From: Halobacterium noricense
Lineage (GTDB): Archaea; Halobacteriota; Halobacteria; Halobacteriales; Halobacteriaceae
Assembly: GCF_021233435.1 (NCBI RefSeq)
Contig: NZ_CP089468.1
Coordinates: 62,001-126,000, forward strand
Direction: 5' to 3'
DNA length: 64,000 bases
The position numbers were made by a program, and so were the translations under genes. The notes beneath the pieces were generated by a model that had not been told where the DNA came from, made no database searches, and was given only the letters and a program-made list of their open reading frames with translations. The first letter of the stretch is position 1, and the number at the start of each line of letters is the position of its first letter. Of this stretch, positions 1-64,000 are shown one piece after another.

Positions 1-940
1 TGGCGTCCGTGGTGTCGTCTATCGAGCCGAGCTTCCGCGCGTCGGGCGCGTCGCCGTCCTCGTAGCTCGCCTCGTAGGGCTCGCCCGTGGTGACGCGGAC
101 GCCCTTGAGGTTGCCGTGGACCGAGCGCACGAGCACTGGGCCGCCGTCGTCGTCCGCGAGGCCGATGACGTCGCCGGGCGTGAACTCGGGGAGGCGGACG
201 GCGTACGTCACGCGGTAGACCTCGTTGCCGTCCTCGTCCTCGGTGACGAGCTTCTCGTGGTCCTCGAAGCTCCCGCCGAACTCCTCGATGAGCTTGCGCG
301 CGAGTTTCAGCCCGATTTTGTTCGTCGAGAGTTTGAGGTCGATGCCGGACTCGGCCTCCGAGACCTCCGTGACGAAGGCGTTCCGGTCGCCCGTGGCCTC
401 CATGTCGGCGACGATTTGGTCGGCGAGTTCGCTCGCGCGCTCGGTCTCCTCGGTGGTCGGGTCGCGGCCGACGGCCCGCACCTGCACGATGGACGCGAAC
501 GAGTCGCCCGCGATGCGCCCACACCGCTTGCACGTCTGGCGGCTGACCTTCACCGGGACGACGACCTCCTCGGTCTGGACTTCGTCCCGGACGACGCCCG
601 TGAACAGGCAGTGCATGCGAATCGTGTTCTGGTCGACCTGCTCGGGGCGGACCTCCCAGTCGACGTCCTCGGCTTCGACGTGGACCGCCAGCGCCTCGCT
701 GGTCTCCTCGATGGCGACGTCGGTGTAATCGTCGGCGTCGACGTCCACCCAGCGGTTCCCGCGGTGGACCGCGCCACAGCGCGCGCACACCATCACTTCG
801 ATGCGTTCGGGCGCGTCCACGAACTCGAAGTCCTCGAAGTAGCAGGCGTCACACAGCGAGCGCTCGCGGCGGGTGACGCCGTCGCCGTCGGCGTCGATGG
901 CGTCGCCGCAGCGGGGGCAGAACGTGCCTGCGTCAGTCAT
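1..940 (-). CDS. nmd3: NMD3-family protein (3' end outside window)
   Basis: N-terminal about 313 residues of an NMD3-family protein; the C-terminus lies left of the window. The eukaryotic family member is the 60S export adaptor; in archaea a role in large-subunit maturation is presumed. Four CxxC pairs are visible (residues 8/11, 30/33, 52/55, 137/140), matching the zinc-ribbon N-terminus of the family, followed by OB-like acidic sequence. The start is the ATG at 938-940. A TATA-like ACTTAAC near 966-972 lies about 28 bp upstream, so the mRNA is probably leaderless. Divergent from radA. Confidence 0.85.
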   Translation of the reverse strand, partial: MTDAGTFCPRCGDAIDADGDGVTRRERSLCDACYFEDFEFVDAPERIEVMVCARCGAVHRGNRWVDVDADDYTDVAIEETSEALAVHVEAEDVDWEVRPEQVDQNTIRMHCLFTGVVRDEVQTEEVVVPVKVSRQTCKRCGRIAGDSFASIVQVRAVGRDPTTEETERASELADQIVADMEATGDRNAFVTEVSEAESGIDLKLSTNKIGLKLARKLIEEFGGSFEDHEKLVTEDEDGNEVYRVTYAVRLPEFTPGDVIGLADDDGGPVLVRSVHGNLKGVRVTTGEPYEASYEDGDAPDARKLGSIDDTTDA

Positions 941-1081
941 ACACCGCGGTAGGCCGCGCTGCCTGTTAAGTTGCCCGTCGCAGACTCACCGGGCGGTCGG
1001 CGGACAGTCCCGCGCGCCAGTTTCACTTTCAATCCGGTGTATACGAGGCTTTATGATGCGGTGGGGACAACCCCTGTGTAC

Positions 1082-2113
1082 ATGCCCGAAGCAGACCTCG
1101 AGGAACTCCCCGGCGTCGGCCCCGCGACCGCGGAGAAACTCCGAGAGAGCGGATTCGAGTCGTTCCAGAGCATCGCCGTCGCGTCCGCCGGCGAGCTCTC
1201 CAACACCGCAGACATCGGCGACAGCACCGCCGCAGACGTCATCCAGGGCGCGCGTGAGGCCGCCGACGTCGGCGGCTTCGAGACCGGCGCGACCGTGCTC
1301 GAACGCCGCGAACAGATCGGCAAGCTCACCTGGAATGTCCCCGAAATCGACGAGATGCTCGGCGGCGGCATCGAGACCCAGTCCATCTCGGAAGTGTACG
1401 GCGAGTTCGGTGCCGGCAAGTCCCAGGTCACTCACCAGCTCTCGGTGAACGTTCAGCTCCCCCAGGAGCAGGGCGGGCTGCGCGGTCGCGCCATCTTCAT
1501 CGACTCCGAGGACACGTTCCGCCCCGAACGCGTCGACGACATGGTGCGCGGACTCAGCGACGAGAAGATTCAGGCCGCGATGGACGACCGCGACATCGAC
1601 GGCACCCCCGACGACGAGGAAGCGATGGAGGCGCTCGTCGCGGAGTTCCTCGACAAGATCCACGTCGCGAAAGGGTTCAACTCCAACCACCAGATGCTCC
1701 TCGCGGAGAAGGCCCAGGAGATCGCCTCCGAGTACGAGGACGACGAGTACCCCGTCCGCCTGCTCTGCGTGGACTCCCTGACCGCGCACTTCCGCGCGGA
1801 GTACGTCGGCCGCGGCGAACTCGCCGACCGCCAGCAGAAGCTCAACAAACACCTCCACGACCTCGACAAGGTCGGCAACCTCTACAACGCTGCCGTCGTC
1901 GTCACCAACCAAGTGCAGTCCAACCCGGACTCCTTCTTCGGTGACCCCACCAAGCCCATCGGCGGCAACATCCTCGGCCACAAGTCCACGTTCCGGATGT
2001 ACCTCCGCAAGTCGAAGAACGACAAGCGCATCGTCAAGCTCGTCGACGCGCCCAACCTCGCCGACGGCGAAGCCGTCATGCGCGTCCAGGACGGCGGGAT
2101 TAAGCCGGAATAG
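1082..2113 (+). CDS. radA: DNA repair and recombination protein RadA
   Basis: Archaeal RecA/Rad51 recombinase (343 aa) that forms filaments on ssDNA and drives homologous recombination. A helix-hairpin-helix lies at residues 8-30 ([12 protein letters not shown]). Walker A GEFGAGKS is at 107-114, and the ATPase core ends with the usual [11 protein letters not shown] tail. An upstream in-frame ATG exists at 971, but the ATG at 1082 gives the family N-terminus MPEADLEEL and has a TATA-like GGCTTTATG about 30 bp before it. The stop is followed within 3 nt by hairpin element E1. Confidence 0.96.
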
Positions 2114-2281
2114 CAGTAGCTTTTGCTCTGCGGCGCGGCTTCGCCGCGCCTCGGCAAAAGCTACGCTAAAAGCACTCCTCGCTCCCTACGGTCGCTCGTC
2201 GGCCTCCGTTCACTCGCTGCGCTCGTTCACGGAGTGAATCGCGGTGCTCGGGCTTTCCAAGCCGCTCGCACCGCGAATGCT
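2114..2281 (+). repeat. Hairpin mosaic element E1 (downstream of radA)
   Basis: Noncoding. Outer arms GTAGCTTTTGC (2116-2126) and GCAAAAGCTAC (2154-2164) enclose GGCGCGGC-TTC-GCCGCGCC (2132-2150). Next come a 'GCTAAAAGCACTCC' border, the CTCCCTACGGTCG block, and a distal palindrome CGCGGTGC...GCACCGCG ending in GAATGC. Same orientation as radA, starting 2 nt after its stop. This is the GTAGCTTTTGC border variant, also seen in E6 and E10. Confidence 0.75.
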
Positions 2282-2369
2282 TGGAGTGTTGGTCAAGTAG
2301 TAGGACTACAACAGTCGCCGTTTTGTCGCGGAAGAACGGAGAAACGAGCGTATCGGCGAGCAGCGAGCG

Positions 2370-2795
2370 TTACTCGTCGTCTTCGGTGGTCGTCTCGTCG
2401 ACGTCGGCTTCGCCCTCGTAGATTTTCGCGCCGTCCTGCACGACCTTCTCGGAGAGCACCGCGCACTTCACGCGCATCGGCGTCACTTCGACGCCGAGCA
2501 TGTCGAGGACGTCGTCGGTGTCGAGCTCTTTCACTTCCTCGAGGGTCATCCCCGGGAGCTTCTGCGTGAGCATGCTCGCGGAGGCCTGGCTGATGGCGCA
2601 GCCGTCGCCGCGGAACGCCACGCGCTCGATCGTCTCGCCGTCGTCTTCGAGCTTCACGTCGAACTCCAGTTCGTCGCCACACGATGGGTTGTAGCCGTCG
2701 TGGGAGAACGTCGCGTCGCCGAGCTCGCCGTGGTTCCGGGGGTTGCGGTAGTGGTCGAGAATCTGCTGCCGGTACATGTCCGAGCCCATACTCAT
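2370..2795 (-). CDS. sufU: Fe-S cluster assembly scaffold SufU/IscU-type
   Basis: NifU-N/IscU-fold scaffold (141 aa) that accepts sulfur from a cysteine desulfurase and supports Fe-S assembly. The three conserved Cys are visible: PSCGD (39), GDGCAIS (66) and VKCAV (111). The N-terminus MYRQQILDHYRNPRN is typical. I chose ATG 2795 (MSMGSDM) because TTTTTA at 2823-2828 lies 28 bp upstream; ATGs at 2789 and 2777 are alternatives. The partner sufS lies upstream on the same strand, separated by element E2. The promoter overlaps a perfect 16-bp palindrome (2828-2843). Confidence 0.9.
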   Translation of the reverse strand: MSMGSDMYRQQILDHYRNPRNHGELGDATFSHDGYNPSCGDELEFDVKLEDDGETIERVAFRGDGCAISQASASMLTQKLPGMTLEEVKELDTDDVLDMLGVEVTPMRVKCAVLSEKVVQDGAKIYEGEADVDETTTEDDE

Positions 2796-2820
2796 ATTGA
2801 GCGTTCGTAGGGCAGAACGC

Positions 2821-2843
2821 CGTAAAAACGTTCCGCGGAACGT
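2821..2843 (-). promoter_or_regulatory. sufU promoter with 16-bp palindrome at the BRE/TATA
   Basis: Reading the minus strand, ACGTTCCG-CGGAACGT (2843-2828) runs directly into TTTTTACGG, the TATA box of sufU about 28 bp before its ATG. A perfect palindrome over the BRE position is a good shape for a dimeric repressor site. The regulator is unknown; iron or redox control is a guess from the target gene. Confidence 0.55.
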
Positions 2844-2860
2844 CACACCAGAGAGAGTCA

Positions 2861-3093
2861 GCATCCGCGAGTGAGTGGCTCGAAGAGCCCGAACGACGCG
2901 GTTCACTGCGCGTGGCGAACGAAGTGAGCGAGCGCAGGCCGACGACCGACCGTAGGGAGGGAGGAGTGCTTTTTCCGCAAGTTTCGCCAGCCGAGCGGGA
3001 CCGGAGGTCCCGCTGGCCGTGCGAACGGGCGCTCCGCGCCCGTGAGCAGAGAGCGGCGCGTAGCGCCGCCGAGCGCAGCAAAAAGTGCGTGCG
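2861..3093 (-). repeat. Hairpin mosaic element E2 (downstream of sufS)
   Basis: Read on the minus strand it follows the sufS stop directly as GCGCACGCACTTTTT. It then carries triplet-loop hairpins (CGGGCGC-GGA-GCGCCCG and GCGGGACC-TCC-GGTCCCGC), a CTTGCGGAAAAAGCACTCC border, the CTCCCTACGGTCG block, and a distal end GCGGATGC. It fills the sufS-sufU gap. Confidence 0.75.
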
Positions 3094-4338
3094 CTAGTTG
3101 AAAATGTCCCGCGCGGCGTCCAGCGAGTCGACGAGCGCGTCGACTTCCTCCTTCGTGTTGTAGAAGTAGAACGACGCGCGTACGGACGCGGCGATGTCGA
3201 GTTTCTGGTGGAGCGGCTGCGTACAGTGGTCGCCGGCGCGGATGGCGATGCCGTGGTCGTTCAGAATCGAGGCGAGGTCGTGGGCGTGGATGTCGTCGAC
3301 GTTGAACGCGACGACGGCACCGCGGTCGTCGGCGGGCGGGCCGTAGATTTCCACGTCGTCGAACTCGTCGAGGCGCTCGTAGGCGTATTCCGTGACGGCT
3401 TCCTCGTGCGCCTGGATGGCCTCCATGCCGACGTCGTCGAGGTAGTCGGCGGCTTCCGCGAGCGCGATGCCCTGCGCGATGAGCGGCGTGCCGGCTTCGA
3501 ACTTCCACGGGAGGTCGTTCCACGTCGTCTCTTCGAAGGAGACGCGCCGAATCATGTCGCCGCCGTAGAGGAACGGCTCCATGTCCTCGAGAATCTCGCG
3601 CTTGCCGTAGAGGCCGCCGATACCGGTCGGACCGGCCATCTTGTGGCCGGAGAAGACGTAGAAGTCGACGTCGAGTTCCTTCACGTCGACCGGGCGGTTC
3701 GGAACGGACTGCGCGCCGTCACCGAGAATGAGCGCGTCCTGCTCGTGGGCGAGGTCCGCGAGTTCGCGCATCGGGTTGACGGTGCCGAGGACGTTCGAGG
3801 CGTGCACCACGGAGACCATCTCGACGTCCTCGTCGATGAGTTCCGCGGCGTGGTCCATGTCGAGGTAGCCGTTCTCGTCGACGCGGATGTAGCGGACCTC
3901 CGCGCCGACCTTCTTCGCGATTTCGCGCCACGTCACGAACGACGAGTGGTGCTCCATCTCCGAGAGCACGACCGCGTCGCCCTCCGAGAGCTCGTTGAGC
4001 CCCCACGCGTACGCCACGAGGTTGATGGACTCGGTGGTGTTCTTCGTGAAGATCATCTCCTCGCGGCCGTCCGCGCCGACGAAGTCGGCGAGGCGGTCGT
4101 GGGCCTCCTCGTACGCGATGGAGGCTTCCTGGCTGAGCTGGTGGATGCCGCGGTGGACGTTCGCGTTGTACCCGCGGTAGTAGTCCGAGAAGACGTCGAC
4201 GACCTGCTCGGGCGTCTGCGTCGTCGCCGCGTTGTCGAGGTAGACGAGCCGCTGGCCGTCGCTGACCTCCCGGTCGAGGATGGGGAAGTCGGCCCGGATG
4301 GCGTCGACGTCGAGGGGGTCCTGCTCGGTGGCTTCCAT
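3094..4338 (-). CDS. sufS: Cysteine desulfurase SufS
   Basis: PLP-dependent class V aminotransferase-fold enzyme (414 aa) that removes sulfur from cysteine for Fe-S assembly. The PLP lysine is in SGHKMAGPTG (K233), the cofactor His-Ser region is EMEHHSS (near 130), and the persulfide Cys is in RAGDHCTQP (C372). Length and order match the SufS group. Probably works with sufU downstream. The stop codon abuts element E2. Confidence 0.95.
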   Translation of the reverse strand: MEATEQDPLDVDAIRADFPILDREVSDGQRLVYLDNAATTQTPEQVVDVFSDYYRGYNANVHRGIHQLSQEASIAYEEAHDRLADFVGADGREEMIFTKNTTESINLVAYAWGLNELSEGDAVVLSEMEHHSSFVTWREIAKKVGAEVRYIRVDENGYLDMDHAAELIDEDVEMVSVVHASNVLGTVNPMRELADLAHEQDALILGDGAQSVPNRPVDVKELDVDFYVFSGHKMAGPTGIGGLYGKREILEDMEPFLYGGDMIRRVSFEETTWNDLPWKFEAGTPLIAQGIALAEAADYLDDVGMEAIQAHEEAVTEYAYERLDEFDDVEIYGPPADDRGAVVAFNVDDIHAHDLASILNDHGIAIRAGDHCTQPLHQKLDIAASVRASFYFYNTKEEVDALVDSLDAARDIFN

Positions 4339-4420
4339 TACGGTCGGATAGGGGGCGCGGACACTATTGTTCTTCGGTGCCGGGAGACCTGCCGGTATCG
4401 CTGACGCCAGAAAACGGGAA

Positions 4421-4711
4421 TTAGAGACGCATGAACTGCGCGTGCACGGTGCCGTCGAGGTCGAGGACGTTCGCTTCCTCGACGTGGCCCTCCTCGATGG
4501 CGAGGTCGACGACCTCGACGCCGACGAGGTTCGCGACGTTCGCGCGGGCCAGTGACTCGCGGACGGCGTCCGGGTCGACGGTCTCGCCGCCGTAGAACTC
4601 CTCGTTCACGGTGAACTCCGTGTCGCCGTTGGCGAACGTCTCCCCGAGGACGTCCGGGTCGCAGGCGGTGACGAGGAGGCCGCGGTCTGTCTGTCGTTCG
4701 CTGAGTATCAT
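4421..4711 (-). CDS. DUF424 family protein
   Basis: 96-aa archaeal DUF424 protein, function unknown. The motif around FYGGETVDPDAVRESLARANVANLVG is typical, and the C-terminus ends in a short beta region (HAQFMRL). The ATG at 4709-4711 overlaps the TGA of the TPR gene by one base (TGATG), so the two are probably translationally coupled. A GTG one codon earlier is possible. Confidence 0.8.
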   Translation of the reverse strand: MILSERQTDRGLLVTACDPDVLGETFANGDTEFTVNEEFYGGETVDPDAVRESLARANVANLVGVEVVDLAIEEGHVEEANVLDLDGTVHAQFMRL

Positions 4712-5472
4712 CACTCGCGCTCGACGAGGTCCCGCTCCTGGGCCTCCCGGATGTCTTCGGCTTGCTCGGCGACGGCCTGCGCCTCCTCGTCACGACCGAG
4801 CGCTTCGAGGGCGCGCTGCTTCTCCTCGTAGACGTCGGCCTGCTGGAAGCCCAGCCGGACGGCGTTGTTCAGCGCGTCGAGGGCCTGCTCGTGGCGGCTG
4901 CGCTCGTTCTCGATGAAGCCGAGGTTGTACCACGCCTGCGGGAGGCGGTCGTTCTTCCGGACGGCCTCCTCGGCGTGCTCGTAGGCTTGCTCGTCCTCGC
5001 TGAACTCCCAGAGTGCGTACGCGAGGTTCGTGTGCGCTTCCGCCTCGAAGTCGCCGTCCTCGGCGACGAAGATTGCTTCGCGGTGCGCGCCGACGGCCTC
5101 GTCCCACTCCTCCATCTGGCCGTGCGCGATGCCCTTGTTCACCCACGCCTCCTGTTCGACGTCCTCGTCGTCGGTGAAGCGCGCGGCGCGCTCGAAGGCG
5201 TCGGCGGCCTGCTCGTGGCGGTTGATGCCGAGGTAGCTGAGGCCGACGTCGATGAGTTCGTCGGCGTCGACGTCGTCGTTCTGGACGACGCGCTCGTCCA
5301 GGGAGTCGCTGACGACGCGGCTGTCGACGGGGTCGACGCTGGACGGGTCGTCGACGGAGAGCTCCGGCGGGTCGAGGTCGAACCCCTCGTAGGGCTCGTC
5401 GAAGCCCTGCCCCTCGGAGAACTCGTGGTCGTCGGGTGCCTCGGGCGGCTCGGGCTCCTCTCGGTCAGTCAT
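4711..5472 (-). CDS. TPR-repeat protein
   Basis: 253-aa acidic protein. A 70-residue Asp/Glu/Pro-rich N-terminus precedes helical repeats with TPR spacing (for example AWVNKGIAHGQMEEWDEAVGAHREA and AWYNLGFIENERSRHEQALDAL). Probably a protein-interaction scaffold; the partner is unknown. Start MTDREEP at 5472, since the longer reading frame upstream is antisense to thpR. Coupled to DUF424. Confidence 0.8.
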   Translation of the reverse strand: MTDREEPEPPEAPDDHEFSEGQGFDEPYEGFDLDPPELSVDDPSSVDPVDSRVVSDSLDERVVQNDDVDADELIDVGLSYLGINRHEQAADAFERAARFTDDEDVEQEAWVNKGIAHGQMEEWDEAVGAHREAIFVAEDGDFEAEAHTNLAYALWEFSEDEQAYEHAEEAVRKNDRLPQAWYNLGFIENERSRHEQALDALNNAVRLGFQQADVYEEKQRALEALGRDEEAQAVAEQAEDIREAQERDLVERE

Positions 5473-5526
5473 ACACGCGTCTAGCGCGGCCGGGAGGTTA
5501 AGGGCAACGCACCGAGAACGGCCGGT

Positions 5527-6096
5527 ATGCGGCTGTTCGTCAGTGTCGACCTCCCCGACCGGCTCGCCGACGACGTCGCGGCCCTGCAAGCCGAGTTCGC
5601 CGACGCCGAGGGATTGGACTTCGTGGACTCGACGCAGACGCACGTCACGATGAAGTTCCTCGGCGAGGTCGAGGACGCCCGCGAGGACGAACTCGCGGCC
5701 GCCCTGGAGCACGCGGTCGATGAGAGCGGCGTCGAGCCCTTCGACGCGGAACTCGGCGGGCTCGGCGTGTTCCCGAGCCTCGACTACATCTCCGTGGTGT
5801 GGCTCGGCGTCGGCGACGGCAGCGCCGAACTCGCCCAGTTGCACGAGGCCATCGAGACGGAGTTCGTCGAGGAGCACGGCTTCGAGGCCGAGGAACACGA
5901 CTTCACGCCCCACGTCACGCTCGCGCGGATGAAACACGCCGGCGGGAAGGAACTCGTTCAGGACCTCGTGCGCGACCGCCACCCCGAGGTCGGGACGATG
6001 CGCGTCGCCGAGGTCCGGCTCACGGAGAGCGTGCTCACCCACGAGGGGCCCGAATACGAGACCGTCCACGCCGTCGACCTCTCGCGGCGGCGCTGA
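5527..6096 (+). CDS. thpR: RNA 2',3'-cyclic phosphodiesterase ThpR
   Basis: 2H phosphoesterase ('2'-5' RNA ligase' family, 189 aa) that opens 2',3'-cyclic phosphates on RNA ends; the in vivo substrate in archaea is uncertain. Both HxTx motifs are present: THVTMKF (H39/T41) and PHVTLAR in the C-terminal half. The N-terminus [10 protein letters not shown] is typical. Short divergent gap to the TPR gene. Confidence 0.92.
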
Positions 6097-6149
6097 CGCG
6101 GCTTCAGAAGAACAAGGTTTTAACGACGGCGGTGGTAGCGACGACCACT

Positions 6150-6302
6150 ATGGGCAAGAAATCGAAGGCGCAGAAGAAGCGACTGGCGAAACTCGAACGC
6201 CAGAACAGCCGCGTGCCCGCGTGGGTCATGATGAAGACGAACCGGGACGTCCAGCGTAACCCGAAGCGCCGCAACTGGCGGCGTAACGACACCGACGAAT
6301 AA
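6150..6302 (+). CDS. rpl39e: 50S ribosomal protein L39e
   Basis: 50-aa basic protein that reaches into the exit tunnel of the large subunit. Family landmarks are [14 protein letters not shown] and the ending [14 protein letters not shown]. Its Lys/Arg richness stands out among acidic neighbours. A TTTTAA box at 6117-6122 lies about 28 bp upstream of the ATG. The TAA overlaps the ATG of rpl31e (TAATG). Confidence 0.96.
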
Positions 6303-6580
6303 TGTCCGCCAGCGACTTCGAGGAGCGCATCGTCACCGTCCCACTGCGCGACGTGACGAAGGTGCCCCAACACGAGCAGGCCGGACAGGCGATGACCATC
6401 ATCCGCGAACACCTCGCGAAGCACTTCACGGTCGACGAGGACGAGGTCCGTCTGGACCCCTCCATCAACGAGGCCGTCTGGTCGGAAGGCCAGAAGAACC
6501 CGCCGCGGAAGGTCCGCGTGCACGCCGCGCGCTTCGTCGAGGACGGCGAGACCGTCGTCGAAGCCGAATACGAAGAGTAA
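6302..6580 (+). CDS. rpl31e: 50S ribosomal protein L31e
   Basis: 92-aa large-subunit protein. The segment [14 protein letters not shown] and a [18 protein letters not shown] core match the family. Overlaps rpl39e by one base and is followed 4 nt later by the TTG start of eif6, so the three are one translationally linked unit. Confidence 0.95.
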
Positions 6581-6584
6581 GAAC

Positions 6585-7250
6585 TTGTTACGCGCTGCCT
6601 TCCTCGGGTCCCCGTACGTCGGCGTCTTCGCCCGCGCGACCGACGACTGCGTCGTCGTCCGGCCGGACATCTCCGAGGAACTGACCGACGAACTCGCCGA
6701 GGAACTCGGCGTCCCCGCCGTCCCGACGAACGTCGGCGGCTCGTCGACGGTCGGCTCGCTAGTCGCGGGCAACTCCAACGGCCTGCTCGCGAGCAGCCGC
6801 ATCCGGCAGCGCGAACGCGACCGCATCGAGGACGCTGCCGACGTCTCTGTCGGCGAACTCCCCGGCCGCGTGAACGCCGCTGGCAACGTCGTCGTGGCGA
6901 ACGACACGGGCGCGTACGTCCACTCGGAGCTCTCCCGTGAGGCCGTCGAAGCCGTCGAGGACGCCCTCGACGTGCCCGTGACCCGCGGCCGACTCGCAGG
7001 CGTGAACACGGTCGGCACCGCCGCCGTCGCGACGAACGACGGCGTGCTCTGCCACCCGAAGTCCACGGACGAGGAACTCGACGCAATCGAGGACGCTCTC
7101 GGCGTCCCCGCGGACATCGGAACCGTGAATTACGGCGCGCCGCTGGTCGGCTCCGGGCTCGTCGCCAACGACGACGGCTACGTCGTCGGCGAGGACACCA
7201 CCGGCCCCGAACTCGGCCGCATCGACGACGCGCTCGGCTTCATCGACTGA
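6585..7250 (+). CDS. eif6: Translation initiation factor aIF6
   Basis: 221-aa anti-association factor that binds the large subunit and blocks early joining. The pseudo-repeats of the pentein fold are visible: N-terminal [13 protein letters not shown], then [18 protein letters not shown] and later [12 protein letters not shown] and [10 protein letters not shown]. The start is a TTG at 6585; starting there keeps the conserved SPYVGVF segment at residue 9. Cotranscribed with L31e. About 136 bp of apparently noncoding sequence follow before pfdA. Confidence 0.93.
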
Positions 7251-7386
7251 CGACCCCATCGACTTCGTTTTCCCCGTTTCTCTATCTCCGTCACGAGCGC
7301 TGTCGCCTGCGAGGGCGGGCGTTTCACCGCCGTCGCCGAGTTCCCGAGTAGGAAGATACTTCCCGCTCGCTCCCCGAATTTCGGAC

Positions 7387-7845
7387 ATGAGTCTTGGAGG
7401 CGGCGGCGGTCAACAGCAGCTTCAGCAGCTTTCACAGGAAATTCAGGCCCTCGAAGAGGAGAAAGAGGAACTCGAAGCGGAAGTCGAGGCCCTCGAAACG
7501 GAGAAGGTCGAGGTCGACGAGGCGCAGGAAGCCCTCGACGTCCTCGAAACCGGCTCGACCGTGCAGGTCCCGCTCGGCGGCGACGCGTACGTTCGCGCCG
7601 AAGTGCAGGACATGGACGAGGTCGTCGTCAGCCTCGGCGGCGGCTACGCGGCCGAGCAGGACGCCGACGACGCGGCCGACGTGCTCGACGAGAAGCGCGA
7701 AGTGCTCGACGAGCGCATCGAGGACGTTCGCTCCGAGATCGCCGAGGTCGAGGAGGAGCAGTCCGCCCTCGAACAGCAGGCACAGCAGGCCCAGCAACAG
7801 ATGATGCAGCAGCAGATGCAGGCCCAGCAGCAGGACGGCGAATAA
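7387..7845 (+). CDS. pfdA: Prefoldin subunit alpha
   Basis: 152-aa subunit of the hexameric prefoldin chaperone that passes unfolded proteins to the thermosome. Two long Gln/Glu-rich coiled coils (residues 5-45 and 95-150) flank the central beta hairpins (VQVPLGGDAYVRAEV and VVVSLGGGYAAE). The Gln-rich C-terminal tail is typical of haloarchaea. Followed 4 nt later by ftsY. Confidence 0.93.
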   Translation: MSLGGGGGQQQLQQLSQEIQALEEEKEELEAEVEALETEKVEVDEAQEALDVLETGSTVQVPLGGDAYVRAEVQDMDEVVVSLGGGYAAEQDADDAADVLDEKREVLDERIEDVRSEIAEVEEEQSALEQQAQQAQQQMMQQQMQAQQQDGE

Positions 7846-7849
7846 GGGC

Positions 7850-8941
7850 ATGTTCGACGGGCTGAAGAACAAACTCTCGAACTTCCGCGAGGACGCCGAG
7901 GCGGTCGCGGAGGAGAACGCAGAAGAACTCGACAGCGACGAGGCTGCCGAAGCGGACGCCGAGGCGGACGTCGCGGAGGCCGACGCAGAAGCGGCCGACG
8001 TCGAGGGCGAAGCAGCGGAACCCGAGGCGGAAGCCGAGGAGTCCGAGAGTTCCAGCGGCGGGTTCGTGAGCAAGGCGTCGTCGCTGGCGCGCGGTCGCGT
8101 CGTCATCGACGAGGAGGACCTCGACGGCCCGCTGCGCGAGCTCGAACTCGCGTTGCTGGAGAGCGACGTGGAGATGAGCGTCGCCGAGGAGATTCTCGAC
8201 CAGATTCGCGCGGACCTCGTCGGCGAGGAGCGCAAGTTCACGGAGAGCACCGGCGCGCTCGTGGAGGACGCGCTCCGCGACGCGCTGCTGTCGGTCATCG
8301 ACGTGAACGGCTTCGACTTCGAGGAAGCCATCGCTGAGACCGACAAACCCGTGACGGTCGTGTTCACGGGCGTCAACGGCGTCGGGAAGACGACGACCAT
8401 CGCGAAGCTCGCGCGACGACTCGAAGACCAGGGCTACTCGGTCGTGCTGGCGAACGGCGACACGTACCGCGCCGGCGCGAACGAACAGTTGCAGGAGCAC
8501 GCCGACAACCTCGGCGTGAAGCTCATCAGCCACGAGCAGGGCGGCGACCCGACCGCGGTGGTGTACGACGCCGTCGAGTACGCCGAAGCCAACGACGTCG
8601 ACGTCGTGCTCGGCGACACGGCCGGCCGACTGCACACGTCCAGCGGGCTGATGGACCAGCTCGCGAAACTCGACCGCGTCGTCGACCCCGACTACACGGT
8701 GTTCGTCGACGAGGCGGTCGCGGGCCAGGACGCCGTCAACCGCGCCCGCGAGTTCGACGACGCCGCGAGCATCGACGGCACGATTCTGACGATGGCCGAC
8801 GCGGACAGCCAGGGCGGCGCCGCCATCTCGGTGTCGCACGTGACGGAGAAGCCGATTCTGTTCCTCGGCACCGGGCAGGGGTACGACGACCTCCGGAAGT
8901 TCGACCCGGAGGCGCTCGTCGACGACCTGCTCGCGGACTGA
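7850..8941 (+). CDS. ftsY: Signal recognition particle receptor FtsY
   Basis: SRP-GTPase (363 aa) that docks the SRP-ribosome complex at the membrane. N-terminal acidic A region (about residues 10-70), N domain, then the G domain: GVNGVGKTT (174-182), DTAGRLH (257-263) and the closing FLGTGQGYDDLRKFDP. The G4 position reads TMAD (314-317) where SRP-GTPases usually have TKxD, and DADSQGG replaces the DGTAKGG seen in SRP54 of this window. Direct neighbour of pfdA. Confidence 0.94.
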   Translation: MFDGLKNKLSNFREDAEAVAEENAEELDSDEAAEADAEADVAEADAEAADVEGEAAEPEAEAEESESSSGGFVSKASSLARGRVVIDEEDLDGPLRELELALLESDVEMSVAEEILDQIRADLVGEERKFTESTGALVEDALRDALLSVIDVNGFDFEEAIAETDKPVTVVFTGVNGVGKTTTIAKLARRLEDQGYSVVLANGDTYRAGANEQLQEHADNLGVKLISHEQGGDPTAVVYDAVEYAEANDVDVVLGDTAGRLHTSSGLMDQLAKLDRVVDPDYTVFVDEAVAGQDAVNRAREFDDAASIDGTILTMADADSQGGAAISVSHVTEKPILFLGTGQGYDDLRKFDPEALVDDLLAD

Positions 8942-8983
8942 CCCGCCAGCAGCCATTTCCGGCCGCCACCCGCAGCCGCGGGT

Positions 8984-10627
8984 ATGCGACAGCTCCCCGG
9001 ACCGCTGCTGGTCGTCGACCTCGACGACAGGGAGGCGTGGACTGAAGACGTCAGCGACGTGGCCGAGCAGTACGTCGGCGGCCGCGGCGTCGCGACGCGG
9101 CTCGCGCACGAGCGCATCCCGTTCGACGCGGACCCACTCGGCCCCGAGAATCGACTCTTCTTCGCGGTGGGGCCGCTCCAGACGACGACCACGAGCTTCG
9201 CCGGCCGCACGAACCTCACGGGCGTCAGCCCGCTCACTGGTGGTCTGCTCTCCTCGAACGCGGGCGGCTACCTCTCCCGAAATCTCGCAAGCACGGGGTA
9301 CGCGGCGGTCGAACTCCGCGGTGCGAGCGACGACCTCGTCGCCGTCCACGTCACCGACGACGGCGTGGCGTTCGAGGACGTTCCAGAACTCGCTGACGCG
9401 CTCGTGCCCGCGGTCTCGCGTCGCATGGCCGCGGAACGCGACCTCGGCGCGGCACACCTCGCAACCGTCGGCCCGGCGGGCGAGCGCGGCGTGCTGTTCG
9501 CGTCCGTGATGACCTACGACCACCGCGCGTTCGGTCGCGGCGGCCTCGGTGCCGTCCTCGGCGCGAAGGGCGTGAAGTGCGTGTCCTTCGCCGGTGACAG
9601 CGAACCCACGCTGGACGTGCCTGAGGCTGCGCTGTCGGCCATCGACGAGGCGGCGGCGACCAGCGACGACCCCAAGCGCACGCAGGGCACGCCGAGCACG
9701 GTCGACCTGCTGAACGACGAGTACTCGCTGCCGACGCGGTACTTCAGCGAGCAGTCCTTCGAGGTCGCGGACGAACTGAACGGCGACGCCGTCGAGGCGA
9801 AGAAGTACGAGAAGGCGACGTGTTCGGACTGCGCGTTCGCGTGCAAGCTCCCGACCCGAGACGAGGCGAGTGGCGTCGAGACGGAGGGCCCGGAGTACGA
9901 GGCGACGTTCTCGCTGGGCGCGAACGTCGGCGTCGGCGACCTCGTCGACGTGATGCAGTCCAACGACCGCTGCGACGCGCTCGGCCTGGACGTCATCTCC
10001 TGTGGGGACGCAATCGCGGCGTACCTCGCCAGCGAGGACGCGTTCGGGGACGCCGACCGCGTCCACGACCTCGTCACGAAAATCGCGTACCGCGAGGGCG
10101 TCGGCGACGTTCTCGCGGAGGGTGTGAGCGCGGCGGCAGACGAGTTCGGCGTCCGCGACTGGACCGTCAAGAACCTCGGGTTCCCGGGCCACGACGGCCG
10201 CGTCCTCCACGGTCAGGGGCTCTCGTACGCCGTCGCGAATCGTGGCGCCGACCACCTCTACGCGTCCGTGCTCTCCGACGAGTACGGCGACGTCCCCGCG
10301 GACACGCTCGACGGGAAACCCGCGCTGGTCGTCCAGCGCGAGAACGAGCGCGCGCTCGAAGACGCCGCCATCGCGTGCACGTTCTCCGGCGGCCACGTCG
10401 CCGACGAGCACTACGAGGCGCTGCTCGACGCCTCGATGGAGGAGTTGCGGGACGTGGGCGCTCGCATCGTCACCCTGGAGCGCCACTTCAACAACGAGCG
10501 CGGCTTCGACCGCGGCGACGACCGCCTCCCGTTCGACCTCCCCGGGCTGGCGGACGCCATCGACGAGTACTACGAGCGCCGCGGCTGGAACGACGACGGC
10601 ACGGTCCCGGAACGAGTCGTCCCCTAG
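8984..10627 (+). CDS. Aldehyde ferredoxin oxidoreductase family protein (tungsten enzyme)
   Basis: 547-aa member of the AOR family. These enzymes bind a tungsten/molybdenum bis-pyranopterin and a 4Fe-4S cluster and oxidise aldehydes (or similar) with ferredoxin. Seen: N-terminal GGRGVATRL, the pterin-binding stretch GRTNLTGVSPLTGG, cluster Cys in CSDCAFAC (about residue 284) and a further Cys in LDVISCGDA. The substrate cannot be told from sequence. It stands alone, without an adjacent ferredoxin or cofactor gene. The stop shares a CTAG with the convergent gene. Confidence 0.88.
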   Translation: MRQLPGPLLVVDLDDREAWTEDVSDVAEQYVGGRGVATRLAHERIPFDADPLGPENRLFFAVGPLQTTTTSFAGRTNLTGVSPLTGGLLSSNAGGYLSRNLASTGYAAVELRGASDDLVAVHVTDDGVAFEDVPELADALVPAVSRRMAAERDLGAAHLATVGPAGERGVLFASVMTYDHRAFGRGGLGAVLGAKGVKCVSFAGDSEPTLDVPEAALSAIDEAAATSDDPKRTQGTPSTVDLLNDEYSLPTRYFSEQSFEVADELNGDAVEAKKYEKATCSDCAFACKLPTRDEASGVETEGPEYEATFSLGANVGVGDLVDVMQSNDRCDALGLDVISCGDAIAAYLASEDAFGDADRVHDLVTKIAYREGVGDVLAEGVSAAADEFGVRDWTVKNLGFPGHDGRVLHGQGLSYAVANRGADHLYASVLSDEYGDVPADTLDGKPALVVQRENERALEDAAIACTFSGGHVADEHYEALLDASMEELRDVGARIVTLERHFNNERGFDRGDDRLPFDLPGLADAIDEYYERRGWNDDGTVPERVVP

Positions 10628-11052
10628 ATCGGCGCTTCGGGGTCCGGCGTCTCCGCGTCCACGAGCACGAGGTCGAGGCGCTCGTTGTCGCGGTCGTACG
10701 CGCGGACGTCCTCGACGTTCCACGGCGGCACCGCCACCAGCACGGTCGCGTGGAGGTCGTCGGTGACCGAAACCGTCGGGTCGCCGTCCGGGTGCGAGAC
10801 GAACCGCCCCGCCGTCTGGCCGGTCGGCGCGGCGAGATCCATTCCGAAGACGCCGGACAGCGAACTGCCCGCGTCCGGGAAGTAGAACTCCGAGAGAACG
10901 GGTGTCTCCGAATCCAGCCCGATTTGGCCGTCCGTCGGCCGGAGATCGCCAGTGGGCGTCGCGGCGAGCCGTACCGAGATGCTGTCCGGGTCGGCGTCCG
11001 CCGCGAGTTCGCAGAGCACGGAGACGAGCGCTCTCGTAGCGTACGTAGGCAC
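10624..11052 (-). CDS. Hypothetical haloarchaeal protein
   Basis: 142 aa, not recognised. Acidic, with one Cys near the start (VSVLCELAADADPDS) and mostly beta-like segments (ATVLVAVPPWNVEDV). The GTG at 11052 is preferred: upstream codons look noncoding and encode a Pro/Arg-rich stretch. Its TAG lies in the same CTAG as the AOR stop. Transcribed divergently from srp54. Confidence 0.6.
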   Translation of the reverse strand: MPTYATRALVSVLCELAADADPDSISVRLAATPTGDLRPTDGQIGLDSETPVLSEFYFPDAGSSLSGVFGMDLAAPTGQTAGRFVSHPDGDPTVSVTDDLHATVLVAVPPWNVEDVRAYDRDNERLDLVLVDAETPDPEAPI

Positions 11053-11099
11053 GACCCGACGTAGGGCGGGCGCGCGGTTGAACGTACCGACTGTGTGGA

Positions 11100-11290
11100 G
11101 TGTGGGGCTCGCGCATCGCTTCGTCGGCGGCGCTGGTCGCTGCGGCGGGGAGCACCACGTTGCTCGCGGGTCACTCCGTTCCCCGCTCGCCACAACGTGC
11201 CCTCCCTACGGTCGGGCACGCGGCTCGCGCATCGCTGCGCTCCGCGCTCGCCATAACGTGGCGCGCTCTTGGCGCGCCACGCTTTCCAGA
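11100..11290. repeat. Repeat-rich mosaic upstream of srp54
   Basis: Noncoding region with an exact direct repeat GGCTCGCGCATCGCT (11106-11120 and 11222-11236), a near repeat CTCGCCA(C/T)AACGTG, the block CTCCCTACGGTCG (11202-11214) also found in E1, and the perfect hairpin GTGGCGCGC-TCTTG-GCGCGCCAC (11258-11280). Related in style to elements E1-E10 but without their A/T borders. Confidence 0.6.
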
Positions 11291-11330
11291 AAAAGGCTCT
11301 TACGCGCCCACCACCTATCGCACAGTAATA

Positions 11331-12719
11331 ATGGTACTCGACGACCTCGGGAGTTCCCTGCGGGGGACACTCGACAAGCTCCGTGGGAAGTCCCGCATCT
11401 CCGAGGAGGACGTCGACGAAATCGTCAAGGAGATTCAGCGCTCGCTGCTCCAAGCCGACGTCGACGTGAGCCTCGTGATGGAGCTGTCCGACTCCATCGA
11501 AGAACGCGCCCTAGAGGAGGAGCCGCCGGGCGGCACGTCCGCCCGCGACCACGTCCTCCGCATCGTCTACGAGGAGCTCGTGGACCTCGTCGGCGACTCC
11601 ACCGAGATTCCGCTCGAAAACCAGACCATCCTGCTGGCCGGCCTGCAGGGCTCGGGGAAGACCACGACCGCGGCGAAGATGGCGTGGTGGTTCTCGAAGA
11701 AGGGGCTTCGGCCCGCGGTCATCCAGACGGACACGTTCCGCCCGGGCGCCTACGACCAGGCCGAGCAGATGGCCGAGCGCGCGGAGGTCGCGTTCTACGG
11801 CGACCCCGACGAGGACGACCCCGTGAAAATCGCACGGGACGGCCTCGAAGCCACCGAGGACGCCGACGTCCACATCGTGGACACGGCGGGCCGTCACGCG
11901 CTCGAAGACGACCTCATCGGCGAAATCGAGGATATCGAGTCGACGGTCGAACCCGACCGCAGCCTGCTCGTGCTCGACGCCGCAATCGGCCAGGGGGCGA
12001 AAGACCAGGCCCGGGAGTTCGACGACTCCATCGGCATCGACGGCGTCGCCATCACGAAACTCGACGGGACGGCGAAAGGTGGCGGTGCGCTGACGGCCGT
12101 CGACGAGACGGGGTCGACCATCGCGTTCCTCGGGAGTGGGGAGACCGTCCAGGACATCGAGCGCTTCGAGCCGGACAGTTTCATCTCGCGGCTGCTCGGG
12201 ATGGGCGACCTCAAGCAGCTCACCGAGCGCGTCGAGCGCGCGATGGAGGAGACGGGGCTCGAAGAGGACGACGACTGGGACCCCGAGGACCTGATGAAAG
12301 GGGAGTTCACCCTCAAGGACATGCGCAAGCAGATGGAGGCCATGGACAACATGGGCCCCCTCGACCAGGTGATGGACATGATTCCGGGGATGGGCGGCGG
12401 CATGATGGACCAGCTCCCGGACGACGCGATGGACGTCACCCAGGAGCGCATGCGCAACTTCAGCGTCATCATGGACTCGATGACCGAGGACGAACTGGAG
12501 AACCCGCGCTCCATCGGTGCCTCGCAGGTGCGGCGCATCGCAAAGGGCTCCGGACAGAGCGAGGAGACCATCCGCGAACTGCTCGACCAGCACAAGATGA
12601 TGGCCCAGACGATGAAGCAGTTCCAGGGGATGGGCGACGGTGACATGCAGCGGATGATGAAGCAGATGCAGCAGGGCGGCGGCGGTGGCGGAGGCGGCGG
12701 CTTCGGCGGCATGTTCTGA
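11331..12719 (+). CDS. srp54: Signal recognition particle protein SRP54
   Basis: 462-aa GTPase that binds SRP RNA and signal sequences. NG domain with [14 protein letters not shown] (P-loop), [10 protein letters not shown] and [11 protein letters not shown]; a Met-rich M domain (about 290-440); and a Gly-rich tail. Start [10 protein letters not shown] at ATG 11331; a CTCTTAC box lies about 30 bp upstream. The upstream region carries dispersed repeats and a 9-bp hairpin. Confidence 0.97.
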
Positions 12720-12767
12720 GGCCGCCGACCAGTACTGTTTTGCCGTGGGGCGCGTACCTCGGCGTGA

Positions 12768-13697
12768 ATGGTGGCACGACAACAGTCCCCACAGCACGCC
12801 CGCGTCCGGCGAGTGACGCGCGTGCCGGTCGACGAGGTGCCCGAGGCGTACCCGTTCGACGTGGACGCCAGCCACGCGCTCGAACTCGTCGTCGAGCGCG
12901 AGGGCGAGTCGCCGGAGGACGCCCCTGAGACTGTTCGCGTCTTCGAGGCGTGGCCGAGCGGCGGCCACACCGGCAGCCGGCTGGCGCGCGTGCTGGACGC
13001 GGTTGGCGAGCAGTCCGGCGATCCGGGCGCGCTCGACGGGGAACGCGTCGCCCTCGAATCCCGGGACGGCGCACACCGCGTGGACGTCGACGGAACACAG
13101 GCACTCCGCGAGCGGACGGTACCCGCGAGCGAGAGCGCGCACTCGCTGGCGGAGGTCGCCATCGTCGGCGGCGCGCTCGCTGGCTTGCTCGGCTTCTTCC
13201 TCGCGTGGACGACGTACCGGTGGGCAGCGACGCCGCTCGTGGCGAGCGCGCTCGTCGTGCTCGCGCTCTCGCTGGGCTACGATGCGTGGCGAACCCACGA
13301 CGCGACGTGGTCGCCGCGCCCGCTCCCGTGGGCCGCCGGCGGCGTCGTCCCCGTCCTGAACGCCGCCGTCGCCGCGGCGTACCTCGCGCGGAAGGCGGTC
13401 GCACTCAACACGCCCGACGACGCCGCGGAGGTCTGGCGCGACCTCCTCGCAGGAACCATCGTCGCGTTCGCGGTGGGACTCGCTCTCGCGGCGTTCGACC
13501 TCACGTTCCCCGTCGGTGCGACTATCTTCGTGCACGCGTGGGCGCTCGCCCCAGTCGGCGTCTACCTCGACGCGCGCTCGGACCGCCACGGCACCGACCG
13601 ACCCAAGCGGGCGCTGTGGCTCGCCGGCGCGGTCGTGTTCGGCGGTGCGGGCGCGCTCGTCTACCTCCTGCGGACGGACGGCGTCGACCTACAGTAG
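12768..13697 (+). CDS. Hypothetical membrane protein
   Basis: 309 aa, not recognised. Soluble N-terminal half (residues 1-130, acidic), then about six hydrophobic segments (for example VAIVGGALAGLLGFFLAW and AGTIVAFAVGLALAAF). TGTTTTGCC about 32 bp before the ATG gives its own promoter downstream of srp54. The 3' end overlaps the NUDIX gene by 9 bp, tail to tail. Confidence 0.65.
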   Translation: MVARQQSPQHARVRRVTRVPVDEVPEAYPFDVDASHALELVVEREGESPEDAPETVRVFEAWPSGGHTGSRLARVLDAVGEQSGDPGALDGERVALESRDGAHRVDVDGTQALRERTVPASESAHSLAEVAIVGGALAGLLGFFLAWTTYRWAATPLVASALVVLALSLGYDAWRTHDATWSPRPLPWAAGGVVPVLNAAVAAAYLARKAVALNTPDDAAEVWRDLLAGTIVAFAVGLALAAFDLTFPVGATIFVHAWALAPVGVYLDARSDRHGTDRPKRALWLAGAVVFGGAGALVYLLRTDGVDLQ

Positions 13698-14273
13698 CTC
13701 CAGAATTCGCTCGCGGTCCCGGAAATCCTCGGGAAGCGTCTCGGCGTCGAACCAGCGGACGTCCTCGATTTCCGGCTCACCCGAGGAGACACGCACGAGC
13801 GGCGCGGCCCGACTACCGCCGACGCGCCGGCCCGTGAACACGACCAGCGGAACGTGGACGCGCTCGGGGCCGCCGTAGTCGATGGCGAAGTTCCGCGCGT
13901 ACAGCACGCCCGTCACTTCGGCATCGATGTTGGTCTCCTCACGAGTCTCGCGGACCGCTGTCTCCGCGAGCGACTCGCCGGGGTCCTGCGCGCCGCCCGG
14001 GTTCGTCCAGCCGTCCCGGTAGCCCTGCCCGACGCCGAGCACGCGCCCCTCGTCGACGACGACGAGTCCGCCGACGCCCGGCAGCCGGTCGAGTTGTTCC
14101 TCGACGGACGACGGGAACGCGTCCTCGGTGGCGTGCGGCGGCGGGTCGATTGGCTGCGGGTCCAGCATCAGCGCGTCGCCGTCGGCGTCGGCGTGTTCGG
14201 CGACCGCCTGCTCGCGGAGGCGGCGGGCGCGCTCGCGGAGTCGCGCGGCGACCGTCCCGGGGTCCTCGCTCAC
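13689..14273 (-). CDS. NUDIX hydrolase
   Basis: 194-aa pyrophosphohydrolase of unknown substrate. The NUDIX box is complete except for the last Gly: GAQDPGE-x7-RETREETNI (near residue 110). The N-terminal 60 residues hold a charged helix (RLRERARRLREQAVAEHADAD). The start is the GTG at 14273, since further upstream the frame is antisense to the next gene. Confidence 0.85.
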   Translation of the reverse strand: MSEDPGTVAARLRERARRLREQAVAEHADADGDALMLDPQPIDPPPHATEDAFPSSVEEQLDRLPGVGGLVVVDEGRVLGVGQGYRDGWTNPGGAQDPGESLAETAVRETREETNIDAEVTGVLYARNFAIDYGGPERVHVPLVVFTGRRVGGSRAAPLVRVSSGEPEIEDVRWFDAETLPEDFRDRERILELL

Positions 14274-14351
14274 AGCTACAATTCGTGCGCGCGACGCAAA
14301 AAGCCACGCCTGCCGGCGGGTTTTTTCCCGGGCGGACGCGTGCACTCGGCC

Positions 14352-14930
14352 ATGACCATTCGCGCGGTCGCCGAGGACGCCTACCGCGAGGCGTTCGGCA
14401 TCCTCGTGCTGTCCGCCGTCGCGAGCGTCTTCTCCGGGGTCGTGCTCGGCGGGATGGAGCGCGAACTCACCGTCGTCCCCGGCCTGCTCACCATCGTCCC
14501 CGCGCTGCTGGCGACCCGCGGGAGCGTCTACGGATCGCTGGGCGCGCGACTCGCAACCGGGCTCCACCAGGGGCTCGTCGAACCCGAACTCTCGGTCCCG
14601 GACCGCCGCGTGCGCTCGGCGGTCGCCGCCGCGATGCTCAACGGCGTCGTCATCTCCGCGGTCGCCGCCGCCGTCGGCTACGGCATCCGTCACGCCCTCG
14701 ACCTGCCCGTCGCGCCGCTGTCCGCGCTGCTCGTCGTCGCGCTCGTCGCCGGCGTACTCTCGGGCGCGGGGCTCACGCTCGTCGTCATCGTCACCGTGTT
14801 CGTCGGCTTCCGCCGCGGCCTCAACCCGGACGCGCTCGCCGGCCCCGTCGTCACCACGACCGGCGACGTCATCGGCATCGCGACGATGCTCGCGGGCGCA
14901 CGGCTCGCCATCGCCGTAGGGGTGGTCTGA
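14352..14930 (+). CDS. MgtE/SLC41-type membrane half-protein A
   Basis: 192-aa integral membrane protein resembling one MgtE transmembrane domain (divalent cation transport). It has about five TM segments and the conserved GLLTIVPALLATRGSVYGSLGARLATGLH pattern and TTGDVIG near the C-terminus. No N-domain or CBS domains. The next gene is a homologous half that starts in the base after this stop, so a heteromeric transporter is likely. Confidence 0.8.
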   Translation: MTIRAVAEDAYREAFGILVLSAVASVFSGVVLGGMERELTVVPGLLTIVPALLATRGSVYGSLGARLATGLHQGLVEPELSVPDRRVRSAVAAAMLNGVVISAVAAAVGYGIRHALDLPVAPLSALLVVALVAGVLSGAGLTLVVIVTVFVGFRRGLNPDALAGPVVTTTGDVIGIATMLAGARLAIAVGVV

Positions 14931-15488
14931 GTGACCGAGGAGTGGTCCGTCCGTGGCATCGTCGCGGCGACGTTTCCACTCCTAGCGGTGCTCACCGTCG
15001 TCGAACTCTGGGGCGGGCTGGTGCTGGACGGCAGCCGCGCCGTCCTCACGCAGTACCCGTCGCTTTTGACGCTCGTCCCCGGCATCATCGCCGTCGCCGG
15101 CAACCTCGGGAGCGTGCTCGCCAGCCGGCTGTCGACGGCGTTCCACCTCGGCACGCTCGCGTTCGACCCGACCGACGACGCGCTCGCGGGCAACGCCGCC
15201 GCGACGTTCGCGCTCGCCGGCACGCTGTTCCCCGCGGTCGGTGCGGGCGCGTGGCTCGCCCGGTTCGCCCTCGGGGACGTCTCGCTCGCGCTCGGGACGG
15301 TCGTCTTCATCGCGGCCGCGTCCGGCCTCCTGCTCGCGGTCGTCGCCGTCGCCATCGCGACCACCGCGACCTACGCCGCCTTCCAGCTCCAGCTCGACCC
15401 CGACGACGTCGTCATCCCGGTCGTCACGACGACCTGCGACGTGCTCGGCGTCGTCGTCTTTCTGCTGGTCGTGGGTGCCGTGGTGTAG
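14931..15488 (+). CDS. MgtE/SLC41-type membrane half-protein B
   Basis: 185 aa; GTG start directly after the TGA of half A. Same pattern (SLLTLVPGIIAVAGNLGSVLASRLSTAFHLG and PVVTTTCDVLG), five TM segments. The two halves probably pair to build the channel that a full MgtE makes from its own dimer. Regulatory cytoplasmic domains are absent. Confidence 0.8.
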   Translation: MTEEWSVRGIVAATFPLLAVLTVVELWGGLVLDGSRAVLTQYPSLLTLVPGIIAVAGNLGSVLASRLSTAFHLGTLAFDPTDDALAGNAAATFALAGTLFPAVGAGAWLARFALGDVSLALGTVVFIAAASGLLLAVVAVAIATTATYAAFQLQLDPDDVVIPVVTTTCDVLGVVVFLLVVGAVV

Positions 15489-15533
15489 TGGGAGACCGAC
15501 ACCGGTAATTCGCCCGCGTACGAACTGCCGAGC

Positions 15534-16487
15534 GTGCAACTCGCGGCGCTCCTCGCGGACGTCCTCCCGCGTGTAGCGGCTGTCTCGGTCGCCATCGCGG
15601 TTGGGCTCACGCTCGCGAACCTCGCGGTCGCGTTCGGCGCGGTGCAGTACGTCGCCCGGTTCGCAAAACCACTCACCGGGCCCGCGAACCTCCCCGACGA
15701 GGTCGGGACGGCCATCTTGGCGACCACCGCGTCGCCGACCGCCGGCTACGGGATGCTCAAGGAGTACCGGGACGCCGGCGTGCTCGACGACCGCGCCACG
15801 CTGATTGCGGTGACGATAAACACGTTCTTCGGGTTCGTCCAGCACATCTTCACGTTCTACGCGCCCGTGCTGATTCCGATTCTCGGGCTGGAGGTCGGGC
15901 TCACGTACGTCGGCGCGCGGGCGGGCGTCAGCCTCGCTATCACGCTCATCGGCGTGTTCGCGGGCGCGCTCTTCCTCACGGAGCGCAACGTCGCGCCCGC
16001 CACCGACGCTGACGTGGACCTCCCCGGCGACGGCGACCAGACCCGCGGCGAGGCCGTCCGGGGCGCGCTCGCGAAGACCAGAGGGAAGCTGTTCAGTATT
16101 GTGCCGCGGCTCGCAATCGTCTACACCGCCGTCGTCTACCTCACGACGGCCTACGACGTTACGGAGTACACGGCCGCTGCTGCACCGCTGACCGACCTCG
16201 TCGGATTGCCGTCGGCGAGCGTGCCCGCCATCGCCACGTTCGCCGTCGACACGACGACTGGTGCAATCTTCATCGCGCCACAAGTCCCCGGAACGTTCAC
16301 CGCGCGGGAGGCCGTCGCGACGATGCTCGTCGGCGGCGTCGTCTCGTTCGCCGTCTCGACGTTCAAGCGCTCGATTCCGTTCCAGTACGGCATCTGGGGG
16401 GCGCGCTTCGGGTCGAAAGTCATCGCCGTCAACGTCGCCACAAAAGTCGTCTTCATCGCGGTCGCAATCGCTGTCCTGCTCGCGTAG
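15534..16487 (+). CDS. Nucleoside-recognition (Gate) domain membrane protein
   Basis: 317 aa with about eight TM segments. The central segment VGTAILATTASPTAGYGMLKEYRDAGV and FFGFVQHIFTFYAPVLIPILG match archaeal proteins annotated as nucleoside-recognition/Gate domain. Transport function is likely; the substrate is unknown. GTG start at 15534. Lies 45 bp after the MgtE-like pair and may belong to the same transcript. Confidence 0.7.
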   Translation: MQLAALLADVLPRVAAVSVAIAVGLTLANLAVAFGAVQYVARFAKPLTGPANLPDEVGTAILATTASPTAGYGMLKEYRDAGVLDDRATLIAVTINTFFGFVQHIFTFYAPVLIPILGLEVGLTYVGARAGVSLAITLIGVFAGALFLTERNVAPATDADVDLPGDGDQTRGEAVRGALAKTRGKLFSIVPRLAIVYTAVVYLTTAYDVTEYTAAAAPLTDLVGLPSASVPAIATFAVDTTTGAIFIAPQVPGTFTAREAVATMLVGGVVSFAVSTFKRSIPFQYGIWGARFGSKVIAVNVATKVVFIAVAIAVLLA

Positions 16488-16490
16488 GCT

Positions 16491-16922
16491 CTACTCGTCG
16501 GCTTCGACGGGTTTGCCGTCCTCGGTCCGCGGCGCGAGGTACGCGATAAAGGACTCCACGTCGGGCTCGTTCACCGTGACCTCGACGTGGAGGTCGCCGA
16601 GTTCGTCCGGGCTCCCGACGGAGAAGTTCACCTTCCCGACGTACGCCGCCTGCTTCTTCAGGTCGAAGCTGAAGCCGCTGTCCGTCTGGTTGCGCAGGAA
16701 CTCCTTGCGCGCGGTGTCGAGGATGCGCTGTTCGAACAGCTGCTCGCGGAACGTCTCGACGTCGTGGCACTCCGCAGTAACTCTATCACCATGGGTCTCG
16801 ACGTCCGCTGTTGGGAACAGCCCGGTAATCGTCTCGACGACGCGGTCCGCGACTTCCGTCGGTTTGACTGGCGCGGACAGTTCCACGTCCACGCTGTAGA
16901 GGACACCCTGGTCGTCGCTCAC
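16491..16922 (-). CDS. UPF0201 family RNA-binding-like protein
   Basis: 143-aa archaeal UPF0201 protein with an L5-like fold and suspected RNA binding. Family features: VDVELSAPVKPTEV at the N-terminus and LDTARKEFLRNQ in the middle. GTG start at 16922 overlaps the TGA of the UPF0200 gene (GTGA, 4 bp), so it is coupled to it. Confidence 0.85.
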   Translation of the reverse strand: MSDDQGVLYSVDVELSAPVKPTEVADRVVETITGLFPTADVETHGDRVTAECHDVETFREQLFEQRILDTARKEFLRNQTDSGFSFDLKKQAAYVGKVNFSVGSPDELGDLHVEVTVNEPDVESFIAYLAPRTEDGKPVEADE

Positions 16923-17509
16923 GTCTCCTCCACCTCCGCTTCTGCCTCCGTCTCAGTCGGCGGGTCGTCGGCTTCCTCTGTGAGGAGTTCGGTGACGCGC
17001 TCGTGGAACTCCTCGAGGCTCCCCGTGTTCTCGACACGGACGTCGGCGGCCTCGATGGCTTCGTCCATCCCGAACCCGCGCTCGCGCTCCTCGCGCGCCG
17101 CGAGCGTCTCGCCCTCGACGTCACCGGGGCGGCCACGACCCTCGATGCGCTCGCGGCGCAGGTCGTAGGGCGCGTACACTTCCACGAGCGTGAACGCGCC
17201 GTCGAACGCGTCCCGGAACTGCTCGACCTCCACACCCGACCGGATACCGTCCACGAGCACCACGTCGTTGTCCTCGAGGTGGTCGCGGATGATGGGCAGC
17301 GAGCGCTCGGCGATAGCGCCCGGGCCGCCCTCCTCGCGGAGTTTCTGTGCGATGCGTCCGTGGTGTTCCGCCGGGTCGAGGCCGCGGTCCCGGCACTCCT
17401 GCCGGATGACGTCGCCCATGATGACGACGGGCACGCCGAGCTCCTCGGCGACCGCAGCGGCCTCGCTCTTGCCGCTGCCCGGCATCCCCACGGTACCGAT
17501 AACTCTCAT
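16919..17509 (-). CDS. UPF0200 family P-loop kinase-like protein
   Basis: 196-aa nucleotide-kinase-fold protein resembling dephospho-CoA or adenylate kinases. Walker A GMPGSGKSE lies near residue 8; an Arg-rich lid (ERIEGRGRPGD) and a VLVDGIRSGVE strand follow. Activity is unproven in the family. Start MRVIGTV at ATG 17509. The acidic Thr/Glu tail (PPTETEAEAEVEET) is haloarchaeal. Confidence 0.85.
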   Translation of the reverse strand: MRVIGTVGMPGSGKSEAAAVAEELGVPVVIMGDVIRQECRDRGLDPAEHHGRIAQKLREEGGPGAIAERSLPIIRDHLEDNDVVLVDGIRSGVEVEQFRDAFDGAFTLVEVYAPYDLRRERIEGRGRPGDVEGETLAAREERERGFGMDEAIEAADVRVENTGSLEEFHERVTELLTEEADDPPTETEAEAEVEET

Positions 17510-17611
17510 TACACGGACGTAGCAGCCGACCGTACCTGTGTGCTTCGACTCGGTACCCACCGTCGACGCCAACCCGTCGGTTTTTACTCGCGTCGCCTGT
17601 ACTTCCCGGCA

Positions 17612-17686
17612 GGGCACGTAGCTCAGTTCGGACAGAGCATTCGGCTTCTAACCGAAATGCCGGGGGTTCGAATCCCTCCGTGCCCG
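17612..17686 (+). tRNA. tRNA-Arg (UCU)
   Basis: Complete cloverleaf. Acceptor GGGCACG (17612-17618) pairs with CGTGCCC (17679-17685), discriminator G; D arm 17621-17638; anticodon stem TTCGG/CCGAA with loop CTTCTAA, anticodon TCT at 17647-17649; variable loop 17657-17661; T arm GGGGG-TTCGAAT-CCCTC. No encoded CCA, no intron. A TTTTTACTCG box sits about 30 bp upstream. Followed within a few bases by element E9. Confidence 0.96.
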
Positions 17687-17995
17687 TGTACCTCTTTACT
17701 TCGTCGGGTTTCCTCGCTCACTTCGTTCGCTGCGGGAACCCGCTCTGCTCACGGCGCTACACGCCGTCTGTTCGCGGGCCGTCGGCCCGCTCACATGGTA
17801 TGGGGAACCTCCGGTTCCGCACTATTCGCACGGCCAGCGGGACCTTCGGTCCCGCTCGGCTCGCAAAAATCTACGCTAAAAACTTCCCGCGACTCGCTGC
17901 TCACGGCTCGCGTTGCTCGCCGTTCGCACAGTCCGAGGCGCTTCGCGCCTCGCGTCGCTCGTCGCGGTGAAACGCGCGGCTTCGCCGCCGTATGC
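17687..17995 (+). repeat. Hairpin mosaic element E9 (downstream of tRNA-Arg)
   Basis: Noncoding, about 310 bp. Triplet-loop hairpins include GGAACC-TCC-GGTTCC, GCGGGACC-TTC-GGTCCCGC and GAGGCGC-TTC-GCGCCTC, with an AAAAATCTACGCTAAAAAC border and a distal end TATGC. Positions 17763-17869 match 46289-46395 in E7 with four mismatches and no gap. The rest of the gap (17996-18133) has only a GCCGGC...GCCGGC inverted repeat and no gene I can support. Confidence 0.75.
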
Positions 17996-18133
17996 TCGTT
18001 AACTGAGAATGACGAGGGCGACGACTAGCGGTCGCCATCGCGAGAATCGGAGTGGTCGTGCCCGCGGCTCGGCGGCGACACGCGCGCCGGCCCACCAGCC
18101 GGCCGCGCGGCTCGCCGAACGCACCGTCGAGGG

Positions 18134-18283
18134 TTACATCAGCTGCTTGACTTCCTCGAAGTCGGCGCGGCAGAACGGGCAGCGGTAGCTCGTCTCGAAT
18201 CCCGTGGTCTGGGCGACAGTTCGCGTTTCGAGTTCGTGCATCGCGATGCCGCGACCACAGTCAGGGCAGTCGAGCTTTGGCAC
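18134..18283 (-). CDS. Small zinc-ribbon protein
   Basis: 49 aa with two CxxC knuckles (CPDC at about 6-9, CPFC at about 36-39) separated by a short acidic linker: a single zinc ribbon and little else. GTG start at 18283, supported by a GTTTTAAG box about 29 bp upstream on the minus strand. Function unknown; small zinc proteins are common in haloarchaea. Confidence 0.8.
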   Translation of the reverse strand: MPKLDCPDCGRGIAMHELETRTVAQTTGFETSYRCPFCRADFEEVKQLM

Positions 18284-18424
18284 GTGCCACGCATACACAC
18301 GCCACTGTCTTAAAACGAGGGTTGGTAGATGATAACATGCCAGCGCTGAAGGCGGCTGCTTCGCGCCGATAGCGGGCGTTCCGTCGCGCGAGCGGCGACA
18401 CGAACGCGGCATACGTCTTGTGGC

Positions 18425-18478
18425 GTACCTTTTTGCGGCGCTCGCTTCGGTCGCGCCGCAAAAATCTACGCTAAAAAG
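18425..18478 (+). repeat. Short hairpin element E10 (orphan)
   Basis: 54 bp: TACCTTTTTGCGGCG, a TTC-containing core, then CGCCGCAAAAATCTACGCTAAAAAG. The borders match E6 and E9 but the distal half is missing. Both flanking genes are on the minus strand, so this copy is not oriented downstream of a gene end. The surrounding gap (18284-18545) shows no gene. Confidence 0.6.
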
Positions 18479-18545
18479 ACCGCACCGCTCTGACGAATCA
18501 CCAGCTCGCTGTTCGTACTGGCCGAAATACTAGGTCGCGCTCTCG

Positions 18546-19655
18546 CTATCCTTCGAACCCGTCTTCGAATTTGAACGTCCCGTCGCGCTGGACGATTTCG
18601 CCGTCGACCTCGATGTACGAGTCCTCGCTCATGTCCACAATCATGTCGACGTGCTTCGCGGAGTCGTTCTGCTCGACGCCTTCGCCGACCGTCGCGGGGT
18701 ACGCGCGACCGAGCGCCATGTGGACGGTGTCGCCCATCTTCTCGTCGAAGAGCATGTTGTACGTGAACCGGTCGATGTCGCGGTTCATCCCGATGCCGAG
18801 TTCGCCGAGGCGGCGCGCGCCGTCGTCCGTTTCGAGGATGGCCTCCAGAACCTCCTCGTTCTGGTCGGCGCTGAAGTCGACGACTTCGCCGTTCTCGAAT
18901 TCGAGCCACGCGCCCTGAATCTCGCGGGCCTGGTGGTAGACCGGCTTGTCGAAGAGGACTTCGCCCTCCACGGAGTCGGGGACGGGCGCGGTGAACACCT
19001 CGCCCGCGGGGAGGTTGTTCGTCCCGCAGTCGTTGAGCGTCGTCATGTTCGCCACGCTCATCGTGACGTCGGTCGTGTCGCCGGAGACGATGTGGACCTC
19101 CTCGGCGGGGTCGAGAATCTCGACCATCTGCTCCTGGTGGGCTTCGACCTCGTCCCAGTCCTTGAGCATCGCGTCGTAGACGAAGTCCTCGTAGGCCTCC
19201 GTGGACATCTCCGCGAGCTGGGCGTCCGCGGACGCGGGGTAGTGCGTGAGACACCACTTCGTATCGAGGCGGGCGTTCAGCACGTCGCGGTAGGCGGCGG
19301 CGAACGCGGAGCCGACCTCCGTGCTGACGTCGCTCTGCTCGCTGACGTTCTCGTGGGGGCGGCCGACGACGGCGGCGTCGGCGTGCTCGAACAACGACAG
19401 GAGGTGTTCGGGCTCGGTGAGGTCGTCGGGGTCGACTTCGCGGAGGTACGCGCGGGCGGCGCGGTCCGTGCCGATACCGCGGTCGCCGCGCGCGAGCATC
19501 ACGGGGTTGGCGCCGACCTTCCCGATTTCCTCGTAGAGGGCGACGGCGAGGTCCTCGGCGTCCGGCGGCAGACTCACCACGACGTTCTCGTCGGGCTGGA
19601 GGTCGATGGCGCGGTCGACGATGATTTCGGCGTGCCGGTGGATGCGGTCGTCCAT
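18546..19655 (-). CDS. M29-family aminopeptidase
   Basis: 369-aa metallo-aminopeptidase of the AmpS/T type, removing N-terminal residues from peptides. Expected ligands are visible in the C-terminal half: Glu in LGELGIGMN, His in DTVHMALGRAY, and His/Asp in KHVDMIVDM. Start MDDRIHRHAE at 19655. The region between it and ltaE is short (about 110 bp), with divergent promoters. Confidence 0.9.
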   Translation of the reverse strand: MDDRIHRHAEIIVDRAIDLQPDENVVVSLPPDAEDLAVALYEEIGKVGANPVMLARGDRGIGTDRAARAYLREVDPDDLTEPEHLLSLFEHADAAVVGRPHENVSEQSDVSTEVGSAFAAAYRDVLNARLDTKWCLTHYPASADAQLAEMSTEAYEDFVYDAMLKDWDEVEAHQEQMVEILDPAEEVHIVSGDTTDVTMSVANMTTLNDCGTNNLPAGEVFTAPVPDSVEGEVLFDKPVYHQAREIQGAWLEFENGEVVDFSADQNEEVLEAILETDDGARRLGELGIGMNRDIDRFTYNMLFDEKMGDTVHMALGRAYPATVGEGVEQNDSAKHVDMIVDMSEDSYIEVDGEIVQRDGTFKFEDGFEG

Positions 19656-19764
19656 ACGGCACGTGTACGCGCGAACGCGCGGAAGGACTTTTCGAATCGA
19701 AGCGCACGCCGGCGCGCGACTCTGGGACGCCTCGTTTTTGCCGTTGCGACTCGAATCACCGGGC

Positions 19765-20831
<1,067 letters not shown>

Positions 20832-20835
<4 letters not shown>

Positions 20836-20969
20836 CCGTCGCCGCGCTTCCCGCTCTGGAAGCCCTCCTTGAAGCCCGCGAGGGTCCGCCGGAGGAACAT
20901 GAACAGGAAGAACACGAACAACAGAAACGCGGCGGCGAGGACGTAGAACGCGGTACCGAGCTCCACCAT
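20832..20969 (-). CDS. Small single-TM protein
   Basis: 45 aa: a short N-terminus (MVELGTAF), one strongly hydrophobic Phe/Leu-rich segment (about residues 8-27) and a basic tail (RRTLAGFKEGFQSGKRGDG). Probably a membrane peptide with the tail in the cytoplasm. Convergent with ltaE, sharing CTAG. Not recognised beyond that. Confidence 0.65.
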
Positions 20970-21121
20970 ACCTCGAAGTTCGCACCGCGGACATTAGTCG
21001 TTTCCCCCGCGGGCGCGGGTCGGAGGGAGTAAGCGGAGCGAACGACCGAGCCCCGCGGACACGCCGGGTGGCGGCGGTCGTGTCAGGAAAAACTGATTGC
21101 GCTCCAACTCGAAGCGGGGGT

Positions 21122-21751
21122 ATGTCCGGCCTGCTGCCCTCCCGCTCGGAGGCCGACGACCCCGAGGGCGAGCCCCGCGTGGTCGGCGTCGACTCCGACG
21201 ACGCTGACCGCCTCCTGTCCGCGCTCTCCTCGGGGACCGCCCGGGACCTGTACGGTGCCCTCCACGACACGCCGGCGACCCCCTCCGAACTCGCCGAGGA
21301 GTGCGAGACGTCCCTCCAGAACGCCCAGTACCACCTCGGGAAGCTCGAGGACGCCGACCTCGTCGAGGAGTGCGACACGCGCTACTCCGCGAAGGGCCGC
21401 GAGATGAGCGTCTACGCGCCCGCCGACGCCCCCGTAGTGTTGTTCGCGGGCGACGAGGAGGAGAGCAAGTCCGTGCGCTCGGCGCTCACGAATCTCCTGG
21501 GGGCTGTCGGCGTGTTGGGCGTCGCGAGCCTGCTCGTCCAGCGGTTCGTCGGCTCGGGCCTGCAGGCCCCGGGCGCGGCCGCTGGGAGCGGTGCCGTGGA
21601 GACCACCAGCGAGTTCTCGGGGCTCGTCGCGGAGAGCGACCAGCCCGCAGCGGCCGCCGACGCCGCCGCGTCGCTGCCGGCTGGCGCGCTGTTCTTCCTC
21701 GGCGGCCTGCTCGTGTTCGCGCTCGTCGGCGTCGCGTGGTACGCGCGATAG
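21122..21751 (+). CDS. Membrane-anchored HTH (ArsR-like) regulator
   Basis: 209 aa. Winged-helix region at about residues 25-95 (SGTARDLYGALHDTPATPSELAEEC and NAQYHLGKLEDADLVEE), then two hydrophobic segments (about 125-145 and 180-205) joined by an Ala/Ser-rich stretch. This domain layout is common among haloarchaeal sensors of envelope state. GGAAAAACTGA lies about 28 bp before the ATG. Target genes unknown. Confidence 0.8.
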   Translation: MSGLLPSRSEADDPEGEPRVVGVDSDDADRLLSALSSGTARDLYGALHDTPATPSELAEECETSLQNAQYHLGKLEDADLVEECDTRYSAKGREMSVYAPADAPVVLFAGDEEESKSVRSALTNLLGAVGVLGVASLLVQRFVGSGLQAPGAAAGSGAVETTSEFSGLVAESDQPAAAADAAASLPAGALFFLGGLLVFALVGVAWYAR

Positions 21752-21846
21752 CCGGATGGTAAAATCGCGTTTTGAGTCTACGTCGGCTATTTGCTACCGC
21801 CGCGTGTACGACGTGGTACAGGCTCCCCGGCCTGCCCCCGTTGACG

Positions 21847-22359
21847 CTACCGGCCCTCCACACGGAACTCCCGGAGGACGCTCCCGCCGCGGTCCCGAAT
21901 CTCGCTGCGCACGCCCCCGTCTTCGGGGTACAACTCGGCGTGCGCCGCGGGGTTGCCGCGCGGGTCGGCGTGACTCCCGGGATTCAACAACGTCACGTCT
22001 TCTGTCTCGGTCACCGTCGGCTGGTGGGTGTGTCCCGAGACCACGAGGTCTGCGCCGCGCTCGCGCCCGAAGAACGCCAAGCCAGTGGTGCCGCCGCGCT
22101 GGCGGTGCGTGACCGCGATGCGGATGCCGCCCGCTTCGAGCGTTCGCGCTCCGGGCAGGCGGTCGCGGACCGCGGGCTCGTCGGCGTTGCCGTGGACCGC
22201 GAACAGCTCGTCGCTGACGTCGTAGAAGGCGTCGACGGCAGCCTCGGTGGTGAAGTCGCCGGCGTGCACCACGAGGTCCGCCTCCCGGACCGTGTCCAGC
22301 GCGCGGCCCTGCAAGTCGTGCCCGTCCGTGCTGTGTGTGTCGGACAGAACGGCTATCAT
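21847..22359 (-). CDS. YfcE/MJ0936-type metallophosphoesterase
   Basis: 170-aa calcineurin-fold phosphodiesterase. Motifs: LSDTH (5-9), HAGDF (near 32), a GNAD-type turn (HGNADEP), and SGHTHQP (near 107). In vivo substrate unknown. Start MIAVLSDTH at ATG 22359. Confidence 0.9.
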   Translation of the reverse strand: MIAVLSDTHSTDGHDLQGRALDTVREADLVVHAGDFTTEAAVDAFYDVSDELFAVHGNADEPAVRDRLPGARTLEAGGIRIAVTHRQRGGTTGLAFFGRERGADLVVSGHTHQPTVTETEDVTLLNPGSHADPRGNPAAHAELYPEDGGVRSEIRDRGGSVLREFRVEGR

Positions 22360-22396
22360 GCTCGGGCGTAGCAGCTGCGCGGCCGTGACTGTTTGG

Positions 22397-22783
22397 TTAC
22401 GAGAGCGGGCCGGCAGCGGCGTAGAGCGCGAGCGCGACGACAGTCGCCGCGGCGAGCGCCTTCAGCGAGAGGACGATGGCGCGCTTGCGGTCGGCGCGCT
22501 GGCCGGCTTCCGGCGCGGCCTCTCGATTCCCGCCAGTCACGGTGACGTCGTAGACGCCCGCCATCGCGTACCCGACACAAAACTTCGCCCGCGCCTGGAG
22601 GACGCCGAGGAAGCCGACGAACAGCGGTGCGACGGCGGCGAGCAGCCACGCGGGGTCGGCGTGGAGCGTCGCGACGGCGACGACGAGCAGTGCGGCGACT
22701 GCGAACCCGGTGACGCCGGACAGGTAGCGTTTGCGTCGCTCCGCGTGGCCGATGTTGCACGAACCCGGTTGGTACTCTGGCAC
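22397..22783 (-). CDS. Hypothetical membrane protein
   Basis: 128 aa, not recognised. N-terminal motif EYQPGSCNIGHAERRKR, then three TM segments; a conserved-looking LGVLQARAKFCVGYA sits between the second and third. GTG start at 22783, supported by a TATTGG box about 28 bp upstream. Shares a 57-bp divergent promoter with the CDF gene. Confidence 0.65.
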   Translation of the reverse strand: MPEYQPGSCNIGHAERRKRYLSGVTGFAVAALLVVAVATLHADPAWLLAAVAPLFVGFLGVLQARAKFCVGYAMAGVYDVTVTGGNREAAPEAGQRADRKRAIVLSLKALAAATVVALALYAAAGPLS

Positions 22784-22840
22784 ACCCGCGTCTTGGGGCC
22801 GGGCCAATACCTATGTGTTGGCGGGCTGAATCACGACGAA
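22784..22840. promoter_or_regulatory. Compact divergent promoter
   Basis: Only 57 bp separate the two start codons. CCAATACCTATG (22804-22815) can serve as TATA for both directions: TATTGG toward the minus gene (about 28 bp) and TACCTATG toward the plus gene (about 30 bp). The two core promoters overlap, so transcription in one direction may exclude the other. Confidence 0.6.
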
Positions 22841-23788
22841 ATGGCCGGAAGCAGGTCCGTCGTGCTCGCGGCGCTGTTCGCGAACGGCGCGATTGCGGTG
22901 TTGAAGTTCCTCGCCTTCCTCGTGACGCAGAGCCCGGCGATGCTCTCGGAGGTGTACCACTCCGTCTCCGACACCGGCAACCAGGTGTTCCTGCTCATCG
23001 GGCTGCGGTACGGCGAGCGCGAGCGCACGCGCTCGCACCCGTTCGGGTACGGGAAGGCGCAGTTCTTCTACTCGTTTCTCGTCAGCGTGATGCTGTTCGG
23101 CATCGCTGGGTGGGAGTCCGCAACCCACGGCTACGAGGCACTGACCGGGCACGGGCGCGTGCTCGGCCGGCAGGCCGAGCTGCTGGGCTACGAGTTCCCG
23201 GGCGTGTGGGCGAACTACGCGGTGTTGCTCGGCGCAATCGGCTTCGAGTCGTACGCGTTCGTGAAGGCCTACCGGGAGATGCAGCGACAGATCGAGCGCC
23301 ACGGCTGGAGCGGGTTCCGGGAGGCGTTCCGCCGCACCAGCGACACGACGACGCTGACCGCGCTCACGGAGGACACGGTGGCGCTGCTCGGCCTGGGGCT
23401 GGCGCTGGTGGGCGTGTTCCTCACCGAGCAGACCGGCAACCACGTCTACGACGCGGGGGCGGCGCTGCTCATCGGACTGCTGTTGATGGCGTTCGCGGCG
23501 GCGCTGGCGTGGGAGAACAAGCGCCTGTTACTCGGGGAGAGCCTCCCGAAGGCCGACGAAGACGAACTCCGGCGCATCGTCGAGGAGCGCCCCGAAGTGG
23601 ACTCCATCGTGGGTTTCCGGACGGTGTACTTCGGGCCGAACGACGTGCTCGTGACGGCGGACGTGGCGTTCGACCCCGCGCTGGACACCGAGGGGATAGA
23701 CGACGCGATAACGAGCCTCGAAGACGCGCTCCGGGCGGCGAACCCGGCGGTGTCGAAGGTGTACGTCGAGCCCGAGACCGAGCGATAG
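22841..23788 (+). CDS. Cation diffusion facilitator (CDF) family transporter
   Basis: 315-aa metal/proton antiporter. About six TM segments, the metal site YHSVSDTGNQ in TM2 (HxxxD), the FGYGKAQFF loop, and a C-terminal cytoplasmic domain (about 225-315). TM5 has TEDT where many members have a second HxxxD, so the metal preference may differ from zinc-type CDFs. ATG at 22841 from the divergent promoter. Confidence 0.88.
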   Translation: MAGSRSVVLAALFANGAIAVLKFLAFLVTQSPAMLSEVYHSVSDTGNQVFLLIGLRYGERERTRSHPFGYGKAQFFYSFLVSVMLFGIAGWESATHGYEALTGHGRVLGRQAELLGYEFPGVWANYAVLLGAIGFESYAFVKAYREMQRQIERHGWSGFREAFRRTSDTTTLTALTEDTVALLGLGLALVGVFLTEQTGNHVYDAGAALLIGLLLMAFAAALAWENKRLLLGESLPKADEDELRRIVEERPEVDSIVGFRTVYFGPNDVLVTADVAFDPALDTEGIDDAITSLEDALRAANPAVSKVYVEPETER

Positions 23789-23821
23789 TCGCACGGGATT
23801 CGGGAACTCTGTTTCCACGTC

Positions 23822-23858
23822 TGCAAAATATATTTCTCCAGTTGGTAAACCTTTAAGT
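23822..23858 (+). promoter_or_regulatory. dpsA promoter with AT-rich palindrome
   Basis: ACCTTTAAG (TTTAAG at 23852-23857) is the TATA box about 30 bp before the dpsA ATG. Upstream, AAATATATTT (23826-23835) is a perfect palindrome in otherwise GC-rich DNA. It could be an operator for an iron-dependent repressor; that is inference from the target. Confidence 0.5.
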
Positions 23859-23884
23859 GAGATGCGGACGAACAGCGGAACGTA

Positions 23885-24424
23885 ATGAGCACCCAGAAGC
23901 ACGTGCTGAAGCACGCTGGCGACGTCGAGGGCTCGGAAGGCCTTCGCATCGACGAGGAGAAAGCCGAACAGGTAATCGACGCGCTCAACGCCGACCTCGC
24001 GGCGACGTACGTCCTCTACCACCAGCTCCGGAAGCACCACTGGAACGTCGAGGGCGCGGAATTCCGCGACCTCCACCTCTTCCTCGGCGACGCCGCCGCG
24101 CACGCCGAGGCGTTCGCGGACGAGCTCGCCGAGCGCGTGCAGGCGCTGGGCGGCGTCCCGCACGCCAGCCCCTCGACGCTCCAAGCAGAGTCGCCGGTCG
24201 AACCCGAGGACGAGGACGTCTACGACATCCGCACGTCCCTCCAGAACGACCTCGAAATGTACGGCGACATCATCGAGACGCTGCGCGAGCACGTCGACCT
24301 CGCGCAGAACCTCGGCGACCACACGAGCGCGGAAATCGTCCGCGAGAACCTCGTGCAGGTCGAGGACGACGCCCACCACGTCGAGCACTACCTCGAAGGC
24401 GACACGCTCGTCGTCAGCGAGTAA
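23885..24424 (+). CDS. dpsA: DNA starvation/iron-storage ferritin DpsA
   Basis: 179-aa Dps-family mini-ferritin that oxidises and stores iron in a dodecamer and limits oxidative damage. Seen: YHQLRKHHWNVEG (ferroxidase His/Trp region, about residue 45-57), HLFLGDAAAHAEAFADELAER and the acidic C-terminus. Length and sequence fit the haloarchaeal DpsA group. Own promoter directly upstream. Confidence 0.95.
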   Translation: MSTQKHVLKHAGDVEGSEGLRIDEEKAEQVIDALNADLAATYVLYHQLRKHHWNVEGAEFRDLHLFLGDAAAHAEAFADELAERVQALGGVPHASPSTLQAESPVEPEDEDVYDIRTSLQNDLEMYGDIIETLREHVDLAQNLGDHTSAEIVRENLVQVEDDAHHVEHYLEGDTLVVSE

Positions 24425-24513
24425 CCTCGCACGGTTCGAACTCCAGTTTTCTGCGCGCTACCGGTGACCAGCGACGCGTAGCGCATCAGTAGGCGGAACG
24501 CGGAGGAGAGCGG

Positions 24514-24666
24514 CTACCGTTCGACGGGGATAGTTTCGTCGGTGGAAATCCAGCCGTCGGGGTTGTCCGACTCGGTGAACACCGTTCGGGTGGGCGAGGA
24601 CTGGAACGCCGCGACGCCCTCGCCGGCGGCCGGCGCGTCGTCCTCGCGGTCCTGCGTGACTGCCAT
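24514..24666 (-). CDS. Small acidic protein
   Basis: 50 aa, not recognised: MAVTQDREDD start and a C-terminal DNPDGWISTDETIPVER. Real expression is suggested by AACGTATATTCG about 30 bp upstream of the ATG (24666) on the minus strand and by codon choice like that of neighbours. It lies between dpsA and the divergent helicase. Confidence 0.6.
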   Translation of the reverse strand: MAVTQDREDDAPAAGEGVAAFQSSPTRTVFTESDNPDGWISTDETIPVER

Positions 24667-24812
24667 CACTACCCCGTACGGACCCACCCACGAATATACG
24701 TTTTGGTGTGCCTAAACCTGTCCGGGGCGGCCGCCCCACGCCCGCTACCCCCGCGACCACTTCCGCTGGGAGCCGGACGTTTATACGCCGTCGCGCCGAA
24801 TCAGCCCCTAAC

Positions 24813-27074
24813 GTGGCCGCGAGCAACTCCCCCGACTACATGGAGTTCTTCCCGAAGGCGTCGCCGTACGACAACCAGCGGGAGGCGATGGACGGCATCC
24901 GCGACGCCCTCGACAGCGGCCGTGACGTGCTGTTCGAGGGGGCCTGCGGGACTGGGAAGACTCTCGCTGCGCTCGCGCCGGCGCTCTCGCACGCCCGCGA
25001 GACGAACAAGACGGTGGTCATCACGACGAACGTCCACCAGCAGATGCGCCAGTTCGTGCGTGAAGCCCGCGAGATTCACGACGCCGCGCCGCTGCGCGCG
25101 GTCGTCTTCAAGGGGAAGGGGTCGATGTGCCACATCGACGTCGACTACGAGGAGTGCCAGGTGCTCCGCGACAACACCCACGAAGTCGTGGACGCCGAAC
25201 GCGACAAGCGGCAGTTGGAGGAACGCCAGCAGGCCCTCCTCGAGGAGAGTCAGGACGGCGACAGCGAAGCCGCCGAAGCCCGCGAAGCCGTGCTGGACGA
25301 ACTCGACTCCGTGGAGGACGACCTCGACGACCTCCGGGAGGGCAACGTCTGCGAGCGCTACTACGACAACCTCGTCGGGGACAACGACAAGTTCTACGAG
25401 TGGCTCTACGACGGCGTCCGCACCCCCGAGGACATCTACGACTACGCCGACGAGCGAGGGCTCTGCGGGTACGAACTCCTGAAGGACGGCATCGAGGGCG
25501 TGGACCTCGCGGTCTGCAACTACCACCACCTCCTGGACCCGGGGATTCGCGCGCAGTTCTTCCGCTGGTTGGGCCGCGACCCCGAGGACGTGGTGGTGGT
25601 GTTCGACGAGGCGCACAACGTCGAGGACGCCGCCCGCGACCACGCCACGCGGACGCTCACGGAGAACACCCTCGACAGCGCGCGCTCCGAATTGGAGGAA
25701 GTCGAGGAGAACCGGTCGGCGGCCGCCGAACGCGTGCTGTCGGCGTTCCGCGACGCGCTCGTCGAGACCTACGGGGACGCGTTCGGTCCCGGTGGCGACG
25801 GTCCGGCACTCGCCCGCTCGGGAGTGGACGGGAACTGGACGGACGTTCCCGTGGCGAACGAGGACAAGCGCGACGCCCTCACGCTCGAATTCCTCCGGCA
25901 GTACACCGGCCCCGGCATCCGGGAGGATATCGACGACGCGCTCGCGCTCGGCGAGTACCTCGACGAGGAGTACGACGAAGCCTACCGGAACGGCGAGACG
26001 ACCACCCGCCGCGAGTGCTTCGTGCTGGAGGCCGCGGAGTTCGTGGAGTCGTACGTCGAGGACAGCGGCGAACTCGGCCAGTACCCGACCGCCGCAGTGC
26101 GCCGCGACGAGGGAACGAACGACGTCTACGGCCGCGCGGAACTGTACACGTGCATCCCGCGGGACGTGACGACGGACCTCTTCGACGCCGTCCACGCGAG
26201 CGTCCTGATGAGCGCGACGCTGCGGCCGTTCGACGTCACCGCGGACGTGCTCGGGCTCGACGACCCGGAGACGATGGCGTTCGGCCTCCAATTCCCCGAG
26301 GAGCGCCGCCGAACGTTCGCGGTGGACACGGAGCCGCTGTTCTCCTCGAACCGCGACGACCCCGCCACCCAGCGGGAGGTCGCGGGCGCACTCCGGGATG
26401 CCGTGAACTTCACGCCCGGGAACTGTCTGTTCTTCTTCCCGAGCTACAGCGAAGCCGAACGCTACCACGACCTGCTCGGCGAGGCGCCACGCGCCTCGGA
26501 ATCGTCGAGCGGGCGTCGCTCGCAAGACGGCGGCGTGGACGCCGCGCGCTACCTCGACGAACCCGGCACCAGCGCCGAAGACCTCCGGCAGACGTTCACT
26601 GACGACCGCAACGGCGTCCTGTTCACGTCGCTGTGGGGGACGCTCGCGGAGGGCGTGAGCTTCGACGGCGACGACGCCCGCACCGTCGCGGTCGTCGGCG
26701 TCCCCTACCCGCACCTTGACGCGCGCGCCGAGGCCGTCCAGGACGCCTACGGCCGCGTGTTCGGCGACCGCGACGACCGCCGCAACGAGGACGCCGGCTG
26801 GCGCTACGCCGTCGAGATTCCCACCGTCCGCAAGACCCGGCAGGCGATGGGGCGCGTCATTCGCTCTCCCGACGACTTCGGCGTGCGCATGCTCGTCGAC
26901 CGCCGCTACACCAAGGAGAGCCGGACCGCGATGCGCAAGTACAGCGTCAACCCGACGTTCCCCGCCGAAGAACGCCGCGAATTGGTCGACATCGACCCCG
27001 AGAAACTCCGCGTGTCCATGCTGAACTTCTACACGGACCTCGACGCCTACGATGGAACGCCGCCTCGTCCGTGA
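24813..27074 (+). CDS. Rad3/XPD-like DEAH helicase
   Basis: 753-aa superfamily 2 DNA helicase of the XPD/DinG type. Motif I GACGTGKTL (near 47), Fe-S domain Cys in GSMCHID/EECQVL/GNVCERY/RGLCGYEL, DEAH in VVFDEAHNVED, motif V-VI GTLAEGVSF and RQAMGRVIRS. GTG 24813 is chosen because GTTTATACG lies about 30 bp upstream. Residues about 556-576 (EAPRASESSSGRRSQDGG) are an in-frame palindrome-derived insert between motifs IV and V. Confidence 0.9.
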   Translation: MAASNSPDYMEFFPKASPYDNQREAMDGIRDALDSGRDVLFEGACGTGKTLAALAPALSHARETNKTVVITTNVHQQMRQFVREAREIHDAAPLRAVVFKGKGSMCHIDVDYEECQVLRDNTHEVVDAERDKRQLEERQQALLEESQDGDSEAAEAREAVLDELDSVEDDLDDLREGNVCERYYDNLVGDNDKFYEWLYDGVRTPEDIYDYADERGLCGYELLKDGIEGVDLAVCNYHHLLDPGIRAQFFRWLGRDPEDVVVVFDEAHNVEDAARDHATRTLTENTLDSARSELEEVEENRSAAAERVLSAFRDALVETYGDAFGPGGDGPALARSGVDGNWTDVPVANEDKRDALTLEFLRQYTGPGIREDIDDALALGEYLDEEYDEAYRNGETTTRRECFVLEAAEFVESYVEDSGELGQYPTAAVRRDEGTNDVYGRAELYTCIPRDVTTDLFDAVHASVLMSATLRPFDVTADVLGLDDPETMAFGLQFPEERRRTFAVDTEPLFSSNRDDPATQREVAGALRDAVNFTPGNCLFFFPSYSEAERYHDLLGEAPRASESSSGRRSQDGGVDAARYLDEPGTSAEDLRQTFTDDRNGVLFTSLWGTLAEGVSFDGDDARTVAVVGVPYPHLDARAEAVQDAYGRVFGDRDDRRNEDAGWRYAVEIPTVRKTRQAMGRVIRSPDDFGVRMLVDRRYTKESRTAMRKYSVNPTFPAEERRELVDIDPEKLRVSMLNFYTDLDAYDGTPPRP
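26480..26540. repeat. In-frame palindromic insert in the helicase gene
   Basis: CGAGGCGC-CAC-GCGCCTCG (26480-26498, 8-bp stem with triplet loop), followed by TCGAGCGGGC and GCAAGACGGCGG. The second part matches the insert in the alpha/beta hydrolase gene (TCGAGCGGGC and GAAGACGGTGG). It encodes a Ser/Arg/Gly linker. Confidence 0.65.
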
Positions 27075-27109
27075 ATTTCGTATCGGGAACTAGTGTCTTC
27101 GTCAACTCT

Positions 27110-27152
27110 GACGACACCTCGAAAGCCCCGAGGCTTCCGAGGAAGTGTCGTC
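27110..27152. other. Stem-loop between the helicase gene and mtaD
   Basis: GACGACAC (27110-27117) pairs with GTGTCGTC (27145-27152); inside it CCTCG and CGAGG pair again. Located 36 bp after the helicase stop and about 107 bp before mtaD. Could be a terminator or processing signal. No gene is visible in 27075-27258. Confidence 0.4.
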
Positions 27153-27258
27153 GTTAGAGAGAGCGCATGTATCGACGGAGAGAGCGCACGCGACGAGTCC
27201 AGCGAATCACGAACGCGAAACCCACAGACACACAAGCCAGTCGGGCGAACCCCAGCGT

Positions 27259-28548
27259 ATGACCACGCTACGAATCGCGGGCGGGCGGGTGCTCCACCCG
27301 GACCTGTCCGTGTCGGAGGGGGACGTGCTGGTGGACCAGCACAGCGGCGAGATTCTGGACGTCGGGAAGACGGAGCCGGGCGACGAGCGATTGGACGCCG
27401 AGAACAGCCTCGTGATGCCGGGGTTGGTGAACGCGCACTGTCACGCGGCGATGACGCTGCTGCGGGGGTACGCCGACGACAAGCCGCTGGACGCGTGGCT
27501 GCAGGAGGACATTTGGCCGGCGGAGGGCGAACTCACCGAGGGCGACGTCCGAGCAGGGGCCGAGCTCGCGCTCGTGGAGATGATTCGGACGGGGACGACG
27601 GCGTTCGCGGACATGTACTTCCACGTCCCCGAAATCGCGGAGGCCGTCGAGGAGGCGGGCGTGCGGGCGCGGCTCGGGCACGGCGTCGTCACCGTCGGGA
27701 AGGACGAGGGCGACGCGTACCGGGACAACGACGAGAGCATCGAGGTCGCGCGCGAGTACGACGGCGTCGCCGGCGGGCGCGTGAAGACGGCGTACATGCC
27801 CCACAGCCTGACGACCGTCGGCGAGGAGTACCTCCGGGAGTTCGTCGGGAAGGCCCGCGAGTACGACGTGCCCGTGCACTTCCACGCGAACGAGACGCGC
27901 GACGAGGTCGATCCAATCGTCTCCGAGCGCGGCGAGCGCCCCATCGAGTACGCCGACGACCTCGAGATGGTCACCGACGAGGACTTCCTCGCGCACGGCG
28001 TGCACACGGACGCGACCGAGCACGAGCTGCTCGCGGCGCGCGGCGCGAGCGTCGTCCACTGCCCGGCGTCGAACATGAAACTCGCGTCCGGGATGGCGCC
28101 CGTCCAGGACATGCGCGACGCGGGCGTGAACGTCGCGCTCGGGACGGACGGCGCGGCGTCGAACAACGACCTCGACCTCTTCGACGAGCTCCGGGACGCG
28201 GCGATGCTCGGGAAGCTCGCGGCGGACGACGCCGCCGCGGTGCCCGCCGAGGCCGCCGTCGAGATGGCGACCGCGGGCGGCGCGAACGCGCTCGGGTTCG
28301 ACAGCGGGCGCATCGAGGAAGGCGCGAACGCCGACCTCGCGGTCGTCGACTTCTCCGCGCCCCACCTCACACCGGTCCACGGCTACGTCTCCCACCTCGC
28401 GTACGCCGCGACCGGTGGCGACGTCCGGCACACGGTCTGCGACGGCGAGGTGCTGATGCGGAACCGCGAACTCCAGACGCTCGACGAAGCCGCGATTCGG
28501 GAGCATGCGGCGTCGCGGGCGGCCGCCGTCGCCGAGCGCGCCGAGTAG
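27259..28548 (+). CDS. mtaD: 5-methylthioadenosine/S-adenosylhomocysteine deaminase
   Basis: 429-aa amidohydrolase that deaminates MTA, SAH or related adenosine compounds. Metal ligands: HCHAAMT (N-terminal HxH), HFHANET, the HGVHTD region and a TDGAASNNDLD Asp. The ATG 27259 gives MTTLRIAGGRVL. SAH hydrolase follows 1.7 kb downstream, so both SAH-handling enzymes are close together. Confidence 0.88.
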   Translation: MTTLRIAGGRVLHPDLSVSEGDVLVDQHSGEILDVGKTEPGDERLDAENSLVMPGLVNAHCHAAMTLLRGYADDKPLDAWLQEDIWPAEGELTEGDVRAGAELALVEMIRTGTTAFADMYFHVPEIAEAVEEAGVRARLGHGVVTVGKDEGDAYRDNDESIEVAREYDGVAGGRVKTAYMPHSLTTVGEEYLREFVGKAREYDVPVHFHANETRDEVDPIVSERGERPIEYADDLEMVTDEDFLAHGVHTDATEHELLAARGASVVHCPASNMKLASGMAPVQDMRDAGVNVALGTDGAASNNDLDLFDELRDAAMLGKLAADDAAAVPAEAAVEMATAGGANALGFDSGRIEEGANADLAVVDFSAPHLTPVHGYVSHLAYAATGGDVRHTVCDGEVLMRNRELQTLDEAAIREHAASRAAAVAERAE

Positions 28549-28647
28549 CGGACCCGTCGAATCGAGGAGCGTTCGGCCCGAGAATATTGTTTCTAGTTGA
28601 CGTGTGCCACTACGCTTATTCGGCTCGTCGCCGAACGCGGGGAGTGC

Positions 28648-29991
28648 ATGCGGCACCAGAGGCACACACTACTGGTCGCCGCGCTCGTCGTTGCGGTCAT
28701 CGCTGCGGTTCCGGGTGGAGCGGTGGCTGCCGACGGCTTGAGCGTGAGCGGCGACCAAGCGGACGACGGCACCGTCACGGTGACGGTCGCCGAGAACAAC
28801 ACCACGGTGGCGAACGCGTCCGTCACCGTCGAAGCACTGAACAACTCCTCGTACGTCGGCGAGGGCAACTACACGACCGACGAGAACGGCACGGTGACGC
28901 TGTCGGCGCCCGAGCAGAACGTCTCCGTCTCGGTGACGGCGACCGCCGACAACACCACGGCGGAGACGACGCTGGACCTCGTCGCACCGACCGACGACAG
29001 TAGCAACATCTCCGTGAACGTCACGCAGGCCGACGACGGCAACGCGACGGTCAGCGTGACGAACGCCAGTGGCGCTGGCGTCGCCAACGCGTCCGTGTCC
29101 GTGAGCGAAGCGGGCAACGTGACGTACGACGGCACGGGCAACTACACGACTGGCGAGAACGGCACCGTCAGTCTGCCCGCGCCCGAACAGAACGCCACCG
29201 TCGACGTCGTCGCGGAAGCCGACAACGCCACGGCAGAGACGACGGTCGACCTCGTCGCGCCGACCGACGACGCGGCCGAGCTGTCCGTCGGCGTCTCGCA
29301 GAGCGAGGACGGCTCCGCGACCGTCTCCGTGACGAACGCCAGCGGCGACGGCGTCGCCAACGCGTCGGTCACCGTCGAAGCGCTGGACAACGTTTCGTAC
29401 GCCGGCGAAGGCGACTACACGACCGACGAGAGCGGTACCGTCGGCCTGCCGGCGCCCGAGCAGAACGTCACCGTCGACGTGGTCGCGGAAGCGAACAACG
29501 TGACAGCGGAGACGACGGCGACGCTCACCGTGAGCGACGACGGCAACGCCACGGAGTCGTTCGGCGAGCGCGTCTCCGCGTTCGTCGCGGCCCTTCAGGC
29601 CGAGGGCAACATGAGCGGACAGGAAGTCGCGGCGTTCGTGGTCGACAACAATCCGGGCGCGGACAACCGTCCGGACCACGTCGACCCCGGACCGAAAGAC
29701 GACGATAGCGAGGAAGACGAGAGCGAAGAGTCCGAGGAAGACGAGAGCGAAGAGTCCGAGGAAGACGAGAGCGACGAGGCCAACGGCAACGGTCACGGTG
29801 CCGACGGCAACAACGGCAACGGGAACGACGCCGGCGCGGACGCCACGAACGGTGGTAACGGAAACAACGGGAGCGACAATCCCGGAAACGGCCCGAGTGC
29901 GGACGACGATAGCGGCGGTCCCGGAAACGGCAACGGGAACGCCGGCGGCAACGACAACCCCGGCAACGGCAATCCCGGAAACGGAAACTGA
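28648..29991 (+). CDS. Secreted repeat-containing surface protein
   Basis: 447 aa. Basic start plus hydrophobic signal peptide (about residues 5-28, ending AVAADG). Three similar beta-rich repeats of about 80-95 residues, each with a YxGxGxYTTxExGTV hairpin, an APEQN turn and LDLVAPTDD-like linkers. Many N-x-S/T sequons. Then an acidic Ser/Glu/Asp run (DNA 29700-29780, a repeated 'SEEDE') and a Gly/Asn-rich tail. No C-terminal sorting motif or anchor is visible. CGCTTATTCG lies about 30 bp before the ATG. Function unknown. Confidence 0.75.
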   Translation: MRHQRHTLLVAALVVAVIAAVPGGAVAADGLSVSGDQADDGTVTVTVAENNTTVANASVTVEALNNSSYVGEGNYTTDENGTVTLSAPEQNVSVSVTATADNTTAETTLDLVAPTDDSSNISVNVTQADDGNATVSVTNASGAGVANASVSVSEAGNVTYDGTGNYTTGENGTVSLPAPEQNATVDVVAEADNATAETTVDLVAPTDDAAELSVGVSQSEDGSATVSVTNASGDGVANASVTVEALDNVSYAGEGDYTTDESGTVGLPAPEQNVTVDVVAEANNVTAETTATLTVSDDGNATESFGERVSAFVAALQAEGNMSGQEVAAFVVDNNPGADNRPDHVDPGPKDDDSEEDESEESEEDESEESEEDESDEANGNGHGADGNNGNGNDAGADATNGGNGNNGSDNPGNGPSADDDSGGPGNGNGNAGGNDNPGNGNPGNGN

Positions 29992-30293
29992 GCGCCGGAA
30001 CGGCTTCGAATCCGAATAAGTCAGTTCCCGGCCAACGAACTTTTTCAGTACCCGTCCGAGGTATCCAACGCAGGCCAGACGGCCTGCGGCACCCACTGTC
30101 GACGGCGTCAGCACCCCCTCGCTGGGCGGCCACGAGGTGTGAGTCGAGCACGTGGCGTCCCGGCCGCCCGCGAGGATTCCCGTTCGGGCGACGGACGGCA
30201 GCAACCCCGCCACCATCGGACACGCGCCCGCCGTCCCGCCCGTTTTCTCCGCGGCTTCGGTAGGGTTTTGAATCCAGTCGCCGTCCACACCGT
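29992..30293. other. Structured noncoding region upstream of ahcY
   Basis: 302 bp without a supportable gene. CGCAGGCC-AGAC-GGCCTGCG is a perfect hairpin near 30069-30088. GGGCGG-CCACG (near 30135) pairs with CGTGG...CCGCCC (near 30160-30180), forming a bulged stem. AGGGTTTTGAATCC about 30 bp before the ahcY ATG looks like its TATA box, which would leave these structures upstream of the transcript start. Confidence 0.45.
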
Positions 30294-31577
30294 ATGACAA
30301 CTGCGTCGTCGATTAGCGAGCAACTCGACGAGATCGGGTCCGCTCGCGACGCCGGCCGGAAGAAGATCGACTGGGCGTTCGAACACATGCCGATTCTCTC
30401 CTCGCTGCGCGCGGACTTCCAGGAGAACGAACCGCTCGCGGGCGAGACCGTCGGGATGGCGCTGCACGTCGAAGCGAAGACCGCGGCGCTCGTCGAGACG
30501 ATGGCGGACGCCGGCGCGGAAGTCGCGATCACGGGCTGCAACCCGCTGTCGACCCACGACGACGTCTCCGCGGCGCTCGACGCCCACCCCTCGATTACGA
30601 GCTACGCCAAGCACGGCGTCGGCGACACCGAGTACTACGAGGCCATCGACGCCGTCCTCGACCACGAGCCAACCGTCACGGTCGACGACGGCGGCGACCT
30701 CGTCTTCCGCGTGCACGAGCACCACCCCGAGCTCATCGACACCATCGTCGGCGGCACCGAGGAGACCACCACGGGCGTCCACCGCCTCCGCGCGATGGAC
30801 GACGACGACGCGCTCGAGTACCCCGTCATCGCCGTCAACGACACGCCGATGAAACGCCTCTTCGACAACGTCCACGGCACCGGCGAGTCCTCGCTGGCCT
30901 CCATTGCCATGACCACGAACCTCTCGTGGGCCGGCAAGGACGTCGTCGTCGCGGGCTACGGGCAGTGCGGCCGCGGCGTCGCGAAGAAGGCCAGCGGCCA
31001 GAACGCGAACGTCATCGTCACCGAAATCGACCCGCGGCGCGCGCTCGAAGCCCACATGGAGGGCTACGACGTCATGTCGATGAGCGAGGCCGCCGAAGTC
31101 GGGGACGTCTTCATCACCACCACCGGGAATCGCGACGTCATCGTCGAGGACCACTTCGAGCAGATGCAGGACGGCGTCGTGCTTGCCAACGCCGGCCACT
31201 TCGACATCGAAATCGACCTCGAAGCCCTCCGCGACCTCGCCGCCAGCGAGCAGGAAGTCCGGGACGGCGTCCGCGAGTACGAACTCCCCTCCGGCAAGCG
31301 CATCAACGTGCTCGCCGAAGGCCGCCTCGTCAACCTCGCGACCCCCGTCAGCCTCGGCCACCCCGTCGAAGTCATGGACCAGTCCTTCGGCGTGCAGGCC
31401 GTCTCCATCCGCGAACTCGTCCAGAACGCCGACGACTACGACGCCGGCGTCCACGAAGTCCCCGACCACCTCGACCGCAAACTCGCGGAAATCAAACTCA
31501 ACGCCGAAGGCGTCGACCTCGACACTCTCAGCGAAGAACAGGAAGAGTACATGACCTCCTGGCAGCACGGGACGTAG
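30294..31577 (+). CDS. ahcY: Adenosylhomocysteinase
   Basis: 427-aa NAD-dependent SAH hydrolase; clears the methyltransferase product SAH. Seen: HVEAKTAALVET, ITGCNPLSTHDDV, the NAD loop VAGYGQCGRGVAKKA, TTTGNRDVI and the C-terminal GHPVEVMDQSFGVQA. ATG 30294 with a TATA-like TTTTGAAT upstream. Its stop is followed within 3 nt by element E3. Confidence 0.96.
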   Translation: MTTASSISEQLDEIGSARDAGRKKIDWAFEHMPILSSLRADFQENEPLAGETVGMALHVEAKTAALVETMADAGAEVAITGCNPLSTHDDVSAALDAHPSITSYAKHGVGDTEYYEAIDAVLDHEPTVTVDDGGDLVFRVHEHHPELIDTIVGGTEETTTGVHRLRAMDDDDALEYPVIAVNDTPMKRLFDNVHGTGESSLASIAMTTNLSWAGKDVVVAGYGQCGRGVAKKASGQNANVIVTEIDPRRALEAHMEGYDVMSMSEAAEVGDVFITTTGNRDVIVEDHFEQMQDGVVLANAGHFDIEIDLEALRDLAASEQEVRDGVREYELPSGKRINVLAEGRLVNLATPVSLGHPVEVMDQSFGVQAVSIRELVQNADDYDAGVHEVPDHLDRKLAEIKLNAEGVDLDTLSEEQEEYMTSWQHGT

Positions 31578-31810
31578 CGCACGCACTTTTTCCTGCGCTC
31601 GCGGCCTCCGGCCGCTCGTCTGCTCACGGGCGCGGAGCGCCCGTTCGCACGGCCAGCGAGACCTTCGGTCTCGCTCGGCTTGCAAAAACTTGCGGAAAAA
31701 GCACTCCTCGCTCCAGCGCGCCTTCGGCGCTTAGTCGCTCGTCGGCCTCCACTCGTTCGCTGCGCTCACTCGTGGAGTGAACCGCGAGCGCCTGCGGCGC
31801 TCGCGGATGC
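31578..31810 (+). repeat. Hairpin mosaic element E3 (downstream of ahcY)
   Basis: Begins CGCACGCACTTTTT right after the stop. Triplet-loop hairpins in order: GCGGCC-TCC-GGCCGC, CGGGCGC-GGA-GCGCCCG, GCGAGACC-TTC-GGTCTCGC, then the CAAAAACTTGCGGAAAAAGC border, GCGCC-TTC-GGCGC, and GAGCGCC-TGC-GGCGCTC ending GGATGC. Positions 31581-31704 match the reverse complement of 35971-36094 (E4) with one mismatch in 124 nt. Confidence 0.8.
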
Positions 31811-31825
31811 TGGCACGTCGGTCGG

Positions 31826-32249
31826 TCATCGTTCCATCAGCGTCGAGACGCGGGCGTTCTCCTTGAATTCGACGCCGCCCTCGGGGACGGTCAGCGGCAT
31901 TAGGCCGAGTTCTGTGGTGACGATGGAAGGGTGGTAGGCACCGTTCTCGCGGAGTTCGCGGCGAGTCTGGACGCGCAGCGGCGCGCCCTCGCGCAGCGAC
32001 TCGTTGAACTCGATTAGGTACGTGCCGGCCTTCAGCGTCCACCACTCGTACTCGTCGTCGGCGTCGCGGAGCGCGGACGCGAGCGGGCGGAGGTCCGCGT
32101 CGGCGAACTCGTCGCCGCCCGAAGTCGAGGTGGCCGCGCTCGGCGACCTCGTAGACGTCAGCGACGGTCAAGTCGACGCCGTACTCGTGGACCTGGGTCT
32201 CCTCGTGGATGATGCTGTCGACGCGGTCGACGATGTCCTCCCCGAGCAT
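31826..32249 (-). pseudogene. Frameshifted Dcd/dUTPase-like gene
   Basis: The N-terminus (YGVDLTVADVYEVAERGHL) and, in the next frame, the C-terminal part (GTYLIEFNESL, VQTRRELRENGAYHPS, KENARVSTL) resemble the haloarchaeal dCTP deaminase/dUTPase-like family. The frames meet at a G run (plus strand CCC at 32118-32120): removing one base restores about 140 codons ending in TGA at 31826-31828. Either a true recent pseudogene, a sequencing error or, less likely, recoding. Convergent with ahcY. Confidence 0.75.
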
Positions 32250-32359
32250 ACGAGGGGTGTGAAGCGCGGCCGTGAAACGATTGATGCAGGTGCGTGGCGC
32301 AAGCCTCCTATCCCCCGACTGCGTAGCGGCGTGTATGACAGCGGGTACGGGGCACGGCC

Positions 32360-32854
32360 ATGTCTAACTCGAACGCGAAGGGCAACAGGCGCGAGCGCGA
32401 GCTCGTGAACGCGTTCGACGAGCGCGGGTTCGCCGTGATGCGAGCGCCCGCCAGCGGTGCCGCGACGGAGCGCGAACTCCCGGACGTGCTCGCGGGCGAC
32501 GGCAGCGTCTTCTACGCCGTCGAAGCCAAGTCCAGCGCGGGCGACCCCATCTACCTCACGGGCGAGGAGGTCGAGGCGCTGGTCTACTTCAGTCGGAACT
32601 TCGGCGCGAAACCCAAAATCGGCGTGCGCTTCGACCGCGAGGACTGGTACTTCTTCCACCCCGCGGACGTCTACCAGACCGACGGCGGGAACTACCGCGT
32701 GAAGAAGGAGACCGCCATCGAGGACGGAGAGACGTTCGACGACCTCCAGGGTAGCGACGAGGACGACGCGGAGGGCAACGATATCGAGGACGTGCTGCAC
32801 GCCGTCGAGCAGGGCGTGCTCACGCCCGAGGAAGCGGCGTCGATGCTCGACTAG
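32360..32854 (+). CDS. hjc: Holliday junction resolvase Hjc
   Basis: 164-aa archaeal resolvase. Catalytic pattern: N-terminal [10 protein letters not shown] (Glu), LPDVLAGD (Asp) and YAVEAKSS (E-x-K). A haloarchaeal acidic C-terminal extension ends in a short helix ([21 protein letters not shown]). ATG 32360. Stop in a CTAG shared with the SWIM gene. Confidence 0.94.
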
Positions 32855-33453
32855 TCGCGGCGTTCGAGGCGGCCGCGCGGGAACGAGTACCGGCGGAGAT
32901 CCTGCGGCGAGATGTCCTCGGGGGAGACGCCGCGCTCCAGCGGGTAGAGCACGTCGACGACGCGGTCGTCGGCGTCGTAGTCGCGGTTCGAGTGGTGGTC
33001 GGCGACCGACCAGCCGCGCTCCGGGATGCGGACGTCGCTCGCGCGGTCGTCCGTGGATTCGACGACGACCACGAGCTTGCCGGTCTCGCGGTCGACGACG
33101 CTCTCGCCGGGGTCGAGCGTACAGTCCTCGCAGTAGACGGGGTCGGTGGCCTCACGGTCGACGAACAGGTCGTCGCCGCAGGCTGCACACGTCGCGTCGC
33201 GCTCGCCGGGTGCGGGGACTTCACCGAGCGTGACGTCGATGGCGACGCGGCGCAGATGCTTGCAGCGGACGCCCCGGAACTGGTGGTCAGGACACGCACA
33301 CTCCCCGGCGTCGAGGTCGACGTCGTAGACGTTGTCAGACGGCGACCGAACCTCGTAGGTGCCGTCGCCGAGCGCAGTCACGCGCAGGTCCTCGCGGCGG
33401 GCGCGGCGGCTCCGGTCGTCGGGCGGCTGTCGGGACTTCGTGGAGGGAGCCAT
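32851..33453 (-). CDS. SWIM zinc-finger protein
   Basis: 200 aa. SWIM motif [18 protein letters not shown] (CxC...CxH, about residues 52-69), followed by a CAAC...CEDC zinc ribbon (about 89-110), then an acidic C-terminus with [18 protein letters not shown] domains bind DNA or proteins. Convergent with hjc, but a functional link is unproven. Confidence 0.8.
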
Positions 33454-33630
33454 ACCACAGTATGGGTGCTGGAGACGCGTGAACCCCGCAAAATCGGGGT
33501 GGCTATACGACTCCGGGCCCTACTAGCTCGGACGACGAATCGCCGGCCGTCGGCGGGGCTGTCGGCCGCGAGTCGCGGCTGGCGTGACGGCTTCGAAGCG
33601 CTTTTGCCCGGGCCGACGAAATCTCGAAGT

Positions 33631-33831
33631 ATGTCCGAAGGGCCCGACGCCCGCCTCGAAGCGGGTATCGCCATCCTGTCTACTCTCGTCTTCATCGCCA
33701 TCCTCGTGGCCGCCGGCACGATGAGCGAGGGGTTCGGTGAGACGGGCGCCTACGGCGTCGTCGCTGCCGTCGTCGTCTTCATTCTCGTGATGGCCGGCGT
33801 CGGCTACTGGCTCTCCGGGAAGCAGGAGTAG
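33631..33831 (+). CDS. Small two-TM membrane protein
   Basis: 66 aa: acidic N-terminus, TM segment about 13-29, a short Gly/Glu loop (TMSEGFGETGAYG), TM segment about 43-60, SGKQE tail. ATG 33631. Convergent with priL, 8 bp between stops. Function unknown. Confidence 0.65.
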   Translation: MSEGPDARLEAGIAILSTLVFIAILVAAGTMSEGFGETGAYGVVAAVVVFILVMAGVGYWLSGKQE

Positions 33832-33839
33832 AACAGCGG

Positions 33840-34931
33840 TCAGGCTTCGGCGTCGTCCGCTTCGGCGTCCTCGTTCTCGCGCTCGCGCCAGTCCTCTAAG
33901 TCATCGTCGTCCTCGTCGTCGAGTTTCGCCTCGTAGTACGACAGCGGGTGATTGATGGCGTCGCAGAGGTCGTCGGGGTTCACGCAGTCCCCGTAGGCCT
34001 TCATCGTCGCACACGACGGTGCCGTGTACTCCGTGGGGCTGGACTCGCCGCGGATGTGGTCGGTCTGATAGCGGGTCATCTCCTCGCCGAACCCCGGATT
34101 CACTTTGTAGATGTCGACGATTTCGTCGGTCGTCAGCCCGATGTTCGCGAGGAACGTCGTGATGGCGAAGCGGCTGTGGTGTGGGAGGTGTTCGCCGCGC
34201 TGCACTTGGTCGAGGAGGTGCTGCATGCACGGTGGGAACAGTTCCGGGACGACCGTGTCGATTTCGCGCGTGAGGTCCATCTCCGAGAGCACGTCCCGTA
34301 CGGCGGCCTCCGGGCCTTCGAGGGCGTCGGCGACCTCGTCGGGGACGTTCAACGGCAGGCCCTCGGCGACCCGGTCCCGGACGGCTTCGCGGAGGAGCGT
34401 GTCGAGTTCAGGCTCGCTGACGGGGACGCGGCCGTCGTCGAGGGCGCGGTTGACGAGCCGCCACTTGTCCGGGCGCAGCGACGACGACAGCAGGAGGTAC
34501 GTCGGCACGTCCACGTCGTAGCCGTCCTGGGTGGCGTGGACGTGGCTCGTCAGGTCGAATTCCCGGAGGAGGTCGTCTCGGGAGAGACTGCCGTCGTCGC
34601 CGACGCTCTTGAACTCCGAGTCGTCGGTCTCGTCGGCGGTGAAGCGCTCGTAGGCGGCGTTGGCTTCGGCGTCGGCGTACTTCCGCACGAGTACGTGTTC
34701 GTCGACGACGGAGACGAGCACGCGCGCCACGGGGTAGGAGAGCAGTTCCACGCGGTCCGAGCGCGCGCGCTCGCCGACCTCGCCGTTCGTGAGCGAGCCG
34801 ACGACGCGTTCGCGGGCGCGCTCGACGACCGCGTCGTCCTCGGCGACGACCGCCGCGAGGTCCACCCCGGCCTCCTGGACCGCCTGCCGGGATTCGCCGA
34901 GGAACGGGTAGCGAGCGTGGCGCGCGTTCAT
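33840..34931 (-). CDS. priL: DNA primase large subunit PriL
   Basis: 363-aa non-catalytic primase subunit with a C-terminal Fe-S domain. Four Cys are visible: PPCMQHL, then SCATMKAYGDCVNPDDLC. N-terminus MNARHARYPFLG. The acidic tail is haloarchaeal. ATG 34931; the long upstream frame is antisense to asd. The catalytic subunit gene is not in this window. Confidence 0.94.
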   Translation of the reverse strand: MNARHARYPFLGESRQAVQEAGVDLAAVVAEDDAVVERARERVVGSLTNGEVGERARSDRVELLSYPVARVLVSVVDEHVLVRKYADAEANAAYERFTADETDDSEFKSVGDDGSLSRDDLLREFDLTSHVHATQDGYDVDVPTYLLLSSSLRPDKWRLVNRALDDGRVPVSEPELDTLLREAVRDRVAEGLPLNVPDEVADALEGPEAAVRDVLSEMDLTREIDTVVPELFPPCMQHLLDQVQRGEHLPHHSRFAITTFLANIGLTTDEIVDIYKVNPGFGEEMTRYQTDHIRGESSPTEYTAPSCATMKAYGDCVNPDDLCDAINHPLSYYEAKLDDEDDDDLEDWRERENEDAEADDAEA

Positions 34932-35030
34932 CGACTCCTTTCTTGCGAGCGGACGCCGATAAACACCCCGGCTCGGACCTGCCCCAGCAGCGACCGAAGG
35001 GCTATCGGTGACGGACGGCCAAGGACGGGT

Positions 35031-35639
35031 ATGTTCGCGCGTGGCCCGTGGAAGTGGACGTACGCCCTGCCGGCGGCGGTTGCCGGCGCAGCGCTGTTGT
35101 TCGTGTCGTCGCTGTGGGGCGTCGCGGCGCTCGCGCTCTCGGGGTTCGTCGCGTGGTTCCACCGCGACCCCGAACGCACGCCCGACGGTCAGGGCGTCGT
35201 CACGCCCGCGGACGGCAAGGTGTCGGTGATTCGGGAGGCCGACGACGGCCGCCTCCGCGTGGGCGTGTTCATGAACGTCCACGACGTGCACGTGAACCGC
35301 GCGCCGCTCTCCGGCACGGTCGAAGCCGTCGACCACCGCGCGGGCGGCCACCGCCCCGCCTTCGACAAGGAATCGGAACACAACGAGCGCGTCCGCGTCA
35401 CGTGCGACGACTACGAAGTCGTCCTCATCGCGGGTGCGTTCGCTCGTCGCATCCACCCCTACGTCGAACCCGGGGACGAACTCGCGCGCGGCGACCGCAT
35501 CAGTCACATCTCCTTCGGCAGCCGCGCGGACGTGATTCTCCCCCCGGAGTACGACCGCGACGATCTCCGAGTCGAGAAGGGCGAGAAAGTCAGTGCAGGC
35601 GAAACGGTGGTGGCGCGCCGGTCGCCCGACCAAGAATAG
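35031..35639 (+). CDS. asd: Archaetidylserine decarboxylase
   Basis: 202-aa PSD-like proenzyme that makes archaetidylethanolamine from archaetidylserine. Two hydrophobic segments near the N-terminus, VVTPADGKV, FMNVHDVHVNRAP and the self-cleavage region HISFGSRADVILP (pyruvoyl Ser). In Haloferax this enzyme (PssD) is needed for archaeosortase-dependent lipid attachment of surface proteins. The partner synthase is not adjacent here. Confidence 0.92.
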   Translation: MFARGPWKWTYALPAAVAGAALLFVSSLWGVAALALSGFVAWFHRDPERTPDGQGVVTPADGKVSVIREADDGRLRVGVFMNVHDVHVNRAPLSGTVEAVDHRAGGHRPAFDKESEHNERVRVTCDDYEVVLIAGAFARRIHPYVEPGDELARGDRISHISFGSRADVILPPEYDRDDLRVEKGEKVSAGETVVARRSPDQE

Positions 35640-35696
35640 GACGAAGGCAGAACGAATGCCACCACTATTTTGACAGATACACGACGACTCTGCGGT

Positions 35697-35819
35697 ATGT
35701 CCATGAGCAAGTCGTCCATGGGCGGCGGAACGGGCCTCACGACACTCATCGGCTACCTGCTGTTCCTCGCGGCGCTGGGCGTCGCGCTCGTCGCGACCTA
35801 CCTGACGCTGACGCCGTGA
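35697..35819 (+). CDS. Small single-TM protein
   Basis: 40 aa: Ser/Met/Gly-rich start (MSMSKSSMGGGTG) and one TM helix (about 14-36) ending TLTP. CTATTTTGAC about 30 bp upstream supports the ATG at 35697. Not recognised; likely a membrane micropeptide. Confidence 0.65.
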   Translation: MSMSKSSMGGGTGLTTLIGYLLFLAALGVALVATYLTLTP

Positions 35820-35859
35820 CCCGCTGCTGAGCGTGCCGCCGAGCGGGAGAATCGAGCTA

Positions 35860-36095
35860 GCATCCGCGAGCCGAGTGGTCTGAAAGACCCGAGGCGAGCG
35901 GTTCACTCGCGGCGAAGCCGCAAGGCCGACGACCGACTAACGCGCCCTGCGGGCGCGGCTGGAGGGAGAAGTGCTTTTTCCGCAAGTTTTTGCAAGCCGA
36001 GCGAGACCGAAGGTCTCGCTGGCCGTGCGAACGGGCGCTCCGCGCCCGTGAGCAGACGAGCGGCCGGAGGCCGCGAGCGCTGGAAAAAGTGCGTC
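35860..36095 (-). repeat. Hairpin mosaic element E4 (downstream of orc/cdc6)
   Basis: On the minus strand it starts ACGCACTTTTTCC 1 nt after the orc stop. It holds GCGGCC-TCC-GGCCGC, CGGGCGC-GGA-GCGCCCG, GCGAGACC-TTC-GGTCTCGC, the CTTGCGGAAAAAGCAC border, CGCGCC-CGC-AGGGCGCG, a GCGGC-TTC-GCCGC hairpin, and ends GGATGC. 35971-36094 is the near-identical partner of E3. Confidence 0.8.
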
Positions 36096-37220
36096 TTAGA
36101 GCTGCTCTTTGACGGCTTCGGGGTCGTGCGTGAGCCGGAGCGTCCGCGAGCGCCCGCGGCCGTCGAGTTGCTCGTACTCCGCGTCGATGAGTCCGAGCTT
36201 GTCGAGCTTGTTCACGATTTCCGTGTACCGCGTGTACCCCAGGTCGGTGCGGTCGTTGAAGGCGTCGTAGACGTCGCCGGCTTGTTCGCCGTCGCAGTCC
36301 GCGACCGTCTCCACGAGCGCGCGCTCGGTGTCGGAGAGCGCGCGCAGGCTCCGCGAGAGGTGGATGTTCTTGGCTTCCTCGGAGACCGCGTCCACGTCTT
36401 CCGGTTCGACGGTGGTGCTCGCGCGGGATTCGGCGTGGAGGCCCGCGCGCCGCAGCAAGTCGATGCCGACGCGGAGGTCGCCGGCCTCGTCCGTGAGTTC
36501 CGCGACGCGGTCCAGCACCGTCGTCGGCACCGCGTCGTCGCGGAAGCCGACGTCGACGCGATTCCGGAGGATGTCCGTGATTTCGCCCCGGCCGTACGAC
36601 GGGAAGTACGCCTCCTCGGGCCGGAACACCGACTGTACGCGGCCGTCGAGGTTCTCGATGACGTCCAAGTCGAGGTCCGAGGACACCAGGATGACGCCGA
36701 CCTTCGCGCCCGAGTGCGTCTCGTGGGCGCGCAGCAGCGAGTACAGCGTGTCGGAGGCCTCGTCCTCGTAGAAGAGGTAGTTCACGTCGTCGAGCGCCAC
36801 CACCAGCACTTCCTCGTCGTCGGCGATGCGCTCGGCGACCTGGCCGAACAGTTTCTTGAACGAAATCCCGGAGGAGGGCGGCTCGTAGTCGAAAATCTCC
36901 TCGAAGATGCGGGAGAACACCGCGTACCGCGTGGAGTCGACCTGGCAGTTCACGCGCACCGTGCGGACGCCGTGCTGGCCGCCGAGTTCGCCGAACAGCT
37001 TCTGGACCGCCGTCGTCTTCCCGGTGCCCGGCGGTCCCCGGACCATCACGTTCAGCGGCCGGTTGCCGCGGACGGCCGGGCGCAGCGCGTACTGCAGCGT
37101 CTGGAGTTGGGACTCGCGGTGCTGGAAGACCTCCGGGACGTAGTCGATCTCGAAGACGTGCTCGTCCCGGAACACGGACTCGTCCCAGCCCAGCATCCCC
37201 TCCTCGGGGTCGTCGCTCAT
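36096..37220 (-). CDS. Orc1/Cdc6 replication initiator-like AAA ATPase
   Basis: 374 aa. AAA+ core with GPPGTGKTT (near 64) and Walker B LVVALDDVNYL, sensor region GVILVSSDLD, and a C-terminal winged helix (DLGYTRYTEIVNKLDKLGLI). ATG 37220 has GGGTTAAGTGG about 28 bp upstream. No origin repeats (ORB) could be recognised next to it, so it may not mark an active origin. Confidence 0.9.
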   Translation of the reverse strand: MSDDPEEGMLGWDESVFRDEHVFEIDYVPEVFQHRESQLQTLQYALRPAVRGNRPLNVMVRGPPGTGKTTAVQKLFGELGGQHGVRTVRVNCQVDSTRYAVFSRIFEEIFDYEPPSSGISFKKLFGQVAERIADDEEVLVVALDDVNYLFYEDEASDTLYSLLRAHETHSGAKVGVILVSSDLDLDVIENLDGRVQSVFRPEEAYFPSYGRGEITDILRNRVDVGFRDDAVPTTVLDRVAELTDEAGDLRVGIDLLRRAGLHAESRASTTVEPEDVDAVSEEAKNIHLSRSLRALSDTERALVETVADCDGEQAGDVYDAFNDRTDLGYTRYTEIVNKLDKLGLIDAEYEQLDGRGRSRTLRLTHDPEAVKEQL

Positions 37221-37307
37221 CACTTTCACCACGCTCGCGAACCCACTTAACCCTTCGCCACAGAACCGGCATTCGCCGCCGAGAGCCGGCGACGCTCCGG
37301 ATTCGCG

Positions 37308-39308
37308 TCAGAACTTCCCGAGCAATCGGTCGTAGAACGACCCCGCGGACGCGCCGTCGTCGCCTTCCGTCCCGTCGCCCTCGGTGGCCAACTTCTCCAC
37401 GATGAGCTCCGGCGTCGAGCGCGCGAGGTGGTCCTTGACGGGGGAGCGCTCGACGACCAGTTCGCCGTCCTTCAGCCCCCGGGCGCGGATGCCGTCGACG
37501 GTCACGTCGAACCCACACTGGTCGCGTATCTCGCCCGCGAGGTGGGAGACGAACACGCCGGACGCGCCCGCCTCGTGGAGTTCTTCGAGGATGCCCGCCA
37601 CGATTTTCGCCGAGGCCCCCGGCTCCGTGATGGACTCTAGCTCGTCCACGAGCACGAGTTTGCGCGCCGCTCCCTCCGTCAAGCCCGCGAAGTCCCGGAG
37701 CGTCGCCTCGAACGCGCCCGCGTCCAGCGTCCCCTGTGACTTCGCGTAGTAGTGCAGTTCCTCGACCTCGGGCACTCTGGCGGACTCCGCGGGTACCGGG
37801 AGGCCCATGTGCGCGAGCACGACCACGACCGCCACCAGGTCGAGCGTGCTCGTCTTCCCGCCGGAGTTCACGCCGGAGAGCAGCGCCACGCCGTCGACGC
37901 CGTAGTCCACGGGCTCGACCTCGTCGAAGGCGACGTCGAGAATCGGCGAGCGCCCGCCCTCGATGTCGAACCCGCGGCCGCCGCGCTCGGCGAGCACGCA
38001 GTCGAAATCGTCCGCGAACCGCGCGACCGCCAACTCCACGTCCAATTCGAGCGCACGCTCCACGAGCCCACGCGTCGGCTCCCGGAGGTCCGCCAGCGTC
38101 GCCGCGAGTTCGCGCTTGCGCTCGGCGCTCCGGCGGTCCCGGGCCGCGGTCAACTCTTCGCGCAGCCGGGAGACGGCTTCCGGGTCGTGGTCGACGGGGA
38201 ACGTCGGCGAGTCCCCGAACGCCTGTCGGGCGACGCTGGCCTCCCCGTCACGCAACGCCAGCGCGTCCACGAGGTGGGCGCGCGCGGCGTCGACGGCGTC
38301 GGCGTACTCGTCGGCGAGCTCCCGCGAGAGCAGGCTGTCCACGCCCGCACCGCGCTCCACGAGGCTCAGGAGGTCCGAGCCCTCGATGGTGACGTCCTGC
38401 TCCTGGATGACCTCCCGGAGTTGGTCGTTCGCCACGGACTCCGCGGTCGACACCGCCGCGTCGAGGTCGTCTACCGCGGTCGAGAGTCGGTCGAGTTCGT
38501 CGTCGCCCGCGACCGCCCCCTCGGAATCGAGTTGCGCGAGCGCCGCGTCCAGTTCGTCGAGGTCCACGTCCGTTTCGAGGCCGGCGGCTTCGTGGACGGC
38601 GACCGCGGCGCGGATGCGGTCGCGGTTCGTCGCGAAGAACGAGAGCACGCGCTCGGGGACGACCTCCTCCGGGCGCTCCAGCGCGTCGGGTTCGACGCGC
38701 ACGTCGCCGTCGACCTCCACGCCCGCGAACGCCTCGTCGAGCGCCACGACCGTCGAGTAGCCGCGCGCGAGGTCAGCGAGCCCGCGGGCGTCCTCCGCGA
38801 CTTCCACCGACAACTCGGGAAACGCGTCCCGGGCTTCGCTGTACGTCTCCGCGTCCGTCGTCGCCAGACACCTATCTCGCACTGCGAGCGCGTCGGCCCG
38901 CGACAGCGGCTCGACGCCCGCCAGCGCATCCAGCACCTCCGAGTCGGGGTCGAGCGCCATCGCGTCGTCCGCGAACTCGTTGACCTCGGCGATGCGGGAC
39001 TCGGTAGCGCTCGGGTAGAACGTGCGCAGCCGCTGGCTCGCGTAGTCGGTGACCGCGCGCTCCTGCAGCAGCGCGAGCACGCGCTCGTACACCTCGCTGG
39101 CGCGGTCCGTCGCCAGGAAGCCGCCGGAGTCGTCGTGACGCGCGCGAATCGCGCCGCGGACGATGCGCGCGGCCCGCCCGTCGGTGACGCCCGGCGCGCG
39201 AGCGACCGCCGCTACGTCCCCACGCCGTAGTGCGTCTTCGGGGTTGTCGAGGGATCGCAGCGACTCCGCGGTCTTCGCGCCCACGCCGGGAATCGCCTCT
39301 AACTCCAT
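37308..39308 (-). CDS. MutS-family ATPase with N-terminal HhH
   Basis: 666 aa. N-terminal helix-hairpin-helix (LEAIPGVGAKTAESLRSL), long helical core, then the MutS ATPase: GVNSGGKTST (near 485), LVDELESITEPGAS (Walker B) and a GVFVSHLAGEI switch. It lacks the mismatch-binding domain I and the Smr domain, so it fits archaeal MutS-like (MutS5/MutS2-type) proteins rather than canonical MutS. A recombination or junction role is inferred. Upstream of orc on the same strand. Confidence 0.85.
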   Translation of the reverse strand: MELEAIPGVGAKTAESLRSLDNPEDALRRGDVAAVARAPGVTDGRAARIVRGAIRARHDDSGGFLATDRASEVYERVLALLQERAVTDYASQRLRTFYPSATESRIAEVNEFADDAMALDPDSEVLDALAGVEPLSRADALAVRDRCLATTDAETYSEARDAFPELSVEVAEDARGLADLARGYSTVVALDEAFAGVEVDGDVRVEPDALERPEEVVPERVLSFFATNRDRIRAAVAVHEAAGLETDVDLDELDAALAQLDSEGAVAGDDELDRLSTAVDDLDAAVSTAESVANDQLREVIQEQDVTIEGSDLLSLVERGAGVDSLLSRELADEYADAVDAARAHLVDALALRDGEASVARQAFGDSPTFPVDHDPEAVSRLREELTAARDRRSAERKRELAATLADLREPTRGLVERALELDVELAVARFADDFDCVLAERGGRGFDIEGGRSPILDVAFDEVEPVDYGVDGVALLSGVNSGGKTSTLDLVAVVVVLAHMGLPVPAESARVPEVEELHYYAKSQGTLDAGAFEATLRDFAGLTEGAARKLVLVDELESITEPGASAKIVAGILEELHEAGASGVFVSHLAGEIRDQCGFDVTVDGIRARGLKDGELVVERSPVKDHLARSTPELIVEKLATEGDGTEGDDGASAGSFYDRLLGKF

Positions 39309-39389
39309 CGCCGTGGGGTACGTGACTCACACGTAATAAGGTCTTACGCGGAGCGTCGTCGTTCGCAACCGAGAAACCACCACCGACGA

Positions 39390-39536
39390 GCATCCGCGAG
39401 CGCCGACGGCGCTCGCGGTTCACTCGCGGCGAAGCCGCGAGGCCGACGAACCCCCGAAGGGGGTGAGGAGTGCTTTTTCCGCAAGTTTTTGCCCGGGAGG
39501 GCGCCGCAGGCGCCCTCCCACAGCAAAAAGTGCGTT
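39390..39536 (-). repeat. Hairpin mosaic element E5
   Basis: 147 bp. On the minus strand ACGCACTTTTTGC starts 1 nt after the stop of the small membrane gene, then GGGAGGGCGCC-TGC-GGCGCCCTCCC (11-bp stem), AAAAACTTGCGGAAAAAGCACTCC, CCCCC-TTC-GGGGG, CGCGGC-TTC-GCCGCG and GAGCGCC-GTC-GGCGCTC, ending GGATGC. A shortened but complete copy. Confidence 0.8.
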
Positions 39537-39713
39537 TTAGAACCCGAACATCCCCATAACCGACTTGGCGGCGCGGCGCACGACGAGCGCGAGGCCGAGC
39601 AGGACGAGGACGAGGCCGGCAGCGACGATGGGGGCGTTCCACGCGACGACGCCGATGCCGGCGAGAATCAGCAGGACGCCGAACAGTCCGGAGAGGCCGA
39701 GTTTGTCGAGCAT
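39537..39713 (-). CDS. Small two-TM haloarchaeal protein
   Basis: 58 aa: [25 protein letters not shown] (TM1), a short turn, [17 protein letters not shown] (TM2) and a basic-aromatic tail ([11 protein letters not shown]). A conserved type of tiny haloarchaeal membrane protein, function unknown. Divergent from eif1A. Confidence 0.75.
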
Positions 39714-39819
39714 GTGCGGGACGAGCGCCACCACGGGGGTAAGCGTACTGGTCCGGCGTGGGGTCGTGTACACCCCGAATTGTACAGGGTTTAAACCGCT
39801 CGCTGTCCTATCTGGGCCC

Positions 39820-40107
39820 ATGAGCGACGACGAAGGTGGACGCACGAACCTTCGGATGCCCGAGGACGACGAGGTGTTCGCGGAAGTCACAGACATGCTC
39901 GGCGCGAACCGCGTCCGGGTTCGTTGCGCGGACGGGGAGGAGCGGACCGCCCGCATCCCCGGCCGGATGCAGAAGCGCATCTGGATTCGAGAGGGCGACG
40001 TCGTGCTCGTCGAGCCGTGGGATTGGCAGGACGAGAAGGGCGACGTCGTGTGGCGATACGAGAAATCGGAGGCGGACCAACTACGTGACGAAGGACACAT
40101 CAAATAA
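39820..40107 (+). CDS. eif1A: Translation initiation factor aIF1A
   Basis: 95-aa OB-fold factor that stimulates initiator tRNA binding. Core [26 protein letters not shown], then [27 protein letters not shown] (39791-39798) lies about 26-30 bp before the ATG 39820. The TAA overlaps the ATG of a 4-codon mini-ORF that leads into rio1. Confidence 0.95.
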
Positions 40108-40121
40108 TGGGTCGGCGGTGA
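40107..40121 (+). CDS. Four-codon relay mini-ORF between eif1A and rio1
   Basis: ATG GGT CGG CGG TGA. Its ATG overlaps the eif1A TAA (TAATG) and its TGA overlaps the rio1 GTG (GTGA). It may only serve to carry ribosomes across the 10-bp gap. Seen directly; function is inference. Confidence 0.35.
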   Translation: MGRR

Positions 40122-41005
40122 CCGACGGGTTCGGTCTCGCCGAGGACACCGAGGGAGCGTCCGGCGACGAGTTCGAGGAAATCGACGTCTCGGACACGGA
40201 AGCGGACCGCATCGCACGCAGACAGGACCGGGAGTTCGCGGAGTTCCGGAAGCGTCTGAAGGACAACGAGCGGTTCAAACTCGACGACGGCGCGTTCGAC
40301 GACGCGACGTACGCCGCGATCTACAAGCTCGTCGAGGACGGCTACGTGGGCGCGTTCGGCGGCCCGATTTCGACCGGGAAGGAGGCCAACGTCTACGAGG
40401 CGCTGGACCACGACGGCGGCGACGTCGCGGTCAAAGTCTACCGCATCAACGCGTCGAACTTCAAGCAGATGCGGGGCTACCTCGAAGGCGACCCGCGCTT
40501 CGAGGGGATTCGCGGCGACAAGAAGGCGGTCGTGTTGTCGTGGACGCGCAAGGAGTTCGCGAACCTCCAGCGCGCCCGCGAGGCCGGCGTTCGCGTCCCC
40601 GAGCCCATCGCGGTCCAGCGGAACGTGCTCGTGATGGAACTCATCGGACGGGAGGGTGACGCCGCGCCGACGCTGAACGACGTCGACGTGGACAACCCCG
40701 AGACGGCCTACGAGGTCGTCCGCGAGTACATCCGCCGGCTGTACGACGCGGGGCTCGTGCACGGCGACCTCTCGGAGTACAACCTCGTGGTGTACGACGG
40801 CGAACTCGTCGTCATCGACGTCGGGCAGGCGGTCACCATCCACCACAACAAACACGACGAGTTCCTGCAGCGGGACTGCCGGAATATCGCGAACTTCTTC
40901 GCGCGACAGGGCGCGGATGTCGACCCCGAGTCGCTGTACGACTACGTCGTCGAGAACGCGTCGCCGCGGTCGGACGAGACGACCGACCGCCCCGATGACG
41001 AGTAA
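40118..41005 (+). CDS. rio1: RIO1-family serine kinase
   Basis: 295-aa atypical kinase/ATPase that acts in small-subunit maturation. Gly loop STGKEANVYEA, ATP lysine in VAVKVYRI, catalytic LVHGDLSEYN, metal Asp in VIDVGQAV. Acidic N- and C-terminal extensions. GTG start at 40118 is the only start that fits the N-terminus. Cotranscribed with eif1A; both act on the 30S subunit. Confidence 0.92.
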   Translation: MTDGFGLAEDTEGASGDEFEEIDVSDTEADRIARRQDREFAEFRKRLKDNERFKLDDGAFDDATYAAIYKLVEDGYVGAFGGPISTGKEANVYEALDHDGGDVAVKVYRINASNFKQMRGYLEGDPRFEGIRGDKKAVVLSWTRKEFANLQRAREAGVRVPEPIAVQRNVLVMELIGREGDAAPTLNDVDVDNPETAYEVVREYIRRLYDAGLVHGDLSEYNLVVYDGELVVIDVGQAVTIHHNKHDEFLQRDCRNIANFFARQGADVDPESLYDYVVENASPRSDETTDRPDDE

Positions 41006-41016
41006 CCGACCGCAAT

Positions 41017-41204
41017 CGTTTTTACTGGATTCCGACTACTGCCGAGTATGCGGCCCGCTCCCACTGGCTGGCGCTGGCGTGCTCCGGGAGCGGGCAGTCT
41101 CGTCGCCGCGGCCTGACGGGCGTCACCCGGTCGGGTCGGGCGCGTGGCTCCCTCGCTTCTCTCGCGCATCGCTCCGCCGAGCACCTGCCACACCCACTAC
41201 ACAC
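41017..41204 (+). promoter_or_regulatory. trpS promoter and leader region
   Basis: TATA box CGTTTTTACTGG (41017-41028) is placed 25-30 bp before the ATG of a 22-codon ORF, not before trpS. GCCCGCTCCC (41053-41062) and GGGAGCGGGC (41086-41095) form a perfect 10-bp stem whose loop holds two Trp codons; GCTCCC at 41147-41152 could pair with GGGAGC instead. No TATA-like box is visible in the 60 bp before trpS. The direct repeat CTCGCGCATCGCT (41161-41173) also occurs upstream of srp54. Confidence 0.55.
41048..41116 (+). CDS. Putative Trp-codon leader peptide of trpS
   Basis: 22 codons, ATG to TGA, with Trp at positions 8 and 10 (TGWRWRAP). A TATA box about 27 bp upstream predicts a leaderless transcript starting at this ATG. 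Placement before a tryptophanyl-tRNA synthetase gene suggests a sensor of Trp-tRNA supply. Caution: the local CTGGCG repetition makes TGG codons likely by chance. Confidence 0.45.
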   Translation: MRPAPTGWRWRAPGAGSLVAAA

Positions 41205-42341
41205 ATGCCAACCGACTCCGTCACACCGTACAGCGTCGCGGGCGACGTCGACTACGAGAAACTGCTCGCCCAGTTCGGCGCGGACGCACTGACCGACGAC
41301 CAACGCCGCCGCTTCCCCGACCACCCGCTCGTGCGCCGCGGCTCGTTCTACGCGGGCCGCGACGTGGACGCGTTCCTCGATTCGGACGAGCAGTCCGTGG
41401 TCACGGGCATCGGGCCGTCCGGGCCGATGCATCTCGGGCACGCGATGGTGTTCTACTTCGCGAAGCGCCTGCAGGACGCGCTCGGCGCGCGCGTCTACGT
41501 TCCCGTCTCGGACGACGAGAAGTACTGGTTCAAGGACCAGACCGCCGCGGAGACCGCCGACTACCTCGAAGACAATCTTCGGGACCTGCTCGCGGTCGGC
41601 TTCGACCCCGAGCTGACCAGAATCGTCGTCGACACCGAGGACGCGGACGTGGTCTACCCGCTGGCGACGGCGTTCGGGCGGGACGTCACGAACTCCACGC
41701 TCGAAGCCGTCTACGGGACTCCGGCGAACGTCGGGCAGGGGTTCTACCCGGCCGTGCAGACCGCGCACCTGCTCCTCCCTCAGCTCGTCCACGGCGCTCA
41801 CGAGACGCTCGTCCCCATCGCCGTCGACCAGGACCCGCACGTTCGCGTGAGCCGGGACGTCGCCGCGAAAGCCCGCTACCCCGCGAGCAAGCCCGGCGCG
41901 CTGCTGATGCGGTTCCTGCCGTCGCTGGGCGGTCCCGGGAAGATGAGTAGCTCCGAGGGCGTCGCGATTCGGCTCACGGACGACGCCGAGACAGTTCGAC
42001 AAAAAATCCGCGAGCACGCCTACACGGGCGGCCGCGCGAGCGTCGCGGAGCACCGCGAGCACGGCGGCGACCCCGAGGTCGACGTCCCGTTCCAGTACCT
42101 CGCAGCGTTCTTCGAGCGCGACGACCGCGAGCTCGCGCGCGTCGAGCGCGACTACCGGCGCGGCGACCTGCTCTCGGGCGAACTGAAGGAGCTCGCCGCC
42201 GACCGCATCGTAGACTTTCTCGACGGGCACCAGCGCCGCCGCGACGCGCTCGGGGACGTCCGCGAGGAGCTCGCAGCCTACCGACTGACGGCGGACGAGC
42301 GCGAACGCGCGCGTGCATCGGTCGGCTTCCAGCGTGAGTGA
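41205..42341 (+). CDS. trpS: Tryptophanyl-tRNA synthetase
   Basis: 378-aa class I synthetase of the archaeal/eukaryotic type. HIGH-like PSGPMHLGHAM (near 70), DDEKYWFKD, GTPANVGQGFYPAVQ, DQDPHVRVSRDVA and KMSSSEG (near 247). ATG 41205 gives MPTDSVTPYS. Its 3' end overlaps the remnant gene at 42334 by 8 bp. Confidence 0.95.
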   Translation: MPTDSVTPYSVAGDVDYEKLLAQFGADALTDDQRRRFPDHPLVRRGSFYAGRDVDAFLDSDEQSVVTGIGPSGPMHLGHAMVFYFAKRLQDALGARVYVPVSDDEKYWFKDQTAAETADYLEDNLRDLLAVGFDPELTRIVVDTEDADVVYPLATAFGRDVTNSTLEAVYGTPANVGQGFYPAVQTAHLLLPQLVHGAHETLVPIAVDQDPHVRVSRDVAAKARYPASKPGALLMRFLPSLGGPGKMSSSEGVAIRLTDDAETVRQKIREHAYTGGRASVAEHREHGGDPEVDVPFQYLAAFFERDDRELARVERDYRRGDLLSGELKELAADRIVDFLDGHQRRRDALGDVREELAAYRLTADERERARASVGFQRE

Positions 42342-42448
42342 CGCGAGCGGGACGGCGACGAGGCGCGGGTGGCCGTCGAACCCACGGCGACGAGTTCGAA
42401 CTCGTCGTCGACGAGTCGCTGTCCGTCAGCACGCCGGAGCGGGCGTGA
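42334..42448 (+). pseudogene. Remnant of a 38-codon gene after trpS
   Basis: Three reading frames in series encode VSDASG, DGDEARVAVEPT and GDEFELVVDESLSVSTPERA, then TGA (42446-42448). Adding one G after about 42351 and one G after about 42385 would join them into a 38-residue acidic protein with a GTG start overlapping the trpS end. Both missing bases fall in short G runs. A double frameshift decay or an assembly error fits best. Family not recognised. Confidence 0.5.
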
Positions 42449-42506
42449 ACCGGTCACACGGCGGGAGAGAAGGCTTTTACGCGCCCGTCCAGTATTCTGG
42501 TGTATC

Positions 42507-43058
42507 ATGAAACACGTGAAGATTCCGCAGGACCGCATCGGCGCGCTCATCGGCGAGGGAGGTGAGACGCTGCGCCGCATCGAGCAGGCCGCCGAGGTTC
42601 GCCTCGACGTCGACTCCGAGGACGGGTCGGTCGCCATCGAGCGGACCGGCGACCCCGTTCGCGGGATGCAGGCGCCCGAAATCGTCCGCGCAATCGGCCG
42701 CGGGTTCGACCCGGACGCCGCGCTCAGCCTGCTGGACGACGACATGCGGATGTTCGAGACGGTGGACATCGAACGCGCCGCCCGCAACGACAACGACCTC
42801 CGTCGCAAGAAGGGCCGGCTCATCGGCGAGAACGGCCGCACGCGCGAACTGATGGAGGAACTCACCGGCGCGAACGTCGTCATCTACGGGTCGACGTTCG
42901 GCGTCATCGGCCAGCCCAACGAGGTCGACATCGCCCGGTCGGCCGCAGAGATGCTGCTCGACGGCGCGCCCCACGGCTCCGTCTACTCGTTCCTCGAGCG
43001 CAAGCGCGCCGAGGAGCTCAAACAGCAGGGCATGGAGTACCACGAGTTCTCCGGCTGA
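42507..43058 (+). CDS. Archaeal KH-domain protein (Krr1/Pno1-like)
   Basis: 183 aa with two KH domains (VKIPQDRIGALIGEGGETLRRIE; then KKGRLIGENGRTRELMEELTGANVVIYG). Related to Dim2/Pno1, which binds 16S/18S rRNA 3' ends together with Rio1, and rio1 is 1.5 kb upstream. ATG 42507 with CTTTTACG about 30 bp before it. Confidence 0.88.
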   Translation: MKHVKIPQDRIGALIGEGGETLRRIEQAAEVRLDVDSEDGSVAIERTGDPVRGMQAPEIVRAIGRGFDPDAALSLLDDDMRMFETVDIERAARNDNDLRRKKGRLIGENGRTRELMEELTGANVVIYGSTFGVIGQPNEVDIARSAAEMLLDGAPHGSVYSFLERKRAEELKQQGMEYHEFSG

Positions 43059-43156
43059 GGCGGCACGCGCCGAGTTTCTGCAGTTTTGCGCTCCCTGGGG
43101 TGGTTCTTTGCTCTGTGTTTGCCGAGCGCGAGCGCCGTCTTTCGGCGGGAAACCGC

Positions 43157-43262
43157 GATTTAAGCATAAATACCCCATCACGAGTTTTCGAATTTGGCGT
43201 TGACTGGCGTATCAGCGCGTCTCCCCGGGTGTGTCACTCCCTTTCGCACAATCTTTAAATAG
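43157..43262 (+). promoter_or_regulatory. Thermosome promoter region with two TATA-like boxes
   Basis: CTTTAAATAG (43253-43262) lies about 30 bp before the cct ATG and is the strongest TATA box in the window. A second AT-rich stretch GATTTAAGCATAAATA (43157-43172) lies about 115 bp before the ATG, preceded by TTTCGGCGGGAAA. It could drive a longer 5' UTR or bind a heat-shock regulator. Confidence 0.5.
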
Positions 43263-43287
43263 AATCGCATTCAATCAAACAGTGACT

Positions 43288-44967
43288 ATGGCGCAGCAGA
43301 TGGGTAATCAGCCGCTTATCGTACTTTCGGAGGACAGCCAGCGCACCTCCGGAGAGGACGCGCAGTCGATGAACATCACCGCCGGGAAAGCCGTCTCCGA
43401 GGCCGTACGTACCACACTCGGCCCCAAAGGGATGGACAAGATGCTCGTGGACTCCACGGGTGAAGTCGTCGTCACGAACGACGGCGTCACCATCCTCAAG
43501 GAGATGGACATCGAGCACCCGGCGGCCAACATGATCGTCGAGGTCGCCGAAACGCAGGAGACCGAAGTCGGCGACGGCACCACCTCCGCCGTCGTCGTCT
43601 CCGGTGAACTCCTCTCCGAGGCCGAGGACCTCCTCGAACAGGACATCCACGCGACCACGCTCGCGCAGGGCTACCGACAGGCCGCCGAGCAGGCTCGCAC
43701 GTTCCTCGAGGAGAAGGCCGTCGACATCTCCCCGGACGACACCGAGGAGCTGGAGAAGCTCGCCGCCACCTCGATGACCGGGAAGGGCGCGGAGAACGCC
43801 AAGGACGTCCTCTCCGGCCTCGTCGTGCGCGCCGTCCAGTCCGTCGCCGACGACGATAGCGTCGACACGGACAACGTCAAGGTGGAGAAAGTCACCGGCG
43901 GCGCCATCGAGAACTCCGAACTCATCGAGGGCGTCATCGTGGACAAGGAGCGCGTCAACGAGAACATGCCCTTCGGCGTCGAGGACGCCAATATTGCGCT
44001 CGTCGACGACGGCCTCGAAGTCAAGGAGACCGAAATCGACACCGAAGTCAACGTCACCGACCCCGACCAGCTCCAGCAGTTCCTCGACCAGGAAGAGGAG
44101 CAGCTCGAGGAGATGGTCGACGCGCTCGCGGCCGCCGGTACGAACGTCGTCTTCGTGGACGGCGGCATCGACGACATGGCCCAGCACTACCTCGCGGAGG
44201 AAGGCATCCTCGCCGTCCGTCGCGTGAAATCCGACGACTTCACCCGTCTGTCCCGCGCCACCGGCGCGACGCCCGTCTCGAACGTCACGGACGTCGAAGC
44301 CGACGACCTCGGTGAAGCCGGCAGCGTCGCCCAGAAGGACATCGGCGGCGACGAACGCATCTTCGTCGAGGACGTCGAAGAGGCGAAGTCGGTCACGCTC
44401 ATCCTCCGCGGCGGCACCGCGCACGTCGTCGACGAAGTCGAACGCGCCATCGACGACTCGCTCGGCGTCGTTCGCGTCACGCTCGAAGACGGCAAGGTGC
44501 TGCCCGGTGGCGGCGCTCCGGAGACCGAGCTCGCGATGCAGCTCCGCCAGTTCGCGGACTCCGTCGGCGGCCGCGAACAGCTCGCCGTCGAAGCGTTCGC
44601 GGACGCCCTCGAAGTCATCCCGCGCACCCTCGCAGAGAACGCGGGCCACGACCCCATCGACTCCCTCGTGGACCTCCGTAGCCAGCACGACGCCGGCAAC
44701 TCCGCGGCCGGCCTCGACGCCTACACCGGCGAAGTCATCGACATGGACGCCGAAGGCGTCGTCGAGCCGCTCCGCGTGAAGACCCAGGCCATCGAATCCG
44801 CCACCGAAGCGGCGACGATGATTCTCCGCATCGACGACGTCATCGCCGCGGGCGACCTCGCTGGCGGCCAGGTCGGCGGCGACGAAGGCGGCGACGAAGG
44901 CCCGCCCGCCGGCGGCCCCGGCGGCATGGGCGGCGGTATGGGCGGCGGCATGGGCGGGATGATGTAG
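43288..44967 (+). CDS. Thermosome subunit (group II chaperonin)
   Basis: 559-aa ATP-driven folding chaperone. [28 protein letters not shown] and the [10 protein letters not shown]-terminal ATP loop are diagnostic, and the tail is GGM-rich ([15 protein letters not shown]). Prefoldin, its partner, is at 7.4 kb. ATG 43288 gives [10 protein letters not shown]. Followed by element E6. Confidence 0.97.
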
Positions 44968-45117
44968 TACCTTTTTCCTGCACTCACTCGGGCGCTACCG
45001 CGCCCTCGTTCGCTGGGAAAAAGCTACGCTAAAAAGCCCCGTCGGACCCCACTTCGGGGGTCCTCGGGGCCCGCGCCTGACGGCGCGGTGAATCGCGCGG
45101 CTCCGCCGCGCGAATGC
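44968..45117 (+). repeat. Hairpin mosaic element E6 (downstream of the thermosome gene)
   Basis: Starts TACCTTTTTCC directly after the stop; GGGAAAAAGCTACGCTAAAAAG border; a GGACCCC-ACTTC-GGGGGTCC hairpin; GCGCC-TGAC-GGCGC; and CGCGCGGC-TCC-GCCGCGCG ending GAATGC. Same border class as E1 and E10. Between E6 and the next gene a CCGCCG-GACAG-CGGCGG hairpin (45175-45191) is the only other structure. Confidence 0.7.
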
Positions 45118-45240
45118 TCCTCTGCCCGCTCCGCGCTGCACCGTCGGCTGACTACTCGCGATTTTCTTTCGGAACCGCCGGACAGCGGCGGCTATCGACA
45201 CAAGGGAGGTTCTAAGTGCGGTGCCTGCAATTTTTGCGGC

Positions 45241-46227
45241 ATGGAGACGCTGCTGCTCAACAAGGAAGACGTCAGCGAGAACCTCCAAATGGCGGACCTG
45301 ATTCCGGCCGTCGAGGACGCGTTCGAGGCCTACCAGACGGGCGACGCCCAAATGCCCTCGAAGTCCTACATCGACCTCCCGGAGTACAACGGCGACTTCC
45401 GGTCGATGCCCGCGTACCTCGACGCCGGCGACTGGGACGCCGCCGGCATCAAGTGGGTGAACGTCCACCCCGACAACCCCACGCACTACGACCTCCCGAC
45501 CGTGATGGGGACGATGGTGTACTCCGACCCCGAGAACGCCTACCCGCTGGCCATCATGGACGGTACCGAACTCACGATGCAGCGCACGGGTGCCGCCGCA
45601 GCCGTCGCCACCGACTACCTCGCAATCGAGGACGCCTCCAGTTTCGGCGTCGTCGGCGCGGGCGTCCAGTCGTACACCCAACTGGAAGCCATCGCCACCG
45701 TCCGCGACATCGAGGAAGTCGTCGTCAGCGACGTCAACGAGGACGCCGTCCGCGCGTTCGTCGAGCACTTCCAGGACCGCTTCGACGTCCGCGAAGGCTC
45801 CATCAGCGACGCCGGCCACTGCGACGTTCTCTCGACGGTCACCCCCGTCGAAGACCCCATCGTCTCTCGCGAGGACGTCGGCGATCACACCCACATCAAC
45901 GCGATGGGCGCGGACGCCGAAGGCAAACACGAACTCGCCGACGACTTACTCCTCGACAGCAAACTCGTCATCGACGACCACGACCAAACGACGCACTCCG
46001 GCGAAATCAACGTCCCCTACCACGCCGGTGTGCTCGGCGACGACGACATCTACGGCGAAGTCGGCGAACTCGCCACCGGCCTCAAGGACGACCGCACCGC
46101 CGACGACGGCATCACCGTCTTCGACTCCACGGGACTCGCCATCCAGGACATCGCCGCCGCCCACGTCGCCTACGAACACGCCGACGAACACGACAACGGC
46201 TACGGTTTCGACATGCTCGGGGTCTAG
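45241..46227 (+). CDS. Ornithine cyclodeaminase / alanine dehydrogenase family protein
   Basis: 328-aa mu-crystallin-fold NAD(P) enzyme. MPSKSYIDLPEYNGDFRSMPAY, GIKWVNVHPDNP and Rossmann loop GVVGAGVQSYTQLEAI match archaeal members, some of which are alanine dehydrogenases. The substrate cannot be fixed from sequence. GTTCTAAG (about 27 bp upstream) supports ATG 45241; the in-frame Cys-rich codons before it are probably promoter DNA. Confidence 0.88.
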   Translation: METLLLNKEDVSENLQMADLIPAVEDAFEAYQTGDAQMPSKSYIDLPEYNGDFRSMPAYLDAGDWDAAGIKWVNVHPDNPTHYDLPTVMGTMVYSDPENAYPLAIMDGTELTMQRTGAAAAVATDYLAIEDASSFGVVGAGVQSYTQLEAIATVRDIEEVVVSDVNEDAVRAFVEHFQDRFDVREGSISDAGHCDVLSTVTPVEDPIVSREDVGDHTHINAMGADAEGKHELADDLLLDSKLVIDDHDQTTHSGEINVPYHAGVLGDDDIYGEVGELATGLKDDRTADDGITVFDSTGLAIQDIAAAHVAYEHADEHDNGYGFDMLGV

Positions 46228-46540
46228 AACGCACTTTTTGCTGTGGGAGGGCACCTGCGGCGCTCTCCTCTGCTCACGGGGGCGTCGGGCCGTCTGTTCG
46301 CGGGCCGTCGGCCCGCTCACATGGTATGGGGAATCTCCGGTTCCGCACTATTCGCACGGCCAGCGGGACCTCCGGTCTCGCTCGGCTGGCAAAAACTTGC
46401 GGAAAAAGCGCTCCTCCGTCGGTCCGCTTCGCGCTCACGGCTACGCCGTTCGCGCATTCCGAGGCGCGTAGCGCCTCGCGTCCCTCAGTCGTCGGCCTCC
46501 ACTCACTCGCTACGCTCGTTCGTGGAGTGAACCGCTCGTC
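46228..46540 (+). repeat. Hairpin mosaic element E7
   Basis: Starts ACGCACTTTTTGC 1 nt after the stop; contains the 107-nt module shared with E9 (46289-46395), the CAAAAACTTGCGGAAAAAGC border, further palindromes (GAGGCGC-GTA-GCGCCTC) and the CCACTCACTCGCTACGCTCG block. It ends in GAACCGCTCG without the usual GATGC terminus. The rest of this 373-bp gap (46541-46600) is the hsp20 promoter region. Confidence 0.75.
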
Positions 46541-46600
46541 AACAACCACAGCACTCGGCTAGCCAGTAGACTTTCCGCGGTTCGCGGCGAATCCGGAAGT

Positions 46601-47002
46601 ATGGCACGAGGCAGCCCGTTCGACGAGTTGGAGCGACTGCTGGACAAGATGAACGACGCACGCGAGCGCGCCGGCGGCGGGCTCGCGGTCGACGTCGAGG
46701 ACGAGGACAACCAGTTCGTCGTGACCGCGGACCTCCCCGGCTTCGACAAGGAGGACATCGACGTAGAGCTCCACGACCGGACGCTGCGCATCGAAGCGCG
46801 CCACGAGGAAGGGGTACAGGAGGAAGGCGAGGACAACTACGTCCGCCGGGAGCGCAGCAAGCGCTCGCTCTCGCGGAGCGTCACGCTCCCCGAGGAAGTC
46901 GACGAGGAAGGTGCGTCCGCATCCTTCGAAAACGGCGTGCTGACCGTGACGCTCCCGAAGTCCCACACGAGCGAGGAGTCCACGAGCGTCGACATCGAGT
47001 AG
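46601..47002 (+). CDS. Hsp20 small heat-shock protein
   Basis: 133 aa. Alpha-crystallin domain (about 25-115) with VVTADLPGFDKEDIDVEL and the closing ASASFENGVLTVTLPK. Acidic C-terminal tail. Chaperone holdase; lies 1.6 kb after the thermosome gene, but other genes intervene. No strong TATA box seen. Confidence 0.92.
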   Translation: MARGSPFDELERLLDKMNDARERAGGGLAVDVEDEDNQFVVTADLPGFDKEDIDVELHDRTLRIEARHEEGVQEEGEDNYVRRERSKRSLSRSVTLPEEVDEEGASASFENGVLTVTLPKSHTSEESTSVDIE

Positions 47003-47026
47003 CGTCGCAGACGACGCGAGTTCTTC

Positions 47027-47554
47027 TCAGACGCGGCCCGTGATACGGTCGGCGGCGCGCTCGACGGCGTCCCGCCAGTCGCCGGGCGGGTCGTCGCCGC
47101 GGACCGGCGGCGCGAGCGCGAGGTCGACGGCGTGGTAGTCGAAACCGTCGAGGGCGTCGGCTGCGAGACCGCCGACGAACTCGGCGTTCTCGCGCTTCGA
47201 GGAGTGGCCGCCGTCCGTCAGCGCGTAGTAGTCGCTGAACAGGTGCACGAGGACGACCGGCCGGTCGAGCGCACCGTCGGCGGCGTGTCGGGCGAGTTTC
47301 ACGGGGTTGTTCGCGGGGTCGGCGCGTCGCATCTCCACCTCGACGAGTACGAGCGGCGCGGCCGCCGAGTCGGGGACGCCGGCGACGTCGACGGGCGTGC
47401 GCCGGACGTACCACTCGGTCGTCCACTCGCGGTCCGGGTCGCGGGCGGCGAGCGCGGCGCGGAGGCGTGCGTGCACGGCGTCGGTGAACTCGCCCACGAG
47501 CTCGCGAGAGACGCCGGGGCGTGAAAGAAGTTCTGCGTGCGCCGACACCGGCAA
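47027..47554 (-). CDS. Hypothetical protein
   Basis: 175 aa, not recognised. A central beta strand with LVLVEVEMRRADPANNPVKLAR followed by PVVLVHLFSDYY has the look of a nuclease-like E-x-E core, but I cannot confirm this. ATG 47554 faces leuS, leaving about 75 bp between starts. Confidence 0.6.
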   Translation of the reverse strand: MPVSAHAELLSRPGVSRELVGEFTDAVHARLRAALAARDPDREWTTEWYVRRTPVDVAGVPDSAAAPLVLVEVEMRRADPANNPVKLARHAADGALDRPVVLVHLFSDYYALTDGGHSSKRENAEFVGGLAADALDGFDYHAVDLALAPPVRGDDPPGDWRDAVERAADRITGRV

Positions 47555-47628
47555 ATGAGTCCGAGAAGCGAACAGGCCGCACAGTCACGATGGGAGGGCT
47601 TTTGCCCCGGCAGAGTGTCACACCGGAT

Positions 47629-50574
47629 ATGACCTACGAGCCACGGGAAGTCGAGCGGAAGTGGCAGGACCGCTGGGAGGACGGCGGCCGCTACCACGCC
47701 GACCCGCCGGCGAACGCCGGCGAACGAGCGAGCGGCGACGCCGAGAGCACCGACGAGGACGCGACGTTCGTGACGGTCCCGTACCCGTACCCCTCCGGCG
47801 GGATGCACATCGGGCACGCTCGCACGTACACGGTGCCGGACGTCTACGCCCGCTACCGACGCTTGCAGGGCGACAACGTCCTGTTCCCCATCGCGTGGCA
47901 CGTGACCGGCACGCCAATCGTGGGTGCCGTCAACCGCCTCCAGAAGCGCGAGGAAGAGCAGATGTCGGTGCTACGGGACACCTACGACGTCCCCGAGTCC
48001 GAACTCGAACAGTTGGAGACGCCGATGGGGTTCGCGCGCTACTTCATCGAGAACCACTACAAGCAGAACATGAAGTCCCTCGGCCTCAGCATCGACTGGC
48101 GGAGGGAATTCACGACCAACGACGAGCGCTACTCGAAGTTCGTCACGTGGCAGTACGAGACGCTGCGCGACCACGGGCGCCTGGAGAAGGGCCTCCACCC
48201 CGTGAAGTACTGCACCGACGAGGAGAACCCCGTCACCACCCACGACCTGCTCGAGGGTGAGGAGGCGGAGTTCCAGGAGTACACGCTCGTCAAATTCCGG
48301 AAGGGCGACACGGTCGTGCCGATGGCGACGCTGCGCCCGGAGACCGTGCGTGGCGTGACGAACGCGTACATCGACCCGGACGCGAACTACGTGGAGGCGA
48401 ACGTGGACGGCGAGACGTGGCTCCTCAGCGACGAGGCCGCGGAGAAACTCGTCCTCCAGCAGCGCGACGTCGAGATTCTCGACCGGTTCACGGGCGAGGC
48501 GCTGGTCGGCGAGCGCGTCACCAACCCCGTCACGGGCGAGGACGTGCTCGTGCTGCCCGCGAGCTTCGTGGACGCGGACAACGCCACGGGGATCGTGATG
48601 TCCGTGCCGGCGCACTCGCCGGACGACTGGATGGCCCTGCAGGAGGCCAAACGCGCGGCGCGAAGCGCCGCGGAACGAGCGAGCGGCGACAGCGATGCGC
48701 CACGAGCAGCCGACGACGAGCGGCTGCGCGAGTACGGCATCGACCCCGCAGAGGTCGAGGAGATTCAGCCGAAGGCCATCATCGACGTAGACGCCTACGA
48801 CGACCCGTTCCCCGCGCGGGCGGCCGTCGAGGAGCACGGCATCGAGGGAAGCGACGACCCCGCGCTCGAAGAGGCCACGCAGGAGGTGTACAACCGCGAG
48901 TTCCACGCGGGCGAACTGAAGGACATGTACGACGAGTACGCGGGTGCCGTCGTCGAGGACGTCCGCGACGAACTGGCCGAGCACTTCCGCTCGACCGGCG
49001 AGTTCGACTCGATGTACGAGTTCTCCGAGGAGGTCGTCTGTCGCTGCGGCGGCGACGTCGAGGTCGCCAAGCAGGACACGTGGTTCCTGACGTACAGCGA
49101 CGACGACTGGAAGGAACTCGCCCACGACGCGATTAGCGAACTGGACGCGCGCCCGGACAGCGCCGGCGACCAGCTCGACCACACGGTCGACTGGCTCAAC
49201 GAGTGGCCGTGCATCCGGAACTTCGGGCTCGGCACGAACCTGCCGTGGGACGACGACTTCGTCATCGAGCCGCTGTCGGACTCGACGGCGTACATGTCCT
49301 ACTACACCATCGCCCACCGGCTCCAGGACGTGCCGCCGGCGGAGATGGACCGGGAGTTCTTCGACACGCTGTTCTACGGCGAGGACGCGGTCGACGACCC
49401 CGACGAAACTGCGCTGGACCTGCGCGAGGAGTGGGACTACTGGTACCCCGTCGACCAGCGCGTCTCCGGCAACGACCTCATCTCGAACCACCTGACGTTC
49501 TACCTCTTCCACCACACCGACCTCTTCGAGGAGGCGAAGTGGCCGGAGGGAATCACCGTGATGGGGATGGTGCTGCTGGAGGGCGACGCGATGTCGTCCT
49601 CGAAGGGCCACGTCGTGCTCCCCACCGAGGCCATCGAGGAGTACGGCGCGGACACGGTGCGGTTCGTGCTGTTGAACTCCGCTGAGCCGTGGCAGGACGT
49701 CGACTGGCGCGACGACGAAGTCGGCACCACGAAAGACCAGCTCGCGCGCTTCTACGAGCGAGCGCAGGACGTAATAGCGGACGCCGAGGGCATCGGCGAC
49801 CGCGAGGACGTCGAGCTGAAGCGCATCGACCGCTGGCTGCTGTCGAAGCTCCAGTCGACGATTCGGGACGCGACGGACGCGATGGACGAGTTCCAGACGC
49901 GCGCCGCCAGCCAGGAGGCGTTCTACCACTTCGAGGAGCACCTGACGTGGTACCGCAAGCGCACGGACCTCGACCGCGACGGCGCGCGGTGGACGCTCCG
50001 CGACGTGCTGCGGACGCGACTCCGCCTGCTCGCGCCCATCGTGCCGTTCCTCTCGAACGAACTCCACGAGCAGCTCACGGGCGAGCCGGTCGGGCAGGAC
50101 GACTGGCCGGCGGCCGACCCCGAACTGGAATCCGAGCGCGTGGAGGTCGAAGAACAGCTCGTGGAGTCGCTGACCGACGACGTGCGCGAGGTCATCGACG
50201 TGACCGACACCGACCCCGGCCAGATTACGGTGTTCACGCCCGCGCCGTGGAAGCAGACCGTCTACGAGACGGTCCGGGAGACCGGCACGGACATCGGCGC
50301 GGTGATGGGGAAAGTGATGCAACACGAGAGCCTGCGCGAGAAGGGCGACGCGGTCAACGACCTCGTGCAGGACCTCGTCGCGGACGTCCGCGAGCGCTCC
50401 GCCGAGGAGTTGACGGCGCTCGACGAGGTCGACGAGCAGGACGTCTACGAGAACGCGGCGGGCTTCCTCGCGCGCCAGTTCGACGCCGACGTCGATGTCG
50501 TCCCCGAGACCGAAACTGACGCCGAGCGCGCGTCCCGCGCGGTGCCGTTCCGTCCGGCCATCGAACTCGAATAG
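47629..50574 (+). CDS. leuS: Leucyl-tRNA synthetase
   Basis: 981-aa class I synthetase, archaeal type. HIGH in PSGGMHIGHART (near 60), CP1 editing domain (TLRPETVRGVTN), KMSKS-like DAMSSSKGH (near 657), anticodon-binding C-terminus. ATG 47629; GCTTTTGC is about 28 bp before it. Two low-complexity inserts, PPANAGERASGDAEST (near 26-41) and RAARSAAERASGDSDAPRA (about 343-361), coincide with palindromic DNA and share an exact 18-mer. Confidence 0.96.
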   Translation: MTYEPREVERKWQDRWEDGGRYHADPPANAGERASGDAESTDEDATFVTVPYPYPSGGMHIGHARTYTVPDVYARYRRLQGDNVLFPIAWHVTGTPIVGAVNRLQKREEEQMSVLRDTYDVPESELEQLETPMGFARYFIENHYKQNMKSLGLSIDWRREFTTNDERYSKFVTWQYETLRDHGRLEKGLHPVKYCTDEENPVTTHDLLEGEEAEFQEYTLVKFRKGDTVVPMATLRPETVRGVTNAYIDPDANYVEANVDGETWLLSDEAAEKLVLQQRDVEILDRFTGEALVGERVTNPVTGEDVLVLPASFVDADNATGIVMSVPAHSPDDWMALQEAKRAARSAAERASGDSDAPRAADDERLREYGIDPAEVEEIQPKAIIDVDAYDDPFPARAAVEEHGIEGSDDPALEEATQEVYNREFHAGELKDMYDEYAGAVVEDVRDELAEHFRSTGEFDSMYEFSEEVVCRCGGDVEVAKQDTWFLTYSDDDWKELAHDAISELDARPDSAGDQLDHTVDWLNEWPCIRNFGLGTNLPWDDDFVIEPLSDSTAYMSYYTIAHRLQDVPPAEMDREFFDTLFYGEDAVDDPDETALDLREEWDYWYPVDQRVSGNDLISNHLTFYLFHHTDLFEEAKWPEGITVMGMVLLEGDAMSSSKGHVVLPTEAIEEYGADTVRFVLLNSAEPWQDVDWRDDEVGTTKDQLARFYERAQDVIADAEGIGDREDVELKRIDRWLLSKLQSTIRDATDAMDEFQTRAASQEAFYHFEEHLTWYRKRTDLDRDGARWTLRDVLRTRLRLLAPIVPFLSNELHEQLTGEPVGQDDWPAADPELESERVEVEEQLVESLTDDVREVIDVTDTDPGQITVFTPAPWKQTVYETVRETGTDIGAVMGKVMQHESLREKGDAVNDLVQDLVADVRERSAEELTALDEVDEQDVYENAAGFLARQFDADVDVVPETETDAERASRAVPFRPAIELE
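47705..47739. repeat. In-frame palindromic insert 1 in leuS
   Basis: CGCCGGCG-AA-CGCCGGCG (47705-47722), then GAACGAGCGAGCGGCGAC (47722-47739). The 18-mer is repeated exactly in insert 2. Lies between the N-terminal helix and the HIGH strand. Confidence 0.7.
48654..48690. repeat. In-frame palindromic insert 2 in leuS
   Basis: CGCGGCGC-GAA-GCGCCGCG (48654-48672, 8-bp stem, GAA loop), then the same GAACGAGCGAGCGGCGAC (48673-48690). Encodes RAARSAAERASGD within the editing-domain region. Confidence 0.7.
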
Positions 50575-50624
50575 CGGTCCCGGCGGCCAGATTGCTTTTT
50601 CCGCGCCCAGTCGAACCCCGACGC

Positions 50625-50813
50625 ATGAGCGACCAGAACGACGAAGCGCCGCGGAGCGTCCGACGACACGCGGAGGTGCGGCGGAATCCCGAGATGACCA
50701 GCGTCGGCTACGCGATGCTGCTCGGCCTGCTCGTGTTGCTGCTGCCGCTACTGCCGTTCCTCGTCATCATCTGGATCATCGCGCGGCTCACGGACTACGC
50801 TGCCGGACGCTGA
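50625..50813 (+). CDS. Small membrane protein
   Basis: 62 aa: charged N-terminus (SDQNDEAPRSVRRHAEVRR), one long hydrophobic segment (about 29-53, LLGLLVLLLPLLPFLVIIWII), short tail. GCTTTTTCC box about 30 bp upstream. Function unknown. Confidence 0.7.
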   Translation: MSDQNDEAPRSVRRHAEVRRNPEMTSVGYAMLLGLLVLLLPLLPFLVIIWIIARLTDYAAGR

Positions 50814-50827
50814 ACAGCCGTGGACGA

Positions 50828-51115
50828 GCATTCGCGGTGCGAGCGGTCTGACAGACCCGAGCACCGCGATTCACCGAGCGCGAACATAGTGAGCGCTCGG
50901 GCCGACGAGCGACCGTAGGGAGTGGTTCGAAAGGCGCGAAGCGCCTTTCGTCATCACGAAAGACGGCGGAGCCGTCTTTCGAACGACGAGGAGTGCTTTT
51001 TCCGCAAATTTTTGCCAGCCGAGCGAGACCGAAGGTCTCGCTGGCCGTGCGAACGGGCGCGGAGCGCCCGTGAGCAGAGAGCGGCCGCAGGCCGCTCGCG
51101 CAGCAAAAAGTGCGT
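50828..51115 (-). repeat. Hairpin mosaic element E8 (downstream of engB)
   Basis: On the minus strand ACGCACTTTTTGC follows the engB stop with no gap. Triplet-loop hairpins: GCGGCC-TGC-GGCCGC, CGGGCGC-TCC-GCGCCCG, GCGAGACC-TTC-GGTCTCGC, then AAAGACGGC-TCC-GCCGTCTTT and GAAAGGCGC-TTC-GCGCCTTTC, the CTCCCTACGGTCG block and a distal CGCGGTGC/GCACCGCG pair ending GAATGC. This fills the 302-bp gap; no gene is seen. Confidence 0.8.
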
Positions 51116-51733
51116 TTAGAAGAACTTCTTCAGGTCGTCGCGCTTCTCGGCTTCGAGGTGCGTACGGATTGCATCGTCGAAGGCACCGGTGCGGCCGTGT
51201 TTGGCGGCGATGGGGGCGATGGTGTCCTGCCACTGCTTCCACGGAGGGTGGAGGCCGAGGCGGTCGGCGATGTCGTCGAGGCGTTCGTCGCGGTCGTCGA
51301 CTTTGTCCATCTTGTTGACGGCGACGACCGGCTGGATGTCGAGGTCCTGGAGGAGGTAGAACAGTTCGACGACGTGGGGGATTTCCTCGTCGCTGGTGTG
51401 GCGGTCGATGATGTCGACGGCGGCTTTGCCGTCGAGAACGAGCACGCCGACCATGATGTGCTCGGCGTTGTCTTCGAGGTAGCGGACGACGTCGGTCTTG
51501 ATGCGTTCGCGGACGTCGTCCTCGACGCCGGACATGAACCCGAAGCCGGGGAGGTCGGTGACGACGAAGTCGTCGCTGGTCCAGTCGTAGTGGTTGGGTT
51601 TCCGGGTGACGCCGGGTTTCTGGCCGGTCGCCACGCTGTGGCCGGTAATCTCCCGCATGAGCGTGGACTTGCCGACGTTCGACCGACCGACGAGGACGAC
51701 CTCGTCGCTTCGGTCGGGGCGGGTGTCGAACAT
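51116..51733 (-). CDS. engB: GTP-binding protein EngB
   Basis: 205-aa Era/Obg-like GTPase linked to ribosome assembly in bacteria. G1 GRSNVGKST (16-24), G3 DLPGFG, G4 NKMD. ATG 51733. The stop is immediately followed by element E8. Confidence 0.94.
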
Positions 51734-51845
51734 ACCGTTCGTAGCCGGTCGGCGGGGTTAAGTCCCGCGTCCGGCGGCGCACGCTCAAACGCGGGTTTCA
51801 CTCTGAACGAGGTTGAAGGGGTCGCCCGTCGTAGCGTGGTGTGTG

Positions 51846-52598
51846 ATGCGACAGCAAACACTCCTGCTCGCGGTCCTCGGTACCGCCCTGCTGGTGACCG
51901 CCGGCGTCGCCGGTGCCCTCACTCTCGGGAGCGGGTCGGCGACAGCCGGCCAGGCAGCCCCCGAGGGACAGTCGATTACAGTTTCCGCGGACGGCACCGT
52001 GGAGGCGTCGCCCGACCAGGCAGTCGTCCGGGTCGCGGTGACGGCCACCGGAAACGACTCGTCGGCGGTCCGCGACGAGATTGCCGAGCGCGCCGGGGAG
52101 ATGCAGTCGGCGCTGGAATCGTACGGTATCCCCTCGGAAAACGTCCGCACCGCGCACTTCAACATCCGGCAGGAGCGCGAGCGGACCGGCAACGGCATCG
52201 AGCGCGGCCAGTACGTCGGCACGCACGCGTTCGAAATCACCGTCGAGGACACCGGTGCGGCCGGCGAGGTCGTCGACACCGCCGTGAACAACGGTGCCGA
52301 CCGCGTGGACGGCGTCTCGTTCACGCTCTCCGAACAGAAGCGCGAGTCCCTCTACCAGGACGCGCTGACGAACGCGATGGGCAACGCGGAGACGCGCGCC
52401 GCCACGCTCGCCGACGCCGGCGGGCTCTCGGTGACGGACACCCACACCATCGTCTCGACGAACACGAACTACCGCGCGTACCAGGTGGAGACGGCCGCGA
52501 TTTCGAGTGGTGCCGCGGCGTCCGGGACGTCCGTGGAGTCCGGCCCGGTCACCGTCACCGCGGACGTCCGCGTGACGTACAACGCGACCGTCGCCTGA
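51846..52598 (+). CDS. SIMPL-domain (DUF541) secreted protein
   Basis: 250 aa. Signal peptide (about 1-28), then one SIMPL domain (SADGTVEASPDQAVVRVAV...; EITVEDTGAAGEVVDTAV). The family is periplasmic or extracellular in bacteria and often stress-related; role here unknown. No lipobox Cys after the signal. Precedes the DUF389 gene in the same direction. Confidence 0.85.
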   Translation: MRQQTLLLAVLGTALLVTAGVAGALTLGSGSATAGQAAPEGQSITVSADGTVEASPDQAVVRVAVTATGNDSSAVRDEIAERAGEMQSALESYGIPSENVRTAHFNIRQERERTGNGIERGQYVGTHAFEITVEDTGAAGEVVDTAVNNGADRVDGVSFTLSEQKRESLYQDALTNAMGNAETRAATLADAGGLSVTDTHTIVSTNTNYRAYQVETAAISSGAAASGTSVESGPVTVTADVRVTYNATVA

Positions 52599-52646
52599 GC
52601 GGTCGTCCCCTGAACGCTTTTCTTCTGCCCCCGTGAACGCGCAGTC

Positions 52647-53942
52647 GTGCGACTCGTTCAGGCGACCGTTCCGACGGGCAAACGCGAGGCCGTCCTCGAC
52701 GCGCTCGACGACGAGGGCATCGACTACGTGGTCAGCGACGAGACCAGCGGCCGCGACTACAACGCCGTCGTCCACTTCCCGATACCGACAGAGGGCGTCG
52801 AGGACGCGCTGGAGGCGCTCCGCTCGGCGGGGCTCTCCGAGGACTCCTACACCGTCGTCCTGAGCGCGGAGACGGTCGTTTCCCGGCACTTCGACGACCT
52901 CGAAGAGCGCTACACCGAGGAGGAGGAGAACGGCGACAAAATCGCCCGCGAGGAGCTCGTCGCGCGCGCCAAGGACCTCGCGCCGTCGCGGCGCACGTAC
53001 GTCGTGATGACGCTCGTCAGTACCATCATCGCGACCGCGGGCCTACTGTTGGACTCGCCGGCGACGGTCGTCGGCTCCATGGTCATCGCGCCGCTGCTGG
53101 GCCCCGCGATGTCCGCGAGCGTCGGCACCGTCGTCGACGACGAGGACCTGTTCCGGCGCGGCGTCTACCTCCAGTTGGTCGGCGTCGTGCTCGCCGTCGT
53201 GGGCGCGGCGGCGTTCGCGTTCTTCGTGAAGTTCACGAACGTCGTCCCGCCGGGGTTAGACGTGCTGACGCTGTCGGAGGTCAGCGAGCGCCTGCGCCCG
53301 GACTTCCTCTCGCTGGTGGTCGCGCTCGGGGCCGGCGTCGCGGGCGTGTTCAGCCTGATGACCGGCGTCTCCTCGGCGCTGGTCGGCGTCGCCATCGCCG
53401 TCGCGTTGATTCCACCGGCGGCCAGCGTCGGCATCGGCATCGCGTGGGGCGTCCCGACGCTCGCCGTCGGGTCCGGCGTGCTCGTCATGGTGAACGTCCT
53501 CTCCATCAATCTCGCGGCGCTGGTCGTGCTGTGGTACTCGGGCTATCGCCCCCAGCGGTTCTTCGAAATCGGGCAGGCGCGCTCGGCGCTGCTGAAGCGC
53601 GGTGCCGCGCTCGTCGTCGCCATCGTCGTGCTGTCGGCGTTCCTCGGCGGCGTCACGTACACGTCCTACCAGTCCGCCACCGAGGAACAGGCCATCAACG
53701 ACGCCGTCGGCGACGTCCTCTCGCAGTCCCAGTACGAGGACGCCGCGCTGCTGGACACGCGCTACGAGTACGAACAGGGGTTGATTCAGCGCGAGTCACA
53801 GCGCGTCGTCGTCACCGTCGGCGTCCCGCCCGGCGCTGACTACCCCGGGCTCTACGACCGACTGAACGAGCGCGTCGCCGCGACGACGGACCACGACGTC
53901 GCCCTAGAAGTCAGGTACGTCTACCGCCAGCGACCGGACTGA
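52647..53942 (+). CDS. DUF389 membrane protein
   Basis: 431 aa. N-terminal ACT-like domain (1-85, VQATVPTGKREAVLDALDDEGIDY), then about eight TM segments with the DUF389 signature TAGLLLDSPATVVGSMVIAPLLGPAMSAS, and a C-terminal soluble domain. Function unknown. GTG start 52647. TGA abuts the stop of the convergent GTPase gene. Confidence 0.88.
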   Translation: MRLVQATVPTGKREAVLDALDDEGIDYVVSDETSGRDYNAVVHFPIPTEGVEDALEALRSAGLSEDSYTVVLSAETVVSRHFDDLEERYTEEEENGDKIAREELVARAKDLAPSRRTYVVMTLVSTIIATAGLLLDSPATVVGSMVIAPLLGPAMSASVGTVVDDEDLFRRGVYLQLVGVVLAVVGAAAFAFFVKFTNVVPPGLDVLTLSEVSERLRPDFLSLVVALGAGVAGVFSLMTGVSSALVGVAIAVALIPPAASVGIGIAWGVPTLAVGSGVLVMVNVLSINLAALVVLWYSGYRPQRFFEIGQARSALLKRGAALVVAIVVLSAFLGGVTYTSYQSATEEQAINDAVGDVLSQSQYEDAALLDTRYEYEQGLIQRESQRVVVTVGVPPGADYPGLYDRLNERVAATTDHDVALEVRYVYRQRPD

Positions 53943-54929
53943 CTACTCCTCGTGGGGGAGCGTCGGCTCGTGGCCGACGGCCTCGACCGCCGCGTCCAGC
54001 GTCTCCTGGACGCCCTCGCCGTTCTCGACGCTCATGTAGCAGTCCGCTGCCACGTCCTCGGAGAGGTCCGCTTTGTTGCAGACGGTCACGAGGGGGACGT
54101 CGCCGAACTGGTCGGCGACCTCCGCGCGGAGCGCGCGCTGGTCCTCGAGCATGTACCCGCACGTCTCGCTGGCGTCGAGGAAGAACAGGATAACGTCGCC
54201 GGCGTGCGCGAGCGCTGAGACGGCCTGGTTCTCGATTTCGTTGCGCTCGTCGACCGGCCGGTCGAGCAGGCCGGGCGTGTCCACGATTTGCCAGCGCACG
54301 CGCTCGACGTCGAGGTGGCCGACCTCGATACCCTTCGTCGTGAACGGGTACTCGGCGGTCTCGATGTTCGACGTCGAGACCTCGTTGACGAACGACGACT
54401 TGCCGACGTTCGGGTAGCCCGCGACCACGATGGTCGGGTCGTCGGGGTCGATTTCGGGGAGATTCTTCAGGGCGTCACGGGCGCGGCCCACGGCGTCGAG
54501 GTCCTCCTCGATTTGGTCCATCACGGAGCCCATGCGCGCGAACCCCTGCTTGCGGACTTTCCGCATCGAATCCGTGTCGCCCCGGGGGAGCTTCCCGATG
54601 TACTCCCGGCCGAGGTCGTGGGTCTTGTTCGCCGCCCACGAAATCTCGGAGAGGTGCTGGCGGAGCGCGTCTATCCCACGGTCGTCGTCGAACTCCCGTC
54701 GGAGCACGGCGTCCGCGAGTTCGTAGTAGAACGGGTCGACAGTGTCGAAGTCCGGCCACGCCGTCACGACGTTGTGGAGGTTGTCACCGAGGATGTTCGA
54801 CGACGTCTGCAGCATCGACTCCTGGGCCTCGTAGCCGCCCTTCGCGCGGCCCGCCCGGGCTGCCCGCGAGAACGCCTTGTCGAGGAGCTCCTCCGACGTC
54901 GGCGTCGTCGGCAGGTTCTCGAAAATCAT
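53943..54929 (-). CDS. NOG1-like GTPase
   Basis: 328-aa Obg/NOG1-family GTPase, associated with large-subunit biogenesis. N-terminal helical NOG1 region (MIFENLPTTPTSEELLDKAFSRA), G1 GYPNVGKSS (near 169), G3 DTPGLLDRP, G4 NKADLSED. ATG 54929 with GCTTTTACG about 30 bp upstream; a longer frame to 54974 is less likely. Confidence 0.92.
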   Translation of the reverse strand: MIFENLPTTPTSEELLDKAFSRAARAGRAKGGYEAQESMLQTSSNILGDNLHNVVTAWPDFDTVDPFYYELADAVLRREFDDDRGIDALRQHLSEISWAANKTHDLGREYIGKLPRGDTDSMRKVRKQGFARMGSVMDQIEEDLDAVGRARDALKNLPEIDPDDPTIVVAGYPNVGKSSFVNEVSTSNIETAEYPFTTKGIEVGHLDVERVRWQIVDTPGLLDRPVDERNEIENQAVSALAHAGDVILFFLDASETCGYMLEDQRALRAEVADQFGDVPLVTVCNKADLSEDVAADCYMSVENGEGVQETLDAAVEAVGHEPTLPHEE

Positions 54930-55021
54930 ACGGCGAAGTAGGCCCGCGGGACGTAAAAGCACACGTATCGGCACCGACGCGGCCCGCGAGGCTTTTCGGT
55001 GTCGCCCACCTCTCCCACGGT

Positions 55022-55378
55022 ATGGTCAACTGGCGTGCGGTCCTCACTGGGTTCGCCGTGGAGTTCGTGCTGGGCGTGTTCGCGTTCGCGCTCCCCGGTA
55101 TCGGGCACGCGGCCGCCGGCCTCGTCGGCGGGTTCGTCGCGGGCTGGCTGGCAGACGACGGCGTCTGGAGCGGAGCCGCCCACGGCTTCCTCGCGGGCGC
55201 GCTCGGCGGCCTCCTCGTCGCCGTGCTCGTCCTCGTGCTCGGCGTCGTGTTCTCCGCCACCGGCCTCCTGCCGGTCGGCCTGCTCGGGCTCGGCGTCGGC
55301 ACGATAGCGCTCGTCTTCTTCGGCCTGCTCGCCATCGACAGCGCCGTCGCGGGTGCTGTCGGCGGTTTCCTCGCCTAG
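55022..55378 (+). CDS. DUF5518-type membrane protein
   Basis: 118 aa, four TM segments rich in Gly/Ala/Val (for example GHAAAGLVGGFVAGWL and AGALGGLLVAVLVLVLG). Matches small haloarchaeal glycine-zipper membrane proteins (DUF5518-like). ATG 55022. The TAG is in a CTAG shared with the hydrolase gene. Confidence 0.7.
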   Translation: MVNWRAVLTGFAVEFVLGVFAFALPGIGHAAAGLVGGFVAGWLADDGVWSGAAHGFLAGALGGLLVAVLVLVLGVVFSATGLLPVGLLGLGVGTIALVFFGLLAIDSAVAGAVGGFLA

Positions 55379-56232
55379 CCCCGCGCGAACTCGTGGACCG
55401 CGTCGGCGAGCTGTTCGGGCGCGGTGTTGATGCCGAGGTGCCCGACACCCGCTAGCTCGGCGCGCTCCGTCTCCGCGAGCGCGCTGTCCAGCACCTCTAC
55501 ACCCTCGCGGAGGTGTTCGGGACCCTGTTCGCCGAGCACGAGGAGCGTCGGTACGCCCGTCTCCGGGTCGTCGAGGTCGTAGTCCTCCACGACCTCGATT
55601 TCGCGTGCAACCGTCCCCACGATGCCCGCGGCCTGCGCGACCGCCGGCTGCGGGAGCAGGTCGGCAGCGCCGACCGCGTCGAGGAACACTTCGACGGCAT
55701 CGACGCGGTCGCCGTCCGCGAGGCGCGCGCGTATCCGCTCGGCGAGGTCGCCATCGTGGTGCTCGCCCACCAGAATCGAGGGCTCGTACAGCACCAGCCG
55801 GTCGATGTCCAGCCCGGCCGCGGCTTCGAGCGCGACCAGCCCGCCGAAGGAGTGCCCGAGCACGATGGGGGCGTCGCCGACAGACTCGACAACCGCTCGG
55901 AGGTCCTCGACTTCGCGCTCGAAACGGTACTCGTCGCTGTCACTGCTCGCGGCTCCACCGTCTTCTCGCGGGCGCTGCCCGCTCGAATGGTTCGAGAGGC
56001 TCCGTCCCTCGCCACTCGCTTGTTCCGCGTCCTCACGCTGCTCGGACGCGCTACTTCTACCTCTGCCACGCCGGTCGTAGGTCACGACCTCGAAGTCGTC
56101 GGCGAGGTGGGGCACGAGGTCGCGGAAACTCTCCTTGCGCGCGCTGGTCCCGTGGACGAGTACGAGCGGCTGGCCGTCGCCGTGCGTTTCGTACCCGAGC
56201 TCGGTGCCGTCCGCAGAAGTGACAGCGTGCAT
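55375..56232 (-). CDS. Alpha/beta hydrolase with a palindrome-derived insert
   Basis: 285 aa. LVHGTSARKESF oxyanion region, YDRRGRGRS, nucleophile elbow GHSFGG (about 131), catalytic His in GVGHLGINT near the end. Substrate unknown. Residues about 61-98 (from SASEQRED to AASSDSD) form a hydrophilic insert after the GRGRS strand. The DNA there contains two adjacent palindromes, and the encoded SSGQRPREDGG resembles the helicase insert. Confidence 0.85.
   Translation of the reverse strand: MHAVTSADGTELGYETHGDGQPLVLVHGTSARKESFRDLVPHLADDFEVVTYDRRGRGRSSASEQREDAEQASGEGRSLSNHSSGQRPREDGGAASSDSDEYRFEREVEDLRAVVESVGDAPIVLGHSFGGLVALEAAAGLDIDRLVLYEPSILVGEHHDGDLAERIRARLADGDRVDAVEVFLDAVGAADLLPQPAVAQAAGIVGTVAREIEVVEDYDLDDPETGVPTLLVLGEQGPEHLREGVEVLDSALAETERAELAGVGHLGINTAPEQLADAVHEFARG
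55968..56026. repeat. In-frame palindromic insert in the hydrolase gene
   Basis: Plus strand: GCGGGC-GCT-GCCCGC (55968-55982) and CTCGAA-TGG-TTCGAG (55982-55996), both with triplet loops and touching. On the coding strand the flanks read GAACAAGCGAGTGGCGA (compare the leuS 18-mer GAACGAGCGAGCGGCGAC) and TCGAGCGGGC...GAAGACGGTGG (compare the helicase insert). Confidence 0.7.
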
Positions 56233-56275
56233 GTGCCGGGCTTTCGCGCCCGGCTACTTGAGCGACACTAGTCGG

Positions 56276-56560
56276 CTACCGCCGCGCTTCCAGTTCGTCC
56301 AGCAGGTCCTCGGCGTCCATGTCGTGCTGGGCGAGCACGACGAGCATGTGGTAGATGATGTCCGCGCCCTCGTGGGCGAGTTCGTCCTCGTCGCCGTCCT
56401 TCGCGGCGAGCAGGAACTCCGTGGCTTCCTCCCCGAGCTTCTCCAGAGCGGCGTTCTCGCCCTTCCCGTGCGTGAACAGCTCCGCCGTGTAGGAGTCCTC
56501 GGGCAGCGTCTCCTTGCGGTCCTCGATGACGGCGAACAGTTCGCGGAGCACGTCGCTCAC
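56276..56560 (-). CDS. hisE: Phosphoribosyl-ATP pyrophosphohydrolase HisE
   Basis: 94-aa MazG-fold enzyme of histidine biosynthesis, step 2. SYTAELFTHGKGENAALEKLGEEATEFLLAAK and EGADIIYHMLVVLAQHD are diagnostic, including the Glu/Asp metal site. GTG start overlaps the TGA of the upstream gene (GTGA). Confidence 0.95.
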   Translation of the reverse strand: MSDVLRELFAVIEDRKETLPEDSYTAELFTHGKGENAALEKLGEEATEFLLAAKDGDEDELAHEGADIIYHMLVVLAQHDMDAEDLLDELEARR

Positions 56561-57009
56561 GCCGCCATCACCTCGCGGATGTCGTCGAGGTCGTCGAACT
56601 CCGCGGGGTCGCGGCGGCCGTCCTCGAAGACGGCTTCCGCGACCTCGATGGGGGCGTCGATGCGTGCCGCCAGCGCCAGCGAGTCGCTCGGGCGCGCGTC
56701 CACGACCGCCCCGCCGCGCGGCGTGTCGACGTGGAGGTCCGCGTAGTACGTCCCCTCGTCGACGTCCGACACGGAGACGTGGTCGATGCGGCCGCCCAAC
56801 TCCTCGACGAGGTCGAGCGTGAGGTCGTGGGTCAGCGGCCGCCCGATGTCCGTGGCGTCCAGCCCGCGTGCGATGCTCGTCGCCTCCTCGAAGCCGACGA
56901 AGATGGGGAGCACGTCGTCCTCGCCGTCGACGCCGACGAGCACGACCGGCAGCGGGCCGTCCGGCGTCCCCGCCACGCGGACGCCGTCGATGTGTGCGTT
57001 CATGCCCAT
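56557..57009 (-). CDS. Bifunctional nuclease domain (DUF151) protein
   Basis: 150 aa, BFN family. LPVVLVGVDGEDDVLPIFVGFEEATSIARGL and DARPSDSLALAARIDAPI match. Nuclease activity was reported for plant members; the archaeal role is unknown. ATG 57009, or 57003 (MNAHIDG). Position 57003 would couple to a short TTG mini-ORF after pdxT. Confidence 0.88.
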   Translation of the reverse strand: MGMNAHIDGVRVAGTPDGPLPVVLVGVDGEDDVLPIFVGFEEATSIARGLDATDIGRPLTHDLTLDLVEELGGRIDHVSVSDVDEGTYYADLHVDTPRGGAVVDARPSDSLALAARIDAPIEVAEAVFEDGRRDPAEFDDLDDIREVMAA

Positions 57010-57025
57010 GTTTTCGCGAGGACGC

Positions 57026-57625
57026 TCAAAAGCTTGCCTCCTCGTTCAGGAAGAACGCGAGGTCGTGCAGCCGCGAATCGTTCGTGAGCTCCGGATGGAA
57101 CGACGTGCCGACGACCGGGCCGTCGCGGATGGCGACCGGGTTCCCCTCCCAATCCGCGAGCACGTCCACGTCCTCGCCCACTTCCGCGACGAGTGGGGCG
57201 CGGATGAACACCGCGGGGAACGGCTCGTCCAATCCCTCGACGGAAAGCGGCGCTTCGAAGGAGTCCTTCTGCCGGCCGAACGCGTTCCGGTCGACGGTCG
57301 CGTCCACGAGGTCCAGCGTCTGCACGCGGTCGTCGTTGGCGTCCGTCGCGGAGACGATGAGGCCCGCACACGTCGCCAGCATCGGTTTGCCGGCGTCGAC
57401 GTGTGCCTTCACTTCCTCGTCGATGCCCTCCCGGACGAGCAGCCGCGAAATCGCGGTCGATTCCCCGCCCGGCAACAACAGGATGTCACACTCGGGAACG
57501 AGCCCGGAGCGCCGAATCTCGGTGACCTCGGCGTCCAGCCCGTGCTCGTCGGCGGCCCGACGGATGGCGTCCGCGTGCTCGGAGACGTCCCCCTGCACGG
57601 CGACGACGCCGGCGCTGACAGTCAT
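57026..57625 (-). CDS. pdxT: PLP synthase glutaminase subunit PdxT
   Basis: 199-aa class I glutamine amidotransferase that feeds ammonia to PdxS. GVVAVQGDVSEH, LLPGGESTAI, nucleophile in LATCAGLIV and the SFHPELT His/Glu. PdxS is not in the window. First gene of the pdxT-BFN-hisE run. Confidence 0.95.
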   Translation of the reverse strand: MTVSAGVVAVQGDVSEHADAIRRAADEHGLDAEVTEIRRSGLVPECDILLLPGGESTAISRLLVREGIDEEVKAHVDAGKPMLATCAGLIVSATDANDDRVQTLDLVDATVDRNAFGRQKDSFEAPLSVEGLDEPFPAVFIRAPLVAEVGEDVDVLADWEGNPVAIRDGPVVGTSFHPELTNDSRLHDLAFFLNEEASF

Positions 57626-57670
57626 GTGCCCGCTTACGAACCGCCACGGAAAAAGCCTCTCGGGGTCGGG

Positions 57671-57832
57671 CTACGCGAAGAACTGCAGTAGTAGTACGGC
57701 GATGCCGAAGAACGCGCCCGTCGCCACCACGGAGCGCGGGTCGATGCGGATGGCGTTCGGGTCCTCTGAGTCGAAGTACCGGACCAGCCCTGCGCTGGAC
57801 ATCAGCCCGCCGGAGTTCTCACCACTGCTCAT
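57671..57832 (-). CDS. secG: Protein translocase subunit Sec61-beta/SecG
   Basis: 53 aa. Polar Ser/Gly-rich N-terminus, then [19 protein letters not shown] and one TM helix: the archaeal Sec61-beta pattern. ATG 57832. SRP54 and FtsY, which deliver to this translocon, are also in the window. Confidence 0.93.
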
Positions 57833-57982
57833 GTATCCGAGTCGGAACTGAGCCCGCGTAAACCTTTCGTGTCCCGGCGACTCGCCGCCGGAACGCCGCT
57901 GTGAGCCCCACAGCGGTGAAGCGGCGAGGGTCGTCCCGTGAGAAACCCTTATGCGGGGCGCGGGGCAAGGGCAAATAGACCG

Positions 57983-58252
57983 ATGACAGTCACCATCAAG
58001 GACTTCTACGCCGACTGGTGTGGTCCCTGCAAGACGCAGGACCCCATCCTCGAGGACCTCGAGGAGGACTACGGCGACCGCGTCACCTTCGAGAAGATTG
58101 ACGTCGACGAGAACGAGGACGTCGCCAACGAGTATCAGGTTCGCTCGATTCCGACCGTTGTCGTCGAGGACGACGACGGCGTCGTCGAGCGCTTCGTCGG
58201 TGTCACGCAGCGCGACCAGCTCGAGGACGCGCTCGAAGAAGCCGGCGCGTAA
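57983..58252 (+). CDS. Thioredoxin
   Basis: 89-aa thioredoxin-fold disulfide reductase, short form. Active site DWCGPCKT, cis-Pro in [11 protein letters not shown] 57983, with CCCTTATGCG about 30 bp before it. Confidence 0.94.
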
Positions 58253-58336
58253 GCGACCCGACAGTTCCATCCTCCGTTTCTCGCAGAACGCGTAGCGACC
58301 GTTAGGCTGTTGTAACCCTCCGCCCACTGTCACCCC

Positions 58337-60199
58337 ATGTTCTCGGTGCTGCCGCTCGCCGCCGCCGGGGGACTCCCTCCGGTGACCGTCGAGATGGCTG
58401 TGGTCTTCGCGCTCGTCGCCGTCACGCTCGTGCTGTTCGTGACGGAGGCGCTGCCGCTGGACGTCACCGCGATTCTCGTGATGGTGACGCTGATGGTCCT
58501 GCAGCCGTGGACGACCATCAGCGTCGAGCAGGGCCTGTCGGGGTTCTCGAACCCGGCGACAATCACCGTGCTGGCGATGCTCATTCTGAGCAACGGTATC
58601 TCCCGGTCGGGCGTCGTCCAGATTCTCGGTCGGTGGATGTCGGCGTTCGCGGGCACGAACAAACACCGCCAGCTCGCGTCGACGATTCTCGCGACCGGCC
58701 CGGCGTCGGGGTTCATCAACAACACGCCCGTCGTCGCCATCCTCGTGCCGGTCATCAGCGACCTCGCGCACAAAGGCGGCACGTCGCCCTCCAAATTGCT
58801 GATGCCGCTGTCGTTCGCGTCGATGCTCGGCGGGATGCTCACGCTCATCGGGACGTCGACGAACATCCTCGCGAGCCAGACCGCCGAGCGCATCGGCACC
58901 GAGCGCGGCGTCGAGGCCCTGCACGCGTTCTCGATGTTCGAATTCACGCACCTCGGCGCACTCGTGCTCGTCGTCGGCTCCGCGTACCTGATGACGATTG
59001 GCTACTGGCTGCTCCCCGAGCGCGTCCCCCCGGAGGAGGACTACCTCGCGGAGTACGACATGCAGGACTACCTCAGCGAGGTCGTCGTGCAGGCGTCCTC
59101 GCCGCTCGTCGGGAAGACCGTCTCGGAGGCCATCGACGAGCAGCGCTTCGACGCCGACGTGCTCCAGCTCGTGCGCGGCGGCGAGCGCTTCATCGAGCCC
59201 ATCGGGCAGAAAGTCATCAAGCCCGGGGACGTGCTCACGATTCGGACCGACCGGCAGACGCTGGGTGCTATCGCGGACGTCGACGACCTCGCGCTGACGG
59301 GCGCGCCCGAAACTGACCCCGAGTTGGAGCCCAGCACGGAAGCAGAGCAGACGCTCGTCGAACTCGTCATCCAGTCGGGGTCGTCGCTGGTCGGCGAGAC
59401 GCTGCAGTCGTCGTCGTTCCGCGGGCGCTACGACGCGAACGTGCTGGCGTACCGCTCCCGCGGGGAGACCGTCCGCCAGCGCATGGACGAACTCAAGCTC
59501 CGCGTCGGCGACACGCTGCTGATTCAGGCACCCGAGGACAGCATCGACCGGCTCTCCCAGAGCCCGGATTTCATCCTCGCGTACGAGCCCGAGGAGCCCG
59601 ACTACCGCACCGAGAAGATTCCGTACGCCGTCGCCACCATCGTCGGCGTCATCGGCGCGGCGACGTTGCTCCCTATCAACATCGTCGTGTCGGCGCTCGC
59701 GGGCGTCGTCGCGATGGTCGCCACCGGCGTGCTGCGGCCCGGCGAAATCTACGACTCCGTGGACTGGAACGTCATCTTCCTGCTGGCGGGCGTGATTCCG
59801 CTCGGCATCGCCCTCGAGCAGACCGGCGGCGCGGAACTGCTCGGTTCGCTCGTCGCGGCGACCGGCGATTTCCTCCCCGCCATCGGCGTGCTGTGGGTGT
59901 TCTACGTGTCCACGAGCCTCATCACGGGCGTCATCTCGAACAACGCCAGCGTCGTGTTGATGATACCGGTCGCCGTCGAGGCCGCGTTGGAGGTCGGCGC
60001 GAACCCGTTCGCGTTCGTGCTCGCGGTGACGTTCGCGGCGTCGACGGCGTTCATGACGCCCGTCGGCTACCAGACGAACCTCTTCGTCTACGGGCCCGGC
60101 GGCTACAAGTTCAGTGACTACGTCCGCGTCGGGATGCCCTTGCAGTTGCTGTTGTCGGTGGTCACGGTCGCCGGCATCGCGTTCTTCTGGACGCTGTAA
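58337..60199 (+). CDS. SLC13-family permease with two RCK_C domains
   Basis: 620 aa. N-terminal TM block with the SLC13 signature ([19 protein letters not shown] and [10 protein letters not shown]), two TrkA-C (RCK_C) domains at about 235-420, then a second TM block ([35 protein letters not shown]). Likely sodium-coupled anion/sulfate-type uptake; substrate not determined. Convergent with the phosphate transporter gene. Confidence 0.9.
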
Positions 60200-60211
60200 A
60201 CGTCGTCCCCG

Positions 60212-61393
60212 TTAGAAGCCGAAGATGGGGACGAAGCGGAACGTGAGGTACGCGCCGACGGTCGCCAGCAGCGGGACGACGTTCTGCATCAGGACGACGC
60301 GCGCGGTCGTCCCGGGGTCGAAGAGGTCCGACGCGCTCGGAATGTCCTCGGGGTCCTCCTCGCCGATTTCCGGGACTTCCTCGCCGCCGTCCTCGTCGGC
60401 AGCGAGCCCACCCACGGAGACGGGAACCTCGCCCTCGCCGCGGACCGCCTCGGGCACAGAGACCGGCCGCGTCGCGCGGCCCCAGCCGAGGCCGACGATG
60501 GACATGGTGGCGATGACGACGAAGCTCGCCGGGATGCCGATAGCCGACAGGAAGATGACCAGCGACGCGCTCACGACGGCGACGACGATGGCCGCCGTCA
60601 GCGGGAGTTCCGTGATGTCGCTGCCCATCGTTTCGAGCGTGCGGCGCGCGATGGTGAACGCGCCGATGCCGACCGCCACGCAGCCGATGATGATTGCGGG
60701 GTTCATCTCCAAGACGCCGCTCCCCACGAGCGGCGCGATGGCGTTGGCGACGTTGCTCGTCCCCGAACTGAACGCCATCAGACAGCCGATTGCGATGACA
60801 GTCGTGACGCCGAGCAGTTCGCGGCGGTTCGTCGTCTCCGTGGGTCGCGGCACCGGCACGACGCCCGAGCGGTCGACGTCCAGCAGGTCGCCGGCGCTGC
60901 GCTCCATCGCGATGAGCCGGTGCAGCCGCGCGTAGAAGTACCGGCCGATGACCAGCGACACCCAGAAGCCGATGACGGGCGCGACCAGCCACCAGATGGC
61001 GATTTCGCCGAACACCGCCCAGTCGAGGGCATTACGCGCGACGCCGAGGCCCGCGATAGCGCCGACGGCCGTCATGGACGTCGACGCGGGGACACCGAAG
61101 AAGTTCCCGACGAACAGCGCCAGCCCCACGAAGAACAGCACGCCGATGCTGGCTTCCAGCGTGAAAATCGCGGGGTTCGTGACGAGTTCGCGGCCGAGCG
61201 TGTCCACGACGCGGCGGCCGAGCGTCCACGCGCCGACGGCGAAAAAGCCGGTCATCAGCAGCGCCGCGACGGGCTTCGAGATGGCGTCCGCGCCGACCGC
61301 GGGGCCGAACGCCGGCCCGGTCGTCGACCCGCCGACGTTGAAGCCGACGAACATCGCCACCAGAATGCCCACGAGGAGCAGGACGCTAATCAC
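60212..61393 (-). CDS. pitA: PiT-family inorganic phosphate transporter
   Basis: 393 aa, about ten TM segments. PHO4 landmarks: FNVGGSTTGPAFGPAVGA, FFGVPASTSMTAVGAIAGLG and SSGTSNVANAIAPLVGSG. A cytoplasmic acidic loop precedes the last TM. GTG start at 61393 overlaps the TGA of a 14-codon mini-ORF (GTGA). Coupled to the ETVE-repeat gene upstream. Confidence 0.92.
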   Translation of the reverse strand: MISVLLLVGILVAMFVGFNVGGSTTGPAFGPAVGADAISKPVAALLMTGFFAVGAWTLGRRVVDTLGRELVTNPAIFTLEASIGVLFFVGLALFVGNFFGVPASTSMTAVGAIAGLGVARNALDWAVFGEIAIWWLVAPVIGFWVSLVIGRYFYARLHRLIAMERSAGDLLDVDRSGVVPVPRPTETTNRRELLGVTTVIAIGCLMAFSSGTSNVANAIAPLVGSGVLEMNPAIIIGCVAVGIGAFTIARRTLETMGSDITELPLTAAIVVAVVSASLVIFLSAIGIPASFVVIATMSIVGLGWGRATRPVSVPEAVRGEGEVPVSVGGLAADEDGGEEVPEIGEEDPEDIPSASDLFDPGTTARVVLMQNVVPLLATVGAYLTFRFVPIFGF

Positions 61394-61434
61394 GCCGCCA
61401 CCCCGCTGTCGGCCCGCGTAACGAGCGCGTTCAT
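61390..61434 (-). CDS. 14-codon relay mini-ORF between the ETVE gene and pitA
   Basis: Encodes MNALVTRADSGVAA. Its ATG overlaps the TGA of the ETVE-repeat gene (ATGA) and its TGA overlaps the GTG of pitA (GTGA), bridging the 37-bp gap without leaving untranslated mRNA. Peptide function is doubtful; a coupling role is inference. Confidence 0.4.
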   Translation of the reverse strand: MNALVTRADSGVAA

Positions 61435-62249
61435 TTGGGCTCGCCTTCGTCGGGCTCGACGTCGTCTCTGGACCCCTTCTCCTCGCCCTCGCTGTCGTCG
61501 TCTTCGCCGTCCTCGTCGCCGTACCGCTCCTCGACGGCTTCGACCTTCTCCTCGACCGATTCGTCGGCCGATTCGCTGTCGGCCGTTGTCTGCTCGACAG
61601 TTTTCTCGACGGTTTCTTCGACAGTTTTCTCCACCGTCTCCTCCATCGTTTCTTCGACCGTCTCCTCGACGGTCTCTTCGACGGTTTCGCCGACTTTCTC
61701 CTCGACGGTCTCACCGACGGTTTCTTCGACGGTTTTCTCCACGGTTTCCTCGACGGTTTCGCCGACTTTCTCCTCGACTGTGTCGCCAACCGTCTCCTCG
61801 ACAGTCTTCTCGACTGTCTCGCCGACCTTCTCTTCGACCGTTTCACCGACAGTCTCCTCGACGGTTTCTTCGACAGTTTTCTCGACAGTTTCGCCGACGG
61901 ACTTCTCGACGGTTTCTTCGACCGTCTCCTCGACGCTGGCTTCGACGGTCTCGTCGACGGTTTCTTCGACCGTCTCCTCGACGCTGGCTTCGACGGTCTC
62001 GTCGACGGTTTCTTCGACGGTTTCCTCGACGGTGTCGCTGACGGCCTGGGTCATCCAGTCGGGGTCGAAGCGCGCCATCTTCCACGCGATGTGGATGACG
62101 AACGACGCCAACACCCCGAGCCCGAACGCCAGCCCGGTCTGGGTCCCGACGACCGAGAACAGCACCACGGAGACGAAGATGAGCACGCCGTACGCGAGGT
62201 CCGTGAGGCTGTCCACGCGATTCGGGTTCACGCGCCCACCCCCGGCCAC
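61431..62249 (-). CDS. Two-TM protein with about 37 ETVE-like tetrapeptides
   Basis: 272 aa. Two TM helices (about 18-36 and 39-57), the motif KMARFDPDWMTQ, then 37 consecutive four-residue units (residues 72-219) of the form E-T-V-E with variants KTVE, ETVG, EKVG, ASVE, and a very acidic tail. Val recurs every fourth residue, which predicts one long helix and possibly a right-handed coiled coil. GTG 62249 or GTG 62231 (VNPNRVDSL) could be the start. Linked to pitA, so a role in phosphate transport is possible. Confidence 0.8.
   Translation of the reverse strand: MAGGGRVNPNRVDSLTDLAYGVLIFVSVVLFSVVGTQTGLAFGLGVLASFVIHIAWKMARFDPDWMTQAVSDTVEETVEETVDETVEASVEETVEETVDETVEASVEETVEETVEKSVGETVEKTVEETVEETVGETVEEKVGETVEKTVEETVGDTVEEKVGETVEETVEKTVEETVGETVEEKVGETVEETVEETVEETMEETVEKTVEETVEKTVEQTTADSESADESVEEKVEAVEERYGDEDGEDDDSEGEEKGSRDDVEPDEGEPK
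61593..62036. repeat. 12-bp tandem repeat array encoding ETVE units
   Basis: About 37 copies of a degenerate 12-bp unit (plus strand like TTCTTCGACGGT or CTCCTCGACGGT). Third positions vary (TCC/TCT/TCG, GTC/GTT), so the protein pattern is better kept than the DNA. That argues for selection on the peptide rather than recent slippage alone. Some blocks, such as that around GCTGGC, repeat more exactly. Confidence 0.8.
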
Positions 62250-62305
62250 GCGACCGCGCCGCTCTCGCTCGCTGTGTGGGCCGTTTGCAATTCACGAGGC
62301 CGTGT

Positions 62306-62328
62306 GTAGCCCGGCGCTAGCGGGCTAC
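62306..62328. other. Intergenic hairpin
   Basis: GTAGCCCG-GCGCTAG-CGGGCTAC, 8-bp perfect stem, between the divergent ETVE gene and thi4. Purpose unknown. The rest of 62250-62513 shows promoter boxes only. Confidence 0.4.
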
Positions 62329-62479
62329 GCTGAACGAGAAATGTGATACTAGAACAGAGGGCGCGCACGGAGAAAGGGATTCCGATGGGTGGGGTGTCGC
62401 CGCGCCGGGCGCGCGCCACGCTTCGAGGTGCGCGACGTCGAATTCCACTAACCGTCCCGCCGCCGCAATCGTACACCCC

Positions 62480-62498
62480 AACCGATAAGTAGTCGGTT
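62480..62498 (+). promoter_or_regulatory. thi4 promoter: TATA box inside an inverted repeat
   Basis: AACCGA-TAAGTAG-TCGGTT: the TATA-like ATAAGT sits in the 7-bp centre, about 28 bp before the thi4 ATG. A dimeric repressor here would block TBP. Archaeal thiamine genes are known to be controlled by ThiR regulators; whether this is a ThiR site is not known. Confidence 0.55.
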
Positions 62499-62513
62499 GT
62501 ATCACTAGAGAAT

Positions 62514-63443
62514 ATGTCGTTCGACTCGTTCGCCGACGCCGACGAAGCACAGGTCACGCGCGCAATCGCCCGCCAGTGGACCGAGGAGTTCATCGACGAC
62601 ACCGAGACCGACGTCATCATCGTCGGCGGCGGCCCCTCCGGGCTGATGGCCGCCAAAGAACTCGCCGAACGCGACGTCGACGTCACCGTCGTCGAGAAGA
62701 ACAACTACCTCGGTGGCGGGTTCTGGCTCGGTGGCTTCCTGATGAACAAGCTCACCGTCCGCGCGCCCGCCGACGACGTCCTCGACGACCTCGGCGTCCC
62801 CTACGAGTACGACGACGAGACCGAGGGCCTGGCGGTCGCGGACGGCCCGCACGCGTGCTCGTCCCTCATCAAGGCCGCCTGCGACGCCGGTGCGCGCATC
62901 CAGAACATGACCGAGTTCACCGACGTCGTCGTGCGCGACGACCACGAGGTCGCGGGCATCGTGATGAACTGGACGCCCGTCCACGCGCTCCCCCGCGAAC
63001 TCACGTGCGTCGACCCCATCGCCGTCGAATCCGACGTGGTCGTCGACGCCACCGGCCACGACGCCGTCGTCGTCTCCAAACTCCAGGAGCGCGGCGTCGT
63101 CGATGCGGCGGGCATCGAGCACGCCGACGAGAACAACACGGGCATGGACAAGACCGAGGACGGCGAGTACGGCGCGCCCGGCCACGACTCCCCCGGTCAC
63201 GACTCGATGTGGGTCGCCGACAGCGAGGACAAGGTCGTCGAACAGACCGGCAAGGTCCACGACGGCCTGATTACCGCCGGCCTCTCCACGGCGACCGTCC
63301 ACGGCCTCACGCGCATGGGCCCGACGTTCGGCGCGATGCTGCTCTCGGGGAAGGCCGCCGCGAACGCCGTCCTCGACGAACTCGGGTCGGACGAACCCGC
63401 GGTCGAACTGCCGTCGCGGGCAGCGCCCGCCGCCGACGACTGA
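62514..63443 (+). CDS. thi4: Thiamine thiazole synthase Thi4
   Basis: 309 aa. Makes the thiazole precursor from NAD and glycine. FAD/NAD fold [14 protein letters not shown] (34-47), [25 protein letters not shown] and C-terminal [11 protein letters not shown]. Cys165 in RELTCVDP matches the sacrificial sulfur-donor Cys of yeast and Haloferax Thi4, so a suicide, single-turnover enzyme is expected. TGA overlaps the thiD ATG. Confidence 0.95.
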
Positions 63444-64000
63444 TGCGCCCCGTCGCGCTCACGGTCGCCGGGTCGGACAGCGGCGGCGGCGCGGGCGCAC
63501 AGGCCGACCTGAAGACGTTCGAAGCCTGCGGCGCGTTCGGTACCTCGGCGCTCACCGCCGTCACCGCGCAGAACACCACGGGCGTCACCCACAGCACCGT
63601 CCTCGACCCCGCGGCCGTCCGCGCGCAGCACGACGCCGTCGTCGCGGACTTCGACGTCGCCGCCGCGAAGACCGGGATGCTCGGGGACGCGGACGTCGCC
63701 GCCGAAGTCGCGGATGCCCTCGGGGAGTCGGACTTCCCGGTCGTCGTCGACCCCGTCGTCGTCGCGCAGTCCGGCGACCGCCTGCTCACCGAGCGCGGCG
63801 TCGACGCCGTGCGCGACCGGCTCCTCCCGGAAGCGACGGTCGCCACGCCGAACGTCCCCGAGGCCGAACTGCTCGCGGACGTCGAAATCGAAGCCGAGGC
63901 CGACCTCCGCGAAGCCGCCGAGGCCGTCCGCGACCTCGGCCCGGATGCGGTCCTCCTGACCGGCGGCCACCTCGACGGCGACCCCGTAGACGTCTACGCT
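63443..64000 (+). CDS. thiD: Hydroxymethylpyrimidine (phosphate) kinase ThiD, 3' end outside window
   Basis: First 186 codons visible. [33 protein letters not shown] and [15 protein letters not shown] are the HMP-P kinase motifs of the ribokinase fold. ATG 63443 overlaps the thi4 TGA (TGATG), so the two thiamine enzymes are translationally coupled. Whether a C-terminal ThiN domain follows, as in many archaea, cannot be seen. Confidence 0.94.

Follow-up and report, generated by a model that had tools for sequence, protein, structure and literature searches.

A conserved tryptophan-codon leader with two covarying hairpins precedes a haloarchaeal tryptophan--tRNA ligase gene and likely acts as a tryptophan-responsive regulator

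Gene control by leader-peptide attenuation is a textbook mechanism in bacteria. In Escherichia coli, attenuation at the trpL and pheM-pheST leaders uses runs of cognate codons within a short leader. The leader of the auxiliary tryptophanyl-tRNA synthetase (TrpRS) gene trpRS1 of Streptomyces operates by ribosome-mediated transcriptional attenuation (Vecchione and Sello 2010, J Bacteriol 192:3565, as cited in PMC4787780), while T-box and amino-acid riboswitch systems place aminoacyl-tRNA synthetase genes under the control of charging state. No case of archaeal leader-peptide attenuation was found in the open-access literature that we searched, subscription papers being outside its scope.

The nearest archaeal data come from differential RNA-seq (dRNA-seq) of Haloferax volcanii, in which a 23-aa upstream ORF (uORF; mass 2743) was reported in the long 5'-UTR of the tryptophan--tRNA ligase gene HVO_A0127 and a 26-aa uORF before pheS, HVO_2948 (PMC4983044, Table 2). 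Neither uORF is accompanied by an additional transcription start site at the main ORF, and the study gives only uORF lengths, pI and masses, with no mention of Trp or Phe codons, hairpins, attenuation or conservation (PMC4983044). The same work shows that H. volcanii has many leaderless uORFs ahead of longer genes, and translational coupling in this species is reported to fade above ~30 nt (PMC12548453).

Here, we examined a window of 64,000 nucleotides of Halobacterium noricense (contig NZ_CP089468.1), for which a preliminary description made from the sequence alone had proposed that a leaderless Trp leader peptide controls trpS via ribosome stalling. The core of this proposal is supported by comparison with relatives; regulation by Trp is without experimental proof. 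We conclude that positions 41012-41163 likely constitute a Trp-responsive leader-peptide regulator based on ribosome-mediated sensing of Trp-tRNA(Trp), a reading that rests on comparative support and not on measured leader translation, stalling or Trp-dependent expression. The features of the locus, in window coordinates, are as follows.

41012-41024, + strand: BRE/TATA promoter element (sequence, and A/T profile of 74 leaders)
41048-41116, + strand: leader peptide ORF, MRPAPTGWRWRAPGAGSLVAAA followed by stop (ATG, 21 codons and TGA; translation)
41053-41062, + strand: 5' arm of hairpin P1, inside leader codons 2-5 (covariation)
41069-41077, + strand: putative regulatory codons Trp-Arg-Trp, TGG CGC TGG (both TGG kept in 73 leaders)
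41086-41095, + strand: 3' arm of hairpin P1 (covariation)
41096-41104, + strand: 5' arm of hairpin P2, starting at the first base after P1 (covariation)
41117-41129, + strand: predicted apical stem of P2, CGGG-CGTCA-CCCG (RNAalifold on a longer alignment; no separate covariation support)
41141-41149, + strand: 3' arm of hairpin P2, ending in the invariant GCT of GCTC (covariation)
41147-41163, + strand: GCTC[A/C]CT and pyrimidine tract after P2 (GCTC invariant in 61/61)
41205-42341, + strand: trpS, tryptophan--tRNA ligase, 378 aa (NCBIfam NF008927, 523 bits, cut-off 478)

The positions given in the preliminary description for the TATA box, the 22-codon ORF, its Trp codons and a 10-bp hairpin all held against the window sequence. 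The leader Trp codons are codons 8 and 10 (41069-41071 and 41075-41077), and the TATA-like TTTTTA lies at 41019-41024, ~27 nt 5' of the leader ORF. In a profile of 74 leaders, the maximum in A/T content (73-84%) falls at -30..-27 relative to the leader start, whereas the equivalent position before trpS reaches only 30-38%; BRE-like motifs are commonest at -37/-36 from the leader start. The promoter signal thus belongs to the leader and not to trpS, and the transcript is predicted, from the TATA position and the H. volcanii start-site data, to begin at the leader ATG or a few nt away. The evidence that leader and trpS share one transcript is indirect, consisting of this promoter profile and the H. 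volcanii dRNA-seq. The Haloferax leaders in our ortholog set are likewise 23 aa long, and the H. volcanii uORFs are very likely the same leaders, carried on transcripts whose single start lies upstream of the uORF, with the caveat that the H. volcanii leader sequence itself was not compared.

The trpS start is the ATG at 41205; in H. noricense its frame is open for 288 nt 5' of this codon (window 40917-41204), and it is closed in most relatives. The window trpS is probably an auxiliary TrpRS copy, because the genome encodes a second, longer TrpRS (520 aa), the 378-aa gene is absent from 2/13 Halobacterium genomes, a close ortholog occurs in only 53/146 genomes of the order, and copies are plasmid-borne in several haloarchaea.

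The locus thereby resembles Streptomyces trpRS1 in having a Trp-coding leader before a (probably) auxiliary TrpRS gene and two TrpRS genes in the organism. The Streptomyces system, however, is a bacterial transcriptional attenuator, whereas the haloarchaeal one has a predicted leaderless leader and two adjacent covarying hairpins without a standard terminator, and no sequence relation between the two is expected. Unlike E. coli trpL and pheM, the haloarchaeal element has no supported mutually exclusive antiterminator helix and no U-run terminator, and its stop codon falls inside the second hairpin. It shares with T-boxes and amino-acid riboswitches the proposed control of an aminoacyl-tRNA synthetase gene by charging state, but matches no Rfam family and would sense through the codons of a translated ORF, translation being inferred. 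As far as the literature searched shows, ribosome-mediated sensing of Trp-tRNA is likely new for Archaea; the preliminary description had also noted that such control is poorly documented there.

To assess conservation, trpS orthologs were gathered from the genus, the family and named haloarchaeal genomes, giving, after duplicates and truncated loci were dropped, 77 orthologs with upstream sequence (57-92% protein identity). A short upstream ORF started by ATG or GTG and containing in-frame TGG-N3-TGG precedes 73 of the 77. By comparison, a mini-ORF with WxW or WW was found within 250 nt upstream of 3/236 genes in a 400-kb sample of the H. noricense genome; this background comes from one 400-kb stretch plus targeted stretches and not from the whole genome. 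Given 73/77 orthologs against 3/236 background genes, the WxW leader before trpS is not due to chance. The check that the preliminary description had proposed, namely conservation of the ORF and its Trp codons upstream of trpS in relatives, was hence passed.

The pattern of variation within the leaders points to constraint on codons. The distance from the start codon to the first Trp codon is exclusively 15, 18, 21, 24, 27 or 30 nt, all multiples of three, and the codon between the conserved TGGs varies (CGC 50, CGT 11, CAG 6, CAC 4, CAT 1 and TGC 1 among 73 leaders). Fifteen leaders carry three Trp codons and one carries four. The distance from the first Trp codon to the 3' arm of P1 is congruent with the frame in 67/74 leaders, the exceptions being Halorussus, whose leader simply terminates in a different frame, and three leaders too short to reach the arm. 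As Halorussus loses the frame downstream of the Trp codons and retains the RNA arm, and as the start-side spacing keeps to multiples of three, constraint on the Trp part acts at the level of codons and that on the arm at the level of RNA. Across Halobacteria, the Trp codons, the reading frame and the hairpin are kept while the surrounding sequence varies. The leader thus bears a strong coding signature, its translation being inferred in the absence of ribosome profiling data. This codon-level constraint (the spacing, the retained TGGs and the variable middle codon) answers the concern, voiced in the preliminary description, that local CTGGCG repetition could yield TGG by chance.

Four of the 77 orthologs lack the full motif: two second plasmid copies with one Trp codon (L069 and L076), and another second copy (L078) and a metagenome-assembled genome (MAG; L097) with none. 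A shortened leader, VSTSxETDERRWR followed directly by a stop, with one Trp codon and the hairpins kept, was observed before five second, mostly plasmid-borne trpS copies (L069, L076, L298, L303 and L304).

The RNA structure was evaluated on an alignment of 61 sequences (A1). In H. noricense, the P1 arms pair perfectly over 10 bp, the 3' arm corresponds to codons 13-16, and both Trp codons lie within the loop (41063-41085). In A1, 94.3% of P1 cells are paired and 76 have changed on both sides (double-change cells), whereas shuffles yield 23.5 +/- 7.9 (0/500); registers slid along the alignment give 32-51% pairing. At columns 21/83, H. noricense itself has a compensatory P1 change in which U-A is replaced by C-G; P1 is weak or rearranged in seven lineages. 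For P2, 93.4% of cells are paired, double-change cells number 62 where shuffles give 22.3 +/- 5.4 (0/500), and slid registers reach 24-63% pairing. The shuffles ignore relatedness, which the slid-register control does not. P1 and P2 are real conserved RNA structures. The leader stop codon falls inside P2 in 59/61 aligned sequences, at a clade-dependent position (columns 92, 97/98, 104 or 113) and with differing stop codons.

This support rests on comparison and not on folding energy, since the single-sequence folding energy of the leader region of H. noricense is no better than that of shuffles (z = -1.0) and Rfam gives no match. When the whole window was searched with Rfam covariance models at gathering thresholds, only one tRNA was returned, with no family at the leader and no T-box, riboswitch or Trp leader match.

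Beyond P2, GCTC is followed by ~13 nt of pyrimidines, and sequence information falls to background ~16 nt after GCTC. This GCTC[A/C]CT motif with its pyrimidine tract is likely the expression platform. No run of 5 T/U occurs in the C/U tract after P2, hence no standard intrinsic terminator; because archaeal termination signals differ, the missing U-run counts solely against an output of the bacterial type.

The preliminary description further suggested that the 3' arm of P1 could pair alternatively with a downstream segment (GGGAGC 41086-41091 with GCTCCC 41147-41152). This pairing exists in H. noricense and is not preserved in relatives: it shows no double changes, the pair 76:145 is broken in 50/60, and 41147-41149 instead belong to the covarying P2. 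Of its cells, 82% are paired against 37-68% in slid registers. The duplex energy of the P1 3' arm with the downstream segment equals that of swapped partners (fraction/p = 0.50), while the P1 control is >10 SD better. As a switch, the helix is unsupported, lacking covariation and being broken in most relatives, yet it is not excluded, its partner columns being nearly invariant. Two further pairings were also tried, one joining the P1 3' arm to the downstream CGCTTTCTC and the other joining CGCTTTCTC to a segment close to the start of trpS; in neither were native pairs better than swapped ones. No alternative helix linking P1 opening to P2 is backed by coevolution. Because the alternative helix is supported neither by covariation nor by the swap test, the model is at its least certain in how it connects P1 to the output.

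The distribution of the element was explored with a covariance model of P1-P2 (R1) searched in genomes of the order, which matched 66/146 genomes at E <= 1e-3 and 177/392 genomes at E <= 1e-7. Upstream of the auxiliary TrpS it was found at 78 loci; none is without a Trp codon, and 75 have two or more. It also precedes members of a 530-aa TrpS subfamily (TrpS-530; ~30% identical) at 23 loci (1-3 Trp codons each, and at least two at 18 of them), and, in one MAG (L251), trpD followed by trpF, with the leader MLSAFRSWSWRWYRSGKRTVS containing three Trp codons (WSWRW). Trp runs lengthen in frame, as in WQWRW, WRWRW and WWRWW. The element hence accompanies three kinds of Trp gene, the minor exceptions with Trp codons being an ABC transporter, a methyltransferase and one unnamed gene. 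Being per-genome counts that overlap the first ortholog set, these numbers do not represent independent events, unlike the association with unrelated Trp genes, which is independent. Three genomes (L174/G025, L175/G024 and L250/G095) have the element ahead of a GNAT acetyltransferase gene; these copies retain both hairpins and include a leader ORF, yet have no Trp codons.

Several individual loci deserve mention. In the trpD-trpF MAG (L251, G039), a 40-codon ORF begins where trpS usually would and runs into the trpD start codon (ATGA overlap); it might possibly be a trpS remnant that couples translation. Trp-bearing copies precede the ABC transporter gene (one Trp; L287, G279) and the SAM-dependent methyltransferase gene (two Trp; L300, G189), and L317 has an element with one Trp before the unnamed gene. 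At six loci of one clade (L240, L241, L245, L316, L320 and L321), the leader of the 530-aa TrpS has only one Trp codon (RRWHP). Two loci classed as 'other' (L279 and L297) are likely frame mis-picks of TrpS genes. No WxW leader was found before the element-free TrpS-530 genes of Halobacterium and its family, nor before TyrS, nor before element-free trpB/trpC or chorismate-binding genes in Halobacterium.

A leader of its own, conserved and ending in GFGFFF or close variants, precedes pheS in Halobacterium and many other genera, and resembles the logic of E. coli pheM. In an 8-bp hairpin of this leader, codons 3-5 (CCGAACCC) are matched by GGGTTCGG, located at the first Phe codon, and some changes are compensatory (e.g. 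GAGCCC/GGGCTC and GAATCCC/GGGATTC). The leader likely matches the 26-aa uORF reported for H. volcanii pheS. At the pheS loci L109-L121 and L184-L209, the predicted leaderless Phe leader reads MASEP...PGFGFFFA, with variants, and lies ~75-160 nt before pheS. Together, the Trp and Phe leaders suggest a general device.

Could the locus be explained without Trp sensing by a ribosome? The conserved entity might be a structured RNA, such as a Trp riboswitch or a protein-binding RNA, with the ORF and its Trp codons as a by-product. The strong covariation of P1 and P2 favors this view, as does the retention of GCGGACAGT even where the frame changes (Halorussus). It does not account for a start-to-Trp spacing that varies only by multiples of three behind in-frame ATG or GTG starts, for TGGs kept while flanking and middle codons change and Trp runs lengthen in frame, or for copies at non-Trp genes that lose Trp and keep the hairpins, and we consider it very unlikely. 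A generic uORF effect or translational coupling, tuning trpS regardless of Trp, draws support from the frequency of leaderless uORFs in H. volcanii (PMC4983044). The gap between leader stop and trpS start is, however, 75-152 nt in the orthologs (mostly 75-105), and since coupling in H. volcanii fades beyond ~30 nt (PMC12548453), coupling by reinitiation is unlikely; such an effect would also leave unexplained the Trp codons at Trp genes and the Phe codons at pheS. This second view therefore seems highly improbable as well.

The leader peptide might alternatively be a functional small protein acting in trans, in line with the conservation of a short peptide and with the known bacterial trans-acting Trp leader peptide peTrpL (PMC7298713). 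Outside the Trp residues, however, the peptide is conserved no more than the hairpin arms require, and some leaders stop right after Trp (VSTSLETDERRWR and VTPALAGIARWRWR, each followed by a stop), and we consider this role very unlikely. There remains a chance ORF in GC-rich CTGGCG-type repeats, or a piece of an N-terminal extension of trpS, the latter suggested by the trpS frame being open upstream to 40917 in H. noricense. The leader is nevertheless in a different frame from trpS, most relatives have a stop in the upstream trpS frame within ~80-110 nt, and the leader conservation statistics refute both versions, which can be practically ruled out.

We thus favor ribosome-mediated sensing of Trp-tRNA(Trp), which may operate as follows. 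Transcription would start at about the leader ATG, and the 22-codon ORF would be translated leaderless, as inferred from the TATA position and the H. volcanii start sites. When charged tRNA-Trp is scarce, the ribosome would stall on Trp-X-Trp and cover the 5' arm, so that P1 stays open. When Trp is plentiful, it would reach the stop codon in P2, allowing P1 to re-form while the terminating ribosome disturbs P2, a step inferred from the geometry. The state of P1 and P2 would be read at or near the pyrimidine tract after P2 and would set the expression of trpS ~55 nt further on, which is predicted to rise when Trp-tRNA is short, the direction being inferred. Whether the output is premature transcription termination, of the archaeal U/C-rich or FttA type, we cannot call either way; control of trpS translation is a reading that we lean slightly against.

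A bolder interpretation, towards which we incline by a narrow margin, is that leaderless, amino-acid-specific leader peptides form a family in haloarchaea and regulate by stalling (Trp for TrpRS and trpD, Phe for pheS) with a non-bacterial output, and that the element has spread between TrpRS genes that are not related and has also reached a GNAT gene, there without its Trp codons. If ribosome-mediated sensing is confirmed, ribosome position would be coupled to gene control in Archaea despite their eukaryote-like RNA polymerase and TFB/TBP promoters, and the element would offer a handle on archaeal transcription-translation coupling and early transcript termination. With candidates for both the Trp and the Phe leaders, the genetically tractable H. 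volcanii makes the question testable.
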